64,000 bases of DNA, from positions 124,001 to 188,000 of IMG/VR virus record IMGVR_UViG_3300044712_000810; one strand, 5' to 3'. This document shows positions 1-64,000 of the stretch, in pieces. Source of the DNA: a virus. Within the stretch, counting starts at the first letter, position 1. Each line of letters opens with the position of its first letter. Position numbers and translations under genes: made by a program. Below the pieces are notes generated by a model that did not search any database, had not been told where the DNA came from, and was given only the letters and a program-made list of their open reading frames with translations.

Positions 1-620
1 GCAAGATCATAATATTCAATAGCTTTATCCGGGTTATTTAAATGATAAAGTTCAATATCACCATATAAAATATTTCCAGTCGGTGAATTAGGTTTTTTAC
101 TGAGTATTTGTTCGACAATTAATTGAGCGACATCATATTTTCCAAATTCCATATTAGTTTTAGCTTTATCAATAAGTTCACTCAATTCACCGTGTGGTTC
201 TATAACATTCGATAATTTTTCAACAAGAACATCAACAGAAACTGGTTTAATTACAAAATTTTTAGCACCAAGTTCATGATAAAGTGCTAATATATTTTTA
301 TGAGTCTCTGTAGTAACTATAATGGTTTTAACATTTTTAAAATTTGATGAAATAGTTCCCAAAATTGAAGTTACAAAACTATTTGAAAAAATCATATCAA
401 ACACAAAAATGATATTATTACTATCACATCGTTTAAGTTTTGAATACAAGTCAAGATCATTTGATGCAAATATAATTCGATCTAAAGTTGCACCAATATA
501 CTTAGTTACTGTAATTTTTAATAATTTGAAAAAACTACTATTTTCACCAAGATAAAATATATATCCATTATTTGAATGAAGATAATCGAAAACTGCTTTG
601 TCGTATTTAGTGTTTTTCAT
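1..620 (-). CDS. Receiver-like/TPR protein, 3' end cut by window edge
   Basis: The frame is open from an ATG at 620 to the left edge, giving 206 visible residues; the stop lies outside the window. Residues about 15-125 look like a response-regulator receiver fold (segments IIFVFD, VKTIIVTTET, GAKNFVIKPVS with the conserved KP). The usual acidic cluster and a clear phospho-acceptor Asp are not obvious, so it may be a pseudo-receiver. From about residue 140 the pattern (YDVAQLIVEQILSKKPNS, GDIELYHLNNPDKAIEYY) is TPR-like. Receiver-TPR proteins act as signalling adaptors in bacteria. It is the last gene of the minus-strand signalling cluster. The fold is inferred from motif spacing only. Confidence 0.75.
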   Translation of the reverse strand, partial: MKNTKYDKAVFDYLHSNNGYIFYLGENSSFFKLLKITVTKYIGATLDRIIFASNDLDLYSKLKRCDSNNIIFVFDMIFSNSFVTSILGTISSNFKNVKTIIVTTETHKNILALYHELGAKNFVIKPVSVDVLVEKLSNVIEPHGELSELIDKAKTNMEFGKYDVAQLIVEQILSKKPNSPTGNILYGDIELYHLNNPDKAIEYYDL

Positions 621-623
621 CGA

Positions 624-1088
624 TTATCCTCCATCAGTCATTCTACGTAACTCTGTAAGTATATCTCTTACTTTGTCCGCATCTCCATCGATATCTGTAC
701 GACGTCTTGACATTGTTTGATGAGGACTGTGAACATCACCAAGAAAAATACTTTTCTTCAACGTAGACACGTCAGCTTCTATTTCACTAACTTTGCTTAA
801 AATGGTTTGTTGATTTGTAATAATATTATCAACTTTACCTGTTAAAAGTTTCAAATCATCTGAAACTTCTTTGACTTCGCTTTGGTTGTTTTCAACTAAA
901 TGTTTAGTAACCTCAGTATCAACACTTATAGTTCTAACACTTGCTTCGGTTTTATCAAATGTCAATCTCCATCGAAATTTTAATTCGAATATAAGGGCAA
1001 CTAGCGGAGCCATGCAAGTAATCAGAACCCAAGAAATACCTTGCCAAAACGTCACTGAAAATATTTCTTCTTTTATTGGAAATTCCAT
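624..1088 (-). CDS. Membrane-anchored coiled-coil protein
   Basis: A 154-residue protein of unknown function. One hydrophobic segment spans about residues 13-35 (ISWVLITCMAPLVALIFEL). It is followed by a long polar region with heptad-like spacing (residues 45-115) typical of a coiled coil, and an Arg-rich tail (SRRRTD). It ends a few bases before the receiver-TPR gene, so the two are probably co-transcribed. A structural or membrane-tethering role is a guess. Confidence 0.75.
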   Translation of the reverse strand: MEFPIKEEIFSVTFWQGISWVLITCMAPLVALIFELKFRWRLTFDKTEASVRTISVDTEVTKHLVENNQSEVKEVSDDLKLLTGKVDNIITNQQTILSKVSEIEADVSTLKKSIFLGDVHSPHQTMSRRRTDIDGDADKVRDILTELRRMTDGG

Positions 1089-1090
1089 AT

Positions 1091-1399
1091 TTAATTACCC
1101 GCATTACAATTTTTATCAATCTCTGTTAAAATCAATTTATATGCATTTGGCACATGGTCCGATTTTCTCACATAAGTTTGAATTGCCCTTGGCGAATTCA
1201 ATGGATCAGACTTTTTAACACCGGTTAATTTCTCAAATACAATCTCATCAATACATAAATATATTTGTTCAGATTGTGCGGCTCTACTTTTTATTTGATC
1301 GTTAATATTTTTTGTAACTTGTTTACCATGTATACTATAATATAGCACACATATAAATAAACTTAAAATAGTCAATATAGATCCTATGTAACGTGTCAT
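1091..1399 (-). CDS. Small single-pass membrane protein
   Basis: A 102-residue protein of unknown function. The ATG at 1399 is preferred because GGAG sits 6-7 bases upstream; an earlier in-frame start overlaps the preceding gene. Residues 4-26 form a hydrophobic N-terminal anchor or uncleaved signal (IGSILTILSLFICVLYYS). The rest is soluble and contains Cys residues near the middle and the end (YLCIDEI, KNCNAGN), consistent with a periplasmic domain. It lies between the substrate-binding protein and the coiled-coil protein. Confidence 0.7.
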   Translation of the reverse strand: MTRYIGSILTILSLFICVLYYSIHGKQVTKNINDQIKSRAAQSEQIYLCIDEIVFEKLTGVKKSDPLNSPRAIQTYVRKSDHVPNAYKLILTEIDKNCNAGN

Positions 1400-1409
1400 A
1401 TACACTCCA

Positions 1410-2444
1410 TTAGTAAACAACTATATCATCAGTGAGTATAAGTTTAGAATATCCTAAATAATGAATTCTATTTAAATTCATACTTATAACACTGGTTGTA
1501 TTAAAAACTTGTGGAGTAACCGGTTTTCCATTGACTAATTTAATTAAAATATCACCAGCTTCTTCACCCATTTTTGAAAAAAATGGACCCACACAAGTTG
1601 ATAATCCAATTTTTGCAAATAGTGGATTTATACTAACTTCAAGATGTCTATTATTATGTTTTAATAATTCTTTAATAATTTCTTCTTTGCTTAATGTTTT
1701 CCCAGTCTCAAAGTTAAGTAATCTTTGTGCGGTGAGCATTATTAAACCAGATGGTTTACTTTGTAATTCATTAAGTGCTTTTTTAAATTGATGTAAAGTT
1801 TCACATTTAATAATGACTGGAGTTTCATTCATACTTTTTAAAATATTTCTATATTCATTAGCTATATATGTACTAGTTTCAGAACCATCGTCCGTTATAA
1901 TATAATATTTATCAATAACAACATTATGTTTCTTTAACATTTTAAAATAAGCAGTCATATTTGGAACTTCACATACACCGTATAAATTTTTAAGATTTAA
2001 TTCCGGTCTTTCAGAAATATAATCATTAATTGGTTTATTAACACCTGAAAAAATGACACGATACTTTGAAGACATTGGAATACCAACATATGAAAATGCG
2101 TTATCATCAGTTACATAAATAAAATCAGGTTTATATTTATTTATTTCAGCAATTGCCGTTTGTGATATGGATTTCATAGATTGTGGTGTAGTATTTTTAA
2201 CATTAGTTTCCATATATATAGCTGAGTAATCGATATCAAAGTTTTCATTTAATGCTGCTTTTATAACTTTTTTAAATCCATCATTTTGCGGATCAGTACA
2301 CACATGACCTTCATCATATGAATTAACAATATAAATTTTTAATAGTCTTTTATTTTCAGGATGTACTTGGACTGGTCCAGTCAAAATAATAGCAACGAAA
2401 ATAATAAAACTAAATAATATTTTTGACCAAGACCGAATATTCAT
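1410..2444 (-). CDS. ABC-type substrate-binding protein (sensor-like)
   Basis: A 344-residue exported protein. Residues 1-29 form a signal peptide or anchor (KILFSFIIFVAIILTG). The remainder fits the periplasmic ABC substrate-binding fold of the ABC_sub_bind family: KIYIVNSYDEGHVCTD near the start, KPDFIYVTDDNAF and YRVIFSGVNKP in lobe one, DKYYIITDDGSETSTYIA at the lobe hinge, and GEEAGDILIKLVNGKP near the end. In bacteria this domain often serves as the input module of histidine kinases. No transporter genes are nearby. The stop/start junction with the PAS gene is tight (2444), so they are probably co-translated. It is unusual in a phage. Confidence 0.8.
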   Translation of the reverse strand: MNIRSWSKILFSFIIFVAIILTGPVQVHPENKRLLKIYIVNSYDEGHVCTDPQNDGFKKVIKAALNENFDIDYSAIYMETNVKNTTPQSMKSISQTAIAEINKYKPDFIYVTDDNAFSYVGIPMSSKYRVIFSGVNKPINDYISERPELNLKNLYGVCEVPNMTAYFKMLKKHNVVIDKYYIITDDGSETSTYIANEYRNILKSMNETPVIIKCETLHQFKKALNELQSKPSGLIMLTAQRLLNFETGKTLSKEEIIKELLKHNNRHLEVSINPLFAKIGLSTCVGPFFSKMGEEAGDILIKLVNGKPVTPQVFNTTSVISMNLNRIHYLGYSKLILTDDIVVY

Positions 2445-3067
2445 TATATATCTCCTAAAATTTCCAATATTTTATTTTTTGTTGTTTCGTCAAGAGTTTC
2501 TGCTAACTCTTTAAATTTAGTAATATGAATACTACATCTATTAATTTCAGATAATTGTGTTTCAACATTATCTGCAATCAATACAGTTGCATATGCTATA
2601 CCATCAGCATCATACAATAAACTACATGTAAATTTATAATGAGCTTTTAATGTTTCACAATATAAAATTGATGAAGATCTTTCTTTTTCAATTATACATT
2701 TTTTACGAGGACACTCAGTTGATGATACTTGGCCGAAACCAAAAAAATCATCAACTGTTCTTCCAAGAAAATCTTTATATCTAATATTAAATAATTCTTT
2801 AACTGCTTGGTTTGCACGCATTATGCGCCCGTCTAAATCTGTAATTACGATTAAATATGGTATTGCATCAAACGTATGTTCCCATTCAAGTTTCGCATCA
2901 TAAATCAATTTATTAGTCAGTGATAACTCTTCAAGTGTTTCAGATAATTTATCAACAAGTTCACTAATTTTTGAATTCTTCATATCATTTTCTTCAATTT
3001 GTTTAATATACGTTTGACACGATTCTTCCATTTTAATCATTTCTTCTCTACGTTCATCTGGTGACAT
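2444..3067 (-). CDS. PAS-domain signalling protein with N-terminal coiled coil
   Basis: A 207-residue cytoplasmic protein. The ATG at 3067 has GAGGA eight bases upstream; a TTG at 3082 is an alternative. Residues about 5-65 are charged and heptad-like. Residues about 65-185 form a PAS domain (WEHTFDAIPYLIVITDLDG, IMRANQAVKELF, GRTVDDFFGF). A Cys pair follows (TECPRKKCIIE), so a redox or metal-linked sensor is possible. No histidine-kinase catalytic domain follows, so it is a stand-alone sensor or adaptor. It sits between a receiver (upstream) and a substrate-binding protein (downstream), which suggests a dismantled sensor kinase. Confidence 0.8.
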   Translation of the reverse strand: MSPDERREEMIKMEESCQTYIKQIEENDMKNSKISELVDKLSETLEELSLTNKLIYDAKLEWEHTFDAIPYLIVITDLDGRIMRANQAVKELFNIRYKDFLGRTVDDFFGFGQVSSTECPRKKCIIEKERSSSILYCETLKAHYKFTCSLLYDADGIAYATVLIADNVETQLSEINRCSIHITKFKELAETLDETTKNKILEILGDI

Positions 3068-3078
3068 ATTTATTTTCC

Positions 3079-3501
3079 TCAACTACCAACAACGGTGTCA
3101 TCTTTTAATAAATTTCGACTTAATAATAATTTGGTTATACAAACTATTATTCTATATTTAATGAGTTCCATTTCATGATGTTTAAAGAAAAAATCATCAG
3201 CACCAAGTTTAATTGCTTTTGAAATATCTTTAAATGAAGTTGAAACTGAACTGACAATAATATAACAGTCTAAGTCACCATCATGACGCATTTTATTTAA
3301 TGCTGGAAGAATATGAAATCCGGTTGTTCCAGGCATAATAAGGTCTAATAAAATGATATCAGGTTTAATTTCATTACATAATTTTAAACATTCTTCGCCA
3401 TTTCTGGCCTCATAAACTTCAAAATCATATAATTCAAGAAGGCCTTTATAGGTTGTTCTTGTCAGCTCGTCATCGTCGACTACTAATATTTTAAATATCA
3501 T
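3079..3501 (-). CDS. CheY-like response-regulator receiver
   Basis: A 140-residue single-domain receiver. The acidic pair is at residues 9-10 (ILVVDDDE), the phospho-acceptor Asp at about 53 (DIILLDLIMPG), the switch Ser at about 84 (IIVSSVS) and the conserved Lys at about 107 (FFFKHH). All catalytic positions are present, so it should be phosphorylatable. There is no output domain, so it would act by protein-protein contact. Its stop lies just ahead of the PAS gene. The histidine kinase at 8333-9817 is a possible partner. Confidence 0.9.
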   Translation of the reverse strand: MIFKILVVDDDELTRTTYKGLLELYDFEVYEARNGEECLKLCNEIKPDIILLDLIMPGTTGFHILPALNKMRHDGDLDCYIIVSSVSTSFKDISKAIKLGADDFFFKHHEMELIKYRIIVCITKLLLSRNLLKDDTVVGS

Positions 3502-3513
3502 GACACCCTCAAG

Positions 3514-3696
3514 TTATTGAATATTACGATTATTTTCCTGATTTTGTTTTTGAGCTACTTTAGACATGCCAGACACTTTCTTTAATTCATCCGAATCCTG
3601 TTTACCGCCATCGTTTTTAGATAACTCAGTAACATTGTCATATGGATTCGAAACAATTTCATCATACTCAACTAATACTTTTATAACGGAAATCAT
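3514..3696 (-). CDS. Small protein with capsid-targeting-like leader
   Basis: A 60-residue protein of unknown function. It begins MISVIKVLVE, the leader shared with genes at 7726, 10203, 30046, 30476, 33161 and 44934. The L-V-E resembles the (L/I)-x-E cleavage site of T4-type prohead proteases. The body is polar, rich in Lys, Asn and Gln, and probably disordered. By analogy with T4 internal proteins it may be packaged in the head; this is inference. Confidence 0.7.
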   Translation of the reverse strand: MISVIKVLVEYDEIVSNPYDNVTELSKNDGGKQDSDELKKVSGMSKVAQKQNQENNRNIQ

Positions 3697-3706
3697 TATT
3701 ATCTCC

Positions 3707-3967
3707 TTATCTAAGAACTTGTCTTGCTTTTATTTTAGCTCTAGAACCAAGTTTCTTACGCATTCTATCTTTTACTATATTTAATTGTTGACGATAGAAT
3801 TGATATTTCTTATAATCCATTTGATCGGATTTCTTTGCCATGAATACTGTTTCACGACCAGCTAAACGTGAACGTTTTTGAATTGCACCAGATCTAATCA
3901 TACTTGTTTTTACTTCTGCTAATATCATACCAGAAGTAATAGCCTCAAATAAACTATCAAAATTCAT
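3707..3967 (-). CDS. Basic protein, possible internal head protein
   Basis: An 86-residue, strongly basic protein; the C-terminal 50 residues are rich in Lys and Arg (KKLGSRAKIKARQVLR). The N-terminus MNFDSLFEAITSG contains L-F-E before A, matching the (L/I)-x-E/(A,G,S) consensus of T4 prohead cleavage sites, although it lacks the M-[I/L]-S leader of the other candidates. DNA binding and head packaging are plausible but unproven. Confidence 0.65.
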   Translation of the reverse strand: MNFDSLFEAITSGMILAEVKTSMIRSGAIQKRSRLAGRETVFMAKKSDQMDYKKYQFYRQQLNIVKDRMRKKLGSRAKIKARQVLR

Positions 3968-3983
3968 AGTTCCTCCAATAAAA

Positions 3984-4026
3984 TCTGCAATACAGATATG
4001 ACTAAAAATATCTGTATTGCAGACAT
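3984..4026 (-). terminator. Rho-independent terminator after tailspike gene
   Basis: A 16-bp perfect inverted repeat (3984-3999 with 4007-4022) with a 7-base loop. On the minus strand it is followed by TTTTATT. It lies directly after the stop of the 4028-5863 gene. Confidence 0.8.
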
Positions 4027-4027
4027 A

Positions 4028-5863
4028 TTATGCAAAAATATTTTGTTCTAATTCCATATTATGAAGTCTACGACTTAATTCATCAAATGCAATATTTGAT
4101 GTTCCAACATTTACATTTAACCAATTTTTTGGATATGTTGGTGTATATGAAATATGTGCTGCTGATCTGAATAATAGTTTCGATCCATTAACAGATCCTC
4201 CATAAACACCATCAATTATTGTATATGAGTTATTACATTCAACGGATGTCCCACCATTAATAGTTACAGAAAACAAACCATTCGGATTTTGTAAAAGGGG
4301 ATTATTATTTAAATCAAGTGCAATCGGACCTTGGGCATTAATTATCGAACCAGAAAACAGGTTTACTATCCCACCAGTTGCTTCTATTACTGCACGTGTT
4401 GTTTGATTTCCATCAATTGCAAAACTGTGCATTGCGAAGTTTCCACCAGTTATACGAATATTAGGATAATCACCTGAGCAAAAACCTTTAACACCAACAA
4501 GATTAATTACACCATTTGATATGATTAATGGTGAATTTGTAGCAACTGCATTACTATTTAAAGTAATATTGTTTCCATAAAATCCACCACTATTAGTAAC
4601 GGTGCCTTCACACTTAAAATTAGAAACATATGCTTGTGCACTTAATAATGAAACATTACCATTAACAGTAATATCTTTAATTCCAACTTCCACATTAGAT
4701 GCTGTTAAATTGCCATGTATAATAGTAGATGTCTGTCCTAATCCCATAAGTACACAGTTATCATCAATATAAACATCTTCATTATATGTACCCGGCATAA
4801 CAAGTATACAATATGAACCAGACATATAATCAATACATGATGTAATACTTTTAAATGGTTTTGCAACAGTACCATCTGGAGAATATACATCAATACGATT
4901 ACAGTCAACATATCTTAAAGTAGTTGTTTTAATATCTAATGTCGATCTATTTAATTTATAAATAAGATTATCTAATGCATTATATATTGTTGTTGGGACA
5001 GTATTTCCCCATTCCGAAGATGTAGCCGGTGAATAATTAATAGATGCTTTATGTGTTAATTCATCAGCAAGAGTATCAACAGCCTGTGGAATAGTTGTCG
5101 GTAACGGTAATGTCCAATCATTAGGATCAGATGGTATATATTGTAACAAATCCTGTGTTGATGGATTTATAGCAACCCAACTCGATCCATCATTTGATAT
5201 TTCCCATCTGTTTTCAGTCTCATTATATTTAAGACCAACAGTTGGTTGATTTCCACGTTTGACATAAATACCAACATCCTCATATGGAGTTCCACTAATA
5301 AAATCTTTATTAAGAGTAAATGTTGGTGACGGAGTTCCATCAATATCGGCTGTTGTTGATTGTAAATCAATTATTGTTTGTGAATCAACTTTATTATCTA
5401 ATATCGACTGTAAACCAGTAATATTAGATATATTATGTGCATCTGGATTATTTCGACCAATACTATTTGTATGATCAGAAAATGGAGTTTTAAAAAATGG
5501 GCGAACATCAAAAATAGAAGTATCTGTAATTCTATCAGTATCTTGTTCAACAAATATTAATGCTAACGGAAAATCATTTGTTGGAATATCTGGAGGAATC
5601 GGATTTTTAGATTCTGGACCATATGATATTCTTATTTCGCCACCCATGGTTAATGATATAAGTGTCCATCTAGCATTTACAGCTGGTGGAGATATAGTAA
5701 ATGATTGTCCACCAACAAATTCAATATACTTCGTACCGTGATAAAAACCACCATCAGACACTCTAATCTTCATATTTGCTGGTGAATTAGCAGTAACTTT
5801 TAATGTAGCAAAATGAGCATTAGAGCGCCTTAACGTATCACCATATGGAGGTAGCGCTATCAT
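4028..5863 (-). CDS. Tailspike/tail fibre with beta-helix domain
   Basis: A 611-residue virion protein. The N-terminal 130 residues are a small beta-rich adaptor. Around residues 175-240 it carries a fibre module (GTPYEDVGIYVKRG, ENRWEISNDG) also seen in the fibres at 13383 and 15320. Residues about 310-560 read like a pectate-lyase/right-handed beta-helix: repeated short strands such as GTYNEDVYIDDNCVLMGLG, VEVGIKDITVNGNV and GGNFAMHSFAIDGN. The C-terminus (ELSRRLHNMELEQNIFA) looks like a trimerisation helix. A receptor-binding or capsule-degrading role is likely; no catalytic residues can be assigned. Confidence 0.8.
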   Translation of the reverse strand: MIALPPYGDTLRRSNAHFATLKVTANSPANMKIRVSDGGFYHGTKYIEFVGGQSFTISPPAVNARWTLISLTMGGEIRISYGPESKNPIPPDIPTNDFPLALIFVEQDTDRITDTSIFDVRPFFKTPFSDHTNSIGRNNPDAHNISNITGLQSILDNKVDSQTIIDLQSTTADIDGTPSPTFTLNKDFISGTPYEDVGIYVKRGNQPTVGLKYNETENRWEISNDGSSWVAINPSTQDLLQYIPSDPNDWTLPLPTTIPQAVDTLADELTHKASINYSPATSSEWGNTVPTTIYNALDNLIYKLNRSTLDIKTTTLRYVDCNRIDVYSPDGTVAKPFKSITSCIDYMSGSYCILVMPGTYNEDVYIDDNCVLMGLGQTSTIIHGNLTASNVEVGIKDITVNGNVSLLSAQAYVSNFKCEGTVTNSGGFYGNNITLNSNAVATNSPLIISNGVINLVGVKGFCSGDYPNIRITGGNFAMHSFAIDGNQTTRAVIEATGGIVNLFSGSIINAQGPIALDLNNNPLLQNPNGLFSVTINGGTSVECNNSYTIIDGVYGGSVNGSKLLFRSAAHISYTPTYPKNWLNVNVGTSNIAFDELSRRLHNMELEQNIFA

Positions 5864-5873
5864 GAATCACCTC

Positions 5874-6308
5874 TTATCTGTAGTCGGCTGTACTTAATTG
5901 TTCTACAACTATTGTACTTGTTCCTTCTACACATTTTATAATAACTTTAGTACAACGACGGAACATAAGTAATATTTCATTAACAACACCACCAATAATA
6001 CTATGTGGATTTGTTGTTTCTGATTCTAAATAAATTTCAAATAAACTATTTGGCGATACGGCAACAAAACGTAACGCACTAGTATGTTCAATATTAATAT
6101 CAATTGTTTCTGTATCACCGGCTGTCATTCCAGTAAATTTATGTGTTGATAATACTGGATTATATAAATCGGTAGTTGGATCAAGCATAAGCATATGTGG
6201 ATAATGTGCTGGATCAATGAAATAATCAATACTTTTTACTTCAGATGATTTAAAAGTATGGTTCATGTATCCAAATACTTTATCAGAATCGTTTTGATAC
6301 TTTGGCAT
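5874..6308 (-). CDS. Hypothetical virion-associated protein
   Basis: A 144-residue protein. The ATG at 6308 has AGGAG nine bases upstream; a longer in-frame start at 6350 falls inside the upstream hairpin region and is not favoured. Beta-rich composition, no signal or TM segment. It sits directly before the tailspike, so a tail or baseplate accessory role is reasonable. Confidence 0.6.
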   Translation of the reverse strand: MPKYQNDSDKVFGYMNHTFKSSEVKSIDYFIDPAHYPHMLMLDPTTDLYNPVLSTHKFTGMTAGDTETIDINIEHTSALRFVAVSPNSLFEIYLESETTNPHSIIGGVVNEILLMFRRCTKVIIKCVEGTSTIVVEQLSTADYR

Positions 6309-6360
6309 GTATAACACTCCTAGAAATTTAGTGGGGGCATCCCATGACACCCCCTATTTA

Positions 6361-6400
6361 AAGAGACCTGTCGCTGGAGGGGTAGTAACCGGTCTCTTCG
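6361..6400 (-). terminator. Hairpin after endolysin gene
   Basis: AGAGACC at 6362-6368 pairs with GGTCTCT at 6391-6397, right after the endolysin stop. On the minus strand it is followed by TTTAAAT. The U-run is weak, so termination may be partial. Confidence 0.55.
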
Positions 6401-6973
6401 TTACGACAATTTTGAAAAATCATTTCTAACATTATTAACTCTGTTAGCCCATCCACGTAAAAACTCTTTAAGTTTTGGTTTCTTTTCAGCTAAATCATGA
6501 TAAAACTGTAAGCGTTCAAGTAAATATTCATCATCCATATATGATTTATCTTGAATTGCATTATATGCAGCAAGAGTTCCAGGACCAATACGTCCATCAA
6601 CCGCAATATTATTATTGTTATAACGATTAATAACTTTTTGAAGTAAACGTAATCCTGTACCTGGACCAGCATTAACAATCATATCAAACATCGCATATTG
6701 AAGATTGATATTTTCCTCATAACGATCCAAGTCATATTCATCCCAAAAATATTTCTTATATATTTTTATCGCATCTTCTTCTGATAAATTCTTAATATCA
6801 TTTGCATCAATATCGCCATCTTTATCAATATCACCAATTTCTGTATCATGGGTTCCGGCCAAAAATCTTAAACTAATGCCTCGATTAGTTGCTCCGCCGG
6901 GGTCATTAGGATTATTTACCCATCCACCTTCATGAACTAATACTAATGGAATTATTTTGTCAAAGTTTGACAT
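6401..6973 (-). CDS. GH108-type endolysin with Ca-binding-like insert
   Basis: A 190-residue muramidase that would cleave the peptidoglycan sugar backbone. The glycosyl-hydrolase 108 signature is at residues 12-33 (VLVHEGGWVNNPNDPGGATN), with Glu15 the expected catalytic acid. The C-terminal part (NNIAVDGRIGPGTLAAYNA) matches the PG_binding_3 region normally fused to this family. An insert at about 48-59 (DIDKDGDIDAND) has the spacing of a dockerin/EF-hand loop. No signal peptide, so it needs a holin. The spanin-like gene directly upstream completes the lysis cassette. Confidence 0.92.
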   Translation of the reverse strand: MSNFDKIIPLVLVHEGGWVNNPNDPGGATNRGISLRFLAGTHDTEIGDIDKDGDIDANDIKNLSEEDAIKIYKKYFWDEYDLDRYEENINLQYAMFDMIVNAGPGTGLRLLQKVINRYNNNNIAVDGRIGPGTLAAYNAIQDKSYMDDEYLLERLQFYHDLAEKKPKLKEFLRGWANRVNNVRNDFSKLS

Positions 6974-6983
6974 AACTTATCTC

Positions 6984-7526
6984 CTATTTAAATCCAAAAA
7001 ATGCAACAGTTGCTATATTAGTTAAAAATAACAATGTTGATAGACCTTTATTCATAAAATTATCAACTTTATGATCATGTCTTTCTTCTCTATATCTATT
7101 TTCACTATCAACCCAAAGATCTCTATATGCTAACGCTTTTAATCTTTCGAGTTCTAAAAATTCTTTATATGCATTAATAGTGTCGATATGTATATTAACT
7201 AATGCTTCTTGTTCCAATACTATGTGTTTATATGTTTTTGTTAATTCAAGTAAAGCTGCAATTTTTCTATATTCATTGAAATCAAACAAAACAACATTCG
7301 CTTGATTTGCATCTTCAGTAAATGAAATTTTATTACCATTAAGAATAGCAAGCTTTCTTTCTGGTCTATCTGGTTTAGGAATATCTTTTAATTTATCCTG
7401 CACATTATACTTTGCAGTTTTTTCAAATTTTAATTCTGGCGGCTTATAAGGTTCAAACTTTGTTGCAGCACAACCAGGTAATAATATAGATAATATTAAC
7501 AAAAACACAACACTTTTACGAATCAT
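6984..7526 (-). CDS. Unimolecular spanin-like lipoprotein
   Basis: A 180-residue envelope protein. The ATG at 7526 has GGAGA six bases upstream. Residues 1-19 form a lipoprotein signal ending in LLPGC (lipid-modified Cys19). The middle is helical with heptad character. The last 20 residues (STLLFLTNIATVAFFGFK) form a C-terminal membrane segment. An outer-membrane lipid anchor joined through a coiled coil to an inner-membrane segment is the u-spanin plan (as in T1 gp11), which fuses the two membranes at lysis. Its place next to the endolysin supports this. Confidence 0.75.
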   Translation of the reverse strand: MIRKSVVFLLILSILLPGCAATKFEPYKPPELKFEKTAKYNVQDKLKDIPKPDRPERKLAILNGNKISFTEDANQANVVLFDFNEYRKIAALLELTKTYKHIVLEQEALVNIHIDTINAYKEFLELERLKALAYRDLWVDSENRYREERHDHKVDNFMNKGLSTLLFLTNIATVAFFGFK

Positions 7527-7542
7527 ACTTTCTCCACAAATA

Positions 7543-7551
7543 TATAGAAAT
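7543..7551 (+). promoter_or_regulatory. Early-type TATAGAAAT motif
   Basis: TATAGAAAT lies 20 bases upstream of the ATG of the small gene at 7571, with AGGAGG between. It overlaps the 5' end of the divergent spanin-like gene. Confidence 0.75.
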
Positions 7552-7570
7552 AGTTTACTAAGGAGGACAT

Positions 7571-7714
7571 ATGTCCAAAGAACTAACAAAGTTAATAAAA
7601 GACTGGACATTCTATCGAAAGATGGGATATCCAAGAATGGCAGAAGTCATTGATAAAAAAATACGCGAATACTTCAAAAAACACAACATTGAAGTATTAC
7701 CAAGAAAAAGATAG
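7571..7714 (+). CDS. Small basic early protein
   Basis: A 47-residue protein, rich in Lys and Arg, predicted helical (MSKELTKLIKDW, EVIDKKIREYF). It has a strong AGGAGG 3-8 bases upstream and its own TATAGAAAT motif. It lies alone on the plus strand inside the late minus-strand block. The pattern MGYPRMAEVIDKKI resembles short antitoxin-like or regulatory helices, but no family is recognised. Confidence 0.7.
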   Translation: MSKELTKLIKDWTFYRKMGYPRMAEVIDKKIREYFKKHNIEVLPRKR

Positions 7715-7725
7715 GACTACACATC

Positions 7726-7956
7726 CTACTTTTTCATACCTTCTTTTTTTGCTTGATTTTCCATCTTTTCAAGACGATCATAATAATCAGGTATTTCTGA
7801 TAAATGATCTTTAGCTATTGCTATTGCTACAGTTGGACTATTAGTGTGTTCCTTTTCTATTTTAACACCATGTTTTAATTCTTTATTATTGAAGGTTTTA
7901 TCAGGCACCCTGTCGTGCCTCCCAACATGTTGCAGAGTCTTTATAACACTTATCAT
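7726..7956 (-). CDS. Small protein with capsid-targeting-like leader
   Basis: A 76-residue hydrophilic protein that starts MISVIKTLQH, a member of the shared-leader set although it lacks the L-x-E glutamate. AGGA lies 8 bases upstream. It overlaps the end of the upstream receiver gene by 56 bases in another frame, which is unusual and makes this receiver/leader pair worth checking. Body composition is charged and helical (YYDRLEKMENQAKKEGMKK). Confidence 0.65.
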   Translation of the reverse strand: MISVIKTLQHVGRHDRVPDKTFNNKELKHGVKIEKEHTNSPTVAIAIAKDHLSEIPDYYDRLEKMENQAKKEGMKK

Positions 7957-8320
7957 ATTTTGTTCCTAAATATTTTAAAATTATTTTACGAATATCACCA
8001 TATGAATATGGTTTAAAAATAATTTCATTAAATCCTGCTTGTTTCATTTCAAATATTGCTTCATCATCAGTAAATGCAGTTTGAGCTATAATCGGAGTTG
8101 AATAATTTGAATCTCTAATAAACTGTGCTATTTCAATTCCGTTTATATTAGGAAGTTGTATATCTAATAAAAATAAATCATATGTATTATTCATTATTTT
8201 ATTAATAGCTTCATAACCATCGTCGCATACATCATAATCCAAACCAAGTTTATCACAAATAGTCATTAAATACATTTCGTTGACTGCATTATCTTCTACT
8301 ATTAATATTCTAGGTCGCAT
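7901..8320 (-). CDS. CheY-like response-regulator receiver
   Basis: A 139-residue receiver. The acidic pair is E9-D10 (ILIVEDN), the phospho-acceptor D53 (FLLDIQLPNINGIE), the switch T81 (IIAQTAF) and the conserved K103 (IFKPYS). The form resembles receivers attached to hybrid histidine kinases, and the gene directly follows one (8333-9817), so it is the likely cognate partner. The C-terminal 18 residues extend past the usual fold and lie in the region overlapping the next gene. Confidence 0.92.
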   Translation of the reverse strand: MRPRILIVEDNAVNEMYLMTICDKLGLDYDVCDDGYEAINKIMNNTYDLFLLDIQLPNINGIEIAQFIRDSNYSTPIIAQTAFTDDEAIFEMKQAGFNEIIFKPYSYGDIRKIILKYLGTKYDKCYKDSATCWEARQGA

Positions 8321-8332
8321 GGACCACCTACT

Positions 8333-9817
8333 TTAGTCAATACGTTCAAATGGCAAAATAACTGAAAATACAGTTCCTTTACCAGGTTCACTACAAACGT
8401 GAATAGACCCTCCCATAAGTTCAATAAAACGAAGACAGATATTTAATCCTAGTCCAGTTCCAACGATAGTTTTAGTAAAACTAGTTTCAACTCTTGAAAA
8501 ACTATCAAAAATTTTATCTTGATATGGAGAAGGAATTCCAATACCGGAGTCTTCAACATTTAATCGAAGTTTATTATTTGATATTAATGATATGTGTAAA
8601 TTAACAAAACCTTTTTCTGTAAATTTAATAGCATTTCCTAATAAATTTATAAGAACTTGTTTAAATTTACTATCATCAATTTTAATAGATTGTGGTATAT
8701 CATCATCAATTTTAATATCAAATGTTAAACCTTTTTCTAATGTTTGTAATGTAACAATATTAGTCACAGATGAAACGCATCTTCTGAATACAGTTGATTT
8801 TGGTTCAAATTTATGAATACCATTTTCTATTTTAGATAAATCTAATATATCTTCAATTAATGCTAATAATGTTTTTGTTGCCTTTTTAGCATTACTTAAA
8901 TATATTTTTTGTTTTTCTAAATCTGTAGTATGAGAAAGTATTTCAATCATACCAAATACACCATTTAATGGTGTTCTAATTTCATGTGACATATTAGCTA
9001 AGAATGTACTTTTAGTTCTATTTGCATATTCAGCATGTTCTTTTGCTATTTGTAATTCTTTTACAGTATTTTGCAATTCATATACACGATCATCAATTAT
9101 TTGAAATAAATCCATTTCACGTTTTATAAGTCGATTTAAAAGATACATTGCTAAAATTAAAATAACAAACGTAAAGAATATAATTAAAATCGTTTTAAAT
9201 AACATATCAGAGAAATGAACTTCAAAATCGAAAATTTCAAAAATCTTACGTTCAGATAAACTTACACCAATAGTTAAATATATATCTGAATTATTTAATT
9301 TAAATGATCTCCAAGAAATATATTCTTTACCAAGATCATGTGACCATATATACCAATCATTACCATTAGTTGAATTTGAAATTCCAGAAAATAAATTATC
9401 AATATTCTTAGCACCACTCCAAATTTGATTTTTGAATACCGTTTTAATGTCATCTTGGTTTGGATGATTTCGATAATCTTTATCATATATAACCATTTCT
9501 GGAGTATACATAAATACATCATTACTATTAAATAGTTGAATATCATCAACAAAATATGGAACAATAAATTCATTTATAATCTTTAAATCAGGACAATCTG
9601 GTCTACTTTTCTTTTTTAATTCAAACTCTAATTGTATATTTTGTTCAATTATTTTTAAAAATTCATTTTCTAATAAATAAATACCATTAACGGCACTTCG
9701 AACTTCCCGATCATTATGTTCAAAATAATAATACACAAAAGTACAAGCTTGTACTATCCATATTACTGGCATTAGGATCTTTAAGATCTGATTTATCATA
9801 CGAATTTTATTTTTCAT
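8333..9817 (-). CDS. Membrane sensor histidine kinase
   Basis: A 494-residue kinase. The ATG at 9817 has AGGAT eight bases upstream. TM1 lies at about 12-30, a 170-residue extracytoplasmic sensor follows (Cache/dCache-like size), TM2 at about 205-230, then a coiled linker. The H-box is [16 protein letters not shown] with H278. The N-box is [10 protein letters not shown] with N395. G1 is VEDSGIGIP, the F-box FDSFSR and G2 GTGLGLNI. All catalytic elements are intact, so it should autophosphorylate and feed the adjacent receiver. Codon use is as AT-rich as its phage neighbours, which suggests long residence in the phage. Confidence 0.95.
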
Positions 9818-9830
9818 TTTATATCCTACT

Positions 9831-10193
9831 TTATAAATCGTCTTTATTCCATCCTTTATTAACGGCATCATCTATTTTTTGATGGTCGGTTTCTTTCATA
9901 ATATTATCTATTTTTGCGGCAGCTTCATCAACAGTTTTACGAATAAGTACTTGTTTCTCAACAGATTGATTTTCTAATCCTTTTATATTCGCTTCTATCT
10001 TTGCTTGTTCCGCTTGAATAGATTCTATCTTTTTCATACCTTCATCTTGTTTTTGCGTATGTAAAATATCTTTTAAATCTGATAATTTTCCAGATTTAAA
10101 CCAATTTAAGATATAAAATCCACCACCAAATAATAATACAGAACCAAATCCATATTTAATTATATTTGTCCAGTCCAACATTTGACCGTCCAT
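9831..10193 (-). CDS. Membrane-anchored coiled-coil protein
   Basis: A 120-residue protein. A hydrophobic segment at about 11-29 ([19 protein letters not shown]) is followed by a long charged coiled coil (residues 45-105). GGAG precedes the ATG by 6 bases. No family is recognised. It is immediately upstream of the histidine kinase, so it may be membrane-associated with it, or it may be a virion or lysis accessory. Confidence 0.7.
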
Positions 10194-10202
10194 AATAACT
10201 CC

Positions 10203-10406
10203 TTAAACTTTAGTCTCTTGTGGTTTAGTTTTTATAGGTTTGATTTGATTTTTTGTCATATCATGTTTATCTAATGAATCATTATTAACTTGTACATGTA
10301 ATTTATTTCCAGCGTACCCTGGATTATTTTTTAATTTATGATATGGTTTTTTGGTTTTATCATTATCATTTTTAAAAGGTACTAAATTTTCAATTATTGA
10401 AATCAT
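10203..10406 (-). CDS. Small basic protein with capsid-targeting-like leader
   Basis: A 67-residue, Lys- and Asn-rich protein starting MISIIENLVPF. I-I-E fits the (L/I)-x-E prohead-protease type site. The body appears disordered and basic, as in T4-type internal proteins. Its ATG overlaps the stop of the upstream gene by one base (TAATG), so it is translationally coupled to it. Confidence 0.7.
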   Translation of the reverse strand: MISIIENLVPFKNDNDKTKKPYHKLKNNPGYAGNKLHVQVNNDSLDKHDMTKNQIKPIKTKPQETKV

Positions 10407-10783
10407 TATTCACTCTCTTCTTGATGGATGTGACAATGCCGTTCGTCATGTTTTTTATTTTTATATGAACTACAATCCGTCTTAACAAAAAACCAATTAC
10501 TATCCTTCCATTTATTCATTTCAACTCTATAAAAACCATCATCCGTTTCTATTAAAATACTAAACATTCCAATTTTAACAATTTTACCAATATATCCATC
10601 GACTTCAACATAATTTAAAGTTGAAATATTTGAATTAAATCTAAATTGAAAATAACTAACAAGAGTCTCAATTAATGTTTTAGCATATGTAACTAAAAAG
10701 AAAATAACGGCAGTCCATAATACCATTTCAAATAAATCGGCTCGAATGATTTTCATTATTTCAGCATAAATTTTATCTTCCAT
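10406..10783 (-). CDS. Membrane protein with MscS-like beta domain
   Basis: A 125-residue protein. One TM segment at about 19-41 (MVLWTAVIFFLVTYAKTLI) is followed by a beta segment (VDGYIGKIVKIGMFSILIET) that resembles the beta domain of MscS-type small mechanosensitive channels. It lacks the three-helix TM bundle, so it is not a complete channel. The tail is His- and Cys-rich (KKHDERHCHIHQEE), possibly metal binding. The function is unknown. Confidence 0.6.
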   Translation of the reverse strand: MEDKIYAEIMKIIRADLFEMVLWTAVIFFLVTYAKTLIETLVSYFQFRFNSNISTLNYVEVDGYIGKIVKIGMFSILIETDDGFYRVEMNKWKDSNWFFVKTDCSSYKNKKHDERHCHIHQEESE

Positions 10784-10817
10784 ATTATTACTCCATTTTT
10801 AATATTATACTTTTTCA

Positions 10818-10826
10818 TATAGAAAT
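10818..10826 (+). promoter_or_regulatory. Early-type TATAGAAAT motif
   Basis: TATAGAAAT 21 bases upstream of the phosphoesterase ATG at 10847, with GGAGG in between. It is in the divergent region between minus- and plus-strand genes. Confidence 0.8.
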
Positions 10827-10846
10827 GATACTGGCGGAGGTTTTAT

Positions 10847-11578
10847 ATGACAGTGATTCATAAACCGAATCCAATATTAGATTATCAATGTCTAATAGTT
10901 GGTGATGTACACAATGAATTCGGAACATTAAATACACTAATAAATCAACACAAACCAGATTTTTTATTTCAAGTTGGTGATTTTGGTTTTTGGCCAAGAT
11001 TAGTTACACCGAAACAAAGATCATTTGCATGGGCATCTGGAATTAAACGTTATCGAACTATGGATGTAACAGAAATAAAAAATCACAATACTAAAATACA
11101 CTGGTGCGATGGAAATCACGAAGATCATTGGACTTTAAAAATGTTTAGAGAAGATAATCAAGTTGCACCAAATGTGTTTTATCAAAAACGTGGAAGTACA
11201 ATAACTCTTCCGGATGGAAGAAATGTATTATTTATGGGTGGCGCAGATTCTATAGATAAAGATTGTAGAATATTAGGCCGCGATTGGTTTCCAGAAGAAA
11301 TTATAACACAAGCCGATATAGAAAATTTACCAGATATTCAAATCGATATCGTTATATCTCATACATGTCCTGAATGTTTAGTTGCAGACATGTTACCTTA
11401 CAATAGTTTTAAATTTAATGATCCATCGACTCAAGCTCTACAATATGTTCTTGAGAAATATGATCCTCAATATTGGTTCTTTGGTCATTGGCATCACTTT
11501 AAAAGATTTAAACGCGGTTATACAACATTTACATGTTTAAATATGTTACCATGTTCTGGAAGTTGGTGCTACCTTTAA
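10847..11578 (+). CDS. Calcineurin-like metallophosphoesterase
   Basis: A 243-residue two-metal phosphoesterase. Metal-ligand motifs are in order: D20-x-H22 (LIVGDVHNE), D45 (FQVGDFGFW), N90-H91 (CDGNHEDHW), a His in VISHTCPECL and GHWHH near residue 222. Viral homologues are used as phosphodiesterases or 2',3'-phosphatases, but the substrate here cannot be read from sequence. It has its own TATAGAAAT motif and starts a three-gene plus-strand island within the late region. Confidence 0.9.
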   Translation: MTVIHKPNPILDYQCLIVGDVHNEFGTLNTLINQHKPDFLFQVGDFGFWPRLVTPKQRSFAWASGIKRYRTMDVTEIKNHNTKIHWCDGNHEDHWTLKMFREDNQVAPNVFYQKRGSTITLPDGRNVLFMGGADSIDKDCRILGRDWFPEEIITQADIENLPDIQIDIVISHTCPECLVADMLPYNSFKFNDPSTQALQYVLEKYDPQYWFFGHWHHFKRFKRGYTTFTCLNMLPCSGSWCYL

Positions 11579-11593
11579 TATTCATAAATTTCA

Positions 11594-11602
11594 TATAGAA
11601 AT
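11594..11602 (+). promoter_or_regulatory. Early-type TATAGAAAT motif
   Basis: TATAGAAAT 21 bases upstream of the ATG at 11624, with AGGAGG between, immediately after the phosphoesterase stop. Confidence 0.78.
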
Positions 11603-11623
11603 TTATATATTAGGAGGTATACC

Positions 11624-11737
11624 ATGAACACTCTAAATGACTTTCTGTATAAGTTTCCGGAAGTTATCATAATTCCGGCTGGTGTCGTCATCGATGCTAT
11701 CTTGATGTATGGCTTCGTACTGTACATCTGCAAATAA
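11624..11737 (+). CDS. Small single-pass membrane protein
   Basis: A 37-residue protein that is mostly one hydrophobic segment (VIIIPAGVVIDAILMYGFVL). Strong RBS AGGAGG. The function is unknown; such tiny early membrane proteins are common in large phages. Confidence 0.65.
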   Translation: MNTLNDFLYKFPEVIIIPAGVVIDAILMYGFVLYICK

Positions 11738-11780
11738 CACGAACCTGGGGCTGAAATGCCCCAGCTTATTGGAGCTCTTT

Positions 11781-11969
11781 ATGAGTAAAAAGAAAAAGAA
11801 GCCTAATATAAAAGGTAACACCATTATCATCAGTGAAGATGATATTAAAATCCGAAAAAATTCTTGTCCACCAACAAAGAAACACGAGGATAAGAAAAAA
11901 TATAATCGCAAAGAGAAACACAAAGAGGAGGCGTATGGTATATCCATACGCCTCCGTTTTTTTAGTTAG
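11781..11969 (+). CDS. Small Lys-rich protein
   Basis: A 62-residue basic protein starting MSKKKKK, with GGAG ten bases upstream. A CPPTKKHEDKKK segment is the only notable feature. Its last codons run into the terminator hairpin, so the C-terminus EEAYGISIRLRFFS is partly dictated by the stem. The end also overlaps the convergent gene at 11962. Confidence 0.6.
   Translation: MSKKKKKPNIKGNTIIISEDDIKIRKNSCPPTKKHEDKKKYNRKEKHKEEAYGISIRLRFFS
11927..11964. terminator. Bidirectional terminator
   Basis: A 12-bp perfect stem (11927-11938 with 11944-11955), loop TATAT, followed by GTTTTTTT on the plus strand. It separates convergent genes. Confidence 0.88.
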
Positions 11970-12426
11970 GAATATTCTTAATGTCTTCAACGACATTAAT
12001 TCTTTTTATTTTTTCCACTTTAAATTGCTCACGAACAACAACAACTGTTCCAGTAAGACCTAAATTGAATGTACACCATGCATTAAATAAATTAATTAAT
12101 TCAGCTGATGTTTTACAATTTGGAACAATATGATAAGCTAATGCCGTTGATACAAAAAACGGAAATGCCCACATCCAAATTTTAACAGATGTAACAGATT
12201 CGATAACTTTAGTAAGAACCGAAAACCAATAATCTTTCATTGAAATTTCACTGGTTGATGATTCTAAATTATCTGTCGTGTTTTCAATAACAGCTGGAGT
12301 TGTATCTGATTCTTTAATTACAGTTGTAGTAACTGTATCTGTTTTATTATCTTGTTTAATATCAATCTTAATAGGAGATGGTTGTATTTTTTGAGAATCA
12401 TCATTATCAACTAAATTAGGATCCAT
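11962..12426 (-). CDS. Membrane protein, possible holin
   Basis: A 154-residue protein. The first 75 residues are polar and Thr/Asp-rich. Two hydrophobic segments follow, at about 85-102 (VKIWMWAFPFFVSTALAY) and about 115-135 (LFNAWCTFNLGLTGTVVVV), then a basic tail. A short loop between two TM segments is compatible with a class II/III holin, but no holin signature is visible and it is 5 kb from the endolysin. An alternative is a tail-associated membrane protein. Confidence 0.65.
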   Translation of the reverse strand: MDPNLVDNDDSQKIQPSPIKIDIKQDNKTDTVTTTVIKESDTTPAVIENTTDNLESSTSEISMKDYWFSVLTKVIESVTSVKIWMWAFPFFVSTALAYHIVPNCKTSAELINLFNAWCTFNLGLTGTVVVVREQFKVEKIKRINVVEDIKNIPN

Positions 12427-12438
12427 AGTATATCTCCA

Positions 12439-13371
12439 TTACATAATAATTTCAATTAATTCAATTGATTCTGTTGTTATAGTTTGATTTGCTTTACCAA
12501 CAACCTTTCCACAGAAACAAGTTTTAATATTGACAATATCAACTGGCATAGCAATACCATCCATACCAGATACTAACATTGTACCTTTTTTGACAGGACC
12601 ATCAACTAAACATTTAACTTTACCAACTCTTGCAATTGCTGGTCCATCAATATCATTATTCATAAGATATGCTGGTGCCTCAGATACAACTCCGAGAACA
12701 CGTGTTGAACATATTTCATTTGACATTTCGCAATCAAATCGATCATCTTCAGAAACTAAAACAACAGTTCCAATAGGTAAGTCTTTTTGTTTGCAAGTAT
12801 ATCTTTCGGCTAAGTCGGCATAACGCGCTTTAGCTGAAATTGCATTGATTTCATTTGCTGAGAAATTACCATCAGCATCACGTCTAACAATTTTATTTGC
12901 GATATTATCTGGTGTAGCATCAACAAGAACATTCAAGTTTGAACTTTGTAAATCTGTAAATGTACATGTACCAGTAGCATCACCAGTCAATGTTAAAATT
13001 GGATCAGGTTTATTTAAAATCTTAGTCCAATCAACACTAGTAATATCAGCATTATCGTGAACGTGTGCATCAGGATCAATAGTTAAATTTAATGTAGCAT
13101 TACCTAAATCTGTAAATGTACATGTGCCGGTAGCACCGCCAACGACAGTTAATGTTGGATCTGGTTTATTTTCAATGTCTTCCCATGATCCAGATGTTTT
13201 ACGCCATTCGGCATGACTATCTGTATTATTATAACAGAAATAAAGTTTACGCCCAGTTTGGATAGATTGATCCACCCATAATTGTCCGACAATAAAACCT
13301 TTACTGCTATCGTCGGTAGCTAATGGCGGTCTATCTGCATAATGTATATGTGGAAAATAGAAATCAGCCAT
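12439..13371 (-). CDS. Tail fibre protein (short paralogue)
   Basis: A 310-residue fibre. An N-terminal attachment segment is followed by two copies of the module DWTKILNKPDP...LTGDATGTCTFTDL, then a C-terminal domain from about residue 178 (ARYADLAERYTCK, VLGVVSEAPAYLMN, GPAIARVGKVKCLVDGPV). The same C-terminal domain ends the 640-residue fibre upstream. This domain occurs at the tips of many myovirus fibres. It is not the self-cleaving S74 chaperone type. Confidence 0.82.
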   Translation of the reverse strand: MADFYFPHIHYADRPPLATDDSSKGFIVGQLWVDQSIQTGRKLYFCYNNTDSHAEWRKTSGSWEDIENKPDPTLTVVGGATGTCTFTDLGNATLNLTIDPDAHVHDNADITSVDWTKILNKPDPILTLTGDATGTCTFTDLQSSNLNVLVDATPDNIANKIVRRDADGNFSANEINAISAKARYADLAERYTCKQKDLPIGTVVLVSEDDRFDCEMSNEICSTRVLGVVSEAPAYLMNNDIDGPAIARVGKVKCLVDGPVKKGTMLVSGMDGIAMPVDIVNIKTCFCGKVVGKANQTITTESIELIEIIM

Positions 13372-13382
13372 ATTTTGATCTC

Positions 13383-15305
13383 CTAAATAATTATTTCAAT
13401 CAGTTTAACTTCTTCATTATCTATACTATCATTCGCATATGCAAAGTGTTTAGTTGTAAGTCCATTTGATGATATTGCAAGTCCATTAAAATGACTTGTT
13501 AATGGTTCACCTTTTTTACATGGTCCATGAACTAAACATTTAACTTTACCAATTCTACCGACAGGAATACCATCAGGACAATTATCATTTAATATAATTC
13601 CAGGATTCTCAGAAACTACTCCAAGAATAGTTTCACAACCAATAGAATCTACCATTTCAATATCATAATTTGGATCACTTGTAACTTTAACAAGTTGACC
13701 TATTTTAACTTTATCTTTACAAGTATATTTTTCAGCTAAGTCTGCATATTGTGCAGTTATAGCAGTTCCTCTAAAATATGTTGAGTATATATTTGCAAAT
13801 TTATATGTCGCAGAGCCAATATCATATACATTACTGATTGTAGGATATGAACTTCCATCTGTTCTAAGAAAACTAGTTGCATGTAAACCATCAACCATAT
13901 CCGCATTTGTATTTGTTGAATTTATAGTGCATGATATCGACACGTTACCCATGTCAGTCATAGTTGCAGAACCAACAACACCACCAGTAAGACTTATAAC
14001 TGGATCAGGCTTATTTAAAATCTTCGACCAATCAATCGAATTTAAAGTGGTGTCATCATGAACATGTGAATTATCTGCAACTGTTGATACTATATTAACG
14101 TTTGAACTACCATCAAAATTAACAGAACCTGAAACATCACCAGATAGTGAAATAGTTCTAGGAACATGTAATTGATTTACAGAACATGTGATAGTAACAT
14201 TACCAACATCAGTCATTGTTCCAGTTCCTGAAACTTCACCTGATAATGTAATAACTGGATCAGGTTTATTTAAAATCTTTGACCAATCAATAGAATCTAA
14301 AGTTGTATTATCATGTCTATGTGAATTATCTGCAACTGTTGATACTATATCAACACTTGAACTACCATCAAAACTTACAAGACCAGAAACATCACCAGAT
14401 AGTGATATATTGACTGGAGTTTGTAACTTTGAAGCAGTTGATGTATTACCAACAAATGAACCAGTAATTGTTTTATTGATCAAAGTTTGTGGAGTGGATG
14501 CATCTATAATTTCTATTTCAGAACCAGCTAATCCACATTTCCAACGATCATTAGATTCATCCCAAATAATTGAAGCGTTTGCTAATGTTCCACGTTCAAC
14601 TTCAATTCCACCATTTTCAATTGGTGAAGAACCTGTATAATTATTATTTAATACAACAATGTTATCATTAATAGTAACAACTTCTGAGTTTACAGTAGTT
14701 GTTGTACCATTAACTATTAAGTTGTTTATTATAAGATCAGCATAATCACTATCAGCTGAATTTCTTAATTCAAGAATACCTGTTGAGTTTTTAAATATTG
14801 GACCACCAGAATCTGAATCGAGATGATATGTTGGACTTGTTGTTCCAGTTAAATTAGTATGATTATGTGAATCATCTATAACTGTACTTACAATATTAAC
14901 GTTTGAACTGCCATCAAAACTTACAATACCAGTTACATCACCAGATAGTGATATATTAACTGGAGTTGTAATCTTTTTAACTACAGTATTAATATTAATA
15001 CTTGTAACATCTGTCATTGTTGCAGAACCAGCAATATCACCACTAAGAGTAACTGTTGGGTCTGGTTTATTTAATACTTTAGACCAATCTATTGAATCTA
15101 AAGTAGTATCATCATGTCTATGTGAGTTATTCGCAATAACACCATGTTCCGGAAGACTATGATCATGAGGACCACCAGCCCAACGACCACCTGGAGTAGA
15201 ACCATCACCAATATACAGTTGACGTGTATCTGTTGTTAATATTGGTTGCCCTTGTTCTGGTATTCTTGTATTTCTTCTACTTGATGGGCCTCTTAAAAAT
15301 TTCAT
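13383..15305 (-). CDS. Modular tail fibre protein
   Basis: A 640-residue fibre. The N-terminus (GPSSRRNTRIPEQGQPILTT) precedes a GDGSTPGG attachment motif. The shaft has at least four copies of a two-part repeat: DSIDWSKILNKPDP...SG..GS.TMTD and ISLSGDVSG.V.FDGSSNVNI. A module with GGIEVERGTLANASIIWDES lies in the middle. The C-terminal tip from about residue 520 (YADLAEKYTCKDK, VSENPGIILN) matches the 12439 gene. Repeats are close at DNA level, so recombination can vary shaft length. Confidence 0.85.
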   Translation of the reverse strand: MKFLRGPSSRRNTRIPEQGQPILTTDTRQLYIGDGSTPGGRWAGGPHDHSLPEHGVIANNSHRHDDTTLDSIDWSKVLNKPDPTVTLSGDIAGSATMTDVTSININTVVKKITTPVNISLSGDVTGIVSFDGSSNVNIVSTVIDDSHNHTNLTGTTSPTYHLDSDSGGPIFKNSTGILELRNSADSDYADLIINNLIVNGTTTTVNSEVVTINDNIVVLNNNYTGSSPIENGGIEVERGTLANASIIWDESNDRWKCGLAGSEIEIIDASTPQTLINKTITGSFVGNTSTASKLQTPVNISLSGDVSGLVSFDGSSSVDIVSTVADNSHRHDNTTLDSIDWSKILNKPDPVITLSGEVSGTGTMTDVGNVTITCSVNQLHVPRTISLSGDVSGSVNFDGSSNVNIVSTVADNSHVHDDTTLNSIDWSKILNKPDPVISLTGGVVGSATMTDMGNVSISCTINSTNTNADMVDGLHATSFLRTDGSSYPTISNVYDIGSATYKFANIYSTYFRGTAITAQYADLAEKYTCKDKVKIGQLVKVTSDPNYDIEMVDSIGCETILGVVSENPGIILNDNCPDGIPVGRIGKVKCLVHGPCKKGEPLTSHFNGLAISSNGLTTKHFAYANDSIDNEEVKLIEIII

Positions 15306-15319
15306 ATATGATTACCTCT

Positions 15320-16780
15320 TTAAAATGTTCCATCATCAATAAGTAATTCAACAGATGCGGAATTTAAGTTATTTAAAGTAACAGCACCTGTGACGGCACC
15401 AATGTAAGTTATTGTTGGGGAAGGAACATTAATTAATTTTGAGAAATCTAATGATGGAATAGTTGCGGTTGTATGTGTATGTGAATCATCAACTACTTGT
15501 GCATTAATTGAAGCAATACCAGTGTTTTCAGCAAATGTACCAGAACCAACAACGTCACCAGTTAATTGAATTTGTAAATTAAGTTGTGGCGCAAGATCTG
15601 TCCATTGAATAGTTCCAAGAGAACAAGATATATTAACATCGGTGGAACCATCAAATAACGTAGATCCCGTAACCATTCCTGATAAATTTATAATTCGTGG
15701 TGTCTTAAATTTACTTGCTGTGGCGGCATTAATATTATGATCACCGGTAAGTAATCCACCATCTGTTGAGGTATGATTATGTTGACCGAGATTATGTGAG
15801 TGATCTGCACGTGCAGTATAATTTAAAACGCCAATTTTACCACTAGTGTTAGATGAAACGTCCCCAGGCATTATATCAAAAAATGCCGGGTTAATTGGTA
15901 ATTCTGAACCTACTATTCCAGATTTCCAAACTTTATCAGCTTCACTCCACATTAATCTTGCTTCTGTTTGACTTCCTCTACGTATATCAATACCAGCATC
16001 TTCACTTGGTGTACCAGATGTAACATTCGAATTCAAAGTAATAAAGTTATCATAAATTTCAACTAATTCAGATTGGACTACGGTCATACCACCTTTAACC
16101 ATTAAGTTCTTACAAACTAAATCACCATAACCGTTGTCGGAAGGATCACGAACTTCAAGAGTTCCACCGGCATTTCGAATAATTACTCCATCCGATGCCA
16201 AATGTAAAAGACCAGGTTTAATGACATTATAGTTATTATATAAATCTGTAAATCTATTGTCAACATATGATTTTACAGCACGTTGTGTTGACAAATAAGA
16301 ATCGCTATTTTCCATAAGATTCTGATTTCCAGAAATAGCATTAACACCAACAACACTTGTGCCTAAATATAATTTACCATCTTGTCCAATTTTAATATCA
16401 GCTGGATATGTTGATGCGCCAGCTTTTAATGTAAATTCACCATCTTGATCTAAACCAATTGATCCGAACACTATATCAAACTTAGAAAAATAAAGTCGAG
16501 AATTTGATATATTATTTGTGTTAATAATCAATTGTGTATCAGTGCTTGCATTGAATTTTAATGGTGATGTTAAATTCCATGTACCTCCAGAAGGAAGTTC
16601 AGTAAAACTAATAGGGGCATTCGCAACATTTATAATCTTGTTATCAAGATCTTCAAGAACACCATTTAAATAGTTTGATGCGAATTTACCATTTGGATCT
16701 ATAACTTTAATGTTTTCATCAAAAAGAATATTTTCCCAATCGGTGTTAGTTTCATTTCTTATTAGAAATTCAATAGGCAC
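15320..16780 (-). CDS. Tail fibre protein
   Basis: A 486-residue fibre. A GTG at 16780 with GGGAGG seven bases upstream is preferred over the ATG at 16795, which sits on that RBS. It carries the same module as its neighbour (GTPSEDAGIDIRRGSQTEAR, VWKSGIVGSELP) and the same shaft style (RIINLSGMVTGSTLFDGSTD, DFSKLINVPSPTITYIG) but lacks the YADLAE tip domain. It is the first of three adjacent fibres in transcription order. Confidence 0.8.
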   Translation of the reverse strand: MPIEFLIRNETNTDWENILFDENIKVIDPNGKFASNYLNGVLEDLDNKIINVANAPISFTELPSGGTWNLTSPLKFNASTDTQLIINTNNISNSRLYFSKFDIVFGSIGLDQDGEFTLKAGASTYPADIKIGQDGKLYLGTSVVGVNAISGNQNLMENSDSYLSTQRAVKSYVDNRFTDLYNNYNVIKPGLLHLASDGVIIRNAGGTLEVRDPSDNGYGDLVCKNLMVKGGMTVVQSELVEIYDNFITLNSNVTSGTPSEDAGIDIRRGSQTEARLMWSEADKVWKSGIVGSELPINPAFFDIMPGDVSSNTSGKIGVLNYTARADHSHNLGQHNHTSTDGGLLTGDHNINAATASKFKTPRIINLSGMVTGSTLFDGSTDVNISCSLGTIQWTDLAPQLNLQIQLTGDVVGSGTFAENTGIASINAQVVDDSHTHTTATIPSLDFSKLINVPSPTITYIGAVTGAVTLNNLNSASVELLIDDGTF

Positions 16781-16800
16781 GGGAATACCTCCCATTCAGA

Positions 16801-17172
16801 CTAGATATTTAATTCAGGTATACTTTGTTTAATAAACGATTTAATTGCTTCACGGCACTTTTCATCAGTGGATACAAATGCTTCAACTTTATTTTTATCG
16901 TCTTTAAATGAAATTCTCACAAAGTTTTCATGATTAATATATACATAACGATTTGTAGCAAATGTAATAGTGGAAACATTTTTAAGTCCACACTTTTTAC
17001 TTTCAATTTTTAAGAAATTATCAAAAGACTTTTTATTTTCAGTAACTTTTACACTAAATTCTGATTTTACTTGAGGTTGAACTATAGTTTCTATTTTTTC
17101 TTCTTCAACATCTAATATCGGTTCTTCAGTCTTTATAAGTTCGACTTTTTCATCTTTCTTTTTTCTTGCCAT
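16801..17172 (-). CDS. Hypothetical protein, charged N-terminus
   Basis: A 123-residue protein. It starts MARKKKDEKVELIK, then an acidic stretch, then a compact domain of about 75 residues (SFDNFLKIESKKCGLKNVST, YVYINHENFVRISF). No family recognised. Position between fibre genes suggests a virion or assembly role. Confidence 0.65.
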   Translation of the reverse strand: MARKKKDEKVELIKTEEPILDVEEEKIETIVQPQVKSEFSVKVTENKKSFDNFLKIESKKCGLKNVSTITFATNRYVYINHENFVRISFKDDKNKVEAFVSTDEKCREAIKSFIKQSIPELNI

Positions 17173-17189
17173 TATACTTACTCCTAATT

Positions 17190-17393
17190 TTATATTCCCA
17201 ACGAAGGTTTTTGTATAGTCGGGAGTGAAGTTATTGGATTACCAGCTATTGTTTTTCTAATATTACGTTTACCAATTCCTAACATGTTACGTTTTTGATT
17301 AGCCATTGTATTATGAATTGTTTGTTGTGGCGATTGTGGAACTAAATATAGTTCCATCAAACCGGCCATTATTGCACGTTTTAATGAATTCAT
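17190..17393 (-). CDS. Small basic hypothetical protein
   Basis: A 67-residue basic protein (MANQKRNMLGIGKRNIRKTI) of unknown function. Its first codons overlap the stop of the upstream virion gene by 4 bases, indicating translational coupling. Confidence 0.6.
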   Translation of the reverse strand: MNSLKRAIMAGLMELYLVPQSPQQTIHNTMANQKRNMLGIGKRNIRKTIAGNPITSLPTIQKPSLGI

Positions 17394-18301
17394 GTTGTCA
17401 CCTGTAAATAAGATAAATTGCCTTCATAATCATAAACTGGTAAACCTATAATATTACCATTTTCATCACGTGTCATAGGAATAGATACTTGAACTCCATC
17501 ATAACGTTCAAATATTAATACATCACCAATGGCCAGAAGTAATGAAATTGGTGTACCATCTTTAAGATACACTAATAGTTTCTTTCCGCTAGGAACGAAT
17601 ACACCTTGATATGAAAATAGCATATTGCCATTAACAGCACGAACATTATATCTATTTTCAGAATACTCAGGTATATCTCCATCATCTTCAAGTAATACAC
17701 CCATATGATGCAAGAGTTCAAATAACGGAGATGATTTTCTATTTCTTACATTATAACTTTTACCGTATATAGTAAAATCTTTTTGTTGTGATAATGTTAA
17801 TGAAATAATATCATTATTAAGATCTTTTAAAAATGATATAACTCCAACAATGGTTCTATCTCTATTTTTATCCCATCCATAATTAATAAATTCTTCATCT
17901 ATTCCAGCATTAACATCTGGTTCACGATGATAACCAATTCTTAATTCAACAGGATTAAATTCAGGAGATTCAGACCATTGATATCTTAAATATATTACTA
18001 AATAACCTTGATCAGAACATTGGGCGACATCAAATGTTAACTCTGTTGTTTCCAATATTTCAACAAGTGTACTATCCTGAATAGCATATCCAGGAAGAAC
18101 TTTGACTGAAATTTCTGTTCCAGTTTTCTTAAGATCTTTAAGAGTCATACCAGATACTATAAAATCATTACCATATGCTTTACATAATGAATTAATTAAA
18201 CGTGATAAATATACGTTACTATCAACCGTATTCCAATCATATAAAGGTTGATTGAACGAATCGATATGTTTTACTTGTGTTGGTGTACTAATTTCAGCCA
18301 T
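17390..18301 (-). CDS. Virion protein, paralogue 1 of 3
   Basis: A 303-residue protein, paralogous to 18312-19151 and 19621-20328. Shared signatures: KHIDSFNQPLYDWN near the start, YGNDFIVSGM at about 40, LPGYAIQDSTLVEI, NRDRTIVGVISF and YNVRAVNGNM. Unlike the others it has an extra C-terminal domain of about 60 residues. Likely a baseplate or fibre-attachment component, because it lies between fibre genes and a papain-like hydrolase. Confidence 0.72.
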   Translation of the reverse strand: MAEISTPTQVKHIDSFNQPLYDWNTVDSNVYLSRLINSLCKAYGNDFIVSGMTLKDLKKTGTEISVKVLPGYAIQDSTLVEILETTELTFDVAQCSDQGYLVIYLRYQWSESPEFNPVELRIGYHREPDVNAGIDEEFINYGWDKNRDRTIVGVISFLKDLNNDIISLTLSQQKDFTIYGKSYNVRNRKSSPLFELLHHMGVLLEDDGDIPEYSENRYNVRAVNGNMLFSYQGVFVPSGKKLLVYLKDGTPISLLLAIGDVLIFERYDGVQVSIPMTRDENGNIIGLPVYDYEGNLSYLQVTT

Positions 18302-18311
18302 ATCTATTCTC

Positions 18312-19151
18312 CTATACTCTTCTTATCCAAATCGAATGCTGATCCTTAACTTCCGGTTCATCTTGTTGTACTCTAATATTAACATTCGACGTGACAGTAA
18401 TAGAATTATCATCATGACTTAATGAAATATTATCACCAGCTTTTAAGGTCTTTAAATATATAATACCGTCGTATAATTGTTTGATAATATTTTCACCATT
18501 TGGTGTAGTCGGTAAAATACCATGGATATCTGATGCGATGTCAGTAATAAACCGACGCATATATCGATCTAAACCAAATGATTTTTGAATATCATAACCA
18601 TTCTTATAATATTCTTTTTCATAAATATATAAACTTAGATTTGTTGAACTATAAGCCGATGATAATTTTCCATTTCCATCAACAGTAAATTCAATAATAT
18701 CAATAATTGTTCTATATCTACCTGTAAACCATGCATGTGCAGGTTCACCATATGTATTAGAAGTTTTTGATATAAAATCAATTCCAAATCTTAATTGGTT
18801 TCCACCTTGTACATATAAATAGTGCCAATCAGCATATACAACGAATTTACCTTCAGTCGCATGTAAATTTGCGCCTTCATATTCAACTTCAAAATCTTCA
18901 TCAATTAATAATAAAGTTCTATCTTGAATTAATCTTCCGGCTGTTAATTTAACAATAATATTTGTATCCGTATGTGTTACTGTTGTTTCAAGTCCTTGGA
19001 GAACAATATCATTACCAAATGCTTCAAGAATACTATTAAAACCATGTGTAAGATAATATGAAGGTTCTAAATTAAATTCTAAACTTGAAATACGTTGTTG
19101 TGATGGCTCTATTATTCTCTCTTGTTTTGGAGCGAATGTTCTAAAGCTCAT
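18312..19151 (-). CDS. Virion protein, paralogue 2 of 3
   Basis: A 279-residue member of the three-gene family (EAFGNDIVLQGLETTVTHTD, LTAGRLIQDRTLLLI, GRYRTIIDIIEF). The C-terminus differs and ends with a segment (VQQDEPEVKDQHSIWIR) often seen in fibre-linked phage proteins. Probably a baseplate or tail component. Confidence 0.72.
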   Translation of the reverse strand: MSFRTFAPKQERIIEPSQQRISSLEFNLEPSYYLTHGFNSILEAFGNDIVLQGLETTVTHTDTNIIVKLTAGRLIQDRTLLLIDEDFEVEYEGANLHATEGKFVVYADWHYLYVQGGNQLRFGIDFISKTSNTYGEPAHAWFTGRYRTIIDIIEFTVDGNGKLSSAYSSTNLSLYIYEKEYYKNGYDIQKSFGLDRYMRRFITDIASDIHGILPTTPNGENIIKQLYDGIIYLKTLKAGDNISLSHDDNSITVTSNVNIRVQQDEPEVKDQHSIWIRRV

Positions 19152-19153
19152 TA

Positions 19154-19606
19154 TTATACCTCATTAAATCCTATAAAATATTTATAAAGATTATTTGGTG
19201 TTACACGAGAAAAAAATTTAAAATGTTTAAGAATATCATTAAGTCCACCAAGATATAATGAATATCCAATGATTTCTGTACAAAACCATTTATTTTTATC
19301 TTGAAGATTTAATTTTAAACCAGCAGAAAAAAATACTCCAAGCAAATCATACGGTTTATCATTTTGTGATTCACAAAACTCACGCATTTTAATTTCATCA
19401 AATGGAAAATTTAATTCAATAATATCCCATTTATCATCATATATAATATTTTTAAATCTCGTTCCATCATCACGAATACTTGATGAAAAACTCATACCAT
19501 CACTAAATATTAATTCGACATGCGAATATGGACCCATTGTCCAAATAGATATTAATTTATCAATCCAGTCTCCACGCCAACCTTTATAAAAAGCAAGTTT
19601 AATCAT
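19154..19606 (-). CDS. Permuted papain-like (NlpC/P60, YiiX-type) hydrolase
   Basis: A 150-residue enzyme. The order His (H29 in GPYSHVELIFSDG) before Cys (C109 in KWFCTEIIGYS) is the circularly permuted papain fold of YiiX/LRAT-like NlpC/P60 proteins. A following Glu (E31) fits the polar partner. These cleave amide or ester bonds of peptidoglycan peptides or lipids. It lies between paralogous virion genes, so it is likely a tail-associated cell-wall or lipid hydrolase acting at entry. Confidence 0.78.
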   Translation of the reverse strand: MIKLAFYKGWRGDWIDKLISIWTMGPYSHVELIFSDGMSFSSSIRDDGTRFKNIIYDDKWDIIELNFPFDEIKMREFCESQNDKPYDLLGVFFSAGLKLNLQDKNKWFCTEIIGYSLYLGGLNDILKHFKFFSRVTPNNLYKYFIGFNEV

Positions 19607-19620
19607 GGTCGGATTGTCCT

Positions 19621-20328
19621 TTATGAATTATTAATATATTCATCCTGTGTTACAGTTTTAAGTACTAAATTACCATTAACTGCACGAATTTTATAAATAT
19701 TACCAAGATATGCAGGCGCTTGACCTTCATCAAATAAATAATAATTAAGACCAGCAATAACACCTTGTAATGGTGAATTTGCAGTATTCTTAATATAATA
19801 TTCTTTACCTTTAACTAAAATTGATTGTCCTGTATAAAATTGATATTTATAAATTTGGTTATTTTGATCTTTCCAAAATCTAATAGCACAAAGAATTGTT
19901 CTATCTCTTTCAAGATCCCAACCATTGTTATAAACAGTTTCACCATCTGCTGATACCCATGACATTCTAAGTTGTGCCATGTTTGGTTCTGGTGTATTAA
20001 TCCATTTCCAATGCATATGGACAATAGCAAAACCAGTATCAGAAAAAAGATTACAATTAATATTCAAAAAAGTATCTTGAGTAATTTCTAATAATGTATC
20101 ATCCTGAATCATAATACCAGGCAAAATAGCAACTGATACTACATTATCAGTACATGATAAGTTTGTACCGTTAAGACCACCAACAACAATATCATTACCA
20201 ATAACTTTTAATACGTTATTAATATTACGAGTAAGATATACACGATGGTCGGAAGAGTTAAAATCAAAAATTCTTTGATTATATGGATCAATATACTTCA
20301 TTTGAGATGGAGTTACTTTATCAATCAT
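19621..20328 (-). CDS. Virion protein, paralogue 3 of 3
   Basis: A 235-residue member of the family that includes 17390 and 18312 (KYIDPYNQRIFDFNS, VIGNDIVVGGLNG, LPGIMIQDDTLLEI, ERDRTILCAIRFW, YKIRAVNGNLVLK). It is the shortest copy and probably the minimal domain. Together the three suggest ancient tandem duplication of a tail component. Confidence 0.72.
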   Translation of the reverse strand: MIDKVTPSQMKYIDPYNQRIFDFNSSDHRVYLTRNINNVLKVIGNDIVVGGLNGTNLSCTDNVVSVAILPGIMIQDDTLLEITQDTFLNINCNLFSDTGFAIVHMHWKWINTPEPNMAQLRMSWVSADGETVYNNGWDLERDRTILCAIRFWKDQNNQIYKYQFYTGQSILVKGKEYYIKNTANSPLQGVIAGLNYYLFDEGQAPAYLGNIYKIRAVNGNLVLKTVTQDEYINNS

Positions 20329-20341
20329 TTTACATCTCCTA

Positions 20342-20593
20342 TTATTGTGATGCTACGCTTGTAACTAAATTTTTACGAACATCAACTATTTGTTTACGCG
20401 TATCATTATATTTTCTATCTGCAATCTTTTTAAAAGTAGACATACCAGTACTATTTGCAAAATCAACCGATTTCTTCATATCTTGTATTTTTTCTCTATG
20501 CATCGGCGCAGATTTAATTAATGCCGCTTTAACAGCAGTTCGCAAAGGATGATCATTTGGAAGGACTTTTTCTTCTAAAACTTCAGTTTCCAT
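20342..20593 (-). CDS. Hypothetical basic protein
   Basis: An 83-residue protein rich in Lys and Arg, predicted mostly helical. The ATG at 20593 immediately follows the stop of the nuclease gene, with GGGG upstream as a weak RBS. No family recognised. Confidence 0.6.
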   Translation of the reverse strand: METEVLEEKVLPNDHPLRTAVKAALIKSAPMHREKIQDMKKSVDFANSTGMSTFKKIADRKYNDTRKQIVDVRKNLVTSVASQ

Positions 20594-20595
20594 AA

Positions 20596-21168
20596 TTATA
20601 ACCCCGTAAATTTTTGACATGCCGGAATGATTTTTAAAAACTGCTTATAATAAATCATTGATACATTAACTGAATTAAATATAATATAATTTTCTCTATT
20701 ATTCTTTTGAGCGTTTTCACTAAAATTAAAACTACCAGTTCCTATAATTTTTAAATCAGATATTATAAACTTATTATGATGGATTGCAACCTTATCATCA
20801 ACATAAATAATAACACCCATTGAATATAATTTACTAAGTAACTGTGGGACAGTGTATCTTACACTACCAATAAAAACTGATGATTTAGATGATAATAAAC
20901 CTTCATCAATAATCATTGATACTTTTACACCACGATTTAATGCTGCATAAATAGCATTACATATTTTATTATTTGTAAATTGATATGTTGAAATATAAAG
21001 AGAAGATTTCGTATTATTAATTAAATTAACAATCGATTGTTCTATTTCACCTTTAGGTGAGAAATTAATATCTGCAGAAATATTATTTTCTAATTGTGTT
21101 TTTTCTGCAAATATAATTGTTGGTGTTATGCATATTATCAATAAAACTAACCAAAACTTTTTAAACAT
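20596..21168 (-). CDS. Secreted PLD-family nuclease
   Basis: A 190-residue exported enzyme of the phospholipase-D superfamily, single-HKD (Nuc-type) subclass. A Sec signal spans residues 1-21 (KFWLVLLIICITPTIIFAE). The active motif is H131-x-K133-x4-D138 followed by GTGSFNFSENA. Such enzymes dimerise and cut nucleic acid without metal. Exported to the periplasm, it could degrade incoming competing DNA or host DNA at lysis. It lies among tail genes on the late strand. Confidence 0.85.
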   Translation of the reverse strand: MFKKFWLVLLIICITPTIIFAEKTQLENNISADINFSPKGEIEQSIVNLINNTKSSLYISTYQFTNNKICNAIYAALNRGVKVSMIIDEGLLSSKSSVFIGSVRYTVPQLLSKLYSMGVIIYVDDKVAIHHNKFIISDLKIIGTGSFNFSENAQKNNRENYIIFNSVNVSMIYYKQFLKIIPACQKFTGL

Positions 21169-21178
21169 ACTTTCTCCA

Positions 21179-21718
21179 TTATGTGATTGATGGAACTGGA
21201 GGTGTTATCCAATTGATACTAATAACTTCTTCTTTTGTTTGAGCGTTATCAATTTGTTGTTGATAATGCCATTTAGCACCAAACAAAGCTTGATAATATA
21301 AACCTACTTGAATAGTCATTGCTTTAAAATAACCAACAGTAACATAATGTGTAATATTATCAAAATCACGAAGTGAAATATATTGGTCGTCAGTCATTTT
21401 TGCCGTATCAATAAGAACTAACATACTTGTCCAGTTACTAATATCCGATGGTTTACAGTCAACTTTAAAACCTAAGAAACAACCACAACCTTCTAATAAA
21501 CATTGTTCATATGATTGTTTAATTATTTCTTTTTGATTTGATTTTGTTAAATTCAATTCAGCATCAACTATTTGTTCCCATGTTGGTTTAACACGTGAAT
21601 CATTCCATATTAATAACTCATATTGAGTCTTAGTATTACTATTTGTTGACCCTGAATATTCAGCTGCTGGGGTTAAATAGTCAATACAAATTGCTAAGTC
21701 ATTAACACTATCAGTCAT
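21179..21718 (-). CDS. DUF4376-like tail fibre accessory protein
   Basis: A 179-residue protein. The C-terminal half has the DUF4376 pattern (GFKVDCKPSDISNWTSML, HYVTVGYFKAMTIQVG, KWHYQQQIDNAQTKEEV). The N-terminal part (LLIWNDSRVKPTWEQIVDAE) matches the segment usually found before it. Members are encoded beside fibre genes and are thought to be fibre or chaperone components. It follows the 644-residue fibre at 21730. Confidence 0.78.
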   Translation of the reverse strand: MTDSVNDLAICIDYLTPAAEYSGSTNSNTKTQYELLIWNDSRVKPTWEQIVDAELNLTKSNQKEIIKQSYEQCLLEGCGCFLGFKVDCKPSDISNWTSMLVLIDTAKMTDDQYISLRDFDNITHYVTVGYFKAMTIQVGLYYQALFGAKWHYQQQIDNAQTKEEVISINWITPPVPSIT

Positions 21719-21729
21719 GACTATTTCTC

Positions 21730-23664
21730 CTAATACTTAGTAATATTAATTTGTGAATATATTTCAACATTACCAAAGTTACTTGGCGCTCCAAAACCAG
21801 TTGTATTATAAGTTGTTGCGCAACGATGTTGTAATTCTAATACAGTCGTTTGTGTTAATGTAATCGCAGTATCAATAAATGATCTAGATTGTTCGGCCGA
21901 AGATGTAGTTAATGTTGTTTCGGCTGTTCCATATTCAGATATTGAATCGCCACTAATTGATTGTAATCTACATGTATGTTTACCAACACGAAATGCAGGA
22001 GTAGAGGCTTTAATTAAATAATTGCCTGGTTGTAATGTAATCTGGTTTGTAGTAAGTGTCGCCCAAGTTTGTGAAAGTTTAGTAGTATTTAAAACTCTTG
22101 TTCTCCAAGCACCAGAAGTGAATGTTCCACCACTTGTATTGTTTGGTTGAGTTTCATTAATAATACAAACTTGAACCGCAGCAGTAGTTGCACTTAAAAC
22201 ACCATTACCATCAATAGATAAATTATTTCCAACTTTAATACCACCTAATGTATTTTGAGTTGCAGCAGGTAGTACATAATCGCCAGAATCAATTTGACCT
22301 TGAATAATTGCAATTTGATCATCAACATACTGTTTATTTGCAAACTGATTTAAACTTGTTGGAGCAGATGATGGTCCGAATGGTAAACTTGAGAATGTAT
22401 GAATATCAGTTAATGCTGTATAATAATATGCATTACCTGATGTATTCTTATAAACAACAAAGTCAATCGGTTTAAATTCTGGATTTATTTCAATACGAGA
22501 CATAACAGCAGCAGTACCGGTAGCAATAAAACGAAGACCTTTCGCGTAACCATTCTGATATTGTAATCCTAACCATGGACTCGTTTCATTATAAGTATAA
22601 CCGAAAACAAGACCATTTAAGTTAGTATTAGTTGTAGGATCAGAGTTACGATATACGAAAACATGTGCTTCACCAGTTGTTTGAGTAGTACCACAACCAA
22701 GATATGAATTGTATACAGATTGTGCCCAAAGTGCTTGAGTACTATTTGCTTGACTTGTTTCAAAAGAAACTGCATTAAATCCATTATAACCAAAAATATT
22801 ATTTCTAAATCTTAATTTAGTACCAGCACCATTATTAAAATTAATTAAATCTTGAGTTGTAGTAGTTCCAGTTCCTAATGATAACATTCCTAAAGAACCA
22901 TCATATATTGTGTTACTATTTGTGACGGCCCAAGATTTAGTTACATTATTCCAATAAGGTATTACACCATTGATTGTTGGAATAGGAAGTAAAGGTGAAT
23001 CATACTGATTTTTAAGAAATAATGGAAAATCAGTTTCAACTAATGATGCGCCGTCCAAATAAAAAGTTCCAGTAACACCATTCTTAATTTCAATGTTATA
23101 TCTAATTTGTTTTACAGAAGAACTTGTTACACTGAATTGTACAATTAAATCTTCATATGCATTCACAGTAGTATTATATGCACTTGTATAAACGCCATTA
23201 GTCCATGTTGATCCATTATAAGTATCAACACTTATACGCATTGCAGATGCTACTGATGAACGAACATAAGCTCTTGCACAATATTTACTATCGACCCATA
23301 CATTACAATCAGGATTTACATCTGCTGTTATTCTTATACCTGATGTTGTATACATTGTAGTTATATTTACTTTCAACGATGCAACGCCAGTTCTAACTAT
23401 GGTATTCTCTTGTCCATATGTATGAACACCTGCGGTTCCATCAGTTGTTATAATCCAATTTAAGGGAGTATTTGTACTATCCCATACAGTAAAACTATCA
23501 TTACGAATCACGTTAAAACAACGTGTTTTTTGAATTTGATTCATACGATCTTGAATCGTATAAAATATATCATCAAAAGTTTTATTTGTATAAATATGTT
23601 GTGCCATTACGCTATTTAGTGATAATGGATTTAAATCCATCCACTTTCTTCCAGTCTTTGCCAT
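21730..23664 (-). CDS. Large tail fibre protein
   Basis: A 644-residue fibre. The ATG at 23664 has AAGGAG eight bases upstream. Residues 15-60 form an attachment region. Residues about 60-210 resemble a carbohydrate-binding jelly-roll (NVIRNDSFTVWDSTNTPLN, TGVASLKVNITT, FYLDGASLVETDFP). After a central beta region, DQIAIIQGQIDSGDYVLP begins a trimerising stretch. The last 130 residues form a C1q/TNF-like tip (TWATLTTNQITLQPGNYLIK). Probable receptor-binding fibre. Confidence 0.82.
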   Translation of the reverse strand: MAKTGRKWMDLNPLSLNSVMAQHIYTNKTFDDIFYTIQDRMNQIQKTRCFNVIRNDSFTVWDSTNTPLNWIITTDGTAGVHTYGQENTIVRTGVASLKVNITTMYTTSGIRITADVNPDCNVWVDSKYCARAYVRSSVASAMRISVDTYNGSTWTNGVYTSAYNTTVNAYEDLIVQFSVTSSSVKQIRYNIEIKNGVTGTFYLDGASLVETDFPLFLKNQYDSPLLPIPTINGVIPYWNNVTKSWAVTNSNTIYDGSLGMLSLGTGTTTTQDLINFNNGAGTKLRFRNNIFGYNGFNAVSFETSQANSTQALWAQSVYNSYLGCGTTQTTGEAHVFVYRNSDPTTNTNLNGLVFGYTYNETSPWLGLQYQNGYAKGLRFIATGTAAVMSRIEINPEFKPIDFVVYKNTSGNAYYYTALTDIHTFSSLPFGPSSAPTSLNQFANKQYVDDQIAIIQGQIDSGDYVLPAATQNTLGGIKVGNNLSIDGNGVLSATTAAVQVCIINETQPNNTSGGTFTSGAWRTRVLNTTKLSQTWATLTTNQITLQPGNYLIKASTPAFRVGKHTCRLQSISGDSISEYGTAETTLTTSSAEQSRSFIDTAITLTQTTVLELQHRCATTYNTTGFGAPSNFGNVEIYSQINITKY

Positions 23665-23741
23665 TTTAAAGCTCCTTGCTTTTTGCCGAAGATTTACTTC
23701 GGATATATCCCACAAGGGAATTTTTGTTTTCTCAATTTTTA

Positions 23742-23750
23742 TATAGAAAT
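23742..23750 (+). promoter_or_regulatory. Early-type TATAGAAAT motif
   Basis: TATAGAAAT about 90 bases upstream of the 23842 gene. The leader between them contains the hairpin GGGGGCTGGCGAATTGGTCGCCAG.. region, so this transcript has an unusually long 5' UTR. Confidence 0.7.
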
Positions 23751-23841
23751 ATATTAACTATCGTAATGCGGACACCTGAGCAAGTAGGGGGCTGGCGAAT
23801 TGGTCGCCAGTCCTCGAACGCATTTTTTAATGGAGGTAAAA

Positions 23842-24015
23842 ATGCGAGAGTTAATAGCATTGTTTCTATATTTAACATCATCGATACAATTTGCTGCTAA
23901 TTACATAGCAGAAACGTCAAAAGTCAATTTAATTATATATGTATGTCTTGGTATTTATTCATCATGGTCATTAGCAAAACTTAATCAGTTGAAAGAACTT
24001 AACTCTGACGAATAA
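23842..24015 (+). CDS. Small membrane protein
   Basis: A 57-residue protein with GGAGG seven bases upstream of the ATG. Two hydrophobic stretches (LIALFLYLTSSIQFAANYI and VNLIIYVCLGIYSSWSLAK) predict one or two TM segments; the C-terminus is acidic. A holin-like size and shape, but it is expressed from an early-type motif. Function unknown. Confidence 0.65.
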   Translation: MRELIALFLYLTSSIQFAANYIAETSKVNLIIYVCLGIYSSWSLAKLNQLKELNSDE

Positions 24016-24017
24016 TT

Positions 24018-24046
24018 GGAGGGGGATTTCTCCCCCTCCGTTTTTT
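24018..24046. terminator. Bidirectional terminator
   Basis: GGAGGGGGA at 24018-24026 pairs with TCCCCCTCC at 24031-24039, loop TTTC, then GTTTTTTATT. It separates convergent genes. Confidence 0.9.
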
Positions 24047-24053
24047 ATTGATA

Positions 24054-25862
24054 TTATACAGCTACATTGTACATAACTGTGATATTATCACCGGCTTCGA
24101 TGATACCATCAATTCCCATTGATGCCCATGTAAGTCTATTAGGTGTTGAACCATCCATTTGATAGTCAATACCATAGAATTGGTTAGGAGCATTCTTAAT
24201 AAGAAGAACAACTTGTGATGCAGTTTTTGGTACATTTGCAAGTTGTACATATTTGTTTGTAATATTACTTGCACTAAGAGTAAATGTTTCAACAACATCA
24301 GAATTAGCAGTAGCATTAGTAATAGCAGTTTGCACCCAACTCATTGTTGTTGCACTGCTTGGAGTTGTTGGATCTGCTAAACCTGTAATCTCATAATGGG
24401 TTGCACCATTATATGTATTCCAATTAGATGTAAGCGGTCCAAGAACAACAGAATCGCCCACAAGTTGTGTACCATTACCAGTATTTACACTGAGTACACC
24501 ATCAGTAATTGAAAGACCATCACCTGCAACACCAGAACCAAGACCAATAGCACCAGCAGTAAATACTAAACCACCATTGGCATCAAGGTTGACAGAGATG
24601 TCATTAGATGCAACGACAAGACCTTTAGTTGTATCAACAATCTGTGATGCGTTAACAGATACAGCATCAGCGGTAACTGTAATACCATCGCCAGCACCAA
24701 CAGCCAATGGACCATTGCCGCCAATAAGACCAGCACCAGCAACGGATGGATCGATCTTAACATCGGTTACGGCTCCAGAAGCGATTTCAGTTGAAGTAAT
24801 ACCACCAGCAGATACTTTAAGACCAGCACCACTAAGTGATAATGTTCCACCATCAAGGTCGATTGTAACATTATCTGCTACAATTTCAAGACCGTTACCA
24901 GTATTTACTGATAATGCTGCGCCAGCACCACCACTAAGACCAGCACCAGCAACAGATGCACTAAGTTCAACGCCAGTAATACCAGCTGAAGAAACTTTAA
25001 CACCAGAACCTGTTACTGTAAGTGTTGATCCATCGGCAAGCACTGTAATACTATTTGGGTCAACTTGGATACCGTTACCAGCACCAATATCAATAATATT
25101 ACCATTTTTAGTTAAACCAGCACCAGCAATAATCTGACCAGCACCTGAGAATTGTTCAAATGCTAATTCTGTTGTGTCGATAGTAATAGGATCATCAGTA
25201 ATAAGAACCCAACCAGAGTCATGGTTAATATTACCTTCAGTTACGAATGTGAATGCACCAGCTGTAACTTCAGTTAATGGAGTTCCATCAAAATCAGCTG
25301 CACGAGTAAGAACAGCAGCAGTCGATCCATCACCAGCAACTGACACAACATAAATACCATTTTCAGTGGCATTTGTTTGATCTTTTACTAATACACGGTC
25401 ATTGACTTTAAGTGCAACAGAATCAATTACTAATGCACCATTAGCAGTCATTGTAATTGTTTTACCGGCCAATTCATATGTACCAGCAAGAGTACCAGTT
25501 GTTGTAACTCTAACTGCTGGATGTAAATTAAGACCTTGTGCAACTGTATCTACATATAATTTGTTAGCTGCATCAGTATCAGCAATTGGTGAACCAACAG
25601 ATGTTAATCTATTACCACCCATTGATTGATTACCAGTGTATGGTCTAGATCCATCAGTTTTAATGTAAGATGTTGCTAATTTACTGTCATCAATGTTGCC
25701 AGCAAGCATTGAGTTGGTAATACCACCTGATGTAACATCAAGACCATTATTAGTTCTAATAATGGCACCAGTAGGATTAACTTTAACTTGCAATTCTTTA
25801 CTAGCATTAACTTCTAATGACTGACTATCCTTTTTAATCCATTTACCTTCTACAAGGGCCAT
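24054..25862 (-). CDS. Tail fibre with Gly/Ala-rich beta repeats
   Basis: A 602-residue fibre. Residues 60-110 carry the phage fibre motif GSRPYTGNQSMGGNRLTSVG and ADTDAANKLYVD. Residues 110-230 form a second fibre module (VNDRVLVKDQTNATENGIYV). Then come at least six beta repeats around AGAGLSGGAG..LSVNTGNGLEIV and VDPNSITVLADGSTLTV. The last 100 residues form a globular tip. Third-position GC is higher than in neighbouring fibres. It is the promoter-proximal fibre gene of the late block. Confidence 0.85.
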   Translation of the reverse strand: MALVEGKWIKKDSQSLEVNASKELQVKVNPTGAIIRTNNGLDVTSGGITNSMLAGNIDDSKLATSYIKTDGSRPYTGNQSMGGNRLTSVGSPIADTDAANKLYVDTVAQGLNLHPAVRVTTTGTLAGTYELAGKTITMTANGALVIDSVALKVNDRVLVKDQTNATENGIYVVSVAGDGSTAAVLTRAADFDGTPLTEVTAGAFTFVTEGNINHDSGWVLITDDPITIDTTELAFEQFSGAGQIIAGAGLTKNGNIIDIGAGNGIQVDPNSITVLADGSTLTVTGSGVKVSSAGITGVELSASVAGAGLSGGAGAALSVNTGNGLEIVADNVTIDLDGGTLSLSGAGLKVSAGGITSTEIASGAVTDVKIDPSVAGAGLIGGNGPLAVGAGDGITVTADAVSVNASQIVDTTKGLVVASNDISVNLDANGGLVFTAGAIGLGSGVAGDGLSITDGVLSVNTGNGTQLVGDSVVLGPLTSNWNTYNGATHYEITGLADPTTPSSATTMSWVQTAITNATANSDVVETFTLSASNITNKYVQLANVPKTASQVVLLIKNAPNQFYGIDYQMDGSTPNRLTWASMGIDGIIEAGDNITVMYNVAV

Positions 25863-25990
25863 AATATTCTCCTTATGATGTTTTAAATTAAATACATGAC
25901 ATAAATTACCTAAAAATATAAACTATTAAGCATTCGTCAACACCTGTTAGCAAACTAACATTGACTTAACTTTAATAATCAAAAAAGATA

Positions 25991-25999
25991 CATAGAAAT
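25991..25999 (+). promoter_or_regulatory. Early-type motif, CATAGAAAT variant
   Basis: CATAGAAAT 25 bases upstream of the ATG at 26024, with AAAGGAGG between. It drives a five-gene plus-strand operon. Confidence 0.75.
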
Positions 26000-26023
26000 T
26001 GTAGTTAAACAAAGGAGGTGAAA

Positions 26024-26272
26024 ATGATCATTTGTCCAGTGTGCCATTCCAGACCAGTCACAAATTCCGATTATAACATGTGTGATGCATGTTACGCCGA
26101 AAGACATCGTGATAACTACGATGACGATGATAAATCCATTTGGGAATCCATTTGCGATTTTTTCAGCTCGATCGGTGATTTCTTTAGTGATCTATTTAGC
26201 GGAATCGGTGATGGATTCGGTGGAGGCGATGGAGGCTGTGACGGTGGCGGAGGTGACGGTGGTGGAGATTAA
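26024..26272 (+). CDS. Zinc-ribbon protein with acidic amphipathic, Gly-rich tail
   Basis: An 82-residue protein. C4-x2-C7 and C19-x2-C22 (IICPVC, NMCDAC) form a zinc ribbon. A central stretch (SICDFFSSIGDFFSDLFSGI) is an acidic amphipathic helix. The end is almost only Gly and Asp. It resembles neither a known nuclease nor a known holin. It is the first gene of an operon whose other members are also tiny and partly hydrophobic. Confidence 0.75.
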   Translation: MIICPVCHSRPVTNSDYNMCDACYAERHRDNYDDDDKSIWESICDFFSSIGDFFSDLFSGIGDGFGGGDGGCDGGGGDGGGD

Positions 26273-26274
26273 CC

Positions 26275-26433
26275 ATGTTCGATAAATTTATCGAATTTAG
26301 TTTTTCACCAGTAGATCCAAAGATTGCCGCATTCATTCTTGGTATAGGTATTGGATTTATACTGGGAATGTATGTAACCGGTAAACTTCTTACTATACTT
26401 GAAAGGAAATCCGATGGCAAGAAAAATGTGTGA
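26275..26433 (+). CDS. Small single-pass membrane protein
   Basis: A 52-residue protein with one TM segment (AAFILGIGIGFILGMYVTG). The ATG lies three bases after the preceding stop. Its end overlaps the next gene by 20 bases in another frame. Confidence 0.7.
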   Translation: MFDKFIEFSFSPVDPKIAAFILGIGIGFILGMYVTGKLLTILERKSDGKKNV

Positions 26434-26605
26434 ACACTGTGGAAAGAATCCCGCCGGTGCATATGGTGGACCATGTGCACAATGCGCAAGCAAAAGACCT
26501 GAAAGCCGCGCAGTAATGCCTGGCGTTCCAAGCAACAGGTCCAGATCAACTCCAATTGTCACCGAGTGTGACATTGACGGATGTGATTGTGGAGGTGACG
26601 ACTAA
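26414..26605 (+). CDS. Small zinc-knuckle protein
   Basis: A 63-residue protein. C6-x2-C9 (KMCEHCGKNPAG) and C21-x2-C24 (GPCAQCASK) suggest a zinc ribbon; a second Cys group (CDIDGCDCGGDD) closes the protein. AAAGGA lies upstream, inside the previous gene. Acidic Gly-Asp end as in the 26024 product. Confidence 0.72.
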   Translation: MARKMCEHCGKNPAGAYGGPCAQCASKRPESRAVMPGVPSNRSRSTPIVTECDIDGCDCGGDD

Positions 26606-26772
26606 TGTCCAACGAAGAACAGAAACGTGACTCTGCCGGTGATGTCGTTGAAGATGTTTTCGATATCGCGGGTGAAGTTCTTGGCGGTATCGGTGAAGTT
26701 GCAAGTGGAGCCGCAGAAGTTGCTGGAGACGTCATCGGTGGCATCGTCGGTGGAATTGCCGACATCTTCTAA
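26605..26772 (+). CDS. Amphipathic Gly/Ala/Val repeat protein
   Basis: A 55-residue protein overlapping the previous stop by one base. After a polar start the chain is a regular alternation of small and hydrophobic residues with one acidic residue about every third or fourth position (FDIAGEVLGGIGEVASGA). This predicts a long amphipathic helix that may associate with membranes. No family recognised. Confidence 0.7.
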   Translation: MSNEEQKRDSAGDVVEDVFDIAGEVLGGIGEVASGAAEVAGDVIGGIVGGIADIF

Positions 26773-26783
26773 TGGAGGACAAC

Positions 26784-26846
26784 ATGGATGACTCGATGTG
26801 GTTCCTCTTTATAATATTTATTATACTGTTCATGGCAAACAGTTAA
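26784..26846 (+). CDS. Very small membrane peptide
   Basis: A 20-residue peptide, almost entirely one hydrophobic segment (MWFLFIIFIILFMAN). GGAGG lies seven bases upstream and a terminator follows directly, so it is probably the last real gene of the operon. Confidence 0.5.
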   Translation: MDDSMWFLFIIFIILFMANS

Positions 26847-26850
26847 CAAC

Positions 26851-26876
26851 AAGGCCCTTCGGGGCCTTTCTTATTG
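26851..26876. terminator. Terminator of the 26.0-26.8 kb operon
   Basis: AAGGCCC-TTCG-GGGCCTT hairpin followed by TCTTATT. The same stem-loop recurs at 51.26 and 56.19 kb. Confidence 0.88.
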
Positions 26877-27491
26877 TTTAGAATATAATACATAAATAAC
26901 ATCACCAGTTTGTAAAACTTGTTCTAAGTTATATCCATCCCAACGTAATTTACGATTGTCATCAAGATCAATTGTATAATCAACATCAAGAAGTTGTGTA
27001 GTTCCTCCTGGTATTGCCACTAAAAATTTCATCCGACTAAATGGCACATAATCTAAGTATATCATTTTACTGGTAACCATTTCATTGGTAAGAGTATAAA
27101 TTCTTACTTCAATATTATCACCAGTGTTTCCACCAGTTGGATGATTAGCTAAGTGATCCTGAAACTGTGTATAAAATGTATTTAAGTCTTCAGCACGAAT
27201 AGGTGAACCCTTACCGTAATAAGTAATAGTGACAGGAGTGTTAGATGCTGATGCATGAAAAAATACTTCACAATTTTTATAATTAACGTAAAACTGACCT
27301 TGTTGTGGAGGATAGTTATTTACTCTTGACATATTATTGACAATAGGTGCAGGCGATACTGAACCATCATCTGGTCTTTCTTTTAAATCGATTTTAAATG
27401 GTGAAGAACTCGATACTGTTAATGTTTCCGATATTTGAATAGGATCCCAAGTACCATCTGGTTTGATTCTTAATGGTTGTACAGGTAACAT
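26871..27491 (-). CDS. Virion structural protein
   Basis: A 206-residue beta-rich protein with no signal or TM. Motifs such as QGQFYVNYKNCEVFFHAS, VTITYYGKGSPIRAEDLN and VDYTIDLDDNRKLRWDG are of the kind found in phage baseplate/fibre-connector proteins, where a field-and-offset description repeats. It is the most upstream gene of the late minus-strand block in this window. Confidence 0.65.
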   Translation of the reverse strand: MLPVQPLRIKPDGTWDPIQISETLTVSSSSPFKIDLKERPDDGSVSPAPIVNNMSRVNNYPPQQGQFYVNYKNCEVFFHASASNTPVTITYYGKGSPIRAEDLNTFYTQFQDHLANHPTGGNTGDNIEVRIYTLTNEMVTSKMIYLDYVPFSRMKFLVAIPGGTTQLLDVDYTIDLDDNRKLRWDGYNLEQVLQTGDVIYVLYSKQ

Positions 27492-28170
27492 GTCATATTG
27501 CTCCTAATTGATTTGATACTGATTGAATATTGTTTTGATTTTTCTTTGTTTTTCTTCCTTTTGTTGCTTTGAAAGACATGATCTTTTGTGGCCACATTTA
27601 GATCTATATTTTTTAAACGAAGTGCCGCCACAACCTTACAAATCATAAGGGAAGGTATGATGTAAATAGTTACATCACATACAGAATTTTAGGAATAATT
27701 CAATCAGTTATTTTTTCTATTTATAATTACTATGTATTTCTCATGTGTTTCAAAAGTATTCCTATGTGAATTGTAAAATGTCTAATTGTAGTAGTTAATC
27801 GCAAAAGGATATCTGTAAGCAATCTAATTTTTCTGGTAGTAACTCTTTAAGAATTACTACTGTTACAAGCTTACACTTATCTTATTTTTTACGAAACATT
27901 CTACTACCTTTCAAAGTATTCGTAAAAACAAGTAAATACACAAGTTTTTACTTTTCCCTTATGATTACTTTAAGTATTCATTTTTTCATTAAGCATCTAA
28001 TATTTACCATTTTTGCATCTAGTCATCTTGCATTTGCTTCTGACTATTAATAATATACAAATAGTTACGGTTTTACGATCAATCATATACGGCATAAGGG
28101 GTTATATTTTTCCAAAGTGTATTATTTTCGATTATACTGATTGAAATTTTATTTAAGAGAGTTTAATCTA
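27492..28170. ncRNA. Structured non-coding stretch, candidate RNA or intron
   Basis: No complete gene is seen here. The stretch holds many inverted repeats: a long-range 12-bp pairing between 27641-27652 and 27955-27966; a nested arm 27814-27820/27869-27875 enclosing 27836-27842/27854-27860; 27886-27894 with 27920-27928; and a near-perfect hairpin at 27655-27682. It may be a large phage RNA on either strand, or (see the split zinc-ribbon entry) a self-splicing-type insertion read on the minus strand. No TATAGAAAT motif lies within it. Confidence 0.45.
27507..28095 (-). pseudogene. Zinc-ribbon gene apparently interrupted by about 0.4 kb
   Basis: On the minus strand, 28095 to about 28057 reads MPYMIDRKTVTIC. 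Further on, 27632 to 27507 is open in one frame with no start codon and directly after a TAA: GCGGTSFKKYRSKCGHKRSC, then a basic helical tail to a stop. Joined, they form a normal Cys-x2-Cys...Cys-x2-His...Cys zinc ribbon. The roughly 420 bases between them are non-coding and highly structured. A self-splicing intron or a disrupted gene would both fit. The exact junction cannot be set. Confidence 0.4.
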
Positions 28171-28350
28171 TCACTTCTTGAAATTATTTTTTTTGATACT
28201 ATGTAAACTGTCAACTATGGCATTTGTCATTTCATTTCCAGAACAAATACTACATTCCCATTTTGAAGTTTCTAATGTTATATCAGGTTTGTATTTCTGC
28301 CATGTTTGTCTACCACACTTAGAACATTGTTGAAAATTCCAAATAGGCAT
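28171..28350 (-). CDS. Small zinc-ribbon protein
   Basis: A 59-residue protein. C9-x2-C12 (QQCSKCGRQTW) and C34-x2-C37 (WECSICSGNE) form a zinc ribbon; the C-terminus is helical and basic. No TATAGAAAT motif precedes it. It lies just upstream (minus strand) of the interrupted zinc-ribbon region and could be related to it. Confidence 0.65.
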   Translation of the reverse strand: MPIWNFQQCSKCGRQTWQKYKPDITLETSKWECSICSGNEMTNAIVDSLHSIKKNNFKK

Positions 28351-28379
28351 CTATAATCCTTTTATATTTATTAATATCA

Positions 28380-28388
28380 TATAGAAAT
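28380..28388 (+). promoter_or_regulatory. Early-type TATAGAAAT motif
   Basis: TATAGAAAT 18 bases upstream of the ATG at 28407, with AGGAGG between. First promoter of the plus-strand early region. Confidence 0.8.
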
Positions 28389-28406
28389 AGTAAATCAGGA
28401 GGCACT

Positions 28407-28544
28407 ATGAATAAACCTGAACAACGGCGATTATGGGCTCTTGAGCTTAAACGTACTGGATGGTCAGTTCGTAATATTGCAAAAATGTTACGATACTGTT
28501 ATCTTTTAGACATAAAAGATCAAACCTATTTCGGTTGGTATTAA
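28407..28544 (+). CDS. Small helix-turn-helix-like protein
   Basis: A 45-residue protein. RRLWALELKRTGWSVRNIAK looks like the first two helices of a helix-turn-helix (compare resolvase or transposase HTH starts), followed by a hydrophobic tail. The protein is too short for a full DNA-binding domain. Confidence 0.6.
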   Translation: MNKPEQRRLWALELKRTGWSVRNIAKMLRYCYLLDIKDQTYFGWY

Positions 28545-28555
28545 GGAGAACTCAT

Positions 28556-28840
28556 ATGCTAATTGAAGAACCGGGTTTTGATATAAAAGTTTTAACCCAA
28601 CAAGAAATTCTGGAATATACTGATAAAGAGTATGAATCAGAATACTACGTTAAATACGATTGTTGTGATCATATGGCAATCAAATATGAACGTGGTCCTG
28701 ATGGGAATTATAAACAATACATTTTGGACGAGAAGAGTGACAAAAAAATCTTCATGTCAGATATACATCATGATGCATTAATCATGAAACTCTGGCGTCA
28801 TGCAAAATACGAAACGTGTAAAGTTTTAATAACAATATAA
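28556..28840 (+). CDS. Hypothetical early protein
   Basis: A 94-residue protein. The ATG at 28556 has AAGGAG seven bases upstream and follows the previous stop by 11 bases. Mixed alpha/beta composition with a Cys pair (YDCCDHMAIKYE) in the middle. No family recognised. Confidence 0.7.
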   Translation: MLIEEPGFDIKVLTQQEILEYTDKEYESEYYVKYDCCDHMAIKYERGPDGNYKQYILDEKSDKKIFMSDIHHDALIMKLWRHAKYETCKVLITI

Positions 28841-28853
28841 CTGGAGGCACAAC

Positions 28854-29009
28854 ATGCATTTGTTGAGTAAACTTTCACAGTTTGAACTTGTCCTGGTTTC
28901 ACAAAGCATCGCCCTTCTTCTGGGCGTCATTCTCAGCAAGGCATTCAAGCCCAGCTATCAGACGCATGAAGAGTGGCGTCGGGAATACTACGCCAGGAAG
29001 AAAGCTTAA
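28854..29009 (+). CDS. Small membrane protein, GC-rich
   Basis: A 51-residue protein. A hydrophobic helix (LVLVSQSIALLLGVILSKA) is followed by a basic tail (RREYYARKKA). Codons are markedly more GC-rich than its neighbours, as in a few other genes of this window. GGAGG lies upstream and a terminator follows. Confidence 0.7.
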   Translation: MHLLSKLSQFELVLVSQSIALLLGVILSKAFKPSYQTHEEWRREYYARKKA

Positions 29010-29010
29010 A

Positions 29011-29045
29011 AAGTGGGGCTTCGGCCCCGCTTAATTTTTTTTAAT
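29011..29045 (+). terminator. Rho-independent terminator
   Basis: AGTGGGGC-TTCG-GCCCCGCTT followed by AATTTTTTTTAATTTT. Confidence 0.92.
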
Positions 29046-29059
29046 TTTCTCGATTTTGA

Positions 29060-29068
29060 CATAGAAAT
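29060..29068 (+). promoter_or_regulatory. Early-type motif, CATAGAAAT variant
   Basis: CATAGAAAT 35 bases upstream of the ATG at 29104. Confidence 0.75.
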
Positions 29069-29082
29069 ATTTCATTAGGTGG

Positions 29083-29104
29083 TGGTATGTATGGAGGCAT
29101 ACCA
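29083..29104 (+). promoter_or_regulatory. RBS-sequestering hairpin
   Basis: TGGTATG at 29083-29089 pairs with CATACCA at 29098-29104. The loop TATGGAGG holds the Shine-Dalgarno sequence, and the last paired base is the A of the start codon. The 29104 gene may be under structure-dependent translation. Confidence 0.55.
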
Positions 29105-29238
29105 TGTTCTGGATAATTTCATCCCTTCTCCTTATTGGCAGTCTTTCATCTGGCAATAAGGACTGGATCATCTTCGCTTTGATAGTCACATTCGGTTGTG
29201 GCATGATCAGATCGAAGAGAGGTCCACTGAAACTATAA
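29104..29238 (+). CDS. Small membrane protein
   Basis: A 44-residue protein with two hydrophobic stretches (WIISSLLLIGSL and WIIFALIVTFGCGMI) and a basic end. Its RBS lies in a hairpin loop. The next 150 bases contain no gene but have small inverted repeats (AAGTG/CACTT at 29346-29360). Confidence 0.65.
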   Translation: MFWIISSLLLIGSLSSGNKDWIIFALIVTFGCGMIRSKRGPLKL

Positions 29239-29387
29239 CCCCCGCTTGACTGTGGTAGTCAGGCTTGTTCCAATATCTAACCAGGGCGTAGTGACGTTTA
29301 CTCGTCGGCTCATGTAAATGAGTAACCCGGAAAGTTTTGGAAGGTAAGTGAGAACGCACTTATCTTCTTGAATATTTGTTTTTTTTA

Positions 29388-29396
29388 TATAGAAAT
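29388..29396 (+). promoter_or_regulatory. Early-type TATAGAAAT motif
   Basis: TATAGAAAT 23 bases upstream of the ATG at 29420, with AAGGAGG between. Confidence 0.82.
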
Positions 29397-29419
29397 ATAT
29401 AATAAACAAGGAGGCAAAC

Positions 29420-29602
29420 ATGAAAGTTTTCGAAGAGATTTTTAAAGTGGCTGAAGAACAGTTCATGAAAGTCAATAAACCTGTTGAAAAAGGGGATTCG
29501 TTGGAAATTGAAATCCCCAATGTTGAGGATGAAGCTGGTCTTAGGCTGGTCTTTCTCGAGAACGGTTTTGACTACATTGAAGGAATGATGGTGAAGTTAT
29601 GA
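29420..29602 (+). CDS. Small acidic early protein
   Basis: A 60-residue acidic protein (MKVFEEIFKVAEEQFMKV, IPNVEDEAGLRLVFL) predicted alpha/beta. Its stop overlaps the next ATG by 4 bases, so the pair is translationally coupled. Confidence 0.75.
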   Translation: MKVFEEIFKVAEEQFMKVNKPVEKGDSLEIEIPNVEDEAGLRLVFLENGFDYIEGMMVKL

Positions 29603-29931
29603 GACTAAAAGAACCTGAATTCGTCAAGAAGCTCGAAATGTTCGAAAAGGACCTTGCCGAGCTTTGTAAAGTTTACGGAGTCATCTCAGTGGCAGGAATC
29701 CTGTCCATTAAGTTGACAGAAGGTGACATTAACACATTAAAAGAAGCACGTCCTGAAATAGCGGACAAACTCTCGGATCAGGACATGATCGCTTCAGTCC
29801 AACGATTCGAGTACGAAGAAAATCCAGGAAATCTGGATCACATGAAGGCTGAGTCTGTAAGGGCAACATTTACGGAATTGATACAAACGGCGAAAGCACA
29901 AGTTGAAGCCACAAAAGCAACAACGCAATAA
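29599..29931 (+). CDS. Hypothetical helical early protein
   Basis: A 110-residue protein, mostly helical and charged. One segment (VYGVISVAGILSIKL) is hydrophobic but too short for a sure TM. No family recognised. Confidence 0.75.
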   Translation: MRLKEPEFVKKLEMFEKDLAELCKVYGVISVAGILSIKLTEGDINTLKEARPEIADKLSDQDMIASVQRFEYEENPGNLDHMKAESVRATFTELIQTAKAQVEATKATTQ

Positions 29932-29941
29932 GGACGGACAG

Positions 29942-30022
29942 ATGGAATTCATAATGACCTGTCTAGTCTTTGGAGCTGCAGGGTATTTCCTGCGCCTTCT
30001 GGTAGAGAAGGTAAAACGATAA
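29942..30022 (+). CDS. Very small membrane peptide
   Basis: A 26-residue peptide with one hydrophobic segment (FIMTCLVFGAAGYFLRLLV) and a basic end. Only a weak GGAC upstream. It fits between the previous gene and the terminator. Confidence 0.45.
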   Translation: MEFIMTCLVFGAAGYFLRLLVEKVKR

Positions 30023-30023
30023 C

Positions 30024-30049
30024 GGGTGGGCCGCAAGGCCCGCCTTTAA
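30024..30049. terminator. Terminator between convergent genes
   Basis: GGGTGGGCC-GCAA-GGCCCGCC followed by TTTAATG; serves the plus operon and probably the minus gene at 30046. Confidence 0.85.
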
Positions 30050-30474
30050 TGTTTATTTGTTTTAAGTAATAACCATTGTGTTTCATTATTATCTTTACCA
30101 GGATATTTAATAAACGCAAATGTTCCTTTTATTTTTTGACCATTAAAGTTTACTAAAATTTTAGAATCATCCCATGATAATATAGTACAATATCCATAAT
30201 CATATTTAGATACTTTACCTGCACCATAATTTGGTTCACTTATTTCACCTTCAAAATCACCCCATGAAAGATCATGATCCGGTTGCATGAATACTGCAAT
30301 TTTTTGACTTGTATTAAAAATTAAGTTAGTGAGTTTTTTGGTGGCCCAAGATTTATAAACTCCATCTTTTTCAATACGTATATCGTAATGTGTACCCGAT
30401 TTAATAGCATCATGCTTCTGAATTACAAATTGGGGTCCGCCTTTACTTTCTAAAAGAGTAAGAATACTTAACAT
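30046..30474 (-). CDS. LigD-type 3'-phosphoesterase with leader peptide
   Basis: A 142-residue protein. Residues 1-9 (MLSILTLLE) are the shared leader with an L-L-E cleavage-type site. Residues 15-140 are the phosphoesterase domain found at the N-terminus of LigD: FVIQKHDAIKSGTHYDIRIE (H21, H29, D31, R33), GVYKSWATKK, PDHDLSWGDFEGEI (H67), YGAGKV (Y83) and QWLLLKTNK. All residues known to be needed in bacterial LigD PE are conserved. It removes 3' phosphates or ribonucleotides from DNA ends before ligation. It lies on the late strand among early genes, which together with the leader suggests packaging in the virion. The ATG at 30474 has GGAG seven bases upstream. Confidence 0.9.
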   Translation of the reverse strand: MLSILTLLESKGGPQFVIQKHDAIKSGTHYDIRIEKDGVYKSWATKKLTNLIFNTSQKIAVFMQPDHDLSWGDFEGEISEPNYGAGKVSKYDYGYCTILSWDDSKILVNFNGQKIKGTFAFIKYPGKDNNETQWLLLKTNKH

Positions 30475-30475
30475 G

Positions 30476-30901
30476 TTATACTCCAAAATTATCTTTAATA
30501 ATTTTTATTTTGTCTTGATCTTTTGGTCTATTTAGTTTTTCATAAAATTTAAGTAATAACTGTGGAGACATAAACATCCAACCACTAATCTTTACTGTAT
30601 GATTTTTAAGTTCATCAAATGACATATTAAACATTTCTATTTTATTAGAAAACTCAAACATATTATCTTGTGTTTTATATATGCTATTTTCCGATTTACT
30701 TACATCGTTGCGTTTTATTAATTCGTTATATATTTTATTTGAAACACATACATCAAGATCTCTATTTGATGGTATTAAGTTTTTAACAACCAATAATGCA
30801 CTTCCACAAAAAACTATATCTGTTTTTGGTATATTAAATTGTTTAACTTTTTCAATATGATTAAGATTAAGTTCGGTTAAAAGAGTAAGAATACTTAACA
30901 T
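30476..30901 (-). CDS. Nucleotidyltransferase-fold protein with leader peptide
   Basis: A 141-residue protein. The ATG at 30901 has GGAG upstream. The first 24 bases are identical to those of the phosphoesterase gene that follows, giving MLSILTLL. The core has the pol-beta nucleotidyltransferase signature: G33-S34 (VFCGSALLV) and D48-x-D50 (NRDLDVCV). A third acidic residue and nucleotide-binding details cannot be assigned. Related folds include tRNA or antibiotic nucleotidyltransferases and toxins. Probably co-transcribed with the phosphoesterase. Confidence 0.78.
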   Translation of the reverse strand: MLSILTLLTELNLNHIEKVKQFNIPKTDIVFCGSALLVVKNLIPSNRDLDVCVSNKIYNELIKRNDVSKSENSIYKTQDNMFEFSNKIEMFNMSFDELKNHTVKISGWMFMSPQLLLKFYEKLNRPKDQDKIKIIKDNFGV

Positions 30902-30939
30902 GTGATTACTCCAAAAATATTTTATTTTTGTATGTTTTA

Positions 30940-30948
30940 TATAGAAAT
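30940..30948 (+). promoter_or_regulatory. Early-type TATAGAAAT motif
   Basis: TATAGAAAT 55 bases upstream of the 31004 ATG, divergent from the leader-peptide genes. Confidence 0.78.
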
Positions 30949-31003
30949 ATTGAATTGACAAGAGATGTAGTATCTCTTATTTATTTTAAAAAGGAGGATA
31001 CGA

Positions 31004-31435
31004 ATGGCAGTTAAATTTGGTGACAGAAGCCTTATTTGTTCAACTGGCAAATCTGTCAGATTCGATGACAACACGGTTTGTGTTGTTGATGCGTTGATGG
31101 CTATTTTGCCACAAATGACTTCGTCAAATGGAGTACGTGTAAGATTGCAACACGCAATGACAAGTGACAAAAGTCTTATTGTCACTACCAGAAAATTTGC
31201 ACCTGGATATAATGGTGCGCCATTTTACACGTGTGATCGACAAAATTTCATGAGGATCGTTGAGTATTGTGTTGCCGAACAACAACAGAAAAACAACGAC
31301 TCTTCAAAACGTGGAAGAGATTTGTATCATGTTGATTGGGAAATCGTATCACAAGTCGAACAGGCATTCGACAAGTGGAATGGAAAAACTTGGTTTCCAC
31401 CAAGACCCATTGACACCGTGATGCGTAAACTCTAG
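31004..31435 (+). CDS. Hypothetical early protein
   Basis: A 143-residue basic protein with AAGGAGG upstream. Segments RSLICSTGKSVRFDDNTVC, FAPGYNGAPFYTCDRQNF and KWNGKTWFPPRPIDTVMRK show no known family. A single-gene transcription unit. Confidence 0.78.
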   Translation: MAVKFGDRSLICSTGKSVRFDDNTVCVVDALMAILPQMTSSNGVRVRLQHAMTSDKSLIVTTRKFAPGYNGAPFYTCDRQNFMRIVEYCVAEQQQKNNDSSKRGRDLYHVDWEIVSQVEQAFDKWNGKTWFPPRPIDTVMRKL

Positions 31436-31442
31436 TCAGAAT

Positions 31443-31474
31443 GGGGGAGTTATGTCTCCCCCATTTTTTTTATT
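31443..31474 (+). terminator. Rho-independent terminator
   Basis: GGGGGAG-TTATGT-CTCCCCC followed by ATTTTTTTTATTTTT. Confidence 0.92.
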
Positions 31475-31487
31475 TTTATGTTTTTTA

Positions 31488-31496
31488 TATAGAAAT
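31488..31496 (+). promoter_or_regulatory. Early-type TATAGAAAT motif
   Basis: TATAGAAAT 24 bases upstream of the 31521 ATG with AAAGGAG between. Confidence 0.82.
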
Positions 31497-31520
31497 TGTG
31501 ATGTAACAAAAGGAGCATTT

Positions 31521-31739
31521 ATGATTCAGATGGCCACTGTTGATCCATGGCATCAGATTCGACTTGATCTAGAGCTTGTCATTGCGGCCGAAAAAAATTG
31601 GGCTATTCAACATGCTAAAGCAAGAAAACTACCAAGACTCACTGGTAAAAATTCAAGTTCATGTGGTAGGAAGATTCGTAATCTTCCTCATAACCAATTT
31701 CTCGAAGAAGATTTTTACGGCGTTTGTGTCCTTAATTAA
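31521..31739 (+). CDS. Small early protein
   Basis: A 72-residue protein starting at the ATG seven bases after AGGAG. Basic middle (KARKLPRLTGKNSSSCGRK). Function unknown. Confidence 0.7.
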   Translation: MIQMATVDPWHQIRLDLELVIAAEKNWAIQHAKARKLPRLTGKNSSSCGRKIRNLPHNQFLEEDFYGVCVLN

Positions 31740-31743
31740 TAAT

Positions 31744-31768
31744 AAAGGGCCAAATAGGCCTTTTATTA
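31744..31768 (+). terminator. Weak terminator hairpin
   Basis: AAAGGGCC-AAATA-GGCCTTTT with a T-run; shorter than the others. Confidence 0.65.
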
Positions 31769-31790
31769 AATTAAATATTTGTTGTTTTTA

Positions 31791-31799
31791 TATAGAAAT
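31791..31799 (+). promoter_or_regulatory. Early-type TATAGAAAT motif
   Basis: TATAGAAAT 68 bases upstream of the highly codon-biased gene at 31868. Confidence 0.8.
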
Positions 31800-31867
31800 A
31801 GTTGTGTGATGTCGAATTATGTTTGGAGAATTTTATTCTTCTAATCAACCTTTAAAAGGAGATGACT

Positions 31868-32545
31868 ATGTCCATCAACAACCTGACGCAGTTCTTCCGA
31901 CCGAACAACAAGATCGTTCCCGTGATCAACGAGGAAACCGGCGAGCCTGTCATCAACGAGAAGACCGGCAAACCTTCCATGACAGTGAAACACGGCGAAC
32001 CCAAGGGCGCTTTCTACGGCTTCACCAAGGACGGCAAGATCAACATCGGTTGGTCTCTGTGCAACAACCACGACCGTTTCTGCAGGAACACGGCGATTCA
32101 GATCGCCAAAACCCGCGCCGAAGCCTTCGCCAAGATGAACGTCCTGGAAGTGCCTCACAGCATGGCCGATCAGTTCACCAGGTTCCTCGACCGCTGCAAA
32201 CGCTGCTTCGACACCAGTGAGCTGAACCTGCCCAGGGTCATCTTCAAAAAGTCGATGATTACCACCGGCAGCAAGTTCCTCGACAACGTTCTGAAGAAGG
32301 CAATCAAGATGTTCGCCAAGGGTGATATCGAAGGTTCCTTCAACGTCATGTTCGAGGACGATCTCATCATGTCCATGTTCCACAACATCCAGGAAAACAA
32401 CATGGACGGATATCGCATGTACATGCAGTATATCCTGGCCCAGTACAGCATTGTTCCCGAAGAGTTCGATGCCAAGATTCGTGAGTACCAGATGAGCAAA
32501 TATAATCTGGGCCATATGCTCAAGCAGCCCGAAGTCGAAGCTTAA
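31868..32545 (+). CDS. Abundant-type early protein, unknown function
   Basis: A 225-residue protein. The ATG at 31868 is six bases after AAAAGGAG; an ATG at 31862 touches the RBS. Third positions are strongly C/G (unlike the AT-rich neighbours), a sign of selection for high expression or recent acquisition. The N-terminus has short repeats (PVINEETGEPVINEKTGK). The middle contains FTRFLDRCKRCFDTSELN. No family recognised. It has its own promoter and terminator. Confidence 0.8.
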   Translation: MSINNLTQFFRPNNKIVPVINEETGEPVINEKTGKPSMTVKHGEPKGAFYGFTKDGKINIGWSLCNNHDRFCRNTAIQIAKTRAEAFAKMNVLEVPHSMADQFTRFLDRCKRCFDTSELNLPRVIFKKSMITTGSKFLDNVLKKAIKMFAKGDIEGSFNVMFEDDLIMSMFHNIQENNMDGYRMYMQYILAQYSIVPEEFDAKIREYQMSKYNLGHMLKQPEVEA

Positions 32546-32554
32546 TCTTTAAAT

Positions 32555-32588
32555 GGGGGTGTTATGCACCCCCAATACTTTTATTTTT
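32555..32588 (+). terminator. Rho-independent terminator
   Basis: GGGGGTG-TTATG-CACCCCC followed by AATACTTTTATTTTT. Confidence 0.9.
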
Positions 32589-32598
32589 GTTGTTTTAA

Positions 32599-32607
32599 TA
32601 TAGAAAT
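32599..32607 (+). promoter_or_regulatory. Early-type TATAGAAAT motif
   Basis: TATAGAAAT 23 bases upstream of the 32631 ATG with AAGGAGG between. Confidence 0.82.
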
Positions 32608-32630
32608 TGTAATGTAACAAGGAGGCACAT

Positions 32631-33131
32631 ATGTGCATACAAATAAAAGAATATGAAGTTGATACAAACATCGGCTTTAAAATTCTTGGAAGAACTGATG
32701 GAATTTTACACAGTCCATTCAAGAATGCAGGATGTTGGGATCGTGACCATCCATTTGTAATAGGTGAATTTATGAAACCTGAGGAATTTTCATATCAGGA
32801 ATTCATTGGAGACCAACAACCTGGATGGCATATATATCTTGAAAACCCTTTAACCGATGACCATTCAACTTTCAAAGATGCTGGTCTTTCTAGCTATATT
32901 AGTGGGAAGACAATCATAGCGAATGAAGCTATTGAAATACGAATGGTTGAATTTCGCGGAGTTCGTCAAACAGGATTTTTCGGAATATGTCGAGAACGGT
33001 TAAGATGTGTGGTCGCATCCGAGATGAAAATCCTTCATAAGATCCACGAATTTAAAGTCAGCGAATTTAGATTCGTACATGGTGATATGATGGATCGGCT
33101 TCATGAATGGCAACGCAACAAGGCCGCATAA
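32631..33131 (+). CDS. Hypothetical early protein
   Basis: A 166-residue soluble protein. Segments KILGRTDGILHSPFKNAGCW, PGWHIYLENPLTDD and VRQTGFFGICRERLRC do not match a family I recognise. A single-gene unit. Confidence 0.75.
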   Translation: MCIQIKEYEVDTNIGFKILGRTDGILHSPFKNAGCWDRDHPFVIGEFMKPEEFSYQEFIGDQQPGWHIYLENPLTDDHSTFKDAGLSSYISGKTIIANEAIEIRMVEFRGVRQTGFFGICRERLRCVVASEMKILHKIHEFKVSEFRFVHGDMMDRLHEWQRNKAA

Positions 33132-33141
33132 CACTCCACGT

Positions 33142-33164
33142 AGGAACCACTGCGTGGTTCTTAC
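33142..33164. terminator. Hairpin between convergent genes
   Basis: GAACCAC-TGC-GTGGTTC followed by TTACTT. It serves the plus gene and overlaps the end of the minus gene at 33161. Confidence 0.65.
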
Positions 33165-33619
33165 TTGTGTGCCAACTCAAGTGCTTTTATTACTGATTTA
33201 TTATGTGCGTCGATAGATTTTTCATGTGACTTAATTAAATGTTTTGTTATTTCAGGTGGATTTGCTGGATTACGTATGGCTTGTTGTATTTGACTAAGAC
33301 GTTCTTTATGTGATTGTGCAATAGCCATATGATGTTGTGATAATGCTTGATTATTTTCTTTTTGTAATTGTTCTTTTTGTAATCTTTCTTGTTCTTTTGC
33401 TTGTTTTTCAGCTTCTCTTTGTTGTTCTTTTTGTTTACGTTCTTGTTCTTTTAATTTACGTTCAGCTTCACGTTCTTTCTTTTCTTTATCACGTAATGCT
33501 TTTTCTTTAGCTCTTTCTTTTTCTTTTTGTTTCTTTTCACGCTCACGCATTTTTTGTTCACGTTTTGATTTTTTACTGTTTGTTTCACTTTCTTCGAGGA
33601 TTGTATAAATACTAATCAT
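33161..33619 (-). CDS. Charged coiled-coil protein with leader peptide
   Basis: A 152-residue protein. It starts MISIYTILEE, the shared leader with I-L-E. Residues 15-100 are almost purely Lys, Glu, Arg and Gln in a continuous coiled coil (REREKKQKEKERAKEKAL). The last 50 residues form another helix. The composition is that of a prohead core/scaffold or an internal head protein. GGAG lies seven bases before the ATG at 33619. No TATAGAAAT motif. Confidence 0.75.
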   Translation of the reverse strand: MISIYTILEESETNSKKSKREQKMREREKKQKEKERAKEKALRDKEKKEREAERKLKEQERKQKEQQREAEKQAKEQERLQKEQLQKENNQALSQHHMAIAQSHKERLSQIQQAIRNPANPPEITKHLIKSHEKSIDAHNKSVIKALELAHK

Positions 33620-33656
33620 TATATTCTCCAAATTAATTTGGTTTTTATACTTTTTA

Positions 33657-33665
33657 TATAGAAAT
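33657..33665 (+). promoter_or_regulatory. Early-type TATAGAAAT motif
   Basis: TATAGAAAT 22 bases upstream of the 33688 ATG with AAGGAGG between; divergent from the coiled-coil gene. Confidence 0.82.
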
Positions 33666-33687
33666 ATTAAATAAACAAGGAGGAAAC

Positions 33688-33972
33688 ATGTATCCGACTC
33701 TTGAAGACTGGCACATCACTAAACGTGATGGTTTTAGATTTCCCTGTTTAAGAGGAAAAGTTTTTAATCATCCAACATCTCATTTGAATGGTAAAGTAAT
33801 CGATACTTCACCAATATTACAAATAACACCAAACAAAGATATAGCTAGAACTGAATCTAGACTATATAAACTTGGGCGGTATGATGCTGTTACCCAATTA
33901 AAAACATTGGTTGAATTTCCAGATCTTGAGGAGGAAATTCTCACATTACCATATGTTAAAATTGATGACTAA
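33688..33972 (+). CDS. Hypothetical early protein
   Basis: A 94-residue protein (RDGFRFPCLRGKVFNHPTSH, LYKLGRYDAVTQLKTLVEFP). The N-terminal 45 residues could form a small beta-barrel. No family recognised. Confidence 0.7.
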   Translation: MYPTLEDWHITKRDGFRFPCLRGKVFNHPTSHLNGKVIDTSPILQITPNKDIARTESRLYKLGRYDAVTQLKTLVEFPDLEEEILTLPYVKIDD

Positions 33973-33975
33973 ACA

Positions 33976-34003
33976 AGGGGAGGATACCCTCCCCTTTCTT
34001 ATT
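33976..34003. terminator. Bidirectional terminator
   Basis: AAGGGGAGG-ATA-CCCTCCCCTT followed by TCTTATT; it separates convergent genes. Confidence 0.85.
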
Positions 34004-35198
34004 ATAATATACTATTACGAACCATATCAGCTATTGGGCCTCTTGAGTTCTTACCTTTAAGTACTATATGTCCGTATGTTGGTTGACCTTTAAATGCGCG
34101 AACAGTCCAGTTAAGACCGTTATTACTTTCATTAAGTATTGGCGCATCTATTTGTTCAACGTCACCGAGACATACTACACGAACATTTTCACCCATACGT
34201 GATAATATAACTTTCATTTCTTGTCTAGAGAAGTTCTGACATTCGTCAACAATTACAAATGCATTGTCAATGTTCATACCACGAATATAGTTTAATGGTA
34301 AGAACTCAAAAAACTTTTTATTGAATTCTAAATCAGGTGCTTTTGGATCATGAAATAGTTTATTTGCAGGACGAAGATCATGCAGTTTAAGAACTAAATC
34401 ATGAATTGCACGTGCATATGGTTCAACTTTTTCATCAACATTACCAGGTAAGAAACCAAGTTTTTCACTACCAACATCAATGTGATGTTTTAATATAAAT
34501 ATTTTTTTGAATTTTTTCTTTTCGAGAACCCAATATAATGCGGTTGCTAATGCAATAAAAGTTTTACCATAACCTGCACTTGATTGAATACTTACTAAAT
34601 CAAGTTTTTCATTTAATAACAATTCCATTGCTGCGTTCTGATATGGTGTTTTTGGTTTTACAGTCCATATTGCATTTTCATAATCTATTGCTTTTTCTTT
34701 ACTACTATCCCAGTACTTTAATTTACCATCCACCCAATAGAAACAATTATTAATATATGTTTCTGTATTTATATCAATGAATCCAGTATATAACTGTGAT
34801 TCCGATTTATATGGATGACTATCCTTAAAGTCTTGTGTTTCAATACCAAGTTTAATGGCCTTAAACTTTAAAATGCGATCATTGGTTACGAATATGAATG
34901 GTTCGCCAAGATCTTTATTCTCTTGTAAAAATGAGACCATATCATTCAGTATTTTATTATCTTTCTTACTTGTTGACTTATAGTCTATGACTATGATTTC
35001 GTTTTGAAACTTAATTAGTTCGTCTGTAACCTCTTTAATTATATGAGAAATGCGTGGGTTTTTCTTTAATCCATCGAGTTCTTCGATTGTTTCAGCAGAC
35101 AAATAAATGTCATTCTCTGAACCGTTTCTAAGAATTTCAATAGATTTAGGATTATCAATAAGTACGCTTGTGTCAACACAGTAACTTTTTTTAGACAT
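34002..35198 (-). CDS. phoH: PhoH-like ATPase with PIN domain
   Basis: A 398-residue protein of the PIN-PhoH type. Residues 1-130 are a PIN-like nuclease domain (KSYCVDTSVLIDNPKSIEIL, FVTNDRILKFKAIKLG). The PhoH ATPase follows: Walker A at about 206-213 (SSAGYGKTFIALA), a phosphate-binding loop (GFLPGNVDEKVEPYARAI), Walker B (AFVIVDECQNFSRQE) and a C-terminal arginine region (LKGKNSRGPIADMVRN). PhoH is common in large phages and is linked to RNA metabolism and stress. It is on the late strand with no early motif. Confidence 0.95.
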   Translation of the reverse strand: MSKKSYCVDTSVLIDNPKSIEILRNGSENDIYLSAETIEELDGLKKNPRISHIIKEVTDELIKFQNEIIVIDYKSTSKKDNKILNDMVSFLQENKDLGEPFIFVTNDRILKFKAIKLGIETQDFKDSHPYKSESQLYTGFIDINTETYINNCFYWVDGKLKYWDSSKEKAIDYENAIWTVKPKTPYQNAAMELLLNEKLDLVSIQSSAGYGKTFIALATALYWVLEKKKFKKIFILKHHIDVGSEKLGFLPGNVDEKVEPYARAIHDLVLKLHDLRPANKLFHDPKAPDLEFNKKFFEFLPLNYIRGMNIDNAFVIVDECQNFSRQEMKVILSRMGENVRVVCLGDVEQIDAPILNESNNGLNWTVRAFKGQPTYGHIVLKGKNSRGPIADMVRNSIL

Positions 35199-35240
35199 AT
35201 AAAGGCCTTTTGTTAAATTTTTATCACAATCCCAGTACGC

Positions 35241-35405
35241 CTAATCCTGATCATGATATTTTTTTGGGTTATAAAATCTCCAATCTTTTTCACCAATTTT
35301 TTTTAATTCTTCAATTTTATTTTTAATATATTGTTTATGTTCTTCTAAATCTTCATCACAACTGGAACCGAGAATTCTTTCAGATCCATTAGAATTGGAG
35401 TCCAT
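35241..35405 (-). CDS. Small charged protein overlapping the phosphoesterase gene
   Basis: A 54-residue protein. The ATG at 35405 lies inside the end of the phosphoesterase gene in another frame, with AAGGA eight bases upstream. The body is helical and Lys/Glu-rich (EEHKQYIKNKIEELKKI) and ends FYNPKKYHDQD. It fills the otherwise empty gap before phoH. Confidence 0.5.
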   Translation of the reverse strand: MDSNSNGSERILGSSCDEDLEEHKQYIKNKIEELKKIGEKDWRFYNPKKYHDQD

Positions 35406-36136
35406 GTATAACGTCCTTTTTCATCAATGTCAAAAACAGTCATACCAAAATCAACAAGACCAGAACATTTACGAACTCCGTATTTACTCCCTGGTCCTTG
35501 AAGAGCTGGTAATGTTATTGCCAACCAATCTGCGCCACCACAGAATGTATGATAATGGACGTGTGATCTTAATATAATGTCTGCCTTAGGTGCACCATCA
35601 TGATATGACCAAAGCATATTCCACAAACGATCTTTTGCTATTGCTGTATGTCTAGCTTGTGGACTACTACTAGATCCTATATGATGTTTTACATCGAAAA
35701 TTTTTCCATTGCAATCCATCCATTCATGTCCACCTATGGTGGCATTTAATGATCTTGCAATACTTTCTTCTGCATCTTCTCCATCTGGACTTACATGATA
35801 TGGTGTTCCAAAAGTCATTGCAATTCTTTTGGCTTTTGCAACTTCAATTGATTGTACCGCCATATCACACTGAGTTTGTATAGATGAAGATACAAGTTCA
35901 GTACCACCTGATCTTTCACCTTTACCTTCTATACTATCTCCATTAACAATTAACAAATCAATTGGTCCAAGATCCGTTATTTTATTAACATACCAGTTCC
36001 ACATATGTTTTTGAATCTTTGCAATCCTATCACGCTTCGGATATTTGCCATCACTGTCTGTCCACTGAAAACTCGGTGGTGTAAGACCAACATAATGGCC
36101 ACTATGTAGATCTCCTATTGCAACTATTCTTTTCAC
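35345..36136 (-). CDS. Calcineurin-like metallophosphoesterase
   Basis: A 263-residue enzyme distinct from the one at 10847. Metal motifs: D9-x-H11 (VAIGDLHSGH), LIVNGDSIEGKGERSGG, and RSHVHYHTFCGGADW. A His after MTFGTPYHVSPDGEDAE occupies the GNHD position, so the usual Asn-His is changed. DNA-repair nucleases of the SbcD/Mre11 type share this fold, but no cap domain is seen. The substrate is unknown. Late strand. Confidence 0.85.
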   Translation of the reverse strand: MKRIVAIGDLHSGHYVGLTPPSFQWTDSDGKYPKRDRIAKIQKHMWNWYVNKITDLGPIDLLIVNGDSIEGKGERSGGTELVSSSIQTQCDMAVQSIEVAKAKRIAMTFGTPYHVSPDGEDAEESIARSLNATIGGHEWMDCNGKIFDVKHHIGSSSSPQARHTAIAKDRLWNMLWSYHDGAPKADIILRSHVHYHTFCGGADWLAITLPALQGPGSKYGVRKCSGLVDFGMTVFDIDEKGRYTWTPILMDLKEFSVPVVMKI

Positions 36137-36210
36137 AAAGAAACTCCTGTTTTTGTTATTTTACAGTACTACACACGCCTTCAAAAGAATTTTAATATTC
36201 AATTTACTCA

Positions 36211-36219
36211 TATAGAAAT
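36211..36219 (+). promoter_or_regulatory. Early-type TATAGAAAT motif
   Basis: TATAGAAAT 65 bases upstream of the 36285 ATG. The leader contains a GTATAC-AGTA-GTATAC hairpin at 36230-36245. Confidence 0.8.
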
Positions 36220-36284
36220 ATAATATATAGTATACAGTAGTATACAAAAAATTACTATGCCCCAAAAGGGCAAAGGGGTTCAAA

Positions 36285-36911
36285 ATGAACGTCATTCGCA
36301 CTGCCCTTCTGGGCATGGCTATGGTACTGGTCTTTATGACCGGAAGCGCTTTCGCGCAATTTGAGGACTTGTTCCTCAAGCAAACTGAAACCATCCCTCA
36401 GGAAGGTGCCTTTGCCAAGAGTGGGTGGGGCGGCAGCATCAACACCGGTTCTTCCGGAGTTGCATACTCCGGAGACTTCAACGCCGTAAAGGCTGCGATT
36501 AAGACTCCTCAACAGGCGTCTGCCTACATGGCTGAAAATTTCACCTATGGGTGGGATACTCGCTATGGTGGCTTCAAGTCCACTCCTCCGGCAGAGGTGA
36601 ACTCCACGAAGTGGGGTTCATGCAAGGAATTCACATCGTTCTTCGATGCGGTTTTGGCTGATGACGGAATCCAGGTCCAACCAGTGATGGTGAGATATGG
36701 CTCTGGAGACTCGTCGTATCATATCATGTCGGTTGCGACTTACAACGGAGGTGCATACCTTCAGAGTAACCAGGACATCTGGTCTGTTGGCAGCAACCAG
36801 CAGATCATTGATCTGGCAAGTGGCAACCTGCCCGGCGGCGTCATTCCCTTCAAGGGAGGTGGCGAGATGATCAGGTATTACCCGCAGGGTACTACCAACT
36901 TCACACCGTAA
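36285..36911 (+). CDS. Exported transglutaminase-like cysteine protein
   Basis: A 208-residue protein with a clear Sec signal (residues 1-25, LLGMAMVLVFMTGSAFA). The middle has a transglutaminase-like triad order: Cys in KWGSCKEFTSFFDAVL, His in SSYHIMSVATY and Asp in SNQDIWSV. Such proteins are cysteine peptidases or amidases of the periplasm; LapG-type members cut surface adhesins. Which bond is cut is not readable here. Base composition is GC-rich compared with neighbours. It has its own early motif and terminator, so it acts on the envelope of the infected cell early on. Confidence 0.75.
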   Translation: MNVIRTALLGMAMVLVFMTGSAFAQFEDLFLKQTETIPQEGAFAKSGWGGSINTGSSGVAYSGDFNAVKAAIKTPQQASAYMAENFTYGWDTRYGGFKSTPPAEVNSTKWGSCKEFTSFFDAVLADDGIQVQPVMVRYGSGDSSYHIMSVATYNGGAYLQSNQDIWSVGSNQQIIDLASGNLPGGVIPFKGGGEMIRYYPQGTTNFTP

Positions 36912-36919
36912 CCTTAATA

Positions 36920-36955
36920 AGGGGCGCGCTCGTAAGGGCGCCTCTTCTTTTTAGT
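36920..36955 (+). terminator. Rho-independent terminator
   Basis: GGGGCGC with an 8-base loop and GGGCGCCTC, then TTCTTTTTAG. Confidence 0.8.
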
Positions 36956-36970
36956 TATTTGAAGATTTCA

Positions 36971-36979
36971 TATAGAAAT
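36971..36979 (+). promoter_or_regulatory. Early-type TATAGAAAT motif
   Basis: TATAGAAAT 22 bases upstream of the 37002 ATG with AAGGAGG between. Confidence 0.82.
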
Positions 36980-37001
36980 ATTAAAATAACAAGGAGGCAT
37001 C

Positions 37002-37229
37002 ATGCAACCCATTTTAGTGAAGAAAGTGCAATTCAAGAAGACACATTTAGGTGTCGTCGTTTCTGCAACTTCCAAAAGCGATCTTCAAGTTGAAGGAACT
37101 GTTCGTGAAATTGACTACGCGTATAGACGCATAACTCTCTTAGGTGGCACAGTTCTCACAGCAACAAACGATGTTAAGGAATACACATTCCTTGATCTGT
37201 TGATGGTTCCGTTGTTCCTTAATGGTTAA
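37002..37229 (+). CDS. Small beta-rich early protein
   Basis: A 75-residue protein; VEGTVREIDYAYRRITLLGG resembles a small beta-barrel of the Sm/SH3 kind. No family recognised. Confidence 0.7.
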   Translation: MQPILVKKVQFKKTHLGVVVSATSKSDLQVEGTVREIDYAYRRITLLGGTVLTATNDVKEYTFLDLLMVPLFLNG

Positions 37230-37238
37230 CACATATTC

Positions 37239-37261
37239 CCGAAGTCCTTCGGGACTTTGGT
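37239..37261 (+). terminator. Intercistronic hairpin
   Basis: CCGAAGTCC-TTCG-GGACTTTGG directly followed by the RBS of the next gene (AGGAGG). With no T-run, it is more likely an attenuator or an RNA-stability stem than a full terminator. Confidence 0.55.
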
Positions 37262-37272
37262 TAGGAGGTTAA

Positions 37273-37878
37273 ATGAACGTCGAATTTGATTTGGGTTGGA
37301 TTATCGGCAGCATCATTGTAATATATTTCGTTAAGGATTTTCTACTTGAATTGCTTGAAGATATTGTTAATATTTTCAGAAGGAAGCCTGAACCAGTTCC
37401 AACATATATACCACGTTTAAAAGTTCCAACATTTCCACAATGGCCAGATCTTCCAAGAGATATGTCGCCCGGTGTATGGACATCTACAACAACTACAACC
37501 GAACGTGAGTTCGAAGCTGGAGAAAAATATATGGCATTGCACATTGTTCATCAAGACTACAGTGGACAAGATTTTGAAGGAACAGTATTTGATGGATGCA
37601 TTTTCGAATATGTCACGTTTCGTGAATGTGACTGTCGAAATGTAAACTTCATCAACTGTCAATTCAACAATGTGTATTTTCCTGAATCTGACTTGGAAGG
37701 TGCACAGTTTATCAACTGTAATGGACCAGTTGATTATTCCGAAGCAACTGATACAAGAAATATGGTTATTAAAACCATAGAAACTTCCAATTTGGAACCC
37801 ACAAAGAAAGTAACGAGGCCCAGGCTTGTCAGGCCCAGACCTCCTAAGAAAAAGATAAGACTCAGTTTCGAGAAGTAA
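37273..37878 (+). CDS. Membrane-anchored pentapeptide-repeat protein
   Basis: A 201-residue protein. One TM segment spans about residues 7-24 (WIIGSIIVIYFVKDFLLEL). A Pro-rich linker follows. Residues about 95-150 form pentapeptide repeats of the A(D/N)LXX kind (DFEGTVFDGCIFEYVTF, CDCRNVNFINCQFNN, SDLEGAQFINC). A basic tail ends the chain. Pentapeptide proteins can mimic DNA (gyrase inhibitors) or act as scaffolds; the TM anchor favours a membrane scaffold. Confidence 0.82.
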   Translation: MNVEFDLGWIIGSIIVIYFVKDFLLELLEDIVNIFRRKPEPVPTYIPRLKVPTFPQWPDLPRDMSPGVWTSTTTTTEREFEAGEKYMALHIVHQDYSGQDFEGTVFDGCIFEYVTFRECDCRNVNFINCQFNNVYFPESDLEGAQFINCNGPVDYSEATDTRNMVIKTIETSNLEPTKKVTRPRLVRPRPPKKKIRLSFEK

Positions 37879-37880
37879 TA

Positions 37881-37907
37881 AGTGGGGCTTCGGCCCCATT
37901 TTTATTA
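37881..37907. terminator. Bidirectional terminator
   Basis: AGTGGGGC-TTCG-GCCCCATT followed by TTTATT; it separates convergent genes. Confidence 0.88.
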
Positions 37908-38051
37908 TAACTTTTTAACTTTATCAACTGCTTGATCGATTGCACTTTCAGCTTTTTGTTCAGCAACTTGTACTATTTTTTTATTACTATATTTCTTATA
38001 AATAACTAAACCAATAAGAACACCAGCTGTGATAATGATTAATTCCCACAT
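37905..38051 (-). CDS. Small single-pass membrane protein
   Basis: A 48-residue protein. One TM segment (ELIIITAGVLIGLVIY) and a charged helical tail (AEQKAESAIDQAVDKVKKL). GGAG lies nine bases upstream. It follows the TPR gene on the same strand. Confidence 0.65.
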   Translation of the reverse strand: MWELIIITAGVLIGLVIYKKYSNKKIVQVAEQKAESAIDQAVDKVKKL

Positions 38052-38061
38052 ATTAATCTCC

Positions 38062-38886
38062 TTAATAATCTTTAAGATGTTTTGATGAAAAACTTAATGC
38101 TAATTCCGCTTCTTTTAATTCAGGCTTCAATTCAAGAACACGTCGCATACATCTTCTTGAATCTTCCCAATGACCTAATTCAATATGAATACGTCCTAGA
38201 TTAAACCATAGTGCATAATTGTTTGGTTCTATTTCAATTGCTTGATTATATAATTCAATAGCACGATCATGCTTTTTTGTTTTTCTTAACACTTGACCTA
38301 ACCTAGAATAATTATGAACAGCAGTAGGATTTAATTCAATACAACGTTCTAAAAATGTTATTGATTCTATATGTCCACTTTTAAATAATACATCCGCCAT
38401 TTCATTAATAGTATCATAATCATCAGGATATTCATTTAGTAGTTTTGTAAACTGTGATAATGCCCCATCAAATTTACGTGTTTCATATAATCTTTTTGCT
38501 TTAGTCAATCGATTCATCTTTTCCATACATTCAAAAATCATTTCTTCATCTTGTTGTTTATTATATAATTCATTAAGTTTAGGGGGCAAAGATCTTAAAA
38601 CGTTAAACATTTCATGTTCTTTACCGTATTTATAATCAAAAATTATATTTAATTGTTTAATATATTTATTAAGTGATATTAAATGTATTGCTCTTTCAAA
38701 TAGTTCTTGAAATTCTTTTCGTTCTTGTATAAACATTTCTTTATTTAATTTAGAAAATACATATAAACTAAATATGACTTGTTTTATTATGACTTCTATA
38801 TTTTTTTCACGTACAGTAGCAGTAATATTTAATAAATATCCTTTTGCCGTTTTAATTAAGTTTCGTGGGTTTTTATCATTGTCCAT
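38062..38886 (-). CDS. TPR-repeat protein
   Basis: A 274-residue protein. The N-terminal half is a helical domain of unknown type. Residues about 130-265 carry four TPR units, e.g. YETRKFDGALSQFTKLLNEY, YSRLGQVLRKTKKHDRAIEL and LWFNLGRIHIELGHWED. TPRs mediate protein-protein contacts. The TPR style is like that of the receiver-TPR gene at the left edge. Late strand, no early motif. Confidence 0.85.
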   Translation of the reverse strand: MDNDKNPRNLIKTAKGYLLNITATVREKNIEVIIKQVIFSLYVFSKLNKEMFIQERKEFQELFERAIHLISLNKYIKQLNIIFDYKYGKEHEMFNVLRSLPPKLNELYNKQQDEEMIFECMEKMNRLTKAKRLYETRKFDGALSQFTKLLNEYPDDYDTINEMADVLFKSGHIESITFLERCIELNPTAVHNYSRLGQVLRKTKKHDRAIELYNQAIEIEPNNYALWFNLGRIHIELGHWEDSRRCMRRVLELKPELKEAELALSFSSKHLKDY

Positions 38887-38915
38887 GTTTACCCTTTTAA
38901 TATTCTAAATTTTCA

Positions 38916-38924
38916 TATAGAAAT
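38916..38924 (+). promoter_or_regulatory. Early-type TATAGAAAT motif
   Basis: TATAGAAAT 78 bases upstream of the GTG at 39003. Probably also drives the permuted tRNA genes downstream. Confidence 0.8.
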
Positions 38925-39002
38925 AGTATTAGTGTACGACGAAGGTCGTAGCAAACTCATTTGTTTGTTTATTTTATTGTAAAACTCAAGGAGAACAATA
39001 CC

Positions 39003-39755
39003 GTGGCAAAACTACACGAACTACTGGCAGCTGAAAAAGACGTTAAGACCAAATCACAAAAACTCGTGATCGAAGCAAAAGACACATTCGGCAAGAAGCA
39101 TGATCACTTCACCGGCTTTACAAAGACGTATAAGCCGAAGAATGATGAAGACGCTTATGAAGCTGAAGCACTCAGCGAATCAAAAGAAATGGTTACGACC
39201 GTTGGTCGTAAACTGAATTATCTTCTTGCAAACATGGTTGATGCCATTGATATTGCATATCAGAAAGATTTGACGAACAGAGTGGCAAAAGCAGATATTA
39301 CCGTTGATGGCATTGTCATCGCATCGGACGTACCTGCAACCACACTGTTGCATCTTGAAGATCAGCTTCGCGAACTTCGTGATGTCTGTGACAAGATCCC
39401 GACACTGAAGCCTGGTATCAAGTGGGTGCTCGATGCATCTCTTGGTGAAGGCGTCTATGTCACTGAAAAGCCTGAGGTGAAAATCCGTACAAAGAAGCAA
39501 ACTGTTTACAAGACTGTCGCCCAGGCCACCGACAAACACGCCGCACAAGTTGTGGCTGAAATGCAAGATGTGAACATCGGTAAGTATGAAGAAATTCATA
39601 CTTCCGGTATGATCACTCCTGCAGATAAATCAAAACAAATGGATAAGATCGAGAAACTCATCGCAGCCGTCAAAAGGGCTCGTGCTCGTGCAAACGAACA
39701 GGAAGTCGCTTCTGGCGAGATTGCAAAGAAGCTTTTCGATTATATTACGCAGTAA
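39003..39755 (+). CDS. Conserved DUF7873-like protein
   Basis: A 250-residue protein. The GTG at 39003 has AAGGAG ten bases upstream and the chain then reads (M)AKLHELLAAEKDVKT. The layout matches a widespread family of about 240 residues: N-terminal AKL.ELLA.EK, GFTKTYKPKNDED, a central dimer-like part and a C-terminal KIEKLIAAVKRARARANE. The function is unknown; it is also found in actinobacterial and other phages. Codons are GC-rich, so it is probably abundant. It is followed by the permuted tRNAs with no terminator between. Confidence 0.78.
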   Translation: MAKLHELLAAEKDVKTKSQKLVIEAKDTFGKKHDHFTGFTKTYKPKNDEDAYEAEALSESKEMVTTVGRKLNYLLANMVDAIDIAYQKDLTNRVAKADITVDGIVIASDVPATTLLHLEDQLRELRDVCDKIPTLKPGIKWVLDASLGEGVYVTEKPEVKIRTKKQTVYKTVAQATDKHAAQVVAEMQDVNIGKYEEIHTSGMITPADKSKQMDKIEKLIAAVKRARARANEQEVASGEIAKKLFDYITQ

Positions 39756-39813
39756 TCGCTTAACAGCGTTACAAATATGGCCAAACTCATTGTGACTGCC
39801 AAGTAATACTCAG

Positions 39814-39890
39814 AGAGGAGACTGCGGTTCGAATCCGCACCGGATGCCCAAAAAACATCATCCGGTCGTCTAGCGGCTTAGGATGCCTCT
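39814..39890 (+). tRNA. Circularly permuted tRNA gene A (3' half first), Glu-like
   Basis: The 3' half (39814-39850) has anticodon-stem strand AGAGG, variable AGAC, T-arm TGCGG-TTCGAAT-CCGCA, acceptor CCGGATG, C and CCA. After an 8-base linker (39851-39858) comes the 5' half (39859-39890): acceptor CATCCGG, T8-C9, D-arm GTCTAGCGGCTTAGGAT, G26 and anticodon-stem strand CCTCT. Acceptor (7/7), anticodon (5/5) and T stems pair perfectly, so all cloverleaf parts exist in swapped order. The break is in the anticodon loop; bases next to it (CTCAG before AGAGG) suggest C-U-C (Glu), but U33 is not obvious and the junction is uncertain. Flanks pair: 39799-39804 with 39898-39903, and 39778-39784 with 39931-39937. 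Confidence 0.8.
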
Positions 39891-39984
39891 TAACCTAACT
39901 TGGTTCAATCTCAAATTCAAATTCAAATTATTGGCCAACAAGCTGAAAGGCTTAAAAGAAACTATTTCAAAATTGGTTCGACCG

Positions 39985-40091
39985 ACCATCGCTCAGGCGC
40001 GGGTTCAAATCCCGTGGGGACCTCCAAAATGCTGGGAGTTTATATTCCTAGTATTCTGGGTCCCCTAGTTCAGTGGTAGAACGGAGTCATT
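39985..40091 (+). tRNA. Circularly permuted tRNA gene B (3' half first), Gly-like
   Basis: The 3' half (39985-40026) has CGCTC, variable AGGC, T-arm GCGGG-TTCAAAT-CCCGT, acceptor GGGGACC, discriminator T and CCA. A 32-base linker follows. The 5' half (40059-40091) has acceptor GGTCCCC, T8-A9, D-arm GTTCAGTGGTAGAAC, G26 and GAGTC-A-T-T. Acceptor and D stems pair fully. U33 plus bases CC from the 3' half give N-C-C (Gly), and the T discriminator fits Gly; 31-39 is a C-C mismatch. The flanks form a long helix: 39964-39969 with 40118-40123, 39972-39975 with 40112-40115, 39976-39979 with 40107-40110 and 39982-39984 with 40102-40104. Confidence 0.78.
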
Positions 40092-40160
40092 AAACTTACT
40101 TCGGAAGAACGCAATACTGAAATGTTTTGCCAAATATCTCAAAGATATTACCCAACAATA

Positions 40161-40203
40161 GGGGGTCGCGCAGGGTAGCGCGGCCTCCACCATTTTTTAT
40201 TTA
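40161..40203 (+). terminator. Terminator after the permuted tRNA unit
   Basis: GGGGGTCGCGC-AGGGTA-GCGCGGCCTCC stem (11 bp with G-U pairs) followed by ACCATTTTTTATTTAT. Confidence 0.82.
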
Positions 40204-40214
40204 TCCAAGTTTCA

Positions 40215-40223
40215 TATAGAAAT
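40215..40223 (+). promoter_or_regulatory. Early-type TATAGAAAT motif
   Basis: TATAGAAAT 19 bases upstream of the 40243 ATG with AGGAGG between. Confidence 0.82.
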
Positions 40224-40242
40224 ATAACCTGTAGGAGGGACT

Positions 40243-40455
40243 ATGGACACATCAAAATTTAAGATTTCGTACATGATCAACGGCCTTCCGGTTTACGATG
40301 TTAGATCTGGTGAAACACATGAGTTGTGGAAAACTGGTCGTAACTGTAAGAATATTGGGCTTACTGAAAGTGAAGCCCACAACGTATTAGATCAACAATT
40401 TAAAGGAATTTCATCCGAACAATTCGACGAGTTCTGGGAAGGTTACCACAACTAG
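40243..40455 (+). CDS. Small early protein
   Basis: A 70-residue protein (FKISYMINGLPVYDVRSGET, SSEQFDEFWEGYHN), alpha/beta and acidic at the end. Function unknown. First gene of a two-gene unit. Confidence 0.72.
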   Translation: MDTSKFKISYMINGLPVYDVRSGETHELWKTGRNCKNIGLTESEAHNVLDQQFKGISSEQFDEFWEGYHN

Positions 40456-40464
40456 GAGACGTTC

Positions 40465-40749
40465 ATGCGCTGGGAAAAAACAGGACACATGTCTGAACAA
40501 CTTCGAATTACACCAACAATGGTGGTTGAAGTTTTTCAAGGTACTGTTCAATGCAGTTCCGCAACATGGGTTGGAGTAAAATTCTGCGATAAATTAATTA
40601 AAGATGGCGGAACATTCGAAGAAGCCAAAAGATTCGCAGAAGCGTGGATTAAACATGAAATTGCCAGAGCTGTAGAATCCGTTAAAATAATGGAAGCCCC
40701 TGGAGAACATATACCTGTTGTAAATGTTCTCTATCGGCCAGAAGATTAA
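40465..40749 (+). CDS. Hypothetical early protein
   Basis: A 94-residue protein with GGAG upstream. KLIKDGGTFEEAKRFAEAWI is a clear amphipathic helix; the end is beta-like. No family recognised. Confidence 0.72.
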   Translation: MRWEKTGHMSEQLRITPTMVVEVFQGTVQCSSATWVGVKFCDKLIKDGGTFEEAKRFAEAWIKHEIARAVESVKIMEAPGEHIPVVNVLYRPED

Positions 40750-40753
40750 CAGT

Positions 40754-40786
40754 GGGGGCGAGAGCCCCCATTTACTTTATTTTTGC
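40754..40786. terminator. Terminator between convergent genes
   Basis: GGGGGC-GAGA-GCCCCC followed by ATTTACTTTATTTTT. Confidence 0.85.
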
Positions 40787-41692
40787 TTCATTTCTATTAA
40801 AACTTTGTAATTCAGTTCTTGATACTTCCATTGCTTTAAGACCTAATACTGATAAACTCTTAACCGGTATAAATCCGCCTGATATTTTATTTGGTGCCAA
40901 GTCAATATTGACTCGACCTGGAACACGTTTATGTGCTATTGAATACTTCTTAAGCATATCAGGAGTATTAATCATATACATTAATTTGTCTTTAATTTCA
41001 TTTATTCTCATTTGTTTCTTAAACAGAATTTGAATATGAAATCCAGTTTTACCAGTGAATACAATACGTGCAGATTCAACATCCGAATACTTTATTACAT
41101 AATCATAAATATCTTCGGCTGCTTTCTTATTATTTTCAAAGTTATCACTATCAATGTCCAAAAGTCCAAACCATTCACGTTCACCCATTTCACAATGAAT
41201 ACTTAGGGTTCGGCCGGAGATCTTATTTTCGTAGTTTGAACTGTTAAGTTTTATATATCCTGATGGTGATTCAGAATCTTTTCGTTTAACAATTGTTGAA
41301 TTCAATTCAGGAACTATAAAAAATATTAAGTTTCTATTATTGGTTTCATCAATTATTTCTTTTTTGTGTTTCATATAATAATCATGAACATCTTTTTGAG
41401 TCAAACCAGATGGATAAAATTCATTTTTAACTATTACAGTATCTGGATTTTCTAATTGTTTTGTTTGTGGTAATATTTCTTGTATTCTTCCTACTTGCCC
41501 ATCTTCTAATCTTACTTTAATACCACGTGTATGTTGTGATTTGCTTGTGAGAATATCTTTAACTATGCCGGTTGTTAATTTACCTGTAGGTTGATCTTTC
41601 TTTAATACTATATTTACTTTAATACCAGGCTTAATATTCGCTCTATAAAAATTATCGCTTTCGAACATGTTTGTCATACATAGTGAAAACAT
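40772..41692 (-). CDS. YwbE-like domain fused to a LigD-polymerase/primase-like domain
   Basis: A 306-residue protein. Residues about 18-73 match the YwbE family closely in pattern: IKPGIKVNIVLKKDQPTGKL, then a segment ending IKVRLEDGQVGRIQEI. Residues about 90-280 look like an archaeo-eukaryotic primase of the LigD polymerase type: YPSGLTQKDVHDYYMKHKK at the start, LLDIDSD (D179, D181) as catalytic pair, FTGKTGFHIQI (His219) and RVNIDLAPN (D264) as third acid. It could fill DNA gaps or synthesise short primers. The N-terminus MFSLCMTNMFE has only weak similarity to the leader set. GGAG lies nine bases before the ATG. Late strand. Confidence 0.78.
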   Translation of the reverse strand: MFSLCMTNMFESDNFYRANIKPGIKVNIVLKKDQPTGKLTTGIVKDILTSKSQHTRGIKVRLEDGQVGRIQEILPQTKQLENPDTVIVKNEFYPSGLTQKDVHDYYMKHKKEIIDETNNRNLIFFIVPELNSTIVKRKDSESPSGYIKLNSSNYENKISGRTLSIHCEMGEREWFGLLDIDSDNFENNKKAAEDIYDYVIKYSDVESARIVFTGKTGFHIQILFKKQMRINEIKDKLMYMINTPDMLKKYSIAHKRVPGRVNIDLAPNKISGGFIPVKSLSVLGLKAMEVSRTELQSFNRNEAKIK

Positions 41693-41711
41693 TGAATATT
41701 CTCCATTTTGA

Positions 41712-41720
41712 TATAGAAAT
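41712..41720 (+). promoter_or_regulatory. Early-type TATAGAAAT motif
   Basis: TATAGAAAT followed by AAGGAGG. A 12-codon leader frame begins at GTG 41745 and ends at 41783, inside the start of the 41773 gene, which suggests coupled translation. Confidence 0.75.
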
Positions 41721-41772
41721 TTTATTTATGAAGGAGGTAAAATTGTGCAACAAAAACTAGGGGTGGTGCCCT

Positions 41773-41895
41773 ATGTTAGTTGAACGTTTTTACGCGGGAG
41801 AGAAATCAGTGAGTAAATGTTGGATTCTAATATTTGTCATTTTGGCACTGATCTCATTTCAAGATGCATGGTTATTGAAACTTATATTCCATTAA
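41773..41895 (+). CDS. Small membrane protein behind a leader frame
   Basis: A 40-residue protein with one TM segment (CWILIFVILALISFQDAWLL). The ATG at 41773 is within a short upstream frame that has the better RBS (AGGAGG at 41733-41738), so translation may depend on reading the leader. Confidence 0.55.
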   Translation: MLVERFYAGEKSVSKCWILIFVILALISFQDAWLLKLIFH

Positions 41896-41916
41896 CGCCA
41901 TATTAAAAATATATTA

Positions 41917-41946
41917 CGGAGATGCATGGGCGTCTCCGTTTATTTA
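41917..41946. terminator. Bidirectional terminator
   Basis: ACGGAGA, a 10-base loop, TCTCCGT, then TTATTTATATG; it separates convergent genes. Confidence 0.8.
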
Positions 41947-42141
41947 TATGTTTCCACACATTCTTTTAAATGTGTCACATTCGGCTTTACTTAAGAAACA
42001 ACACGGTGTTGACATGAACCATTTTCGACCAGGACAATAAAATTTATTTAAATATGGGAAATTACAACATTCTGTTATTAACTTTATTTTTTTATTTCCA
42101 AAGATAATATGTTCATTCGTCTCTTGTATTTCCCACAACAT
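41944..42141 (-). CDS. Small Cys-rich protein
   Basis: A 65-residue protein. Cys pairs (LITECCNF, STPCCFLSK) and single Cys (FYCPGRKW, RMCGNI) suggest metal binding. AGGA lies upstream of the ATG at 42141. It overlaps the end of the previous gene by 29 bases. Confidence 0.62.
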   Translation of the reverse strand: MLWEIQETNEHIIFGNKKIKLITECCNFPYLNKFYCPGRKWFMSTPCCFLSKAECDTFKRMCGNI

Positions 42142-42301
42142 ATGAATTCGTCCTAAGTATTTTATACACACGTTTAGTTCTTAATAAAGCGGCTCTCTCA
42201 ATTTTTTCTTCATCCCAATCTGGATGTTCTTCTGAAACTTTTTTATGTATTTTATTAAATAAAGTTTCAAAGATTTCTTTTTCGGTTATTTTATCTTCCA
42301 T
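42113..42301 (-). CDS. Small helical protein
   Basis: A 62-residue protein. The ATG at 42301 has GGAGG seven bases upstream. Two charged helices (ITEKEIFETLFNKIHKKVSE, EEKIERAALLRTKRVYKIL). Function unknown. Late strand. Confidence 0.65.
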   Translation of the reverse strand: MEDKITEKEIFETLFNKIHKKVSEEHPDWDEEKIERAALLRTKRVYKILRTNSYVVGNTRDE

Positions 42302-42347
42302 AATAACCTCCATATATAATGTTATATTTTAATAATTTGGTTATTTA

Positions 42348-42356
42348 TATAGAAAT
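42348..42356 (+). promoter_or_regulatory. Early-type TATAGAAAT motif
   Basis: TATAGAAAT 30 bases upstream of the 42387 ATG with AAGGAGG between. It heads the first small-paralogue operon. Confidence 0.82.
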
Positions 42357-42386
42357 AGTCAATTAAAACAGTCCAAGGAGGACGTT

Positions 42387-42566
42387 ATGATTCATACGTT
42401 AATTGATAATATTGAAAAGGCATTCGCATCAATTCCAACCGCAGCAGCCGATAAAGATTTATTGGATGACTATGAACTTTTACTTGATATGCAAATTGGT
42501 ATCGTTGAAAAAGACGATATTGTTATTTATGCAATAAAGGAAAAGTTCCATGCCAATTACAATTAA
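42387..42566 (+). CDS. Small early protein
   Basis: A 59-residue acidic, helical protein (DKDLLDDYELLLDMQIGIVE). Its end overlaps the next start by 17 bases. Confidence 0.7.
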   Translation: MIHTLIDNIEKAFASIPTAAADKDLLDDYELLLDMQIGIVEKDDIVIYAIKEKFHANYN

Positions 42567-42942
42567 TGCCAAATTTAAACCTGGTCAAAAAGTAAGAATT
42601 AATCTTGGTGAAGATGGATCTTTTGTTGCAACCATTGATGGTGTAGCAATAAACAAAGATCGTATATTCTATTGCGTATCTGCCGGTGGCATACGATTAT
42701 ATACAATTGAAGAAAAAGTCATTGAAGATCTTTATTTTGGTGACAATAATAAAATGATAAGTCAGATCTTCGAGCACATTGCATTTGATTGGACATTTGA
42801 CGATGTTCCCCGTATAATGGGTAAAGAAAATATTGATATTGCCCAACGCTTATATGAATTTCAAGATATTATGACAGTTCGTGAGTTAACAGAAGAAGAA
42901 CAACATGAACTTAATAGATTATATTTGGAATACGCTTGTTAA
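42550..42942 (+). CDS. Hypothetical early protein
   Basis: A 130-residue protein. The first 60 residues look like a small beta-barrel (FKPGQKVRINLGEDGSFVA, IFYCVSAGGIRLYTIEE); the C-terminal half is helical. No family recognised. Confidence 0.72.
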   Translation: MPITINAKFKPGQKVRINLGEDGSFVATIDGVAINKDRIFYCVSAGGIRLYTIEEKVIEDLYFGDNNKMISQIFEHIAFDWTFDDVPRIMGKENIDIAQRLYEFQDIMTVRELTEEEQHELNRLYLEYAC

Positions 42943-43270
42943 TGATTGGTCATTTTTTGTAATATATTTTATAGTAAGTATAATTGCAAGAATTATAGGA
43001 TCATTTGTATTTGAATTTAACACATCATTATATAATTTGCGTAAATTTTTAATGAATATTAAATGTATCATCAATCCACAATTTAAAGAAATGGTTGATT
43101 TAGTTGAAACTATTCTTAAATTTATACGTAATTATGAATATCATGATGATAATGATAAAAGGTCAATACATTATAAAGTCCGACAAATACGATATGATTT
43201 ACTAGCATATCGAGAATATACTGAAGAAGATAAATTATTTCTTCAGAAACTACTACTGGAGTTGCTATGA
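42905..43270 (+). CDS. Membrane protein with family C-terminal helix
   Basis: A 121-residue protein. A hydrophobic segment (FFVIYFIVSIIARIIGSF) lies near the N-terminus. The C-terminus YTEEDKLFLQKLLLELL matches the C-terminal helix of the expanded small-protein family at 58-63.6 kb. The only in-frame ATG near the start lies inside the preceding gene (38-base overlap). Confidence 0.65.
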   Translation: MNLIDYIWNTLVNDWSFFVIYFIVSIIARIIGSFVFEFNTSLYNLRKFLMNIKCIINPQFKEMVDLVETILKFIRNYEYHDDNDKRSIHYKVRQIRYDLLAYREYTEEDKLFLQKLLLELL

Positions 43271-43473
43271 AAAAAATCAAAAGACTTAATAGTAATGCAA
43301 ATAGAAAAGAATTATCTTCAATTTTAGATTTATTTAATATCTCTATTGTTAGATATATGACGATCGATGATCTTCGTGAATTACGTAGACTTGATCATGT
43401 TGTAAATAAATTTAAATTTGTATCGTATATAAATGTAATAGCAGGACAAAAACTTCTTACGAGATGTTTATGA
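43267..43473 (+). CDS. Small protein of the expanded family (divergent)
   Basis: A 68-residue basic protein coupled to its neighbours by 4-base (ATGA) and 10-base overlaps. The end (VIAGQKLLTRCL) is a divergent form of the family helix Q-K-x-L-L-x-x-L. Confidence 0.65.
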   Translation: MKKIKRLNSNANRKELSSILDLFNISIVRYMTIDDLRELRRLDHVVNKFKFVSYINVIAGQKLLTRCL

Positions 43474-43667
43474 CAATATTCTTTAATCCTGAAGATGATA
43501 AAGAAATATATTCACAAGTTGTTGGATTGTTATATCCAATGTTATATTATCGTGATCATATGACGGATGAAGATTCTCAAATGTGTTATGATTTAGCTGC
43601 TCATCGTTGGTTACAAACTGAAGAAGATTTGTTAACCGCCCAAAAGTTGGTTATAAAGTATATATGA
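43464..43667 (+). CDS. Small protein of the expanded family
   Basis: A 67-residue protein ending TEEDLLTAQKLVIKYI. The stop overlaps the next ATG (ATGA), so it is translationally coupled. Confidence 0.68.
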   Translation: MFMTIFFNPEDDKEIYSQVVGLLYPMLYYRDHMTDEDSQMCYDLAAHRWLQTEEDLLTAQKLVIKYI

Positions 43668-43834
43668 CTAGACGAGAACAATTTCGGGCACTTATATTTG
43701 AAATAGAGAAAATAAAATCAACATTGTCTACTGAAGATCAAATTTGGTTTAATCGATTTCGGTGGACAAGACGCCATCGACTTCTCAATTCACATTTAGT
43801 TAAACTCCAAAAATTACTTATAAAGTATATATGA
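43664..43834 (+). CDS. Small protein of the expanded family
   Basis: A 56-residue, strongly basic protein ending SHLVKLQKLLIKYI. Starts and ends in the sequence AAGTATATATGAC, repeated at both borders; ATGA overlaps on each side. Basic middle (RFRWTRRHRLL). Confidence 0.68.
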   Translation: MTRREQFRALIFEIEKIKSTLSTEDQIWFNRFRWTRRHRLLNSHLVKLQKLLIKYI

Positions 43835-44025
43835 CAAACCGAGAACAGCTTCGAGTATTAAGAGATGAATTATATAAGATATATAAACAAATGGATGATA
43901 AAGATAAAAATACTTTTGATGATCTTGATCGGTTATTTCCATATATATGGTTAACTGGTCAACTTCCTAAAGTTAGAAAAGAACATATAATCAAAGCTCA
44001 AAAAATACTTATAAAGCATATTTAG
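43831..44025 (+). CDS. Small protein of the expanded family
   Basis: A 64-residue protein (MTNREQLRVLRDELYKIYK) ending EHIIKAQKILIKHI. The N-terminus MTNREQL also starts the minus-strand member at 62325, so this copy and that one share both ends. Its 3' end overlaps the convergent nuclease gene by 17 bases. Confidence 0.7.
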   Translation: MTNREQLRVLRDELYKIYKQMDDKDKNTFDDLDRLFPYIWLTGQLPKVRKEHIIKAQKILIKHI

Positions 44026-44380
44026 TTAGTATTTCATCAACTTTGTTAATATCTTTAATATTAATTTCAAGAAGCGCAATGTTGTTATTAAGACAATAAG
44101 CGCGCTTAATTTCATCACGCATTTTAGTAGTTTCATGAACTCGTTTAGCCTTTGCATATTTGTTAACAGGTTTAAAATGGTGTTGTCCTTGAAATTCGAT
44201 AAGTAGATTCTTTTCTGGAATATAGAAATCGAATCTTAATGGATTACCATTTTCACTTAATAAATCTGGAAATGTTTTCTCTTTAGTATATTCAATATTA
44301 TTCAATTCAAGAAAACATCCGACTGCAAATTCGCCTTTACTAGCACGTTTACCGTTTAAGAAATATCGTTTCTTACGCAT
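44009..44380 (-). CDS. Vsr/PD-(D/E)XK-type endonuclease, homing-like
   Basis: A 123-residue protein. RFDFYIPEKNLLIEFQGQHHF followed by ETTKMRDEIKRAYC matches the restriction-endonuclease-like fold used by Vsr and by EDxHD/I-Bth0305I-type phage homing enzymes. The N-terminus (GKRASKGEFAVGCFLELNN) is the usual DNA-contact start. It sits alone, antisense, within an array of duplicated small genes, as expected of a mobile homing gene. No intron is needed for free-standing homing. Confidence 0.8.
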   Translation of the reverse strand: MRKKRYFLNGKRASKGEFAVGCFLELNNIEYTKEKTFPDLLSENGNPLRFDFYIPEKNLLIEFQGQHHFKPVNKYAKAKRVHETTKMRDEIKRAYCLNNNIALLEINIKDINKVDEILTKYAL

Positions 44381-44399
44381 TGTTACTCCTGGAGGATTA

Positions 44400-44648
44400 A
44401 TGACACAATATGATATATTGGTTGGTCATTGTCAAGACATATATAAACTATATATAATTCATTGTAAACATTTACAAAAGTTAAGTAAGAATCCAGATAA
44501 TTTCATTCCACCCGATTATATACTTAAATATTTATTACGGGCATTATTACTCGTAAGTAATAAAACATTATCAGATTATACCCAAAGAATTAATTTCGCA
44601 ATTAAAACTAAGATAGAACTTCAAAAAATAGTGATACCAGAGTTATGA
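44400..44648 (+). CDS. Small protein of the expanded family (divergent)
   Basis: An 82-residue helical protein ending IKTKIELQKIVIPEL. GGAGG lies upstream; the end overlaps the next ATG by 4 bases. Confidence 0.68.
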   Translation: MTQYDILVGHCQDIYKLYIIHCKHLQKLSKNPDNFIPPDYILKYLLRALLLVSNKTLSDYTQRINFAIKTKIELQKIVIPEL

Positions 44649-44902
44649 ATATAAGCGATCACATGATAAATGCATTCAGATTAACATTTGCTACATATTT
44701 ACAACTATGGTCATCATGTGAAGAAATCGTTTATAAAGATATTAATGATCATTGTGAATTGATATTAGATTATCAATCACCAGATGAATTCAAACGCCAA
44801 TATTTAGTTCAATGTAAAAATGATGTTGATGTTCAATTATTAATAAATGATATACAACATGAATTGCAAAAAATACAAAAATTTGCAATAATAAAACTAT
44901 GA
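44645..44902 (+). CDS. Small protein of the expanded family (divergent)
   Basis: An 85-residue helical protein ending NDIQHELQKIQKFAIIKL. Last gene of the operon before the terminator. Confidence 0.68.
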   Translation: MNISDHMINAFRLTFATYLQLWSSCEEIVYKDINDHCELILDYQSPDEFKRQYLVQCKNDVDVQLLINDIQHELQKIQKFAIIKL

Positions 44903-44903
44903 G

Positions 44904-44936
44904 TTGGGGAGGATATACCTCCCCAATTTTTTATTA
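44904..44936. terminator. Bidirectional terminator
   Basis: TTGGGGAGG-ATATA-CCTCCCCAA followed by TTTTTTATT. Confidence 0.9.
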
Positions 44937-45218
44937 TAAACCTAATCTTCTTTTAACTAATTCATTTGTCATTTCACGTGCTGTGCCTGATTTAACTGGT
45001 GGAATTTCACGGACATTACGCGGTGTTCCATCTTCATGTGTTGTGACTGCCTTTTCAGAACCTCCGGGCATTCCAACTAATTTACTTAAATCGCCCGATA
45101 CTCTTTCTGTACCATCAAACTTGTCTTTAGCAGCTTTTGCCGCATTTTTAAGTACTCCACCAACAGTACCCATAGTGTCATCATCAATTTGTTCGATGAT
45201 TTTGATAATACTTAACAT
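44934..45218 (-). CDS. Protein with capsid-targeting-like leader
   Basis: A 94-residue protein beginning MLSIIKIIEQ (I-I-E). The body is basic with Gly-rich turns (GGVLKNAAKAAKDKF, GMPGGSEKAVTTHEDG) and no known family. Alone on the late strand between two early operons, as expected for a virion-packaged protein. Confidence 0.72.
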   Translation of the reverse strand: MLSIIKIIEQIDDDTMGTVGGVLKNAAKAAKDKFDGTERVSGDLSKLVGMPGGSEKAVTTHEDGTPRNVREIPPVKSGTAREMTNELVKRRLGL

Positions 45219-45249
45219 GACATCCCCATTTTAATATTTAAAGGTTTAA

Positions 45250-45258
45250 TATAGAAAT
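45250..45258 (+). promoter_or_regulatory. Early-type TATAGAAAT motif
   Basis: TATAGAAAT 44 bases upstream of the 45303 ATG with AAAGGAG close to the start. Confidence 0.8.
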
Positions 45259-45302
45259 ATACAAACACAGCAGTTGTTAAACTTATAAAGAAAGGAGACA
45301 AA

Positions 45303-45497
45303 ATGACACTCGACGAAGCAATCGAGAAAGTGTCAAACAGAATCGAATTTAACAAGGCAAGAGGATACGATTGTGTACTCATATGGCATCCAGAAATTCC
45401 ATATGAACATAAAGCGAATATTATTAACCATTTTACAACTATGGGTATCACTTGTCTTGGTGGACCCAATAGCGTTAAGTTCATTTGGGAGGTCTAA
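45303..45497 (+). CDS. Small early protein
   Basis: A 64-residue alpha/beta protein (MTLDEAIEKVSNRIEF, VKFIWEV). Function unknown. The next gene starts at the following base. Confidence 0.7.
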   Translation: MTLDEAIEKVSNRIEFNKARGYDCVLIWHPEIPYEHKANIINHFTTMGITCLGGPNSVKFIWEV

Positions 45498-45791
45498 ATG
45501 CCACTTATGGTAGTCCCACAAACAATGGGAACAATTTCATCTGACAATGTCAATTTGTTGCATCATAATATTATATTGATTGGAAGATCAACCAGAGCAA
45601 AGTATGTTTTGGCCGGAGATCTTGACAATTCTATAATCAATATGATTCGACTCAGTGACATGTATTGTTTTAAAAAAATAAACAAAAAAGATTTGAATGT
45701 CGAATTGTGTGAAATGAATATTGATTATGAAATCTATGTTACTCGCAAGTTCAATGATGATCTTGTTGAATTTATTATGGAAAACTACTGA
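45498..45791 (+). CDS. Hypothetical early protein
   Basis: A 97-residue protein (NIILIGRSTRAKYVLAGDLD, YEIYVTRKFNDDLVEFIM). The C-terminal helix DDLVEFIMENY may be a remnant of the expanded family's end. No family recognised. Confidence 0.7.
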   Translation: MPLMVVPQTMGTISSDNVNLLHHNIILIGRSTRAKYVLAGDLDNSIINMIRLSDMYCFKKINKKDLNVELCEMNIDYEIYVTRKFNDDLVEFIMENY

Positions 45792-45840
45792 TCAAACAAT
45801 GTCGACTTGTTTGATTTAAACTAATCTCCGGAAATTAGTA

Positions 45841-45873
45841 AGTGGGGGAAGATATACTTCCCCCACTCATTTT
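45841..45873. terminator. Bidirectional terminator
   Basis: AGTGGGGGAAG-ATATA-CTTCCCCCACT followed by CATTTTTATT. Confidence 0.9.
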
Positions 45874-45878
45874 TATTG

Positions 45879-46550
45879 TTACAATATTTGATTTAATAAA
45901 TCTGCCCAGATTTTATATCCATCAGGATTCAAGTGAACACCTTCAAGTGATAATTCGGGTTTAAGTTCCCAACCATTTGTTAATATATTAATATACTGAA
46001 TCAATTTAATTCTATCACCATGAATAGTACTTAAATTGTTTTGAATAGTGGCTAAACCATTATTAATAATAGCTAACCATTCAGGAGTACGTCCACCAAT
46101 CATTGTTGGCACTAATGAATTACAAACTGGTAAGATTTGATTTAGTATTACACGACAATTTGGAATATTTAAGAATACGTTTGTAATATTTGTTATTTCA
46201 GGAAGTATTGCATTAATACTTGCTCTTGAATTCCATCCTAAGTTATTAGAACCAATACTCATAATTACTGTACTTGGTTGTAAAGCAACGAAGTATGGCA
46301 TAAGATCTACTACGCCATTTGTTAAGTCGCCTCCAATACCACGATTAATGGTAGGAACTTTTAGAAACTTTGCATTATCAGTTGGTCCTCCCCAAAGTTC
46401 TGCATGTGAATCACCAATTATAATAACACCATTCTGTGGAACGGATTCATTTGCAAATTGCACTTTGAGTTGATTATGGTGATCTGAAAGAGGAGGCATA
46501 CCAACATTTTTACCTTTACCGATATTTAAAGTAACTGATGAAAGATCCAT
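45879..46550 (-). CDS. SGNH/GDSL-type esterase
   Basis: A 223-residue hydrolase. The ATG at 46550 has AAGGAG seven bases upstream. Block I GVIIIGDSHAELWG (Ser48), block II NRGIGGD, block III MSIGSNNLGWN and block V LEGVHLNPDGYKIW (Asp/Glu-x-x-His) are all present. SGNH enzymes deacylate carbohydrates or lipids; in phages they are often tail-linked and remove O-acetyl groups from capsule or LPS. Late strand and no early motif support a virion role. Confidence 0.9.
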   Translation of the reverse strand: MDLSSVTLNIGKGKNVGMPPLSDHHNQLKVQFANESVPQNGVIIIGDSHAELWGGPTDNAKFLKVPTINRGIGGDLTNGVVDLMPYFVALQPSTVIMSIGSNNLGWNSRASINAILPEITNITNVFLNIPNCRVILNQILPVCNSLVPTMIGGRTPEWLAIINNGLATIQNNLSTIHGDRIKLIQYINILTNGWELKPELSLEGVHLNPDGYKIWADLLNQIL

Positions 46551-46588
46551 AAATAACTCCTTTAAAATTTTTACTTTTAAACATTTAA

Positions 46589-46597
46589 TATAGAAAT
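46589..46597 (+). promoter_or_regulatory. Early-type TATAGAAAT motif
   Basis: TATAGAAAT 22 bases upstream of the 46620 ATG with AAGGAGG between. Confidence 0.82.
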
Positions 46598-46619
46598 ATA
46601 AACATAACAAGGAGGCAAC

Positions 46620-46934
46620 ATGTGGACACAAAACGTTACAGTTGATTTTATAAGTAATAGACTTGTAAAAACAACTATTGAAACAGTTGAGGCACAACCT
46701 ACTGAAGTTAACTTTTCAGCAGCGTTGACTAACATGACAGATGTGTGTATTGAAACTACATCTGATCAAAAGTTTATAAAAGCTATCGACAATGGCAAAT
46801 ACGTCATTGTCGATTCACACGGCATCGTGTTGGACAGTGGTGATCATAAATCCACGTTGGAATATCTTGAAACAGCACGTAAAGATCCAACAACGACGAC
46901 GATTACCTTTTGTACAAGATTGCCAAATCACTAA
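46620..46934 (+). CDS. Hypothetical early protein
   Basis: A 104-residue beta-rich protein (MWTQNVTVDFISNRLVKT, KYVIVDSHGIVLDSGDHK). No family recognised. It is followed by a hairpin (AAACC...GGTTT around 46936-46966) without a strong T-run, so read-through to the next genes is likely. Confidence 0.7.
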   Translation: MWTQNVTVDFISNRLVKTTIETVEAQPTEVNFSAALTNMTDVCIETTSDQKFIKAIDNGKYVIVDSHGIVLDSGDHKSTLEYLETARKDPTTTTITFCTRLPNH

Positions 46935-47021
46935 AAACCATTCTACTATCGTAGTATAAGGTTTTTAAAAGTGACCGAAAGTCCCAAAGGGGATTAACAA
47001 AAATACGAATGGAGGACGAAA

Positions 47022-47354
47022 GTGAACAAGACTTTTCGTATGGTTTTGATCGCAATTGGCATAGTTATCGCACAGTTAACTGTGATCGTCGGGTCATATC
47101 AAATGGGTTCCGCAATGCGGCATCAGTTGATATATAATGAGGCCGTCGATTACGATGATTGGCGTACACAACATGCTGTGTCTTTCATCAATATCGCACT
47201 TAAAGATTTTCCTCAGCTTGCTTGTGTATTTAAAGATAAACAAGCAATAACATACCCATCGATTATTGAGTTTTATAAGGCTCTTGAAAAAGAACGTTTG
47301 TTGATGGTTGATAAAAAGATTAAAGACCTTAACTGTAATCAAGGAGGCAACTGA
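47022..47354 (+). CDS. Membrane protein, paralogue of next gene
   Basis: A 110-residue protein with a GTG start and GGAGG nine bases upstream. One N-terminal TM segment (MVLIAIGIVIAQLTVIVG) then a soluble domain (ALKDFPQLACVFKDKQAITY, IKDLNCNQ). The following gene has the same plan (TM, then YPEFKCILVNNEN and a terminal Cys), so the two are duplicates. Confidence 0.72.
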   Translation: MNKTFRMVLIAIGIVIAQLTVIVGSYQMGSAMRHQLIYNEAVDYDDWRTQHAVSFINIALKDFPQLACVFKDKQAITYPSIIEFYKALEKERLLMVDKKIKDLNCNQGGN

Positions 47355-47776
47355 TGGGAGATGATGGACCGATCGAATTGAAAAAGGAAGACAATAAAAG
47401 TAAGTTTGGAATAGCAACCAAACTTGCGATTGCTGTCCTGATTTTCGGCATCTTGTATGCTATTGTCTATGTGTCTAAGGCACGTGGATATAATATCGGA
47501 TACGCCGAAGGTTATGCAGCAATTAAGAAAGAAGCAATTAAACCCGATGTTAGACAATACACATCGGAGAATGATAAAGAGATTTCTGGAGTAGAGTATT
47601 CACTGCTCCAGTATAAACTGGATCGATATCCAGAGTTTAAGTGTATTCTCGTCAATAACGAAAATCCTGGCATCATCACGAAAAAGATGTACCGGCAATA
47701 CGAAGATGCAATCCGTGATAAAGAAGCGGATGTATTAAGACAAAAACTTGAAAGAATCAAAACTGACTGCCCTTAG
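47354..47776 (+). CDS. Membrane protein, paralogue of previous gene
   Basis: A 140-residue protein overlapping the previous stop by one base. TM segment at about 22-42 (IATKLAIAVLIFGILYAIVYV), then a charged soluble domain with two Cys (FKCILVNN, IKTDCP) that could form a disulphide outside the cytoplasm. Function unknown. Confidence 0.72.
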   Translation: MGDDGPIELKKEDNKSKFGIATKLAIAVLIFGILYAIVYVSKARGYNIGYAEGYAAIKKEAIKPDVRQYTSENDKEISGVEYSLLQYKLDRYPEFKCILVNNENPGIITKKMYRQYEDAIRDKEADVLRQKLERIKTDCP

Positions 47777-47789
47777 TCAGATTACATAT

Positions 47790-47830
47790 TGGGTCATTAG
47801 TCGAAAGACTGGTGGCCCATTCTTTTTATT
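47790..47830 (+). terminator. Rho-independent terminator
   Basis: An imperfect stem around TGGG...AGTC-GAAA-GACT...CCCA followed by TTCTTTTTATTTT. Confidence 0.75.
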
Positions 47831-47843
47831 TTCTCATTTTTCA

Positions 47844-47852
47844 CATACAAAT
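47844..47852 (+). promoter_or_regulatory. Early-type motif, CATACAAAT variant
   Basis: CATACAAAT occupies the usual place 35 bases upstream of the 47887 ATG. It deviates at two positions from TATAGAAAT and may be weaker. Confidence 0.5.
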
Positions 47853-47886
47853 AATATAGTATACTAGACGATATGGAGGCAATACC

Positions 47887-48123
47887 ATGAGTACATTAAC
47901 ATTACCAAAATTGGGTGAGTTGGCTGAAGATCCACGTTGTGCATCGATTATAAGACTTATACACACTGCACAATGTGAAAAACATTACATTAATGGATTA
48001 TATGGTGGGCATAAACGACAGTCCGCCGATCATTATAAAATGTATAAAAGTCGCAAAAGAAGATTTGTTGAGTTGTGTACTAAAATTAATGACTTTCTGA
48101 CTCAAAATAATATTAAGATTTAA
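47887..48123 (+). CDS. Small early protein
   Basis: A 78-residue basic, helical protein (CASIIRLIHTAQCEKHYI, YKMYKSRKRRFVELCTKI). Function unknown. Single-gene unit. Confidence 0.7.
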   Translation: MSTLTLPKLGELAEDPRCASIIRLIHTAQCEKHYINGLYGGHKRQSADHYKMYKSRKRRFVELCTKINDFLTQNNIKI

Positions 48124-48136
48124 ATATTAGTATTTC

Positions 48137-48170
48137 ACAGGCTGAGAAATCGGCCTGTTTCTTTTTTTTT
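48137..48170 (+). terminator. Rho-independent terminator
   Basis: ACAGGC, a 10-base loop, GCCTGT, then TTCTTTTTTTTTATA. Confidence 0.88.
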
Positions 48171-48186
48171 ATATTCGGATTATATA

Positions 48187-48195
48187 TATAGAAAT
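48187..48195 (+). promoter_or_regulatory. Early-type TATAGAAAT motif
   Basis: TATAGAAAT 32 bases upstream of the 48228 ATG with AGGAG between. Confidence 0.8.
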
Positions 48196-48227
48196 ATTAC
48201 AGTGTATTTAACAATTAACAGGAGCTT

Positions 48228-49721
48228 ATGCATGTGAATGTGTTCGGTGAAACTCTTTTTGATATCTACAAACTCAAAAGTCCGAGCAGATATTATGCAC
48301 CATCAGATTTTAAATGCGCATTAAGAGAAAAATTAGCTGATCATGTTCCAGTCTTTGATGATTGTAATGATTTGAATTGGATGAAAAGAACTGGATATGA
48401 ATCATTTAATAGAAGAGCAGATCTTATATATGATCAGTATGATAACTTTATCACGTATGATCCTGCAAAACCATTAACTGTATTTGCATTTGAATTTTAT
48501 AATAATGGTGATTTTAATATATTTAGTGAGATTACAGATATCCTTGATTTTGATATAGATCTTAATGATATTAATGATGATGATTTCGAATTTGATAAAT
48601 TTAAACCATTCATATTCAGCGCAGTTATTGGTTGGGTATATGATGGTTTCATGAAACGTAATGTGTCATTCAATATTTCTGAATTGTCAAAATATATGCC
48701 AGTGTATGATCCTATTGCTATGTTATTCGATATGCATGAAATATGGAAAGATTATAATCAAACTGAAATTTGTAGTTATTTAGAGATTGATGAAGATAAT
48801 AAAAAATATCATGAAATTTGGAAAGAATATACGGAAATCAAAGAATGTAGATCAAAATCATACAAGGAACGCGGCGTTTGTAGCGCTTGTCATTTATATA
48901 ACTGTGATGAACATCCTTATTACTATATGGAAAGATGTGAAAATAAAAACACAGACGAGTGCATCGACTGTGATGATATTGATAACTGTATATATCGCAA
49001 AGATAAATTTCTTGATGATTTTTATAATAAATATGCTAAGAATAATGAGGATGATATGTCCGAATCAAAATCCAAAAATGGTCTTTGTGAAATATGTGGA
49101 AGTGAATTGAGTAGTAAAGTTTCTACATTCACAGACATCAATAATAATACACATGCAACATGCATAACATTTTGTGAACCATGTTCGTCGGCTTCCACAA
49201 AAGCCAAAGAAACAATAAACATTAAATGCAACAAATGTGGCGGAGATAGAGTTGCGACAAGGGACAACAAAGGTCGTCGATCACTATACTGTCACAATTG
49301 CGATAATGACGAATACTTCAACAAACACAACAACACTAACACTCAGGAGGAAGTCACCATGGCCGGTAAGATCAAAGAAGCAGCTACCAAGAACGTTGCC
49401 GATCTGAAGGACGCTGCAATCGACGTGGCCCAGATCACCGCTGCAAAGCAGGTCAACAAGCTGATCACTGTCGCTCTCAAGAAGAAGGCTCCAATCTTCC
49501 TCAAGTCCTACATGGACGAACCCATGATCCAGGCTGCTCTCGGCGTCGTCGTGACCGCCATGATCGAGCAGTACAAGCCCAACGAGATGACCGCGCGTCT
49601 GGCTTACGCCAGCAAGCAAGCCATGTTTCTGGAACTTGGCGAAACCCTCAACATCGACGGCATCATCAACGAAGCTCTTGCCGCCTTCACCGGCGAAAAG
49701 ATCAACATCGAAAAGAGCTAA
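48228..49721 (+). CDS. Zinc-finger protein continuous with a helical C-terminal protein
   Basis: A 497-residue frame with no stop. Residues 1-215 are an acidic domain of unknown type. Residues about 215-370 carry several Cys clusters (VCSACHLYNCDEH, ECIDCDDIDNC, LCEICGSEL, FCEPCSS, IKCNKCGGDR, LYCHNCDND), i.e. multiple zinc ribbons. From Met378 composition and codon use change abruptly to GC-rich, and an internal RBS and ATG (49359) are present. The product may be a fusion or two proteins may be made from one frame. Confidence 0.75.
   Translation: MHVNVFGETLFDIYKLKSPSRYYAPSDFKCALREKLADHVPVFDDCNDLNWMKRTGYESFNRRADLIYDQYDNFITYDPAKPLTVFAFEFYNNGDFNIFSEITDILDFDIDLNDINDDDFEFDKFKPFIFSAVIGWVYDGFMKRNVSFNISELSKYMPVYDPIAMLFDMHEIWKDYNQTEICSYLEIDEDNKKYHEIWKEYTEIKECRSKSYKERGVCSACHLYNCDEHPYYYMERCENKNTDECIDCDDIDNCIYRKDKFLDDFYNKYAKNNEDDMSESKSKNGLCEICGSELSSKVSTFTDINNNTHATCITFCEPCSSASTKAKETINIKCNKCGGDRVATRDNKGRRSLYCHNCDNDEYFNKHNNTNTQEEVTMAGKIKEAATKNVADLKDAAIDVAQITAAKQVNKLITVALKKKAPIFLKSYMDEPMIQAALGVVVTAMIEQYKPNEMTARLAYASKQAMFLELGETLNIDGIINEALAAFTGEKINIEKS
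49359..49721 (+). CDS. Internal-start helical protein (nested, same frame)
   Basis: A 120-residue product starting at an ATG with CAGGAGG eleven bases upstream, in frame with the 48228 gene. The sequence is a helical Ala/Lys-rich protein (MAGKIKEAATKNVADLKDAA, APIFLKSYMDEPMIQAAL, KQAMFLELGETLNIDGII). Third positions are strongly G/C, as in the 31868, 39003 and 58853 genes, while the upstream zinc-finger part is AT-rich. This suggests a separately expressed, abundant protein to which an upstream frame became joined. Confidence 0.7.
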   Translation: MAGKIKEAATKNVADLKDAAIDVAQITAAKQVNKLITVALKKKAPIFLKSYMDEPMIQAALGVVVTAMIEQYKPNEMTARLAYASKQAMFLELGETLNIDGIINEALAAFTGEKINIEKS

Positions 49722-49724
49722 GCT

Positions 49725-50186
49725 GTGGCAGGCTTTCCTGAAAAGTATAGCACTTCCAATAGTCGTCTTAATCTTAAGAAGACGGATGCGGAAGCTCATC
49801 CAATCAAACGTGTTACTTATATAGACACAGAGTCAGGATATCAACTTTCCCTGTGGAGTAGCTCATCCGTATACGTACGGTGTGAACCTCCATTTCCTTC
49901 GGGATATGAAAATAAGGACTATGATACTCATCGTCCTAATAGCAAAGAAAGAAAATCAGCAATTATCGCTGAACTTCTGACACTCAAAGGTGTCACAGAA
50001 ATTACATCGTATGAAGGAATTCGTACTTTGGATTTCAATCTTACACGATATGCAGATGCAGATAAACTCATCGGTGAAATTATCGAGATATTCTCGAAAC
50101 ACTACAAACCAATGAGTTTCTATAAAAAAGAAGAACCATGCGAATGTTGCGGACAAACCTGGAAAGGTGGCAAAAGACGCTGGTAA
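49725..50186 (+). CDS. Hypothetical protein with C-terminal Cys knuckle
   Basis: A 153-residue protein starting at a GTG four bases after the previous stop. Central alpha/beta domain (ITSYEGIRTLDFNLTRYADA) and a C-terminal EPCECCGQTWKGGKRRW that could bind zinc. No family recognised. Confidence 0.7.
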   Translation: MAGFPEKYSTSNSRLNLKKTDAEAHPIKRVTYIDTESGYQLSLWSSSSVYVRCEPPFPSGYENKDYDTHRPNSKERKSAIIAELLTLKGVTEITSYEGIRTLDFNLTRYADADKLIGEIIEIFSKHYKPMSFYKKEEPCECCGQTWKGGKRRW

Positions 50187-50197
50187 TATAAATTTTA

Positions 50198-50232
50198 GGG
50201 GGTCGAAAGACCCCCGCTATTTTTTTTATTTT
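50198..50232 (+). terminator. Rho-independent terminator
   Basis: GGGGGTC-GAAA-GACCCCC followed by GCTATTTTTTTTATTTT. Confidence 0.92.
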
Positions 50233-50243
50233 CTTTAATTACA

Positions 50244-50252
50244 TATAGAAAT
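50244..50252 (+). promoter_or_regulatory. Early-type TATAGAAAT motif
   Basis: TATAGAAAT 24 bases upstream of GGAGG of the 50291 gene. Confidence 0.8.
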
Positions 50253-50290
50253 TGACGTATTAAAACTAACACATGGAGGTTATGTTCAAC

Positions 50291-50983
50291 ATGCCAGTTA
50301 TGACATCTGACACTACTGTAATTAAACATGAGATTTTTAATTACACAGTAAACAACTTACTGGATAAAACATATAAATACTACGTTGATTTGAATTCTGG
50401 ACCTGGATATGACAGATGGAAAAGAGCATTGTCTCCAATCATGACATTGGAAGCAGCCATTCGCAATGGCATTAAGTCGCTTAGATGTTTTCTTTGTGAA
50501 ATTGACGAAGATGCACAAAAAAAACTTCATCAACATACACAAGCATATCCTTACCACATTCGGATTCTTCCTGATCAGAAAGAAATCGTCGAGTATAACA
50601 TACCCAAAGTTCGGGGTCTGGTATATTCAGATGATAACGGCATCGCTGATTTTAATTTGTTGCATGAAATGTCGAAAAATCCTAAACTGGATATTTTGAT
50701 TCATTTGCAACACGTTTCAATTGCGCGAATTGCCGGAAGAAAAACCATACGAAACAAACATGAAAAGAAAGAGGCATTAGTTTACCTCGACATGTTGAAT
50801 CGTAAACATTGGTACATTCGCTATTTTGGCCCACGGGTCATGGTGTTTGGAACCAATGTTAAAACGAACAACTTGAGTAAGTATTATCACTTCCAAAGTG
50901 AAGTTGGACAAATACTGTTTAAGAAATTGAACAGCAAGAATGCTACGGCCGAAGATTATAAACTCCTCGATCAAGTGGCATAG
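50291..50983 (+). CDS. Hypothetical early protein
   Basis: A 230-residue soluble protein. Start choice is open: ATG at 50291 is about 11 bases from GGAGG, ATG at 50282 only 3 bases, ATG at 50273 overlaps it. Basic, alpha/beta composition (RDGIKSL-like, HIRILPDQKEIVEYNIPKV, NRKHWYIRYFGPRVMVFG). No family recognised. Co-transcribed with the next gene. Confidence 0.7.
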   Translation: MPVMTSDTTVIKHEIFNYTVNNLLDKTYKYYVDLNSGPGYDRWKRALSPIMTLEAAIRNGIKSLRCFLCEIDEDAQKKLHQHTQAYPYHIRILPDQKEIVEYNIPKVRGLVYSDDNGIADFNLLHEMSKNPKLDILIHLQHVSIARIAGRKTIRNKHEKKEALVYLDMLNRKHWYIRYFGPRVMVFGTNVKTNNLSKYYHFQSEVGQILFKKLNSKNATAEDYKLLDQVA

Positions 50984-50991
50984 GAGGCATG

Positions 50992-51246
50992 ATGAGAGAG
51001 TTGAAGAGTGATGAAGAGTTGTATGAACTTGCATCTTTAAAAGGTGTAATCGGCGTTCCAACACAACCAACATGGGAACCATTTGCAGTTTCTTTCGATC
51101 AAAAGAAGCAATGGATCACCATCTACATGCCAAAAAAAGGACCACATTTCATTGGTCTTGAGAAACTTGATCTTGATCGGATGAAAGACATTTTGTCCGA
51201 TAAACGTGATAACTGGCCTTACTACAGGCTCTTTTACATGGAGTAA
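50992..51246 (+). CDS. Hypothetical early protein
   Basis: An 84-residue alpha/beta protein (WEPFAVSFDQKKQWITIYM, LDLDRMKDILSDKRDNW). GGAGG lies four bases before this ATG; an ATG at 50989 is too close to it. Confidence 0.7.
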   Translation: MRELKSDEELYELASLKGVIGVPTQPTWEPFAVSFDQKKQWITIYMPKKGPHFIGLEKLDLDRMKDILSDKRDNWPYYRLFYME

Positions 51247-51256
51247 TCAAGATAGT

Positions 51257-51290
51257 AAAGGCCCTTCGGGGCCTTACTTTTTATTTTTAT
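51257..51290 (+). terminator. Rho-independent terminator
   Basis: AAGGCCC-TTCG-GGGCCTT followed by ACTTTTTATTTTTAT. Confidence 0.9.
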
Positions 51291-51304
51291 ATTCTTAAAT
51301 TTTA

Positions 51305-51313
51305 TATAGAAAT
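51305..51313 (+). promoter_or_regulatory. Early-type TATAGAAAT motif of a non-coding unit
   Basis: TATAGAAAT followed after 10 bases by a structured, non-coding stretch that ends in a strong terminator (51398-51430). Confidence 0.82.
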
Positions 51314-51317
51314 ATAC

Positions 51318-51432
51318 TTTACAGGAGGTAGGAAACTATCCTCCTACTGGAGCCGCAACAGGATAATTGCGGTAGGTCGAGGAGAAATTCTCGGTCGGAG
51401 GGCGGGCATGGTCCCGCCCTCTCTTTTTAATT
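51318..51432 (+). ncRNA. Structured small RNA between early promoter and terminator
   Basis: About 115 bases with no credible frame. Four hairpins in a row: 51323-51345 (AGGAGGTAG-GAAA-CTATCCTCCT, 9 bp with a GNRA loop and one bulged base); 51353-51372 (CCGCAA/TTGCGG); a small arm around 51378-51393; and the terminator. The first stem hides an AGGAGG and exposes, if opened, CCTCCT, which is complementary to Shine-Dalgarno sequences. It could be a regulatory RNA acting on phage or host mRNAs, or a leader for the 51448 gene beyond the terminator. Confidence 0.65.
51398..51432 (+). terminator. Strong terminator of the small RNA
   Basis: GAGGGCGGG-CATGGT-CCCGCCCTC followed by TCTTTTTAATTTT; 9 perfect GC-rich pairs. 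Confidence 0.92.
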
Positions 51433-51447
51433 TTAAAGGAGAATACC

Positions 51448-51882
51448 ATGGCTAATCAGAACATGCTTGAGAATGCAATTCGTATTGCAGTAACAGCACA
51501 TGCTGGACAATTTGACAAGGGTGGGAATCCTTATATTCTTCATCCTCTTCATGTTATGGAACAGATGGATACCGAAGAAGAGAAAGTCGTTGCAGTTCTT
51601 CATGATGTTATTGAAGATACAAATATGGATGAAGATACACTTAGAGCGGCTGGCATTTCGGATGTATGTCTGGATGCAATTAAGTTGCTTACAAAAAAGC
51701 CTGATACTGAATATCAGAAGTATATAATTAATATTAAACGTAATGAAATTGCACGGAAAGTTAAGCTTGCAGACATGCGGCATAACTCTGATCTTACTCG
51801 CATTCATGTCATCGAAGAAAAACATCTCAAGATGATTAAGAAGTATCACTGGGCAACACTCGTTTTACGTGGGGAGGCATGA
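51448..51882 (+). CDS. HD-domain (p)ppGpp hydrolase-like protein
   Basis: A 144-residue enzyme of the RelA/SpoT HD type. Metal-ligand pattern: H18 (TAHAGQFDKGGNPYILHPLHV), H52-D53 with E56-D57 (AVLHDVIEDTNM) and a late Asp in VKLADMRHNSDL. The length fits a small alarmone hydrolase without synthetase. It would lower (p)ppGpp in the infected cell and keep rRNA and growth functions on; nucleotide pyrophosphate substrates are an alternative. It is first in a long operon with no TATAGAAAT directly upstream, so it depends on read-through of the terminator at 51398-51432. Confidence 0.88.
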   Translation: MANQNMLENAIRIAVTAHAGQFDKGGNPYILHPLHVMEQMDTEEEKVVAVLHDVIEDTNMDEDTLRAAGISDVCLDAIKLLTKKPDTEYQKYIINIKRNEIARKVKLADMRHNSDLTRIHVIEEKHLKMIKKYHWATLVLRGEA

Positions 51883-51883
51883 T

Positions 51884-52099
51884 ATGCGTTATTTGTTAGT
51901 ATTACTTGTATTGTTTTCACTTTCTGGTTGTAATGAAGATGCAACCAGACGTGATTGCATTAAACGAATGACAGAAGCAATGTCAATTGAAAGTAATACC
52001 AAGACACTTATTGGTAGTGATATTAAATACAGACCACTTACAGATGAAGATCGTAAGTGGATCATGCAATCTTGTGAAGGAAAGAAGGATGGCAAATAA
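51884..52099 (+). CDS. Small lipoprotein
   Basis: A 71-residue protein with a lipoprotein signal (LLVLLVLFSLSGC, Cys about 16). Start at 51884, GGGGAGG upstream. The mature part is acidic with one more Cys. It could modify the envelope, e.g. for superinfection exclusion; this is a guess from its form. Confidence 0.75.
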   Translation: MRYLLVLLVLFSLSGCNEDATRRDCIKRMTEAMSIESNTKTLIGSDIKYRPLTDEDRKWIMQSCEGKKDGK

Positions 52100-52283
52100 T
52101 TGTCAGAAGTTAATTATAACTAAATTTTTATGTATGAATCCATATGATGATAAATGTGATGGATATTTTAGTACAAATGAAGATGGTAAATGTTCAAGTT
52201 GTTATATTGAACTTGAACTGTCCAAATGCTGTAATAAAAAGATGATGGAGGAGGCAACTATTGCTGGCAGCAAAAGTGTGTAA
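52089..52283 (+). CDS. Small Cys-rich protein
   Basis: A 64-residue protein with zinc-ribbon-like Cys spacing (FLCMNPYDDKCDGYF, KCSSCYIELE, KCCNKK). Overlaps the lipoprotein gene end by 11 bases. Confidence 0.68.
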   Translation: MANNCQKLIITKFLCMNPYDDKCDGYFSTNEDGKCSSCYIELELSKCCNKKMMEEATIAGSKSV

Positions 52284-52827
52284 TCATTGTTTTGATTACG
52301 CAACACGTCATAATATTGACGTTAGTGATATTTATGAAGTATATGATCTTATGAAATCATATATGAAAAAGAAAACTATGATGCTCAAGAAGTTTAAGAT
52401 CTTCGAGCAAATAAACTATGGAAATGATTCCGATATTAAGTTAGTTAAGATACATCAAGAGAATTACTTTGATAAAACACGTTTAAAGATACTTCGTAAA
52501 CTTCGTAAGTTATACCCAATAACGGTGTTATACTTACTTCGTGATGGTGAAATATATAATAACATATGTTTTGCATTATTTGCAAGACTTGGTGGAAATG
52601 ATTATATCGATGGATTGAAAAATATGTATGTTAAGTATGTTAAATTAGATATACACACCACATATAAACTTAAGAAAATTTCCATTATACGTGAACATAA
52701 TATTAAAAAGATGAAAATATTAACACCAGAAAGATACATAGAACTTGCAACAGCAATGAACTTTAAGTTAATTAAGTTTCGTGAGCATATTGAGAACTGT
52801 TTACACGGAGACTGCTATGACATATGA
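52261..52827 (+). CDS. Hypothetical early protein
   Basis: A 188-residue basic protein. A TTG at 52261 with GGAGGAGG nine bases upstream is the best start; it overlaps the previous gene by 23 bases. C7-x2-C10 near the start and a C-terminal CLHGDC. Helical, Lys-rich middle (DKTRLKILRKLRKLYPI). No family recognised. Confidence 0.65.
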   Translation: MLAAKVCNHCFDYATRHNIDVSDIYEVYDLMKSYMKKKTMMLKKFKIFEQINYGNDSDIKLVKIHQENYFDKTRLKILRKLRKLYPITVLYLLRDGEIYNNICFALFARLGGNDYIDGLKNMYVKYVKLDIHTTYKLKKISIIREHNIKKMKILTPERYIELATAMNFKLIKFREHIENCLHGDCYDI

Positions 52828-53128
52828 TATTCCTGATATTATACATAGAAAATGGCAAACACAAGTCGAATTCCATTGTGATAAATGTGAATTATTGACT
52901 ATATATCATATGAATAATAATGATGATTTAATAACAGTAGAATGTGAACATTGTAAAAATAAATATTCATTTTGTATTCCACCATATAATAAATGGATGT
53001 ATAATAGATGTGAAAATTATACACATACAAAGTTCTGCCGTGATAATAACTTATTTACGGCCGAAGGTTATGAATCATTTCATAATGTTCAACTATCAGA
53101 AGAAATTAAAAGGAGGTTCTTTAAGTGA
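52817..53128 (+). CDS. Zinc-ribbon early protein
   Basis: A 103-residue protein. C-x2-C (FHCDKCELL) and C-x2-C (VECEHCKNKY) about 20 residues apart form a zinc ribbon; two further Cys follow. GGAG lies upstream. Function unknown. Confidence 0.72.
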   Translation: MTYDIPDIIHRKWQTQVEFHCDKCELLTIYHMNNNDDLITVECEHCKNKYSFCIPPYNKWMYNRCENYTHTKFCRDNNLFTAEGYESFHNVQLSEEIKRRFFK

Positions 53129-53523
53129 CATATAAGAAAGCACACAGATGGTATCGTATTTTAACAGATACACTATCAAAGGATTTCCCATTCAGAGAGT
53201 ATCTATTGATATCCTTGCAAAATGATTTAGCAAAATGGCATGAACGAGGTAATAAACTCAATCGGCCTAATAAAAAAACATCAGCAATATTACAGTATAT
53301 TGATAATGTTAAAATGAATATAGAACAATATAAAATTATTGAAGTGTATGATAATATTTTGAGAAAAACATCGGGATTAGATTCGATAAAAAAATGTGAG
53401 GAATGGTCAGTAGTTCAAGCTAAGTTTGGTATTAATGAATATGTCGAAATGTTTGGACTGAATGGTCCTATATTAAAGCAGTATTCTGCTGAATTACAGA
53501 AACTCGCAATAGTGTATATATGA
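53125..53523 (+). CDS. Hypothetical protein with family-like C-terminal helix
   Basis: A 132-residue protein with GTG start and AGGAGG nine bases upstream. Mostly helical. The C-terminus (YSAELQKLAIVYI) is a variant of the expanded family's QK-x-L-hydrophobic end. Its stop overlaps the next ATG by 4 bases. Confidence 0.68.
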   Translation: MTYKKAHRWYRILTDTLSKDFPFREYLLISLQNDLAKWHERGNKLNRPNKKTSAILQYIDNVKMNIEQYKIIEVYDNILRKTSGLDSIKKCEEWSVVQAKFGINEYVEMFGLNGPILKQYSAELQKLAIVYI

Positions 53524-53882
53524 AAAAGAAGAAGAAAACATTTAAGATATCATTAAGGATACTTAAACGTAATAATAAAATTTATATAATGATTCCTGAT
53601 AGTTTATGCAAATGTGGGTTCTATATAATTAAAGATGATATATCACAATATGATACTTGGCTTAATATAATATCAACAAAAGAATCAAAAGATAATCAAA
53701 TATGTTCACTGATGAGAAATATTGCATCACAAATATCAAAATTAGGAGTTGAAAATTGCGAAGGGATTCTTAATGATCTTATGTATGATCTAAATAGATT
53801 TGAAATAACATTAGATGAACGTATTGCCAAACTTATGGCAATACAAAATCAACTTAATAACAAAGAAAGACCCGGAGGTTAA
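53520..53882 (+). CDS. Hypothetical early protein, contains repeated helix
   Basis: A 120-residue protein with a basic N-terminus (MKKKKKTFKISLRILKR). Its C-terminal segment LDERIAKLMAIQNQLN is repeated almost exactly in the next gene, due to a 33-bp identical DNA repeat. Confidence 0.7.
   Translation: MKKKKKTFKISLRILKRNNKIYIMIPDSLCKCGFYIIKDDISQYDTWLNIISTKESKDNQICSLMRNIASQISKLGVENCEGILNDLMYDLNRFEITLDERIAKLMAIQNQLNNKERPGG
53817..53849 (+). repeat. 33-bp direct repeat, copy 1
   Basis: Begins GAACGTATTGCC and ends CAATACAAAAT. It is identical to 54027-54059; with five more upstream bases the match is 38 of 39. It codes the ERIAKLMAIQN segment in both genes. Confidence 0.9.
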
Positions 53883-53885
53883 GTC

Positions 53886-54128
53886 ATGTCACTCACACTG
53901 GCACTCGAAGTTAATGAAGACAATGAACCTATTGTCAAGATTGTGGATGGTCGTGAGTGGGATACTCTCGAGTATCTCATTCGCACTCAAGATGAAGTTA
54001 ATGAAGAAATGGAAATGCCATTAGAAGAACGTATTGCCAAACTTATGGCAATACAAAATACTCTTAATGTCATGTCCGATGAACTTCAAGAAAAGATAAG
54101 AGATCTTCGTGATCAATCCACTTCCTAG
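53886..54128 (+). CDS. Small acidic early protein, contains repeated helix
   Basis: An 80-residue protein (LALEVNEDNEPIVKIVDGRE) whose middle helix LEERIAKLMAIQNTLN duplicates the end of the previous gene. GGAGG precedes by nine bases. Confidence 0.7.
   Translation: MSLTLALEVNEDNEPIVKIVDGREWDTLEYLIRTQDEVNEEMEMPLEERIAKLMAIQNTLNVMSDELQEKIRDLRDQSTS
54027..54059 (+). repeat. 33-bp direct repeat, copy 2
   Basis: Identical to 53817-53849, same strand, 210 bases apart. Confidence 0.9.
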
Positions 54129-54411
54129 AAAAGATCGTAAAGTTGATGCATTTAGAGAATGGACTTATATATCAATTAAGTTCAATCAATATGTTACTGT
54201 AACTGCAACGATATATAAAAATCATAGAAGAAAAGATACTCTACAAGTAGCTTGTAGAAATACAAAAAAGAAACATAAAGAAAATATGCCTTATACACCA
54301 TATAAAGAAATTAAAAAACCATTGAAGTTTTTTATGACAGTAGTATTTAGAAACTTAACATCAAGACAACAGAAGTTAGTGACTAAAGCACTATTGGAGT
54401 ATGTCATATGA
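54109..54411 (+). CDS. Basic protein of the expanded family type
   Basis: A 100-residue basic protein with a GTG start inside the preceding gene (20-base overlap). The end (SRQQKLVTKALLEYVI) matches the family C-terminal helix. 4-base overlap with the next gene. Confidence 0.62.
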   Translation: MINPLPRKDRKVDAFREWTYISIKFNQYVTVTATIYKNHRRKDTLQVACRNTKKKHKENMPYTPYKEIKKPLKFFMTVVFRNLTSRQQKLVTKALLEYVI

Positions 54412-54701
54412 TTGTAGGAACTTTTCCTGGTAAAATGCCTATTAATTACATTGAAGTAATTGCAGAAGATGGAACTATATATGCAATCAATAAAGATAAT
54501 GGCGCAATATACATTAAGAAATATGTAATTGATGTTGATAATGATAGTAATCGTATGCGTGGGCGTCCCGCAGTGGATGGACCAGGAAGATTTGAATACA
54601 AACAAGTATTACCAAATAAATTTTTGAATACTGTATTGCCGAATATTAAGGATGAAGATCTTAAACTTGAAGTTACTAAGATAATCGTGAGGAATATATA
54701 G
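54408..54701 (+). CDS. Small protein of the expanded family
   Basis: A 97-residue protein. Beta-type N-terminal half (YIEVIAEDGTIYAINKDNGA) and C-terminal IKDEDLKLEVTKIIVRNI, a clear family end (acidic-D-hydrophobic ... K-hydrophobic-hydrophobic). Confidence 0.7.
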   Translation: MIVGTFPGKMPINYIEVIAEDGTIYAINKDNGAIYIKKYVIDVDNDSNRMRGRPAVDGPGRFEYKQVLPNKFLNTVLPNIKDEDLKLEVTKIIVRNI

Positions 54702-54708
54702 GTGCATT

Positions 54709-54900
54709 ATGGCATCAAAACGTCATCAAAGAAGAAGACAATGTGGTAATAAACGTAAATATGATACGCCAGATCAAGCATTTTATATGATGAATCACAT
54801 CTTCGGTGGTAATAGTGGTATATACAAATGTCCATTTTGTAATAAATGGCATATTGGACGTACACCGAGAAAGAGATTACAATGGAAAGATGCAATATAA
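54709..54900 (+). CDS. Small zinc-finger-like protein
   Basis: A 63-residue basic protein with C-x2-C-x2-W-H (YKCPFCNKWHIGR) and an earlier Cys (RQCGNKRKY): the pattern of a C2H2/C2HC-type finger often seen in phages and plasmids. Possible nucleic-acid binding. Confidence 0.72.
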   Translation: MASKRHQRRRQCGNKRKYDTPDQAFYMMNHIFGGNSGIYKCPFCNKWHIGRTPRKRLQWKDAI

Positions 54901-55115
54901 CATCATTTCAAGTTATAGTTGATAAAATAACTTGTTACATTCAAATCAATAATGAAGATTATCAAATTATACTTAATAAAGTATATAAATTTTTACCTAG
55001 TAATAAACTTAAATGGGAAATTATAGATTTTGATAAGTTTATAGATATGATTGATATGTGCGATTCATCTAAAGAAAAAACAGAATTGTTAAGATATCTA
55101 ATTGAAAACATTTAG
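54882..55115 (+). CDS. Small protein of the expanded family
   Basis: A 77-residue protein with start at 54882 (overlap of 19 bases). Ends MIDMCDSSKEKTELLRYLIENI. GAGA-rich weak RBS. Confidence 0.62.
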   Translation: MERCNITSFQVIVDKITCYIQINNEDYQIILNKVYKFLPSNKLKWEIIDFDKFIDMIDMCDSSKEKTELLRYLIENI

Positions 55116-55124
55116 GAGGTACAC

Positions 55125-55295
55125 GTGAGAGTAACAGTTGGCGCAAGCAAATCAGTGAAGATCAAAGAGTTTTCACTGAATGGAATTGCTGATGCACTAA
55201 TCAAGTTATTTACAAACGGTTTAAGACTTCGTGTTCATGTAGGACAGACTGTCTTAAACACAACAAAGAAAAAGAAATGCCGTCTTACGAAGTAA
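55125..55295 (+). CDS. Small basic protein
   Basis: A 56-residue protein with GTG start, AGGAGG six bases upstream. Basic with a Lys-rich end (NTTKKKKCRLTK). Function unknown. It overlaps the next gene by 19 bases. Confidence 0.65.
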   Translation: MRVTVGASKSVKIKEFSLNGIADALIKLFTNGLRLRVHVGQTVLNTTKKKKCRLTK

Positions 55296-55477
55296 GAATT
55301 CCATTTAAAGAAACAGGTGACATGGTCACTTATGTTGATGCGGATGATGAACAAGATGCAATCAACAAAGGATATGAAAAGATCAAACGTGGTTGTCCAC
55401 ATGCAAAGAAAGATGCTATAGTCGAGAAAGCCAAAACAAAGGAGGTTCCACCTTGGCCAGAGAAAAAGTCAAAATAA
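55277..55477 (+). CDS. Small early protein
   Basis: A 66-residue protein (SYEVRIPFKETGDMVTYVDA, EQDAINKGYEKIKRG) resembling the small DUF-type phage proteins with a strand-strand-helix plan. No family named. Confidence 0.68.
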   Translation: MPSYEVRIPFKETGDMVTYVDADDEQDAINKGYEKIKRGCPHAKKDAIVEKAKTKEVPPWPEKKSK

Positions 55478-55647
55478 CTGATTTCCTGTCAAAAGATGAA
55501 ATTGAAAATCTTATGCAAATTGCAAGAAAGAAAGATAAAAATAACAATCCTCATTGTGAACATTGTGAAGATCTTCGTGATATCATTGATATCCAAACAA
55601 AGATAATTCATGGTCTTTTGGAGATCGTCAATGCTGATAATACATGA
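55453..55647 (+). CDS. Small protein with CxxC, TTG start
   Basis: A 64-residue protein. TTG at 55453 with AAAGGAGG seven bases upstream is the likely start. HCEHCEDLRDIID suggests a metal site or a turn. Overlaps both neighbours. Confidence 0.62.
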   Translation: MAREKVKITDFLSKDEIENLMQIARKKDKNNNPHCEHCEDLRDIIDIQTKIIHGLLEIVNADNT

Positions 55648-56005
55648 TAACTGGTTGAAGTTTCTTGAATGGGGTGAAGACAATGGCATCAAAGTCTTTA
55701 TTGACTTTGATGAAGAATCAACACTCAGATTGTGTTTTGAAGATCCCATATTTGGTGGTCATGTAATTAGTACCATGACACTTGATGAATTTGTTGATTG
55801 TGAATCTGAGGATTGGACACAACTCATTGAACATCTTCCAGGTATGCATCCTGATATACAAAAGGCAAGATATGCATATTTGGACAATGAGGAAATAAAG
55901 AAAATCCTTCTGAAGTTATCATCATTATCTTCAGATGCACTTCAAACAATCAAACAAAAAATAAAGGAAATGGAAGATGGCAAAAGCCAGAGTTCTAAAG
56001 ATTGA
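55631..56005 (+). CDS. Hypothetical early protein
   Basis: A 124-residue acidic alpha/beta protein (NWLKFLEWGEDNGIKVFIDF, TMTLDEFVDCESEDW) with a helical Lys-rich end. Overlaps of 17 and 29 bases with its neighbours. Confidence 0.68.
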   Translation: MLIIHDNWLKFLEWGEDNGIKVFIDFDEESTLRLCFEDPIFGGHVISTMTLDEFVDCESEDWTQLIEHLPGMHPDIQKARYAYLDNEEIKKILLKLSSLSSDALQTIKQKIKEMEDGKSQSSKD

Positions 56006-56183
56006 TGATTTTGAATACATTGTAGTCATTGGACGCAGTTATACAAAAATCATTAATACAACAACAAAAAGAACTAAAATAGTTCACCATGATGAAATGA
56101 CCGGTGGACCAATAAACGATAAAGATCACTATTGTGTAAAACCAAGTGATATTCGCAAATACATCGAAGAACATCGATTGTAA
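55977..56183 (+). CDS. Small basic early protein
   Basis: A 68-residue protein (DFEYIVVIGRSYTKIINTTT). The last gene of the operon that starts at 51448, followed directly by a terminator. Confidence 0.68.
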   Translation: MAKARVLKIDDFEYIVVIGRSYTKIINTTTKRTKIVHHDEMTGGPINDKDHYCVKPSDIRKYIEEHRL

Positions 56184-56186
56184 TAC

Positions 56187-56217
56187 AAAGGCCCTTCGGG
56201 GCCTTATTTTTTATTGT
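56187..56217 (+). terminator. Rho-independent terminator
   Basis: AAAGGCCC-TTCG-GGGCCTT followed by ATTTTTTATT. Same stem as at 26.85 and 51.26 kb. Confidence 0.92.
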
Positions 56218-56233
56218 ATTATCTCGTATTTGA

Positions 56234-56242
56234 CATAGAAAT
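56234..56242 (+). promoter_or_regulatory. Early-type motif, CATAGAAAT variant
   Basis: CATAGAAAT 24 bases upstream of the 56267 ATG with AAGGAGG between. Confidence 0.78.
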
Positions 56243-56266
56243 ACTTATTATAAGGAGGATAAAACC

Positions 56267-56533
56267 ATGGGTAAAAGTCTGATTAATGCTATCGTAGAAA
56301 TGATGACTTGCATACCAGTTGGGTCTGATGGATATTCCATCAGGCAAACACTGAGTGGGTATCTTCATAAACTACAATGTTCGCGTTATGATGACGAAAC
56401 CATTAACGACCTGTATTGGGATGTGGCTGGAGATTTGTTAGATCAACTTCCTGAAGACATGGCAACCTATAACAGGTGGCAACGTGACGTATGTACTAAA
56501 TGGGCATGTGTAATGTCCACTGTAAGTCATTAA
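56267..56533 (+). CDS. Early protein, paralogue pair member 1
   Basis: An 88-residue helical protein (INAIVEMMTCIPVGSDGYSI, RWQRDVCTKWACVMSTVS). The next gene has the same layout (IM..IP...E.GE, then ELY..I, D...WRR.IV..W), so they are a duplicated pair. Function unknown. Confidence 0.72.
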   Translation: MGKSLINAIVEMMTCIPVGSDGYSIRQTLSGYLHKLQCSRYDDETINDLYWDVAGDLLDQLPEDMATYNRWQRDVCTKWACVMSTVSH

Positions 56534-56543
56534 GGAGGTATTG

Positions 56544-56828
56544 ATGAACATTGATGTATTAAAACAACAACTGTCTGATATAATGGTTAACATTCCACCA
56601 GAAGCTGAACAAGGTGAAACATTAAAGAATTCACTATCGTGTGTCATTAAGGCATTTGAGGAAAACGTTGTTAAGTTAACTCCAAATGAATTATACGAAA
56701 TTATAACTACCATCATCATTGATGGTACAGCTACATGTGATCACGAAGCATGGAGACGAAATATCGTCTATGCATGGTCGATGATTTACCCAATTATAAA
56801 CATTGAAAAGATTGAAAGGATTCATTAA
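56544..56828 (+). CDS. Early protein, paralogue pair member 2
   Basis: A 94-residue helical protein, paralogous to the previous one (LSDIMVNIPPEAEQGETLKN, HEAWRRNIVYAWSMIYPI). ATG at 56544 is six bases after AAGGAGG. Confidence 0.72.
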   Translation: MNIDVLKQQLSDIMVNIPPEAEQGETLKNSLSCVIKAFEENVVKLTPNELYEIITTIIIDGTATCDHEAWRRNIVYAWSMIYPIINIEKIERIH

Positions 56829-56849
56829 TGTCTAACTGCATTTAAACAA

Positions 56850-56891
56850 CAAAGAGGATTAACAACCCTCTTTGCAATGCACTTTTTTTGC
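56850..56891 (+). terminator. Rho-independent terminator
   Basis: AAAGAGG, an 8-base loop, CCCTCTTT, then GCAATGCACTTTTTTTG. Confidence 0.78.
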
Positions 56892-56908
56892 AATATTTAA
56901 CTATATCA

Positions 56909-56917
56909 TATAGAAAT
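56909..56917 (+). promoter_or_regulatory. Early-type TATAGAAAT motif
   Basis: TATAGAAAT 22 bases upstream of the 56940 ATG with AAGGAGG between. Confidence 0.82.
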
Positions 56918-56939
56918 ATTTACTAATAAAGGAGGCAGT

Positions 56940-57317
56940 ATGAACCCGCTTCAAACTTTAGTTGATATGTTTAGTGATGATATATGCATCACTGAATTGG
57001 AAAGAGTATTGTCTGAAAACTATATGACTAAAACTTTAGTCATCGTTGAAGACGAACAACAACTCGATGATATTTACAAAACGTTTAGTGAAACATCTAA
57101 ACAAGATTTTAAAGAATATGTTAAATTTGTTACACAACACAATTCAACATGGGACGTTAATGATCATATAACATTGGTCATTGCTTATCTCCCAACAATT
57201 TTAACAGGTCCTGTCAGTATTGTTGGGCTACGTAATTATTTGCGTGGCTATCTTGGACATTGCGCTTTTGAATTGATCGTTGCAACTCCGGCACCTGTAA
57301 TTGACTATCAAATTTAG
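56940..57317 (+). CDS. Hypothetical early protein
   Basis: A 125-residue alpha/beta protein (KTLVIVEDEQQLDDIYKTF, ITLVIAYLPTILTGPVSIVG). No family recognised. First of three genes. Confidence 0.7.
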   Translation: MNPLQTLVDMFSDDICITELERVLSENYMTKTLVIVEDEQQLDDIYKTFSETSKQDFKEYVKFVTQHNSTWDVNDHITLVIAYLPTILTGPVSIVGLRNYLRGYLGHCAFELIVATPAPVIDYQI

Positions 57318-57327
57318 GAAGGTGTAT

Positions 57328-57543
57328 ATGTCTCATGGACCTTTCCAACTTTTCATCGATGGTGTTGCACAATATCCATGGCATCTTGGCCTTGGTTATA
57401 CACAACATGTTGTGGATGATCTAAAGAAAGAACATAAAGACAAAGGAATTGAGCTTCCTTACTATGTTCTGGATCATGCCACCGGCAATAAACTCTTTCA
57501 ACATCCTTCGCCATTTGCGAAGATGGAGGTGAAACATGAGTAA
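57328..57543 (+). CDS. Small early protein
   Basis: A 71-residue protein (GPFQLFIDGVAQYPWHLGLG). ATG at 57328 with AGGAAGG upstream. Overlaps the next gene by 8 bases. Confidence 0.68.
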   Translation: MSHGPFQLFIDGVAQYPWHLGLGYTQHVVDDLKKEHKDKGIELPYYVLDHATGNKLFQHPSPFAKMEVKHE

Positions 57544-57823
57544 TAATCGAATAACTACTATGCTCACATTGGTACTTGTATTGATTCTCATGTTCGTTAT
57601 TCCATGCCTTAATAACGTTCGATTCGAACAAAAGGTATATGCTTTATGCATACTTATCTTCTGTGGACTTATAACACTTGGTCTTTCAATTCTCGATGAG
57701 ATAAAAATTCTTCGCGATGAATTCACAAAAGATCAAAAGGAACGTAAACGGCGATACGAACGATCGGTTAAGATGTCTTTTAGGCCGATGCGTGATCCTG
57801 ATGATCCGCTTCCGAGCAAATAA
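57536..57823 (+). CDS. Two-TM membrane protein
   Basis: A 95-residue protein with two TM segments (MLTLVLVLILMFVIPCL and YALCILIFCGLITLGLSIL) and a basic cytoplasmic tail (RDEFTKDQKERKRRYERS). Holin-like topology, but it is expressed early. GGAGG lies upstream within the previous gene. Confidence 0.72.
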   Translation: MSNNRITTMLTLVLVLILMFVIPCLNNVRFEQKVYALCILIFCGLITLGLSILDEIKILRDEFTKDQKERKRRYERSVKMSFRPMRDPDDPLPSK

Positions 57824-57827
57824 AGTA

Positions 57828-57858
57828 AGGGGCTTCGGCCCCTGCTTTTCTTTTTTAC
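57828..57858 (+). terminator. Rho-independent terminator (plus strand)
   Basis: AGGGGC-TTCG-GCCCCT followed by GCTTTTCTTTTTT. Confidence 0.9.
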
Positions 57859-57860
57859 AC

Positions 57861-57889
57861 AATAAGAAAAGGCCTTTCGGCCTTTCCGA
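57861..57889 (-). terminator. Terminator of the 57891 gene
   Basis: On the minus strand, AAAGGCC-GAAA-GGCCTTT followed by TCTTATTGTG. Confidence 0.82.
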
Positions 57890-57890
57890 C

Positions 57891-58085
57891 CTACTCGTCA
57901 ATATCACCTGCCAGTTCATCAAGAGTCGGCAGTTTCCTGGCACGAATACCGGGTGTATGCTCAGTTGTGCCTGTTACACGGTTAAAACTTCTTACCGTAT
58001 AGTGCTCTTTAGTTTCCACATCACTTAGTGGCAAGTTAGTATCATCAACTAACTTGTTTTTAGGTTCATAAACTTCTTTTGACAT
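57891..58085 (-). CDS. Small acidic early protein
   Basis: A 64-residue polar, probably disordered protein (YEPKNKLVDDTNLPLSDVE). It has AAGGAGG and a TATAGAAAT motif on the minus strand. Function unknown. Confidence 0.7.
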   Translation of the reverse strand: MSKEVYEPKNKLVDDTNLPLSDVETKEHYTVRSFNRVTGTTEHTPGIRARKLPTLDELAGDIDE

Positions 58086-58113
58086 AATGCCTCCTTAAAG
58101 TTACTAATAATAT

Positions 58114-58122
58114 ATTTCTATA
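58114..58122 (-). promoter_or_regulatory. Early-type TATAGAAAT motif (minus strand)
   Basis: Reverse complement ATTTCTATA. It lies 28 bases upstream of the 58085 start. Confidence 0.8.
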
Positions 58123-58141
58123 TGATATATTTAAATATACA

Positions 58142-58166
58142 ATAAAAAATGGCCTTTCGGCCATTA
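58142..58166 (-). terminator. Terminator of the 58167 operon
   Basis: On the minus strand, ATGGCC-GAAA-GGCCAT followed by TTTTTATT. Confidence 0.85.
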
Positions 58167-58547
58167 CTAAACTTTTTCAATAACCAATTTCATTATTTTA
58201 TGTTTTAGCTCTTCGCACCACACCGACTTTATAATAGTATAATAAGTAGCATATAATCCACCAGGTAAATCTTTTAAGAAATATGTAACTAATTTTTTAT
58301 TCATATAGTTAATAACAACGATTGCATGATCATCGTCATTATCCAAATCTTTCATTGGATCATACATTTCATAATTTTCAACAGCAATACCTAATTTATG
58401 TAATATATGAGATTTATAAAACATATCATTAATATCATGTTCTTTATTATATTCTCGTAAATCTGTATAATTTAAATCAGGATCATCTTCACGATATACT
58501 TTTAAATATGTCATAACAAGTTTATAATCATCTTTTGTTGGTTTCAC
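58167..58547 (-). CDS. Protein of the expanded family (longest member)
   Basis: A 126-residue member. The N-terminal helical part (DDYKLVMTYLKVYREDDPDL) is followed by the usual strand region, then IKSVWCEELKHKIMKLVIEKV, the family end. Coupled to the upstream member by a 4-base overlap. Confidence 0.72.
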   Translation of the reverse strand: MKPTKDDYKLVMTYLKVYREDDPDLNYTDLREYNKEHDINDMFYKSHILHKLGIAVENYEMYDPMKDLDNDDDHAIVVINYMNKKLVTYFLKDLPGGLYATYYTIIKSVWCEELKHKIMKLVIEKV

Positions 58548-58810
58548 AAGTTCTCCAGTACAAGTTTCTGCATTTTACATTTCATATCATCATCAAAGAA
58601 AGCCATAATAACATGTGTGAAATTTTGATGTAAATCACTTGTTTTATATAATGGGAATAAACCATTCTTATATTTAAATATGATATAATTTCCATCCTTA
58701 CTTGTTGAATAAATGTTTATATTTAATGCGTTATATACCGGTATGCAATGAATTGCCGAAGTATCTAAAAACAATTTAATAAGATCATACATGTCTTTGT
58801 CTTGTTTCAT
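58544..58810 (-). CDS. Protein of the expanded family
   Basis: An 88-residue member ending FFDDDMKCKMQKLVLENL. Middle strand region (YIIFKYKNGLFPLYKTSD). Start ATG at 58810. Confidence 0.72.
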   Translation of the reverse strand: MKQDKDMYDLIKLFLDTSAIHCIPVYNALNINIYSTSKDGNYIIFKYKNGLFPLYKTSDLHQNFTHVIMAFFDDDMKCKMQKLVLENL

Positions 58811-58827
58811 AATAATCCCTAAAAATA

Positions 58828-58848
58828 ACGGCCCCATATAGGGGCCGA
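58828..58848 (-). terminator. Hairpin after the 58853 gene
   Basis: GGCCCC-TATAT-GGGGCC followed on the minus strand by GTTATTTTTAGG. Confidence 0.78.
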
Positions 58849-58852
58849 AGAT

Positions 58853-59434
58853 TTAGTTAAGGAGTGCACCCTCAGGTGCATCCAAAATTTCTTTTTTCCA
58901 TTCAGCAATCGCTGCGAGTTCTTCCGCTTTGTCTTCTTCGGAAACGCCTTCTTCGAAGACAGGATCGAGAACAGCAAGAACCATTTTGCGAATGCTTTTT
59001 GGCAGTTGTTTCAGGTATTCAGCCTGAACATCCAGATTGGGAATACTGTTCAAACGAGAAACAATCTCGGTAAGAAGCTCTTCCACTTCGGGATCACGTT
59101 CTTGACCAGGATGATCACAGGCATAAATATTTTCACCAAGATCATCAAGTTTTTCATAGGTGACAGATTTGCAGTTCTCGATATCTTTTTCCGTAACGGT
59201 ACGAATAAGAATGTTATCGAGATAAATCTCATCACCAACTTCAAGAGGATCCATCATCATCATAGGGAACATCGCCATCTCAATCATCATGTCTTGTTCG
59301 GACAGACCACGACCGATGAAATCATTCCTGATATCATCCTGAATCACATCAGGAGTAAAGATGATCTTGTTGCCGACCTGTTCACCATTGCGCTTAAAAA
59401 CAATTTCCTGAGTGTTCTCGAGAATATCGTCCAT
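58853..59434 (-). CDS. Acidic abundant-type protein
   Basis: A 193-residue, very acidic protein (EERDPEV-like regions; GVSEEDKAEELAAIAEWKKE) with GC-leaning codons, as in the 31868 and 39003 genes. A methionine-rich patch (MIEMAMFPMMMMDPLEVGDE) is notable. No family recognised. Acidic nature could reflect DNA mimicry or binding of basic proteins; this is speculative. Confidence 0.75.
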   Translation of the reverse strand: MDDILENTQEIVFKRNGEQVGNKIIFTPDVIQDDIRNDFIGRGLSEQDMMIEMAMFPMMMMDPLEVGDEIYLDNILIRTVTEKDIENCKSVTYEKLDDLGENIYACDHPGQERDPEVEELLTEIVSRLNSIPNLDVQAEYLKQLPKSIRKMVLAVLDPVFEEGVSEEDKAEELAAIAEWKKEILDAPEGALLN

Positions 59435-59473
59435 AATTCCCTCAAAGAAGAGATAATCCCTTCTGGTTAGAGA

Positions 59474-59692
59474 TTAATCGCGAACCATGGCTTGAATTGC
59501 CATGTATTGAATTGTATGTGTGTGATGAATTGACTCAATCGTGTCTGCCATTAGCCGATGCTTAATGAACTGTGGTCCACCTTGTGGAAGATATCCATGT
59601 TCAAGAAGCTCATCAACTTTCTTTTGAAGTTGATCTGTTAAATCAGCAATATTTGCTGAAGGACCAACTCGAACAACTTTGTATTCGTACAT
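59474..59692 (-). CDS. DUF1737-like small protein
   Basis: A 72-residue protein. YEYKVVRVGPSANIADLTDQ, then VDELLEHGYLPQGGPQF, matches the strand-helix-GW/GYxPQGG plan of DUF1737 proteins. Function unknown. ATG at 59692, GGAGG upstream. Confidence 0.75.
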   Translation of the reverse strand: MYEYKVVRVGPSANIADLTDQLQKKVDELLEHGYLPQGGPQFIKHRLMADTIESIHHTHTIQYMAIQAMVRD

Positions 59693-59702
59693 CATTCCTC
59701 CA

Positions 59703-59813
59703 TTATTGTTTGTAGAATGAAATCATATCTACAAGTATAAATATTGTAATTATGATTAAACTTCCCCATGCACTCAACAGTAACACTGCAAATCCATCAA
59801 GATGTTTGACCAT
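59703..59813 (-). CDS. Small membrane peptide
   Basis: A 36-residue peptide with one TM segment (FAVLLLSAWGSLIIITIFILV). GGAGG eight bases before the ATG at 59813 and a TATAGAAAT motif upstream. Confidence 0.62.
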   Translation of the reverse strand: MVKHLDGFAVLLLSAWGSLIIITIFILVDMISFYKQ

Positions 59814-59834
59814 AATCATTCCTCCATTTTCAAT

Positions 59835-59843
59835 ATTTCTATA
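59835..59843 (-). promoter_or_regulatory. Early-type TATAGAAAT motif (minus strand)
   Basis: Reverse complement ATTTCTATA. It drives the 59813-58167 gene group. Confidence 0.8.
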
Positions 59844-59858
59844 TGAAATGTTTAATAA

Positions 59859-59886
59859 TAAAAAAAAGTCCCATGTGGGACCTTAA
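59859..59886 (-). terminator. Terminator of the small-paralogue array
   Basis: On the minus strand, GTCCCA-CATG-TGGGAC followed by TTTTTTTATT, overlapping the last codons of the 59883 gene region. Confidence 0.88.
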
Positions 59887-60152
59887 AGGTGTTTAATTAA
59901 TATTTTTTGTATTTCTTCTCTCATGCCATAGTCCATAAATTCAAAAATTACATCTTTTAATGTAACACATTCTGTTACATTTTTACGTCTGAACCATATT
60001 TCATAGTCTTTAAATTTAATTGATATAATATGCGTTTTATCACCACGCCATACACATTCTGTTTGTATATAATTTATAAGTTCATCAATTAATACATTTT
60101 TATGATTATTCGATTGCATCAATTCATATAGTTCTAGATCTCCGGGTTTCAT
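59883..60152 (-). CDS. Expanded-family protein, array member 14
   Basis: An 89-residue member: helical start (ELYELMQSNNHKNVLIDEL), strands (IISIKFKDYEIWFRRKNV), family end EFMDYGMREEIQKILIKHL. 4-base overlap with the upstream member. Confidence 0.75.
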   Translation of the reverse strand: MKPGDLELYELMQSNNHKNVLIDELINYIQTECVWRGDKTHIISIKFKDYEIWFRRKNVTECVTLKDVIFEFMDYGMREEIQKILIKHL

Positions 60153-60406
60153 AAGTGTTCAATTAATGCTTTAAGCATTTTAAGTTTCATATCCTCATCA
60201 AAGAAAGGATCTATTATTGAATGAAAGTTTGTAGTTGGTACAACTTCATGATCTTTATATCTATAAATCATTCGTTCATTCATTGCATCCCATTCCCATT
60301 TTATATTCAATAAATTATGCCAATCAGGATATTTACTTGATCTTAATCCAAATGCATAATAGAATTGATCTATTATCTTATAATCTTCATCACTAATACG
60401 TGTCAT
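60149..60406 (-). CDS. Expanded-family protein, array member 13
   Basis: An 85-residue member: strands around MIYRYKDHEVVPTT, end FFDEDMKLKMLKALIEHL. ATGA overlaps on both sides. Confidence 0.75.
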   Translation of the reverse strand: MTRISDEDYKIIDQFYYAFGLRSSKYPDWHNLLNIKWEWDAMNERMIYRYKDHEVVPTTNFHSIIDPFFDEDMKLKMLKALIEHL

Positions 60407-60660
60407 ATATTCTCCACTATAAATTTCTTTAAGTTAAGTTCCATATCATCGTCAAGCATTTCTTTTACTATATTTTTACCATCAAAGTCATCATAATAAA
60501 CTTTAGATCTTAAACCTTTATATTCATATCCAATATATCTTTCCTCAGTGTCTTTATCCATCATTTGATATATATTAATTCCTAAATAATTTAATAACAA
60601 TCTTCTACCATTAGATAATCTAAATGCTATATCAAGTAATTCTTTTTGTTCATCTGTCAT
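60403..60660 (-). CDS. Expanded-family protein, array member 12
   Basis: An 85-residue member: LLLNYLGINIYQMMDKDTEE, strands YIGYEYKGLRSKVYY, end MLDDDMELNLKKFIVENI. Confidence 0.75.
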   Translation of the reverse strand: MTDEQKELLDIAFRLSNGRRLLLNYLGINIYQMMDKDTEERYIGYEYKGLRSKVYYDDFDGKNIVKEMLDDDMELNLKKFIVENI

Positions 60661-60929
60661 AGTTGTTCCAACAAATACTTTTGCATGTTCACCCGAAGAT
60701 CTTCATCCCAGAAATGTCGGAATGCATTGCGTAATCCTTTTTTATATGGAATTCCATTTTCATGTTTATGTAATTGACCTTTATATTCATATAAGTTACC
60801 TTGAATGACTCCCTGGTGAATTATAAAGAAGTATTTAATGCCAATTTTTTTACATACATCTTCAGTCGATTCTAATTTGTCAGAAACTGAAATGTATGTT
60901 CTCATTAGTTGAAAGTCTGAACGAGTCAT
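60657..60929 (-). CDS. Expanded-family protein, array member 11
   Basis: A 90-residue member: VCKKIGIKYFFIIHQG, strands GNLYEYKGQLHKHEN, end FWDEDLRVNMQKYLLEQL. Confidence 0.75.
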   Translation of the reverse strand: MTRSDFQLMRTYISVSDKLESTEDVCKKIGIKYFFIIHQGVIQGNLYEYKGQLHKHENGIPYKKGLRNAFRHFWDEDLRVNMQKYLLEQL

Positions 60930-60937
60930 ATCTCTCC

Positions 60938-61225
60938 TTATATGTTTTGTATTATGTACTTCTGTATTAGAAGTGCCAACTCATCATCAACAAGTTTACA
61001 AATACATGACGCAATATAACTTATATAAAACTCATCATTAAGTCCATTTCTATATTCACGAAGTGTATCAACAAATTTAAATTTATAAGTTTTATTCTTA
61101 TATGTTAATGACCAATAATCTTCTAAATGATCATAATCCAAATCAAATAATGAATTCACGAAAAACTCATCACTGTTTTTATGAACTAAATTGCAATAAG
61201 TATAGACTAGATCATAATGTTTCAT
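60938..61225 (-). CDS. Expanded-family protein, array member 10
   Basis: A 95-residue member: strands SLTYKNKTYKFKFVD, end LVDDELALLIQKYIIQNI. The only member separated from its downstream neighbour by a gap (8 bases) rather than an overlap. Confidence 0.75.
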   Translation of the reverse strand: MKHYDLVYTYCNLVHKNSDEFFVNSLFDLDYDHLEDYWSLTYKNKTYKFKFVDTLREYRNGLNDEFYISYIASCICKLVDDELALLIQKYIIQNI

Positions 61226-61479
61226 ATTAGGTCAAGTACTTCACGTTGGATTTTTATCTTTATGTCATCATCCCAAAAGTATTTAATGACTGCACGTTTA
61301 ATAGTCATAGATCTTTTGACCGATCCTTTCTTGATTTCATCTCTGTGTATGCCGTGTCGTTTATAGTAAAATGTCTTATTCGCAGTATTATATTCAATAC
61401 CAAGATCTTCTAATAATCTGGTATTGTTTCGTTTATATAAGAACGTATTAAGCATTTGACATTCAACAACAGTTAACAC
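61222..61479 (-). CDS. Expanded-family protein, array member 9
   Basis: An 85-residue member: RLLEDLGIEYNTANKTFYYK, strands, end YFWDDDIKIKIQREVLDLI. Confidence 0.75.
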   Translation of the reverse strand: MLTVVECQMLNTFLYKRNNTRLLEDLGIEYNTANKTFYYKRHGIHRDEIKKGSVKRSMTIKRAVIKYFWDDDIKIKIQREVLDLI

Positions 61480-61748
61480 TACAACTCCTCCAAAATGATT
61501 CTTTGTATTTTAAGTTCTAAATCAAAATCCATAAGTGTTTCCATATTTTTAAGAAATGCTTTTTGTGAATATGAGAATACTGATTCAATTTCATAATCTT
61601 TATAATTTAATCTATCAGTATATCCTCTAATATCAAGACTATATTCAGCTCTTTCACATTCAATTCCAAGTTTTTCATACAACTCGCCTGTTTGAGTTTT
61701 ACCATGATATAGTATTAATAAATTCTTTTGCATTTCATTTAAACTCAT
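61479..61748 (-). CDS. Expanded-family protein, array member 8
   Basis: An 89-residue member: LYEKLGIECERAEYSLDIRG, end LMDFDLELKIQRIILEEL. One-base overlap downstream. Confidence 0.75.
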   Translation of the reverse strand: MSLNEMQKNLLILYHGKTQTGELYEKLGIECERAEYSLDIRGYTDRLNYKDYEIESVFSYSQKAFLKNMETLMDFDLELKIQRIILEEL

Positions 61749-62038
61749 AAAACCTCCACTAATATTTTTTGTATTGCTATCCGCATATCATCATCCAGTG
61801 CTTGTAATATTAAATCACCCATAAAAAGTATATCTCTTTCTCTAGTAATATTATACAATACATAATGCATATATACATTATCTTTATATTTTACATAAAA
61901 TACTTTTGATTCGTCATTATTATTCCAATCTGTATCATAATCACAATCAAATCCTATATTTGAAAAGAATCCATCCAATTCATTATCTGAATGATATTCA
62001 GCATACATAGTTACAAGTGCAATATCGGCTTCGATCAT
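61745..62038 (-). CDS. Expanded-family protein, array member 7
   Basis: A 97-residue member: FFSNIGFDCDYDTDWNN, strands VFYVKYKDNVYMHYV, end ALDDDMRIAIQKILVEVL. Confidence 0.75.
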   Translation of the reverse strand: MIEADIALVTMYAEYHSDNELDGFFSNIGFDCDYDTDWNNNDESKVFYVKYKDNVYMHYVLYNITRERDILFMGDLILQALDDDMRIAIQKILVEVL

Positions 62039-62328
62039 ACTAACTCAATAATATACTTTTGCATTTCAAGTCGCATGTCTTCATCAAACAAAACCTCCAA
62101 AGCAGGATACATGTCACGGTGAAAATCAAAGAATGCTCGTGCATGTGGAATATAAACTCGATGTTTATATTTAATTTGATCACCAATACACACATATTCT
62201 TTATTAAATCTATATTTGTATTTGATTTTAAATCGTTCAAATAATTCACGTCTTGATATTAATCTGTTGTCATATATTAACTCAACAAATATATTTATTA
62301 ATTTACGATCATCTGCATTATCTGTCAT
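62035..62328 (-). CDS. Expanded-family protein, array member 6
   Basis: A 97-residue member: strands YVCIGDQIKYKHRVYIPH, end LFDEDMRLEMQKYIIELV. Confidence 0.75.
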   Translation of the reverse strand: MTDNADDRKLINIFVELIYDNRLISRRELFERFKIKYKYRFNKEYVCIGDQIKYKHRVYIPHARAFFDFHRDMYPALEVLFDEDMRLEMQKYIIELV

Positions 62329-62606
62329 ACTCGTTCAACCACATATTTCATCATATTAAGATACATATCATCATCCATAAGTGTTAATATTATATTAGAT
62401 AAAGTTGGTGGATTTTGCATTTCAGTTCCACGTTCAATAACTTTATCATTATACTTGTATACTGTGACTTCACCAAGATCTTCTTCATCATAAACACTTC
62501 GTTTAATTCCTAATGGAATAAATAGCTTTATATTAAAATACCCTGGTCTTTCTTTACTTCTAAAGAAATTCATATATGTAGTTAATAGTTGTTCTCTGTT
62601 TGTCAT
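62325..62606 (-). CDS. Expanded-family protein, array member 5
   Basis: A 93-residue member beginning MTNREQLL (as does the plus-strand member at 43831): strands EVTVYKYNDKVIERG, end LMDDDMYLNMMKYVVERV. Confidence 0.75.
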   Translation of the reverse strand: MTNREQLLTTYMNFFRSKERPGYFNIKLFIPLGIKRSVYDEEDLGEVTVYKYNDKVIERGTEMQNPPTLSNIILTLMDDDMYLNMMKYVVERV

Positions 62607-62842
62607 ATTAACTCCAGTAACAGTTTTTGATACTGAACTAACAAATCAGGATCTTTAAATGCCTTAACAATAGCAGATACATCTTCAATGGTTAGATGTT
62701 TATTAACCATGCGATATTCATAATTGGAATCACGTTTATAAAATCTAACTTTACCAACTTTATATTTATACATATCCATTCTAATATTTAACGCATTAAT
62801 AATCCAATACGACCAACCATCTAAATTTGTTTCAGGAGCCAT
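62603..62842 (-). CDS. Expanded-family protein, array member 4
   Basis: A 79-residue member: strands YKVGKVRFYKRDSNYEYR, end AFKDPDLLVQYQKLLLELI. It overlaps the upstream member by 22 bases. Confidence 0.75.
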   Translation of the reverse strand: MAPETNLDGWSYWIINALNIRMDMYKYKVGKVRFYKRDSNYEYRMVNKHLTIEDVSAIVKAFKDPDLLVQYQKLLLELI

Positions 62843-63111
62843 TTGTTGTACCTTATAGTTAGTTGTTCATCATCAAACTTACGTATTAGTATCCATAAGT
62901 TATATAAGTCATTAGGAAATTGTCGTTTAATAACAATCTTACCATAGTGTTTAGTCCATGCATTATCGGATGGGCCGGAATATTTAAATTGATATTTAGT
63001 TACGACTTTTCTATGTAAGTCATACGTATCTACTGATTTGAATTCACTATATGTTATATTTAATTCAAACAAAATTTGTGACATTCGATGAAATGTAATA
63101 TGTTTATTCAT
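62821..63111 (-). CDS. Expanded-family protein, array member 3
   Basis: A 96-residue member: LFELNITYSEFKSVDTYD, strands, end KFDDEQLTIRYNKWLLKQI. Confidence 0.75.
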   Translation of the reverse strand: MNKHITFHRMSQILFELNITYSEFKSVDTYDLHRKVVTKYQFKYSGPSDNAWTKHYGKIVIKRQFPNDLYNLWILIRKFDDEQLTIRYNKWLLKQI

Positions 63112-63359
63112 ACAAGTAACAACAATATTTTTTGATATTGAATTTTTAGATCAATATTATCAAATTCATTCACAATAGATTCAATATCTTCTAAACATGT
63201 TACATATTCTTTACGAATTACTTCTTTATTTTTAAATGAAAATTTATATCCATCATCAAAGTTATGATACATATGAGTTTTTATCTTTAACCCATCAAGT
63301 ATCATACGAAACCGTTTGGTTGAATAAAGAATCATTACCGATTTGCCAAGAAGGTTCAT
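63108..63359 (-). CDS. Expanded-family protein, array member 2
   Basis: An 83-residue member: MILDGLKIKTHMYHNFDDG, strands YKFSFKNKEVIRKEY, end EFDNIDLKIQYQKILLLLV. Confidence 0.75.
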   Translation of the reverse strand: MNLLGKSVMILYSTKRFRMILDGLKIKTHMYHNFDDGYKFSFKNKEVIRKEYVTCLEDIESIVNEFDNIDLKIQYQKILLLLV

Positions 63360-63589
63360 ATAAGCTCCAGTAGAAGTCGTTGATATGCGATTGTTAGTTC
63401 TTCATCGTTGATAAATTCAACGATATCGGCAAGTCCATCAATAGTTACTGGGGCAGTACCCATGATACCAATGCGTTTACCTTTATAAAATATAGCAGAA
63501 GTCGGTGTGACTTTATCATTTTCATAAATTGTAGACATTTTGATATTATTATCACGAGTAAATTTAATAAGACAATCAAAAGGATTCAT
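63356..63589 (-). CDS. Expanded-family protein, array member 1 (promoter-proximal)
   Basis: A 77-residue member. The ATG at 63589 follows AAGGAGG and a TATAGAAAT motif. Strands SAIFYKGKRIGIMG, end FINDEELTIAYQRLLLELI. It is the only array member with a strong RBS; the others depend largely on ATGA coupling. Confidence 0.78.
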   Translation of the reverse strand: MNPFDCLIKFTRDNNIKMSTIYENDKVTPTSAIFYKGKRIGIMGTAPVTIDGLADIVEFINDEELTIAYQRLLLELI

Positions 63590-63614
63590 TTTATCCTCCT
63601 TAATACACCAAACT

Positions 63615-63623
63615 ATTTCTATA
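63615..63623 (-). promoter_or_regulatory. Early-type TATAGAAAT motif of the array (minus strand)
   Basis: Reverse complement ATTTCTATA, 25 bases upstream of the 63589 start. The only such motif for 3.7 kb. Confidence 0.82.
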
Positions 63624-63642
63624 TGAAAAGTTATAAAACTAA

Positions 63643-63688
63643 AAAATGGGCTATACGAGATCTTAGCCCGTATAGCCCAATAAAAAAA
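63643..63688. terminator. Bidirectional terminator
   Basis: GGGCTATACG at 63648-63657 pairs with CGTATAGCCC at 63669-63678; A/T runs flank it on both strands. It closes the gene at 63690 and isolates the array. Confidence 0.88.
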
Positions 63689-63689
63689 C

Positions 63690-64000
63690 TTATTTTGGAT
63701 ATGTACTCTTAACAAAATCTACTTTTGCAATTAAGTCTTCCATATCTTTACCAATATTGATATTCTGTGATTTAAGTACTTTAAATCCTTTTATGATTGC
63801 ATCCAATTGTTCACCAAAGTATTCATATGAAATATTACGTAACTCTTGATAATTAGTTTTAATAAAATCTGGATCGGCAATAACTGGGACTGGATCCCCA
63901 ATCATAATATGATAACGTTCAGTTGTAATTGGTGGTATTGGTAAACCATGTTGTTTATCTATAACATCAACTATTGGCGTATCATATTTAAAGTTATCTG
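63690..64000 (-). CDS. Hypothetical protein, 5' end outside window
   Basis: The frame is open from the right edge to a stop at 63690 (about 103 residues visible). Readable parts: KQHGLPIPPITTERYH, MIGDPVPVIADPDFIKT and a C-terminal helical region (ISYEYFGEQLDAIIKGFKV). No internal RBS marks the Met at 63905 as a start, so the true start is likely beyond 64000. No family recognised. Confidence 0.65.
   Translation of the reverse strand, partial: DNFKYDTPIVDVIDKQHGLPIPPITTERYHIMIGDPVPVIADPDFIKTNYQELRNISYEYFGEQLDAIIKGFKVLKSQNINIGKDMEDLIAKVDFVKSTYPK

Follow-up and report, generated by a model that had tools for sequence, protein, structure and literature searches.

Two permuted tRNA-like modules of a phage genome are probably noncoding RNA mimics of the YrlA type

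Two adjacent RNAs of a jumbo phage genome, denoted A and B (Table 1), are probably noncoding YrlA-type tRNA mimics (YrlA being a bacterial Y RNA) rather than decoding tRNA genes. Both are built like YrlA-type tRNA mimics and probably act like them; membership among the Ro-bound Y RNAs is not established by their sequences. The claim is limited to YrlA-like mimics because the putative Ro-binding signature is absent from A and weak in B, the ro60 gene is about 125 kb away, and the scores obtained with R1, a covariance model built from Ro-linked modules, are close to noise. A and B lie in the analysed window, a stretch of 64,000 nucleotides corresponding to positions 124,001 to 188,000 of the IMG/VR record IMGVR_UViG_3300044712_000810.

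Table 1. Coordinates of the RNA modules and of other features of the phage genome (window positions, unless the phage record is named)
Feature	Position	Strand	Evidence
DUF7873 gene, directly 5' of A	38961-39755	+	Pfam PF25283, 1.3e-73
RNA A, whole: permuted tRNA-like module and basal stem	39778-39937	+	sequence reading, folding
A, core	39814-39890	+	sequence reading, genome scanner; R1 model, 30.3 bits at 39812-39892 (within tandem-tRNA noise)
A, anticodon-stem strands, 3' AGAGG; 5' CCTCT	39814-39818; 39886-39890		read from sequence
A, T stem, TGCGG/CCGCA	39823-39827/39835-39839
A, acceptor, CCGGATG/CATCCGG	39840-39846/39859-39865		7/7 paired
A, acceptor loop: discriminator C, CCA, 8-nt linker	39847-39858	+	sequence reading
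A, CCCA; linker	39847-39850; 39851-39858
A, D-arm	39868-39884
A, basal stem, TGGCCAA/TTGGCCA; CCAAGT/ACTTGG	39778-39784/39931-39937; 39799-39804/39898-39903
RNA B, whole: second permuted tRNA-like module, long imperfect basal stem	39956-40128	+	fold z -5.8; flank stem z about -3
B, core	39988-40090	+	Rfam YrlA, 27.7 bits (relaxed threshold); R1, 47.5 bits; scanner, 7/7 acceptor
B, T-arm; D-arm	39999-40015; 40068-40082
B, acceptor, GGGGACC/GGTCCCC	40016-40022/40059-40065		7/7 paired
B, TCCA after the acceptor 3' strand	40023-40026
B, acceptor loop, mostly a 12-bp hairpin	40027-40058	+	folding
Terminator-like hairpin 3' of B	40161-40198	+	1 found against a mean of 0.7 in shuffles, not significant by count
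Small-ORF tandem array	59883-63715	-
ro60 (Ro60/Rsr, 540 aa)	record 37360-38982
Array of about 10 Y RNAs directly behind ro60	record 39030-40880 (L003 19030-20000, L004 1-900)
rtcB	record 42514-43629
tRNA with anticodon CTA	record 290747-290821 (L014 10747-10821)

The core of A carries the elements of a tRNA with the 3' parts first: the 3' strand of the anticodon stem, the variable loop, the T-arm, the acceptor 3' strand and CCCA are followed, after the linker, by the acceptor 5' strand, the D-arm and the 5' strand of the anticodon stem. A sequence-only reading of this locus had described a circularly permuted tRNA gene, with the T-arm, acceptor 3' strand and CCA upstream of the acceptor 5' strand and D-arm, and each named element was found at its place. 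The acceptor, T and anticodon strands all pair, the linker is indeed 8 bases long when counted as the loop after CCCA, and the proposed pairing of the sequences outside the two halves was recovered as the basal stem. About 175 bases beyond A, B is built to the same design. In both, the tRNA-like head sits on a stem made of the RNA's own ends, where a tRNA would carry the anticodon arm.

The same reading had considered chance unlikely, and this held: when halves were exchanged among the phage's own 32 tRNAs, a 7/7 acceptor formed in 7 of the 992 pairs (0.7%). Compared with shuffled sequences, A folds moderately well (5 of 200 shuffles were equally stable; z -2.1), its flank stem reaching z -2.15 with 70-nt flanks and a non-significant -0.48 with 50-nt flanks, and B folds well, with none of 200 shuffles as stable. 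Across the 314,837-base record, the scanner, with matches sorted by eye, yielded four fully paired permuted modules unexplained by ordinary tRNAs, namely A, B and two modules linked to ro60 (Y2 and C, see below). Among the tested halves (those of A, B and C, and the 3' half of Y2), none was a close copy of a phage tRNA.

Standard searches of the window returned little: neither ARAGORN nor Rfam at the gathering score gave a match anywhere in it. At a relaxed threshold, B, and not A, matched YrlA (RF02553; Table 1), for which the gathering score is 69, a value reached in none of the 10 Ro60 loci scanned at that cut-off. This match of B led to a search for Ro60 in the 314.8-kb phage record, which was found to encode a full-length Ro60/Rsr protein with profile matches to vWA_Ro60 (3e-13) and TROVE (1.6e-6) and matches of 4e-16 to 4e-14 to solved Ro60/Rsr chains. 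The Y RNAs directly behind ro60 are mostly plain hairpins with a two-part stem and the common motif AGGTA..TTCAACG..AGTCCT, the AGGTA..TTCAACG part of which is present in eight exact copies and slightly changed in the remaining members; they alternate with ordinary tRNA-Met, tRNA-Asp and tRNA-Tyr. Two array members contain permuted modules, each with a 7/7 acceptor: Y2 is Leu-like, with a variable arm, CCA and an 85-nt acceptor loop, and C is Ala-like (G3-U70), with a full-length Rfam YrlA match of 36.2 bits. The phage also encodes RtcB. Thus, a single phage combines Ro60 and RtcB with a set of tRNA look-alikes that, by our reading, comprises Leu-like (with variable arm), Ala-like, Glu-like and Gly-like types. 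Jumbo phages encoding RtcB and TROVE proteins are already on record (PMC7824862). Elsewhere in the record, a tRNA with the anticodon CTA is a possible amber suppressor.

The permuted module was then sought, as a T-arm, a fully paired acceptor of 6-7 bp, a loop and a D-arm, in 80 bacterial Ro60 loci and, as controls, in 43 Ro-less viral loci (359 kb). It was detected in 38 of the bacterial loci, at least two of which (L195 and L219) resemble ordinary tandem tRNAs, nearly always on the same strand as Ro60 and within about 1 kb upstream; none was detected in the controls. The acceptor stems differ in sequence among modules yet remain paired, which is partly by construction because the scanner demanded pairing. 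Several Ro60-encoding phages also carry such modules. Given this recurrence at Ro60 loci and absence from the controls, RNAs of this class are normally built in permuted order, whereas an encoded CCA is unusual among them. A gapped scan of viral contigs for the Y RNA motif returned apparent chance matches only, none accompanied by Ro60, and the stretches scanned around RtcB relatives contained no convincing permuted module. In Gordonia phage GMA2, a Pistol ribozyme (Rfam, above the gathering score) is flanked by a Y RNA module on one side and by tRNAs on the other (L232 9419-9475).

A feature of Microbacterium phage Magritte annotated as tRNA-Arg(tct) (L147 5347-5423) overlaps a Y RNA that contains a permuted module and is probably a misannotation. 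When a permuted tRNA pattern turns up in a bacterium or phage, a Y RNA should be the first possibility to examine, as the Magritte "tRNA-Arg" illustrates.

R1 gave 57.8 bits for C, 47.5 for B and 30.3 for A; chance matches between tandem tRNAs reached 45.7 bits at best, so that the score of A falls inside the tandem-tRNA noise. A covariance model restricted to the module failed as a classifier, not telling modules from tandem tRNA pairs. A DNA similarity search in phages produced no match to the A-B region, and searches of viral contigs via the DUF7873 protein, Ro60 or terminase found no close relatives in which covariation of A and B could be seen.

If A and B were true permuted tRNA genes, in line with the original proposal of end-joining, the outer stem would be cut, RtcB would join the anticodon-loop ends into a circle, and the acceptor loop would then be opened by RNase P with trimming of the 3' end. 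The products would resemble tRNA-Glu(CTC) and tRNA-Gly. As in permuted tRNA genes, the 3' half lies upstream of the 5' half with a linker at the acceptor end, the stems and CCA are intact, the flanks pair, and an RNA ligase, RtcB, is encoded by the phage. The joined loop of A can read CTC (Glu), and that of B can combine U33 with either of the Gly anticodons ACC and TCC, although the anticodon stem of B contains a C-C mismatch; such anticodon matches are, by an estimate that was not computed, not rare by chance. U33 is nearly universal among tRNAs, whereas the halves of A, joined in any 7-nt register, place A at position 33 and so never form a canonical anticodon loop. Reading and folding of the two would-be splice regions revealed no common structure and no BHB motif at A or B, and a tRNA-splicing endonuclease (PF01974) was not found in the phage record. 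As to self-splicing, one of the routes envisaged, Rfam matched no ribozyme or self-splicing RNA in or around A and B. The ordinary tRNAs of the phage already include Glu(TTC), Gly(TCC) and Gly(GCC), and modules of the same kind are found in RNA genes linked to Ro60, for which no joining is required. The permuted fold and the flank pairing of the proposal therefore stand, and the tRNA gene requiring end-joining is not supported, in view of the YrlA anatomy and the lack of U33 in A. We consider such genes very unlikely, end-joining being retained as a slight possibility because the phage encodes RtcB; a version in which a bacterial virus has permuted tRNA genes whose RNAs are circularised by RtcB, and which derive from, or are evolving into, Y RNAs, appears fractionally less credible again.

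The encoded CCA raises another alternative, a two-piece tRNA-like RNA in which cleavage by RNase P and trimming of the 3' end would be confined to the acceptor loop. A CCA end would thereby be exposed on an RNA whose pieces are kept together by the stem, as in two-piece permuted tmRNA, and the RNA could then be charged or bound by EF-Tu. NCCA directly follows the acceptor in A, B, Y2 and two of the three Magritte modules, compared with 3 of 45 bacterial modules (one of the three being an ordinary tRNA pair), where the acceptor is instead mostly closed by a short loop. However, CCA is possibly a mere remnant of a tRNA ancestor, and the acceptor loop of B is a 12-bp hairpin. Furthermore, A has C73 and C1-G72, which are unusual for tRNA charging. 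We regard this possibility as improbable, although less so than end-joining.

The placement of the two RNAs is relevant to a third alternative, namely that A and B are decaying remnants of tRNA genes, or a stability or processing element of a 3' UTR whose tRNA-like head has no role. A begins 23 nt past the stop codon of the DUF7873 gene, a terminator-like hairpin follows B, and a promoter scan detected nothing exceeding chance for either RNA; A also bears no Ro signature. These features are compatible with a 3' UTR element, but the T, acceptor and D stems are all intact in both RNAs, the folds are stronger than expected, and two complete modules would not be expected to survive decay. This explanation is unlikely, albeit a little less so than the two-piece RNA.

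For the favoured YrlA-type mimics, the short gap, the terminator-like hairpin and the lack of a promoter above chance suggest that A and B are part of the DUF7873 transcript, from which they would be cut or of which they would form the end. The RNAs would keep their hairpin form, with no splicing, and the head would display a tRNA elbow to proteins that recognise it, such as modification enzymes and PNPase. In the service of the phage's Ro60 system, A and B might be adapters guiding a nuclease, or decoys that draw off tRNA-attacking enzymes. Of all the steps in this scheme, direct binding to the phage Ro60 is the most doubtful, and we propose it only tentatively; alternatively, A and B could share the function of the head as decoys without Ro60.

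Two further observations concern the surroundings of these RNAs. The hairpin that follows B reads as a 7-bp Ala-type acceptor with G3-U70 and then ACCA, the acceptor-like stem being closed by a D-arm-like hairpin and followed by six T. Farther downstream in the window, a tandem array encodes about 14 small ORFs with a common C-terminal motif resembling DDDMxLxxQKxLLExL, and similar small ORFs occur near 283-284 kb of the record.

A putative Ro-binding signature, deduced from common sequence rather than from binding data, is typical of Ro-associated modules: GGUUAYC 5' of the T-arm, with UUCAACG as its apparent counterpart in the phage array. Nothing like it is present in A, and only GGTTCGACC in B.

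Among known systems, the permuted tRNA genes of algae and Thermofilum pendens (PMC3978253) likewise have the 3' half upstream and an intervening sequence at the acceptor end, whereas A and B lack a BHB junction and a splicing endonuclease, and A lacks U33. Two-piece permuted tmRNA (RF04321) shares the permuted acceptor domain and the CCA inside a loop; unlike it, both A and B possess a complete D-arm, their 3-70 pair is U-A instead of G3-U70, and Rfam tmRNA_permuted matched neither. The Y RNAs of Ro60-encoding phages (Magritte, Gordonia phages GMA2 and Mareelih, and Mycobacterium phage Sebata) contain the same module, and the two Magritte copies with CCA resemble A and B in this respect as well; these RNAs differ from A and B in lying near the Ro60 gene and in carrying the Ro-binding signature.

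YrlA-type Y RNAs bind Ro60 and PNPase and are modified by TruB and DusA. With YrlA (RF02553), A and B share the order of T-arm, loop-closed acceptor and D-arm, a long stem formed by their own 5' and 3' ends (strong in B, moderate in A), and a genome encoding a Ro60 ortholog and RtcB. They differ from YrlA in lying far from ro60 (Y2 and C lie beside it), in lacking the Ro-binding signature, in their encoded CCA and longer acceptor loops, and in scoring below the Rfam gathering cut-off. As described in PMC8394870, YrlA consists of a large stem formed by the paired 5' and 3' ends together with D, T and acceptor arms, and in YrlA/RYPER particles the stem carries Rsr and the tRNA-like domain carries PNPase. 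The combination of rsr, Y RNA and rtcB is known from Salmonella, where, according to PMC7790460, the operon is rsr-yrlBA-rtcBA; in the parts compared, rsr, Y RNA and rtcB, the phage matches this operon.
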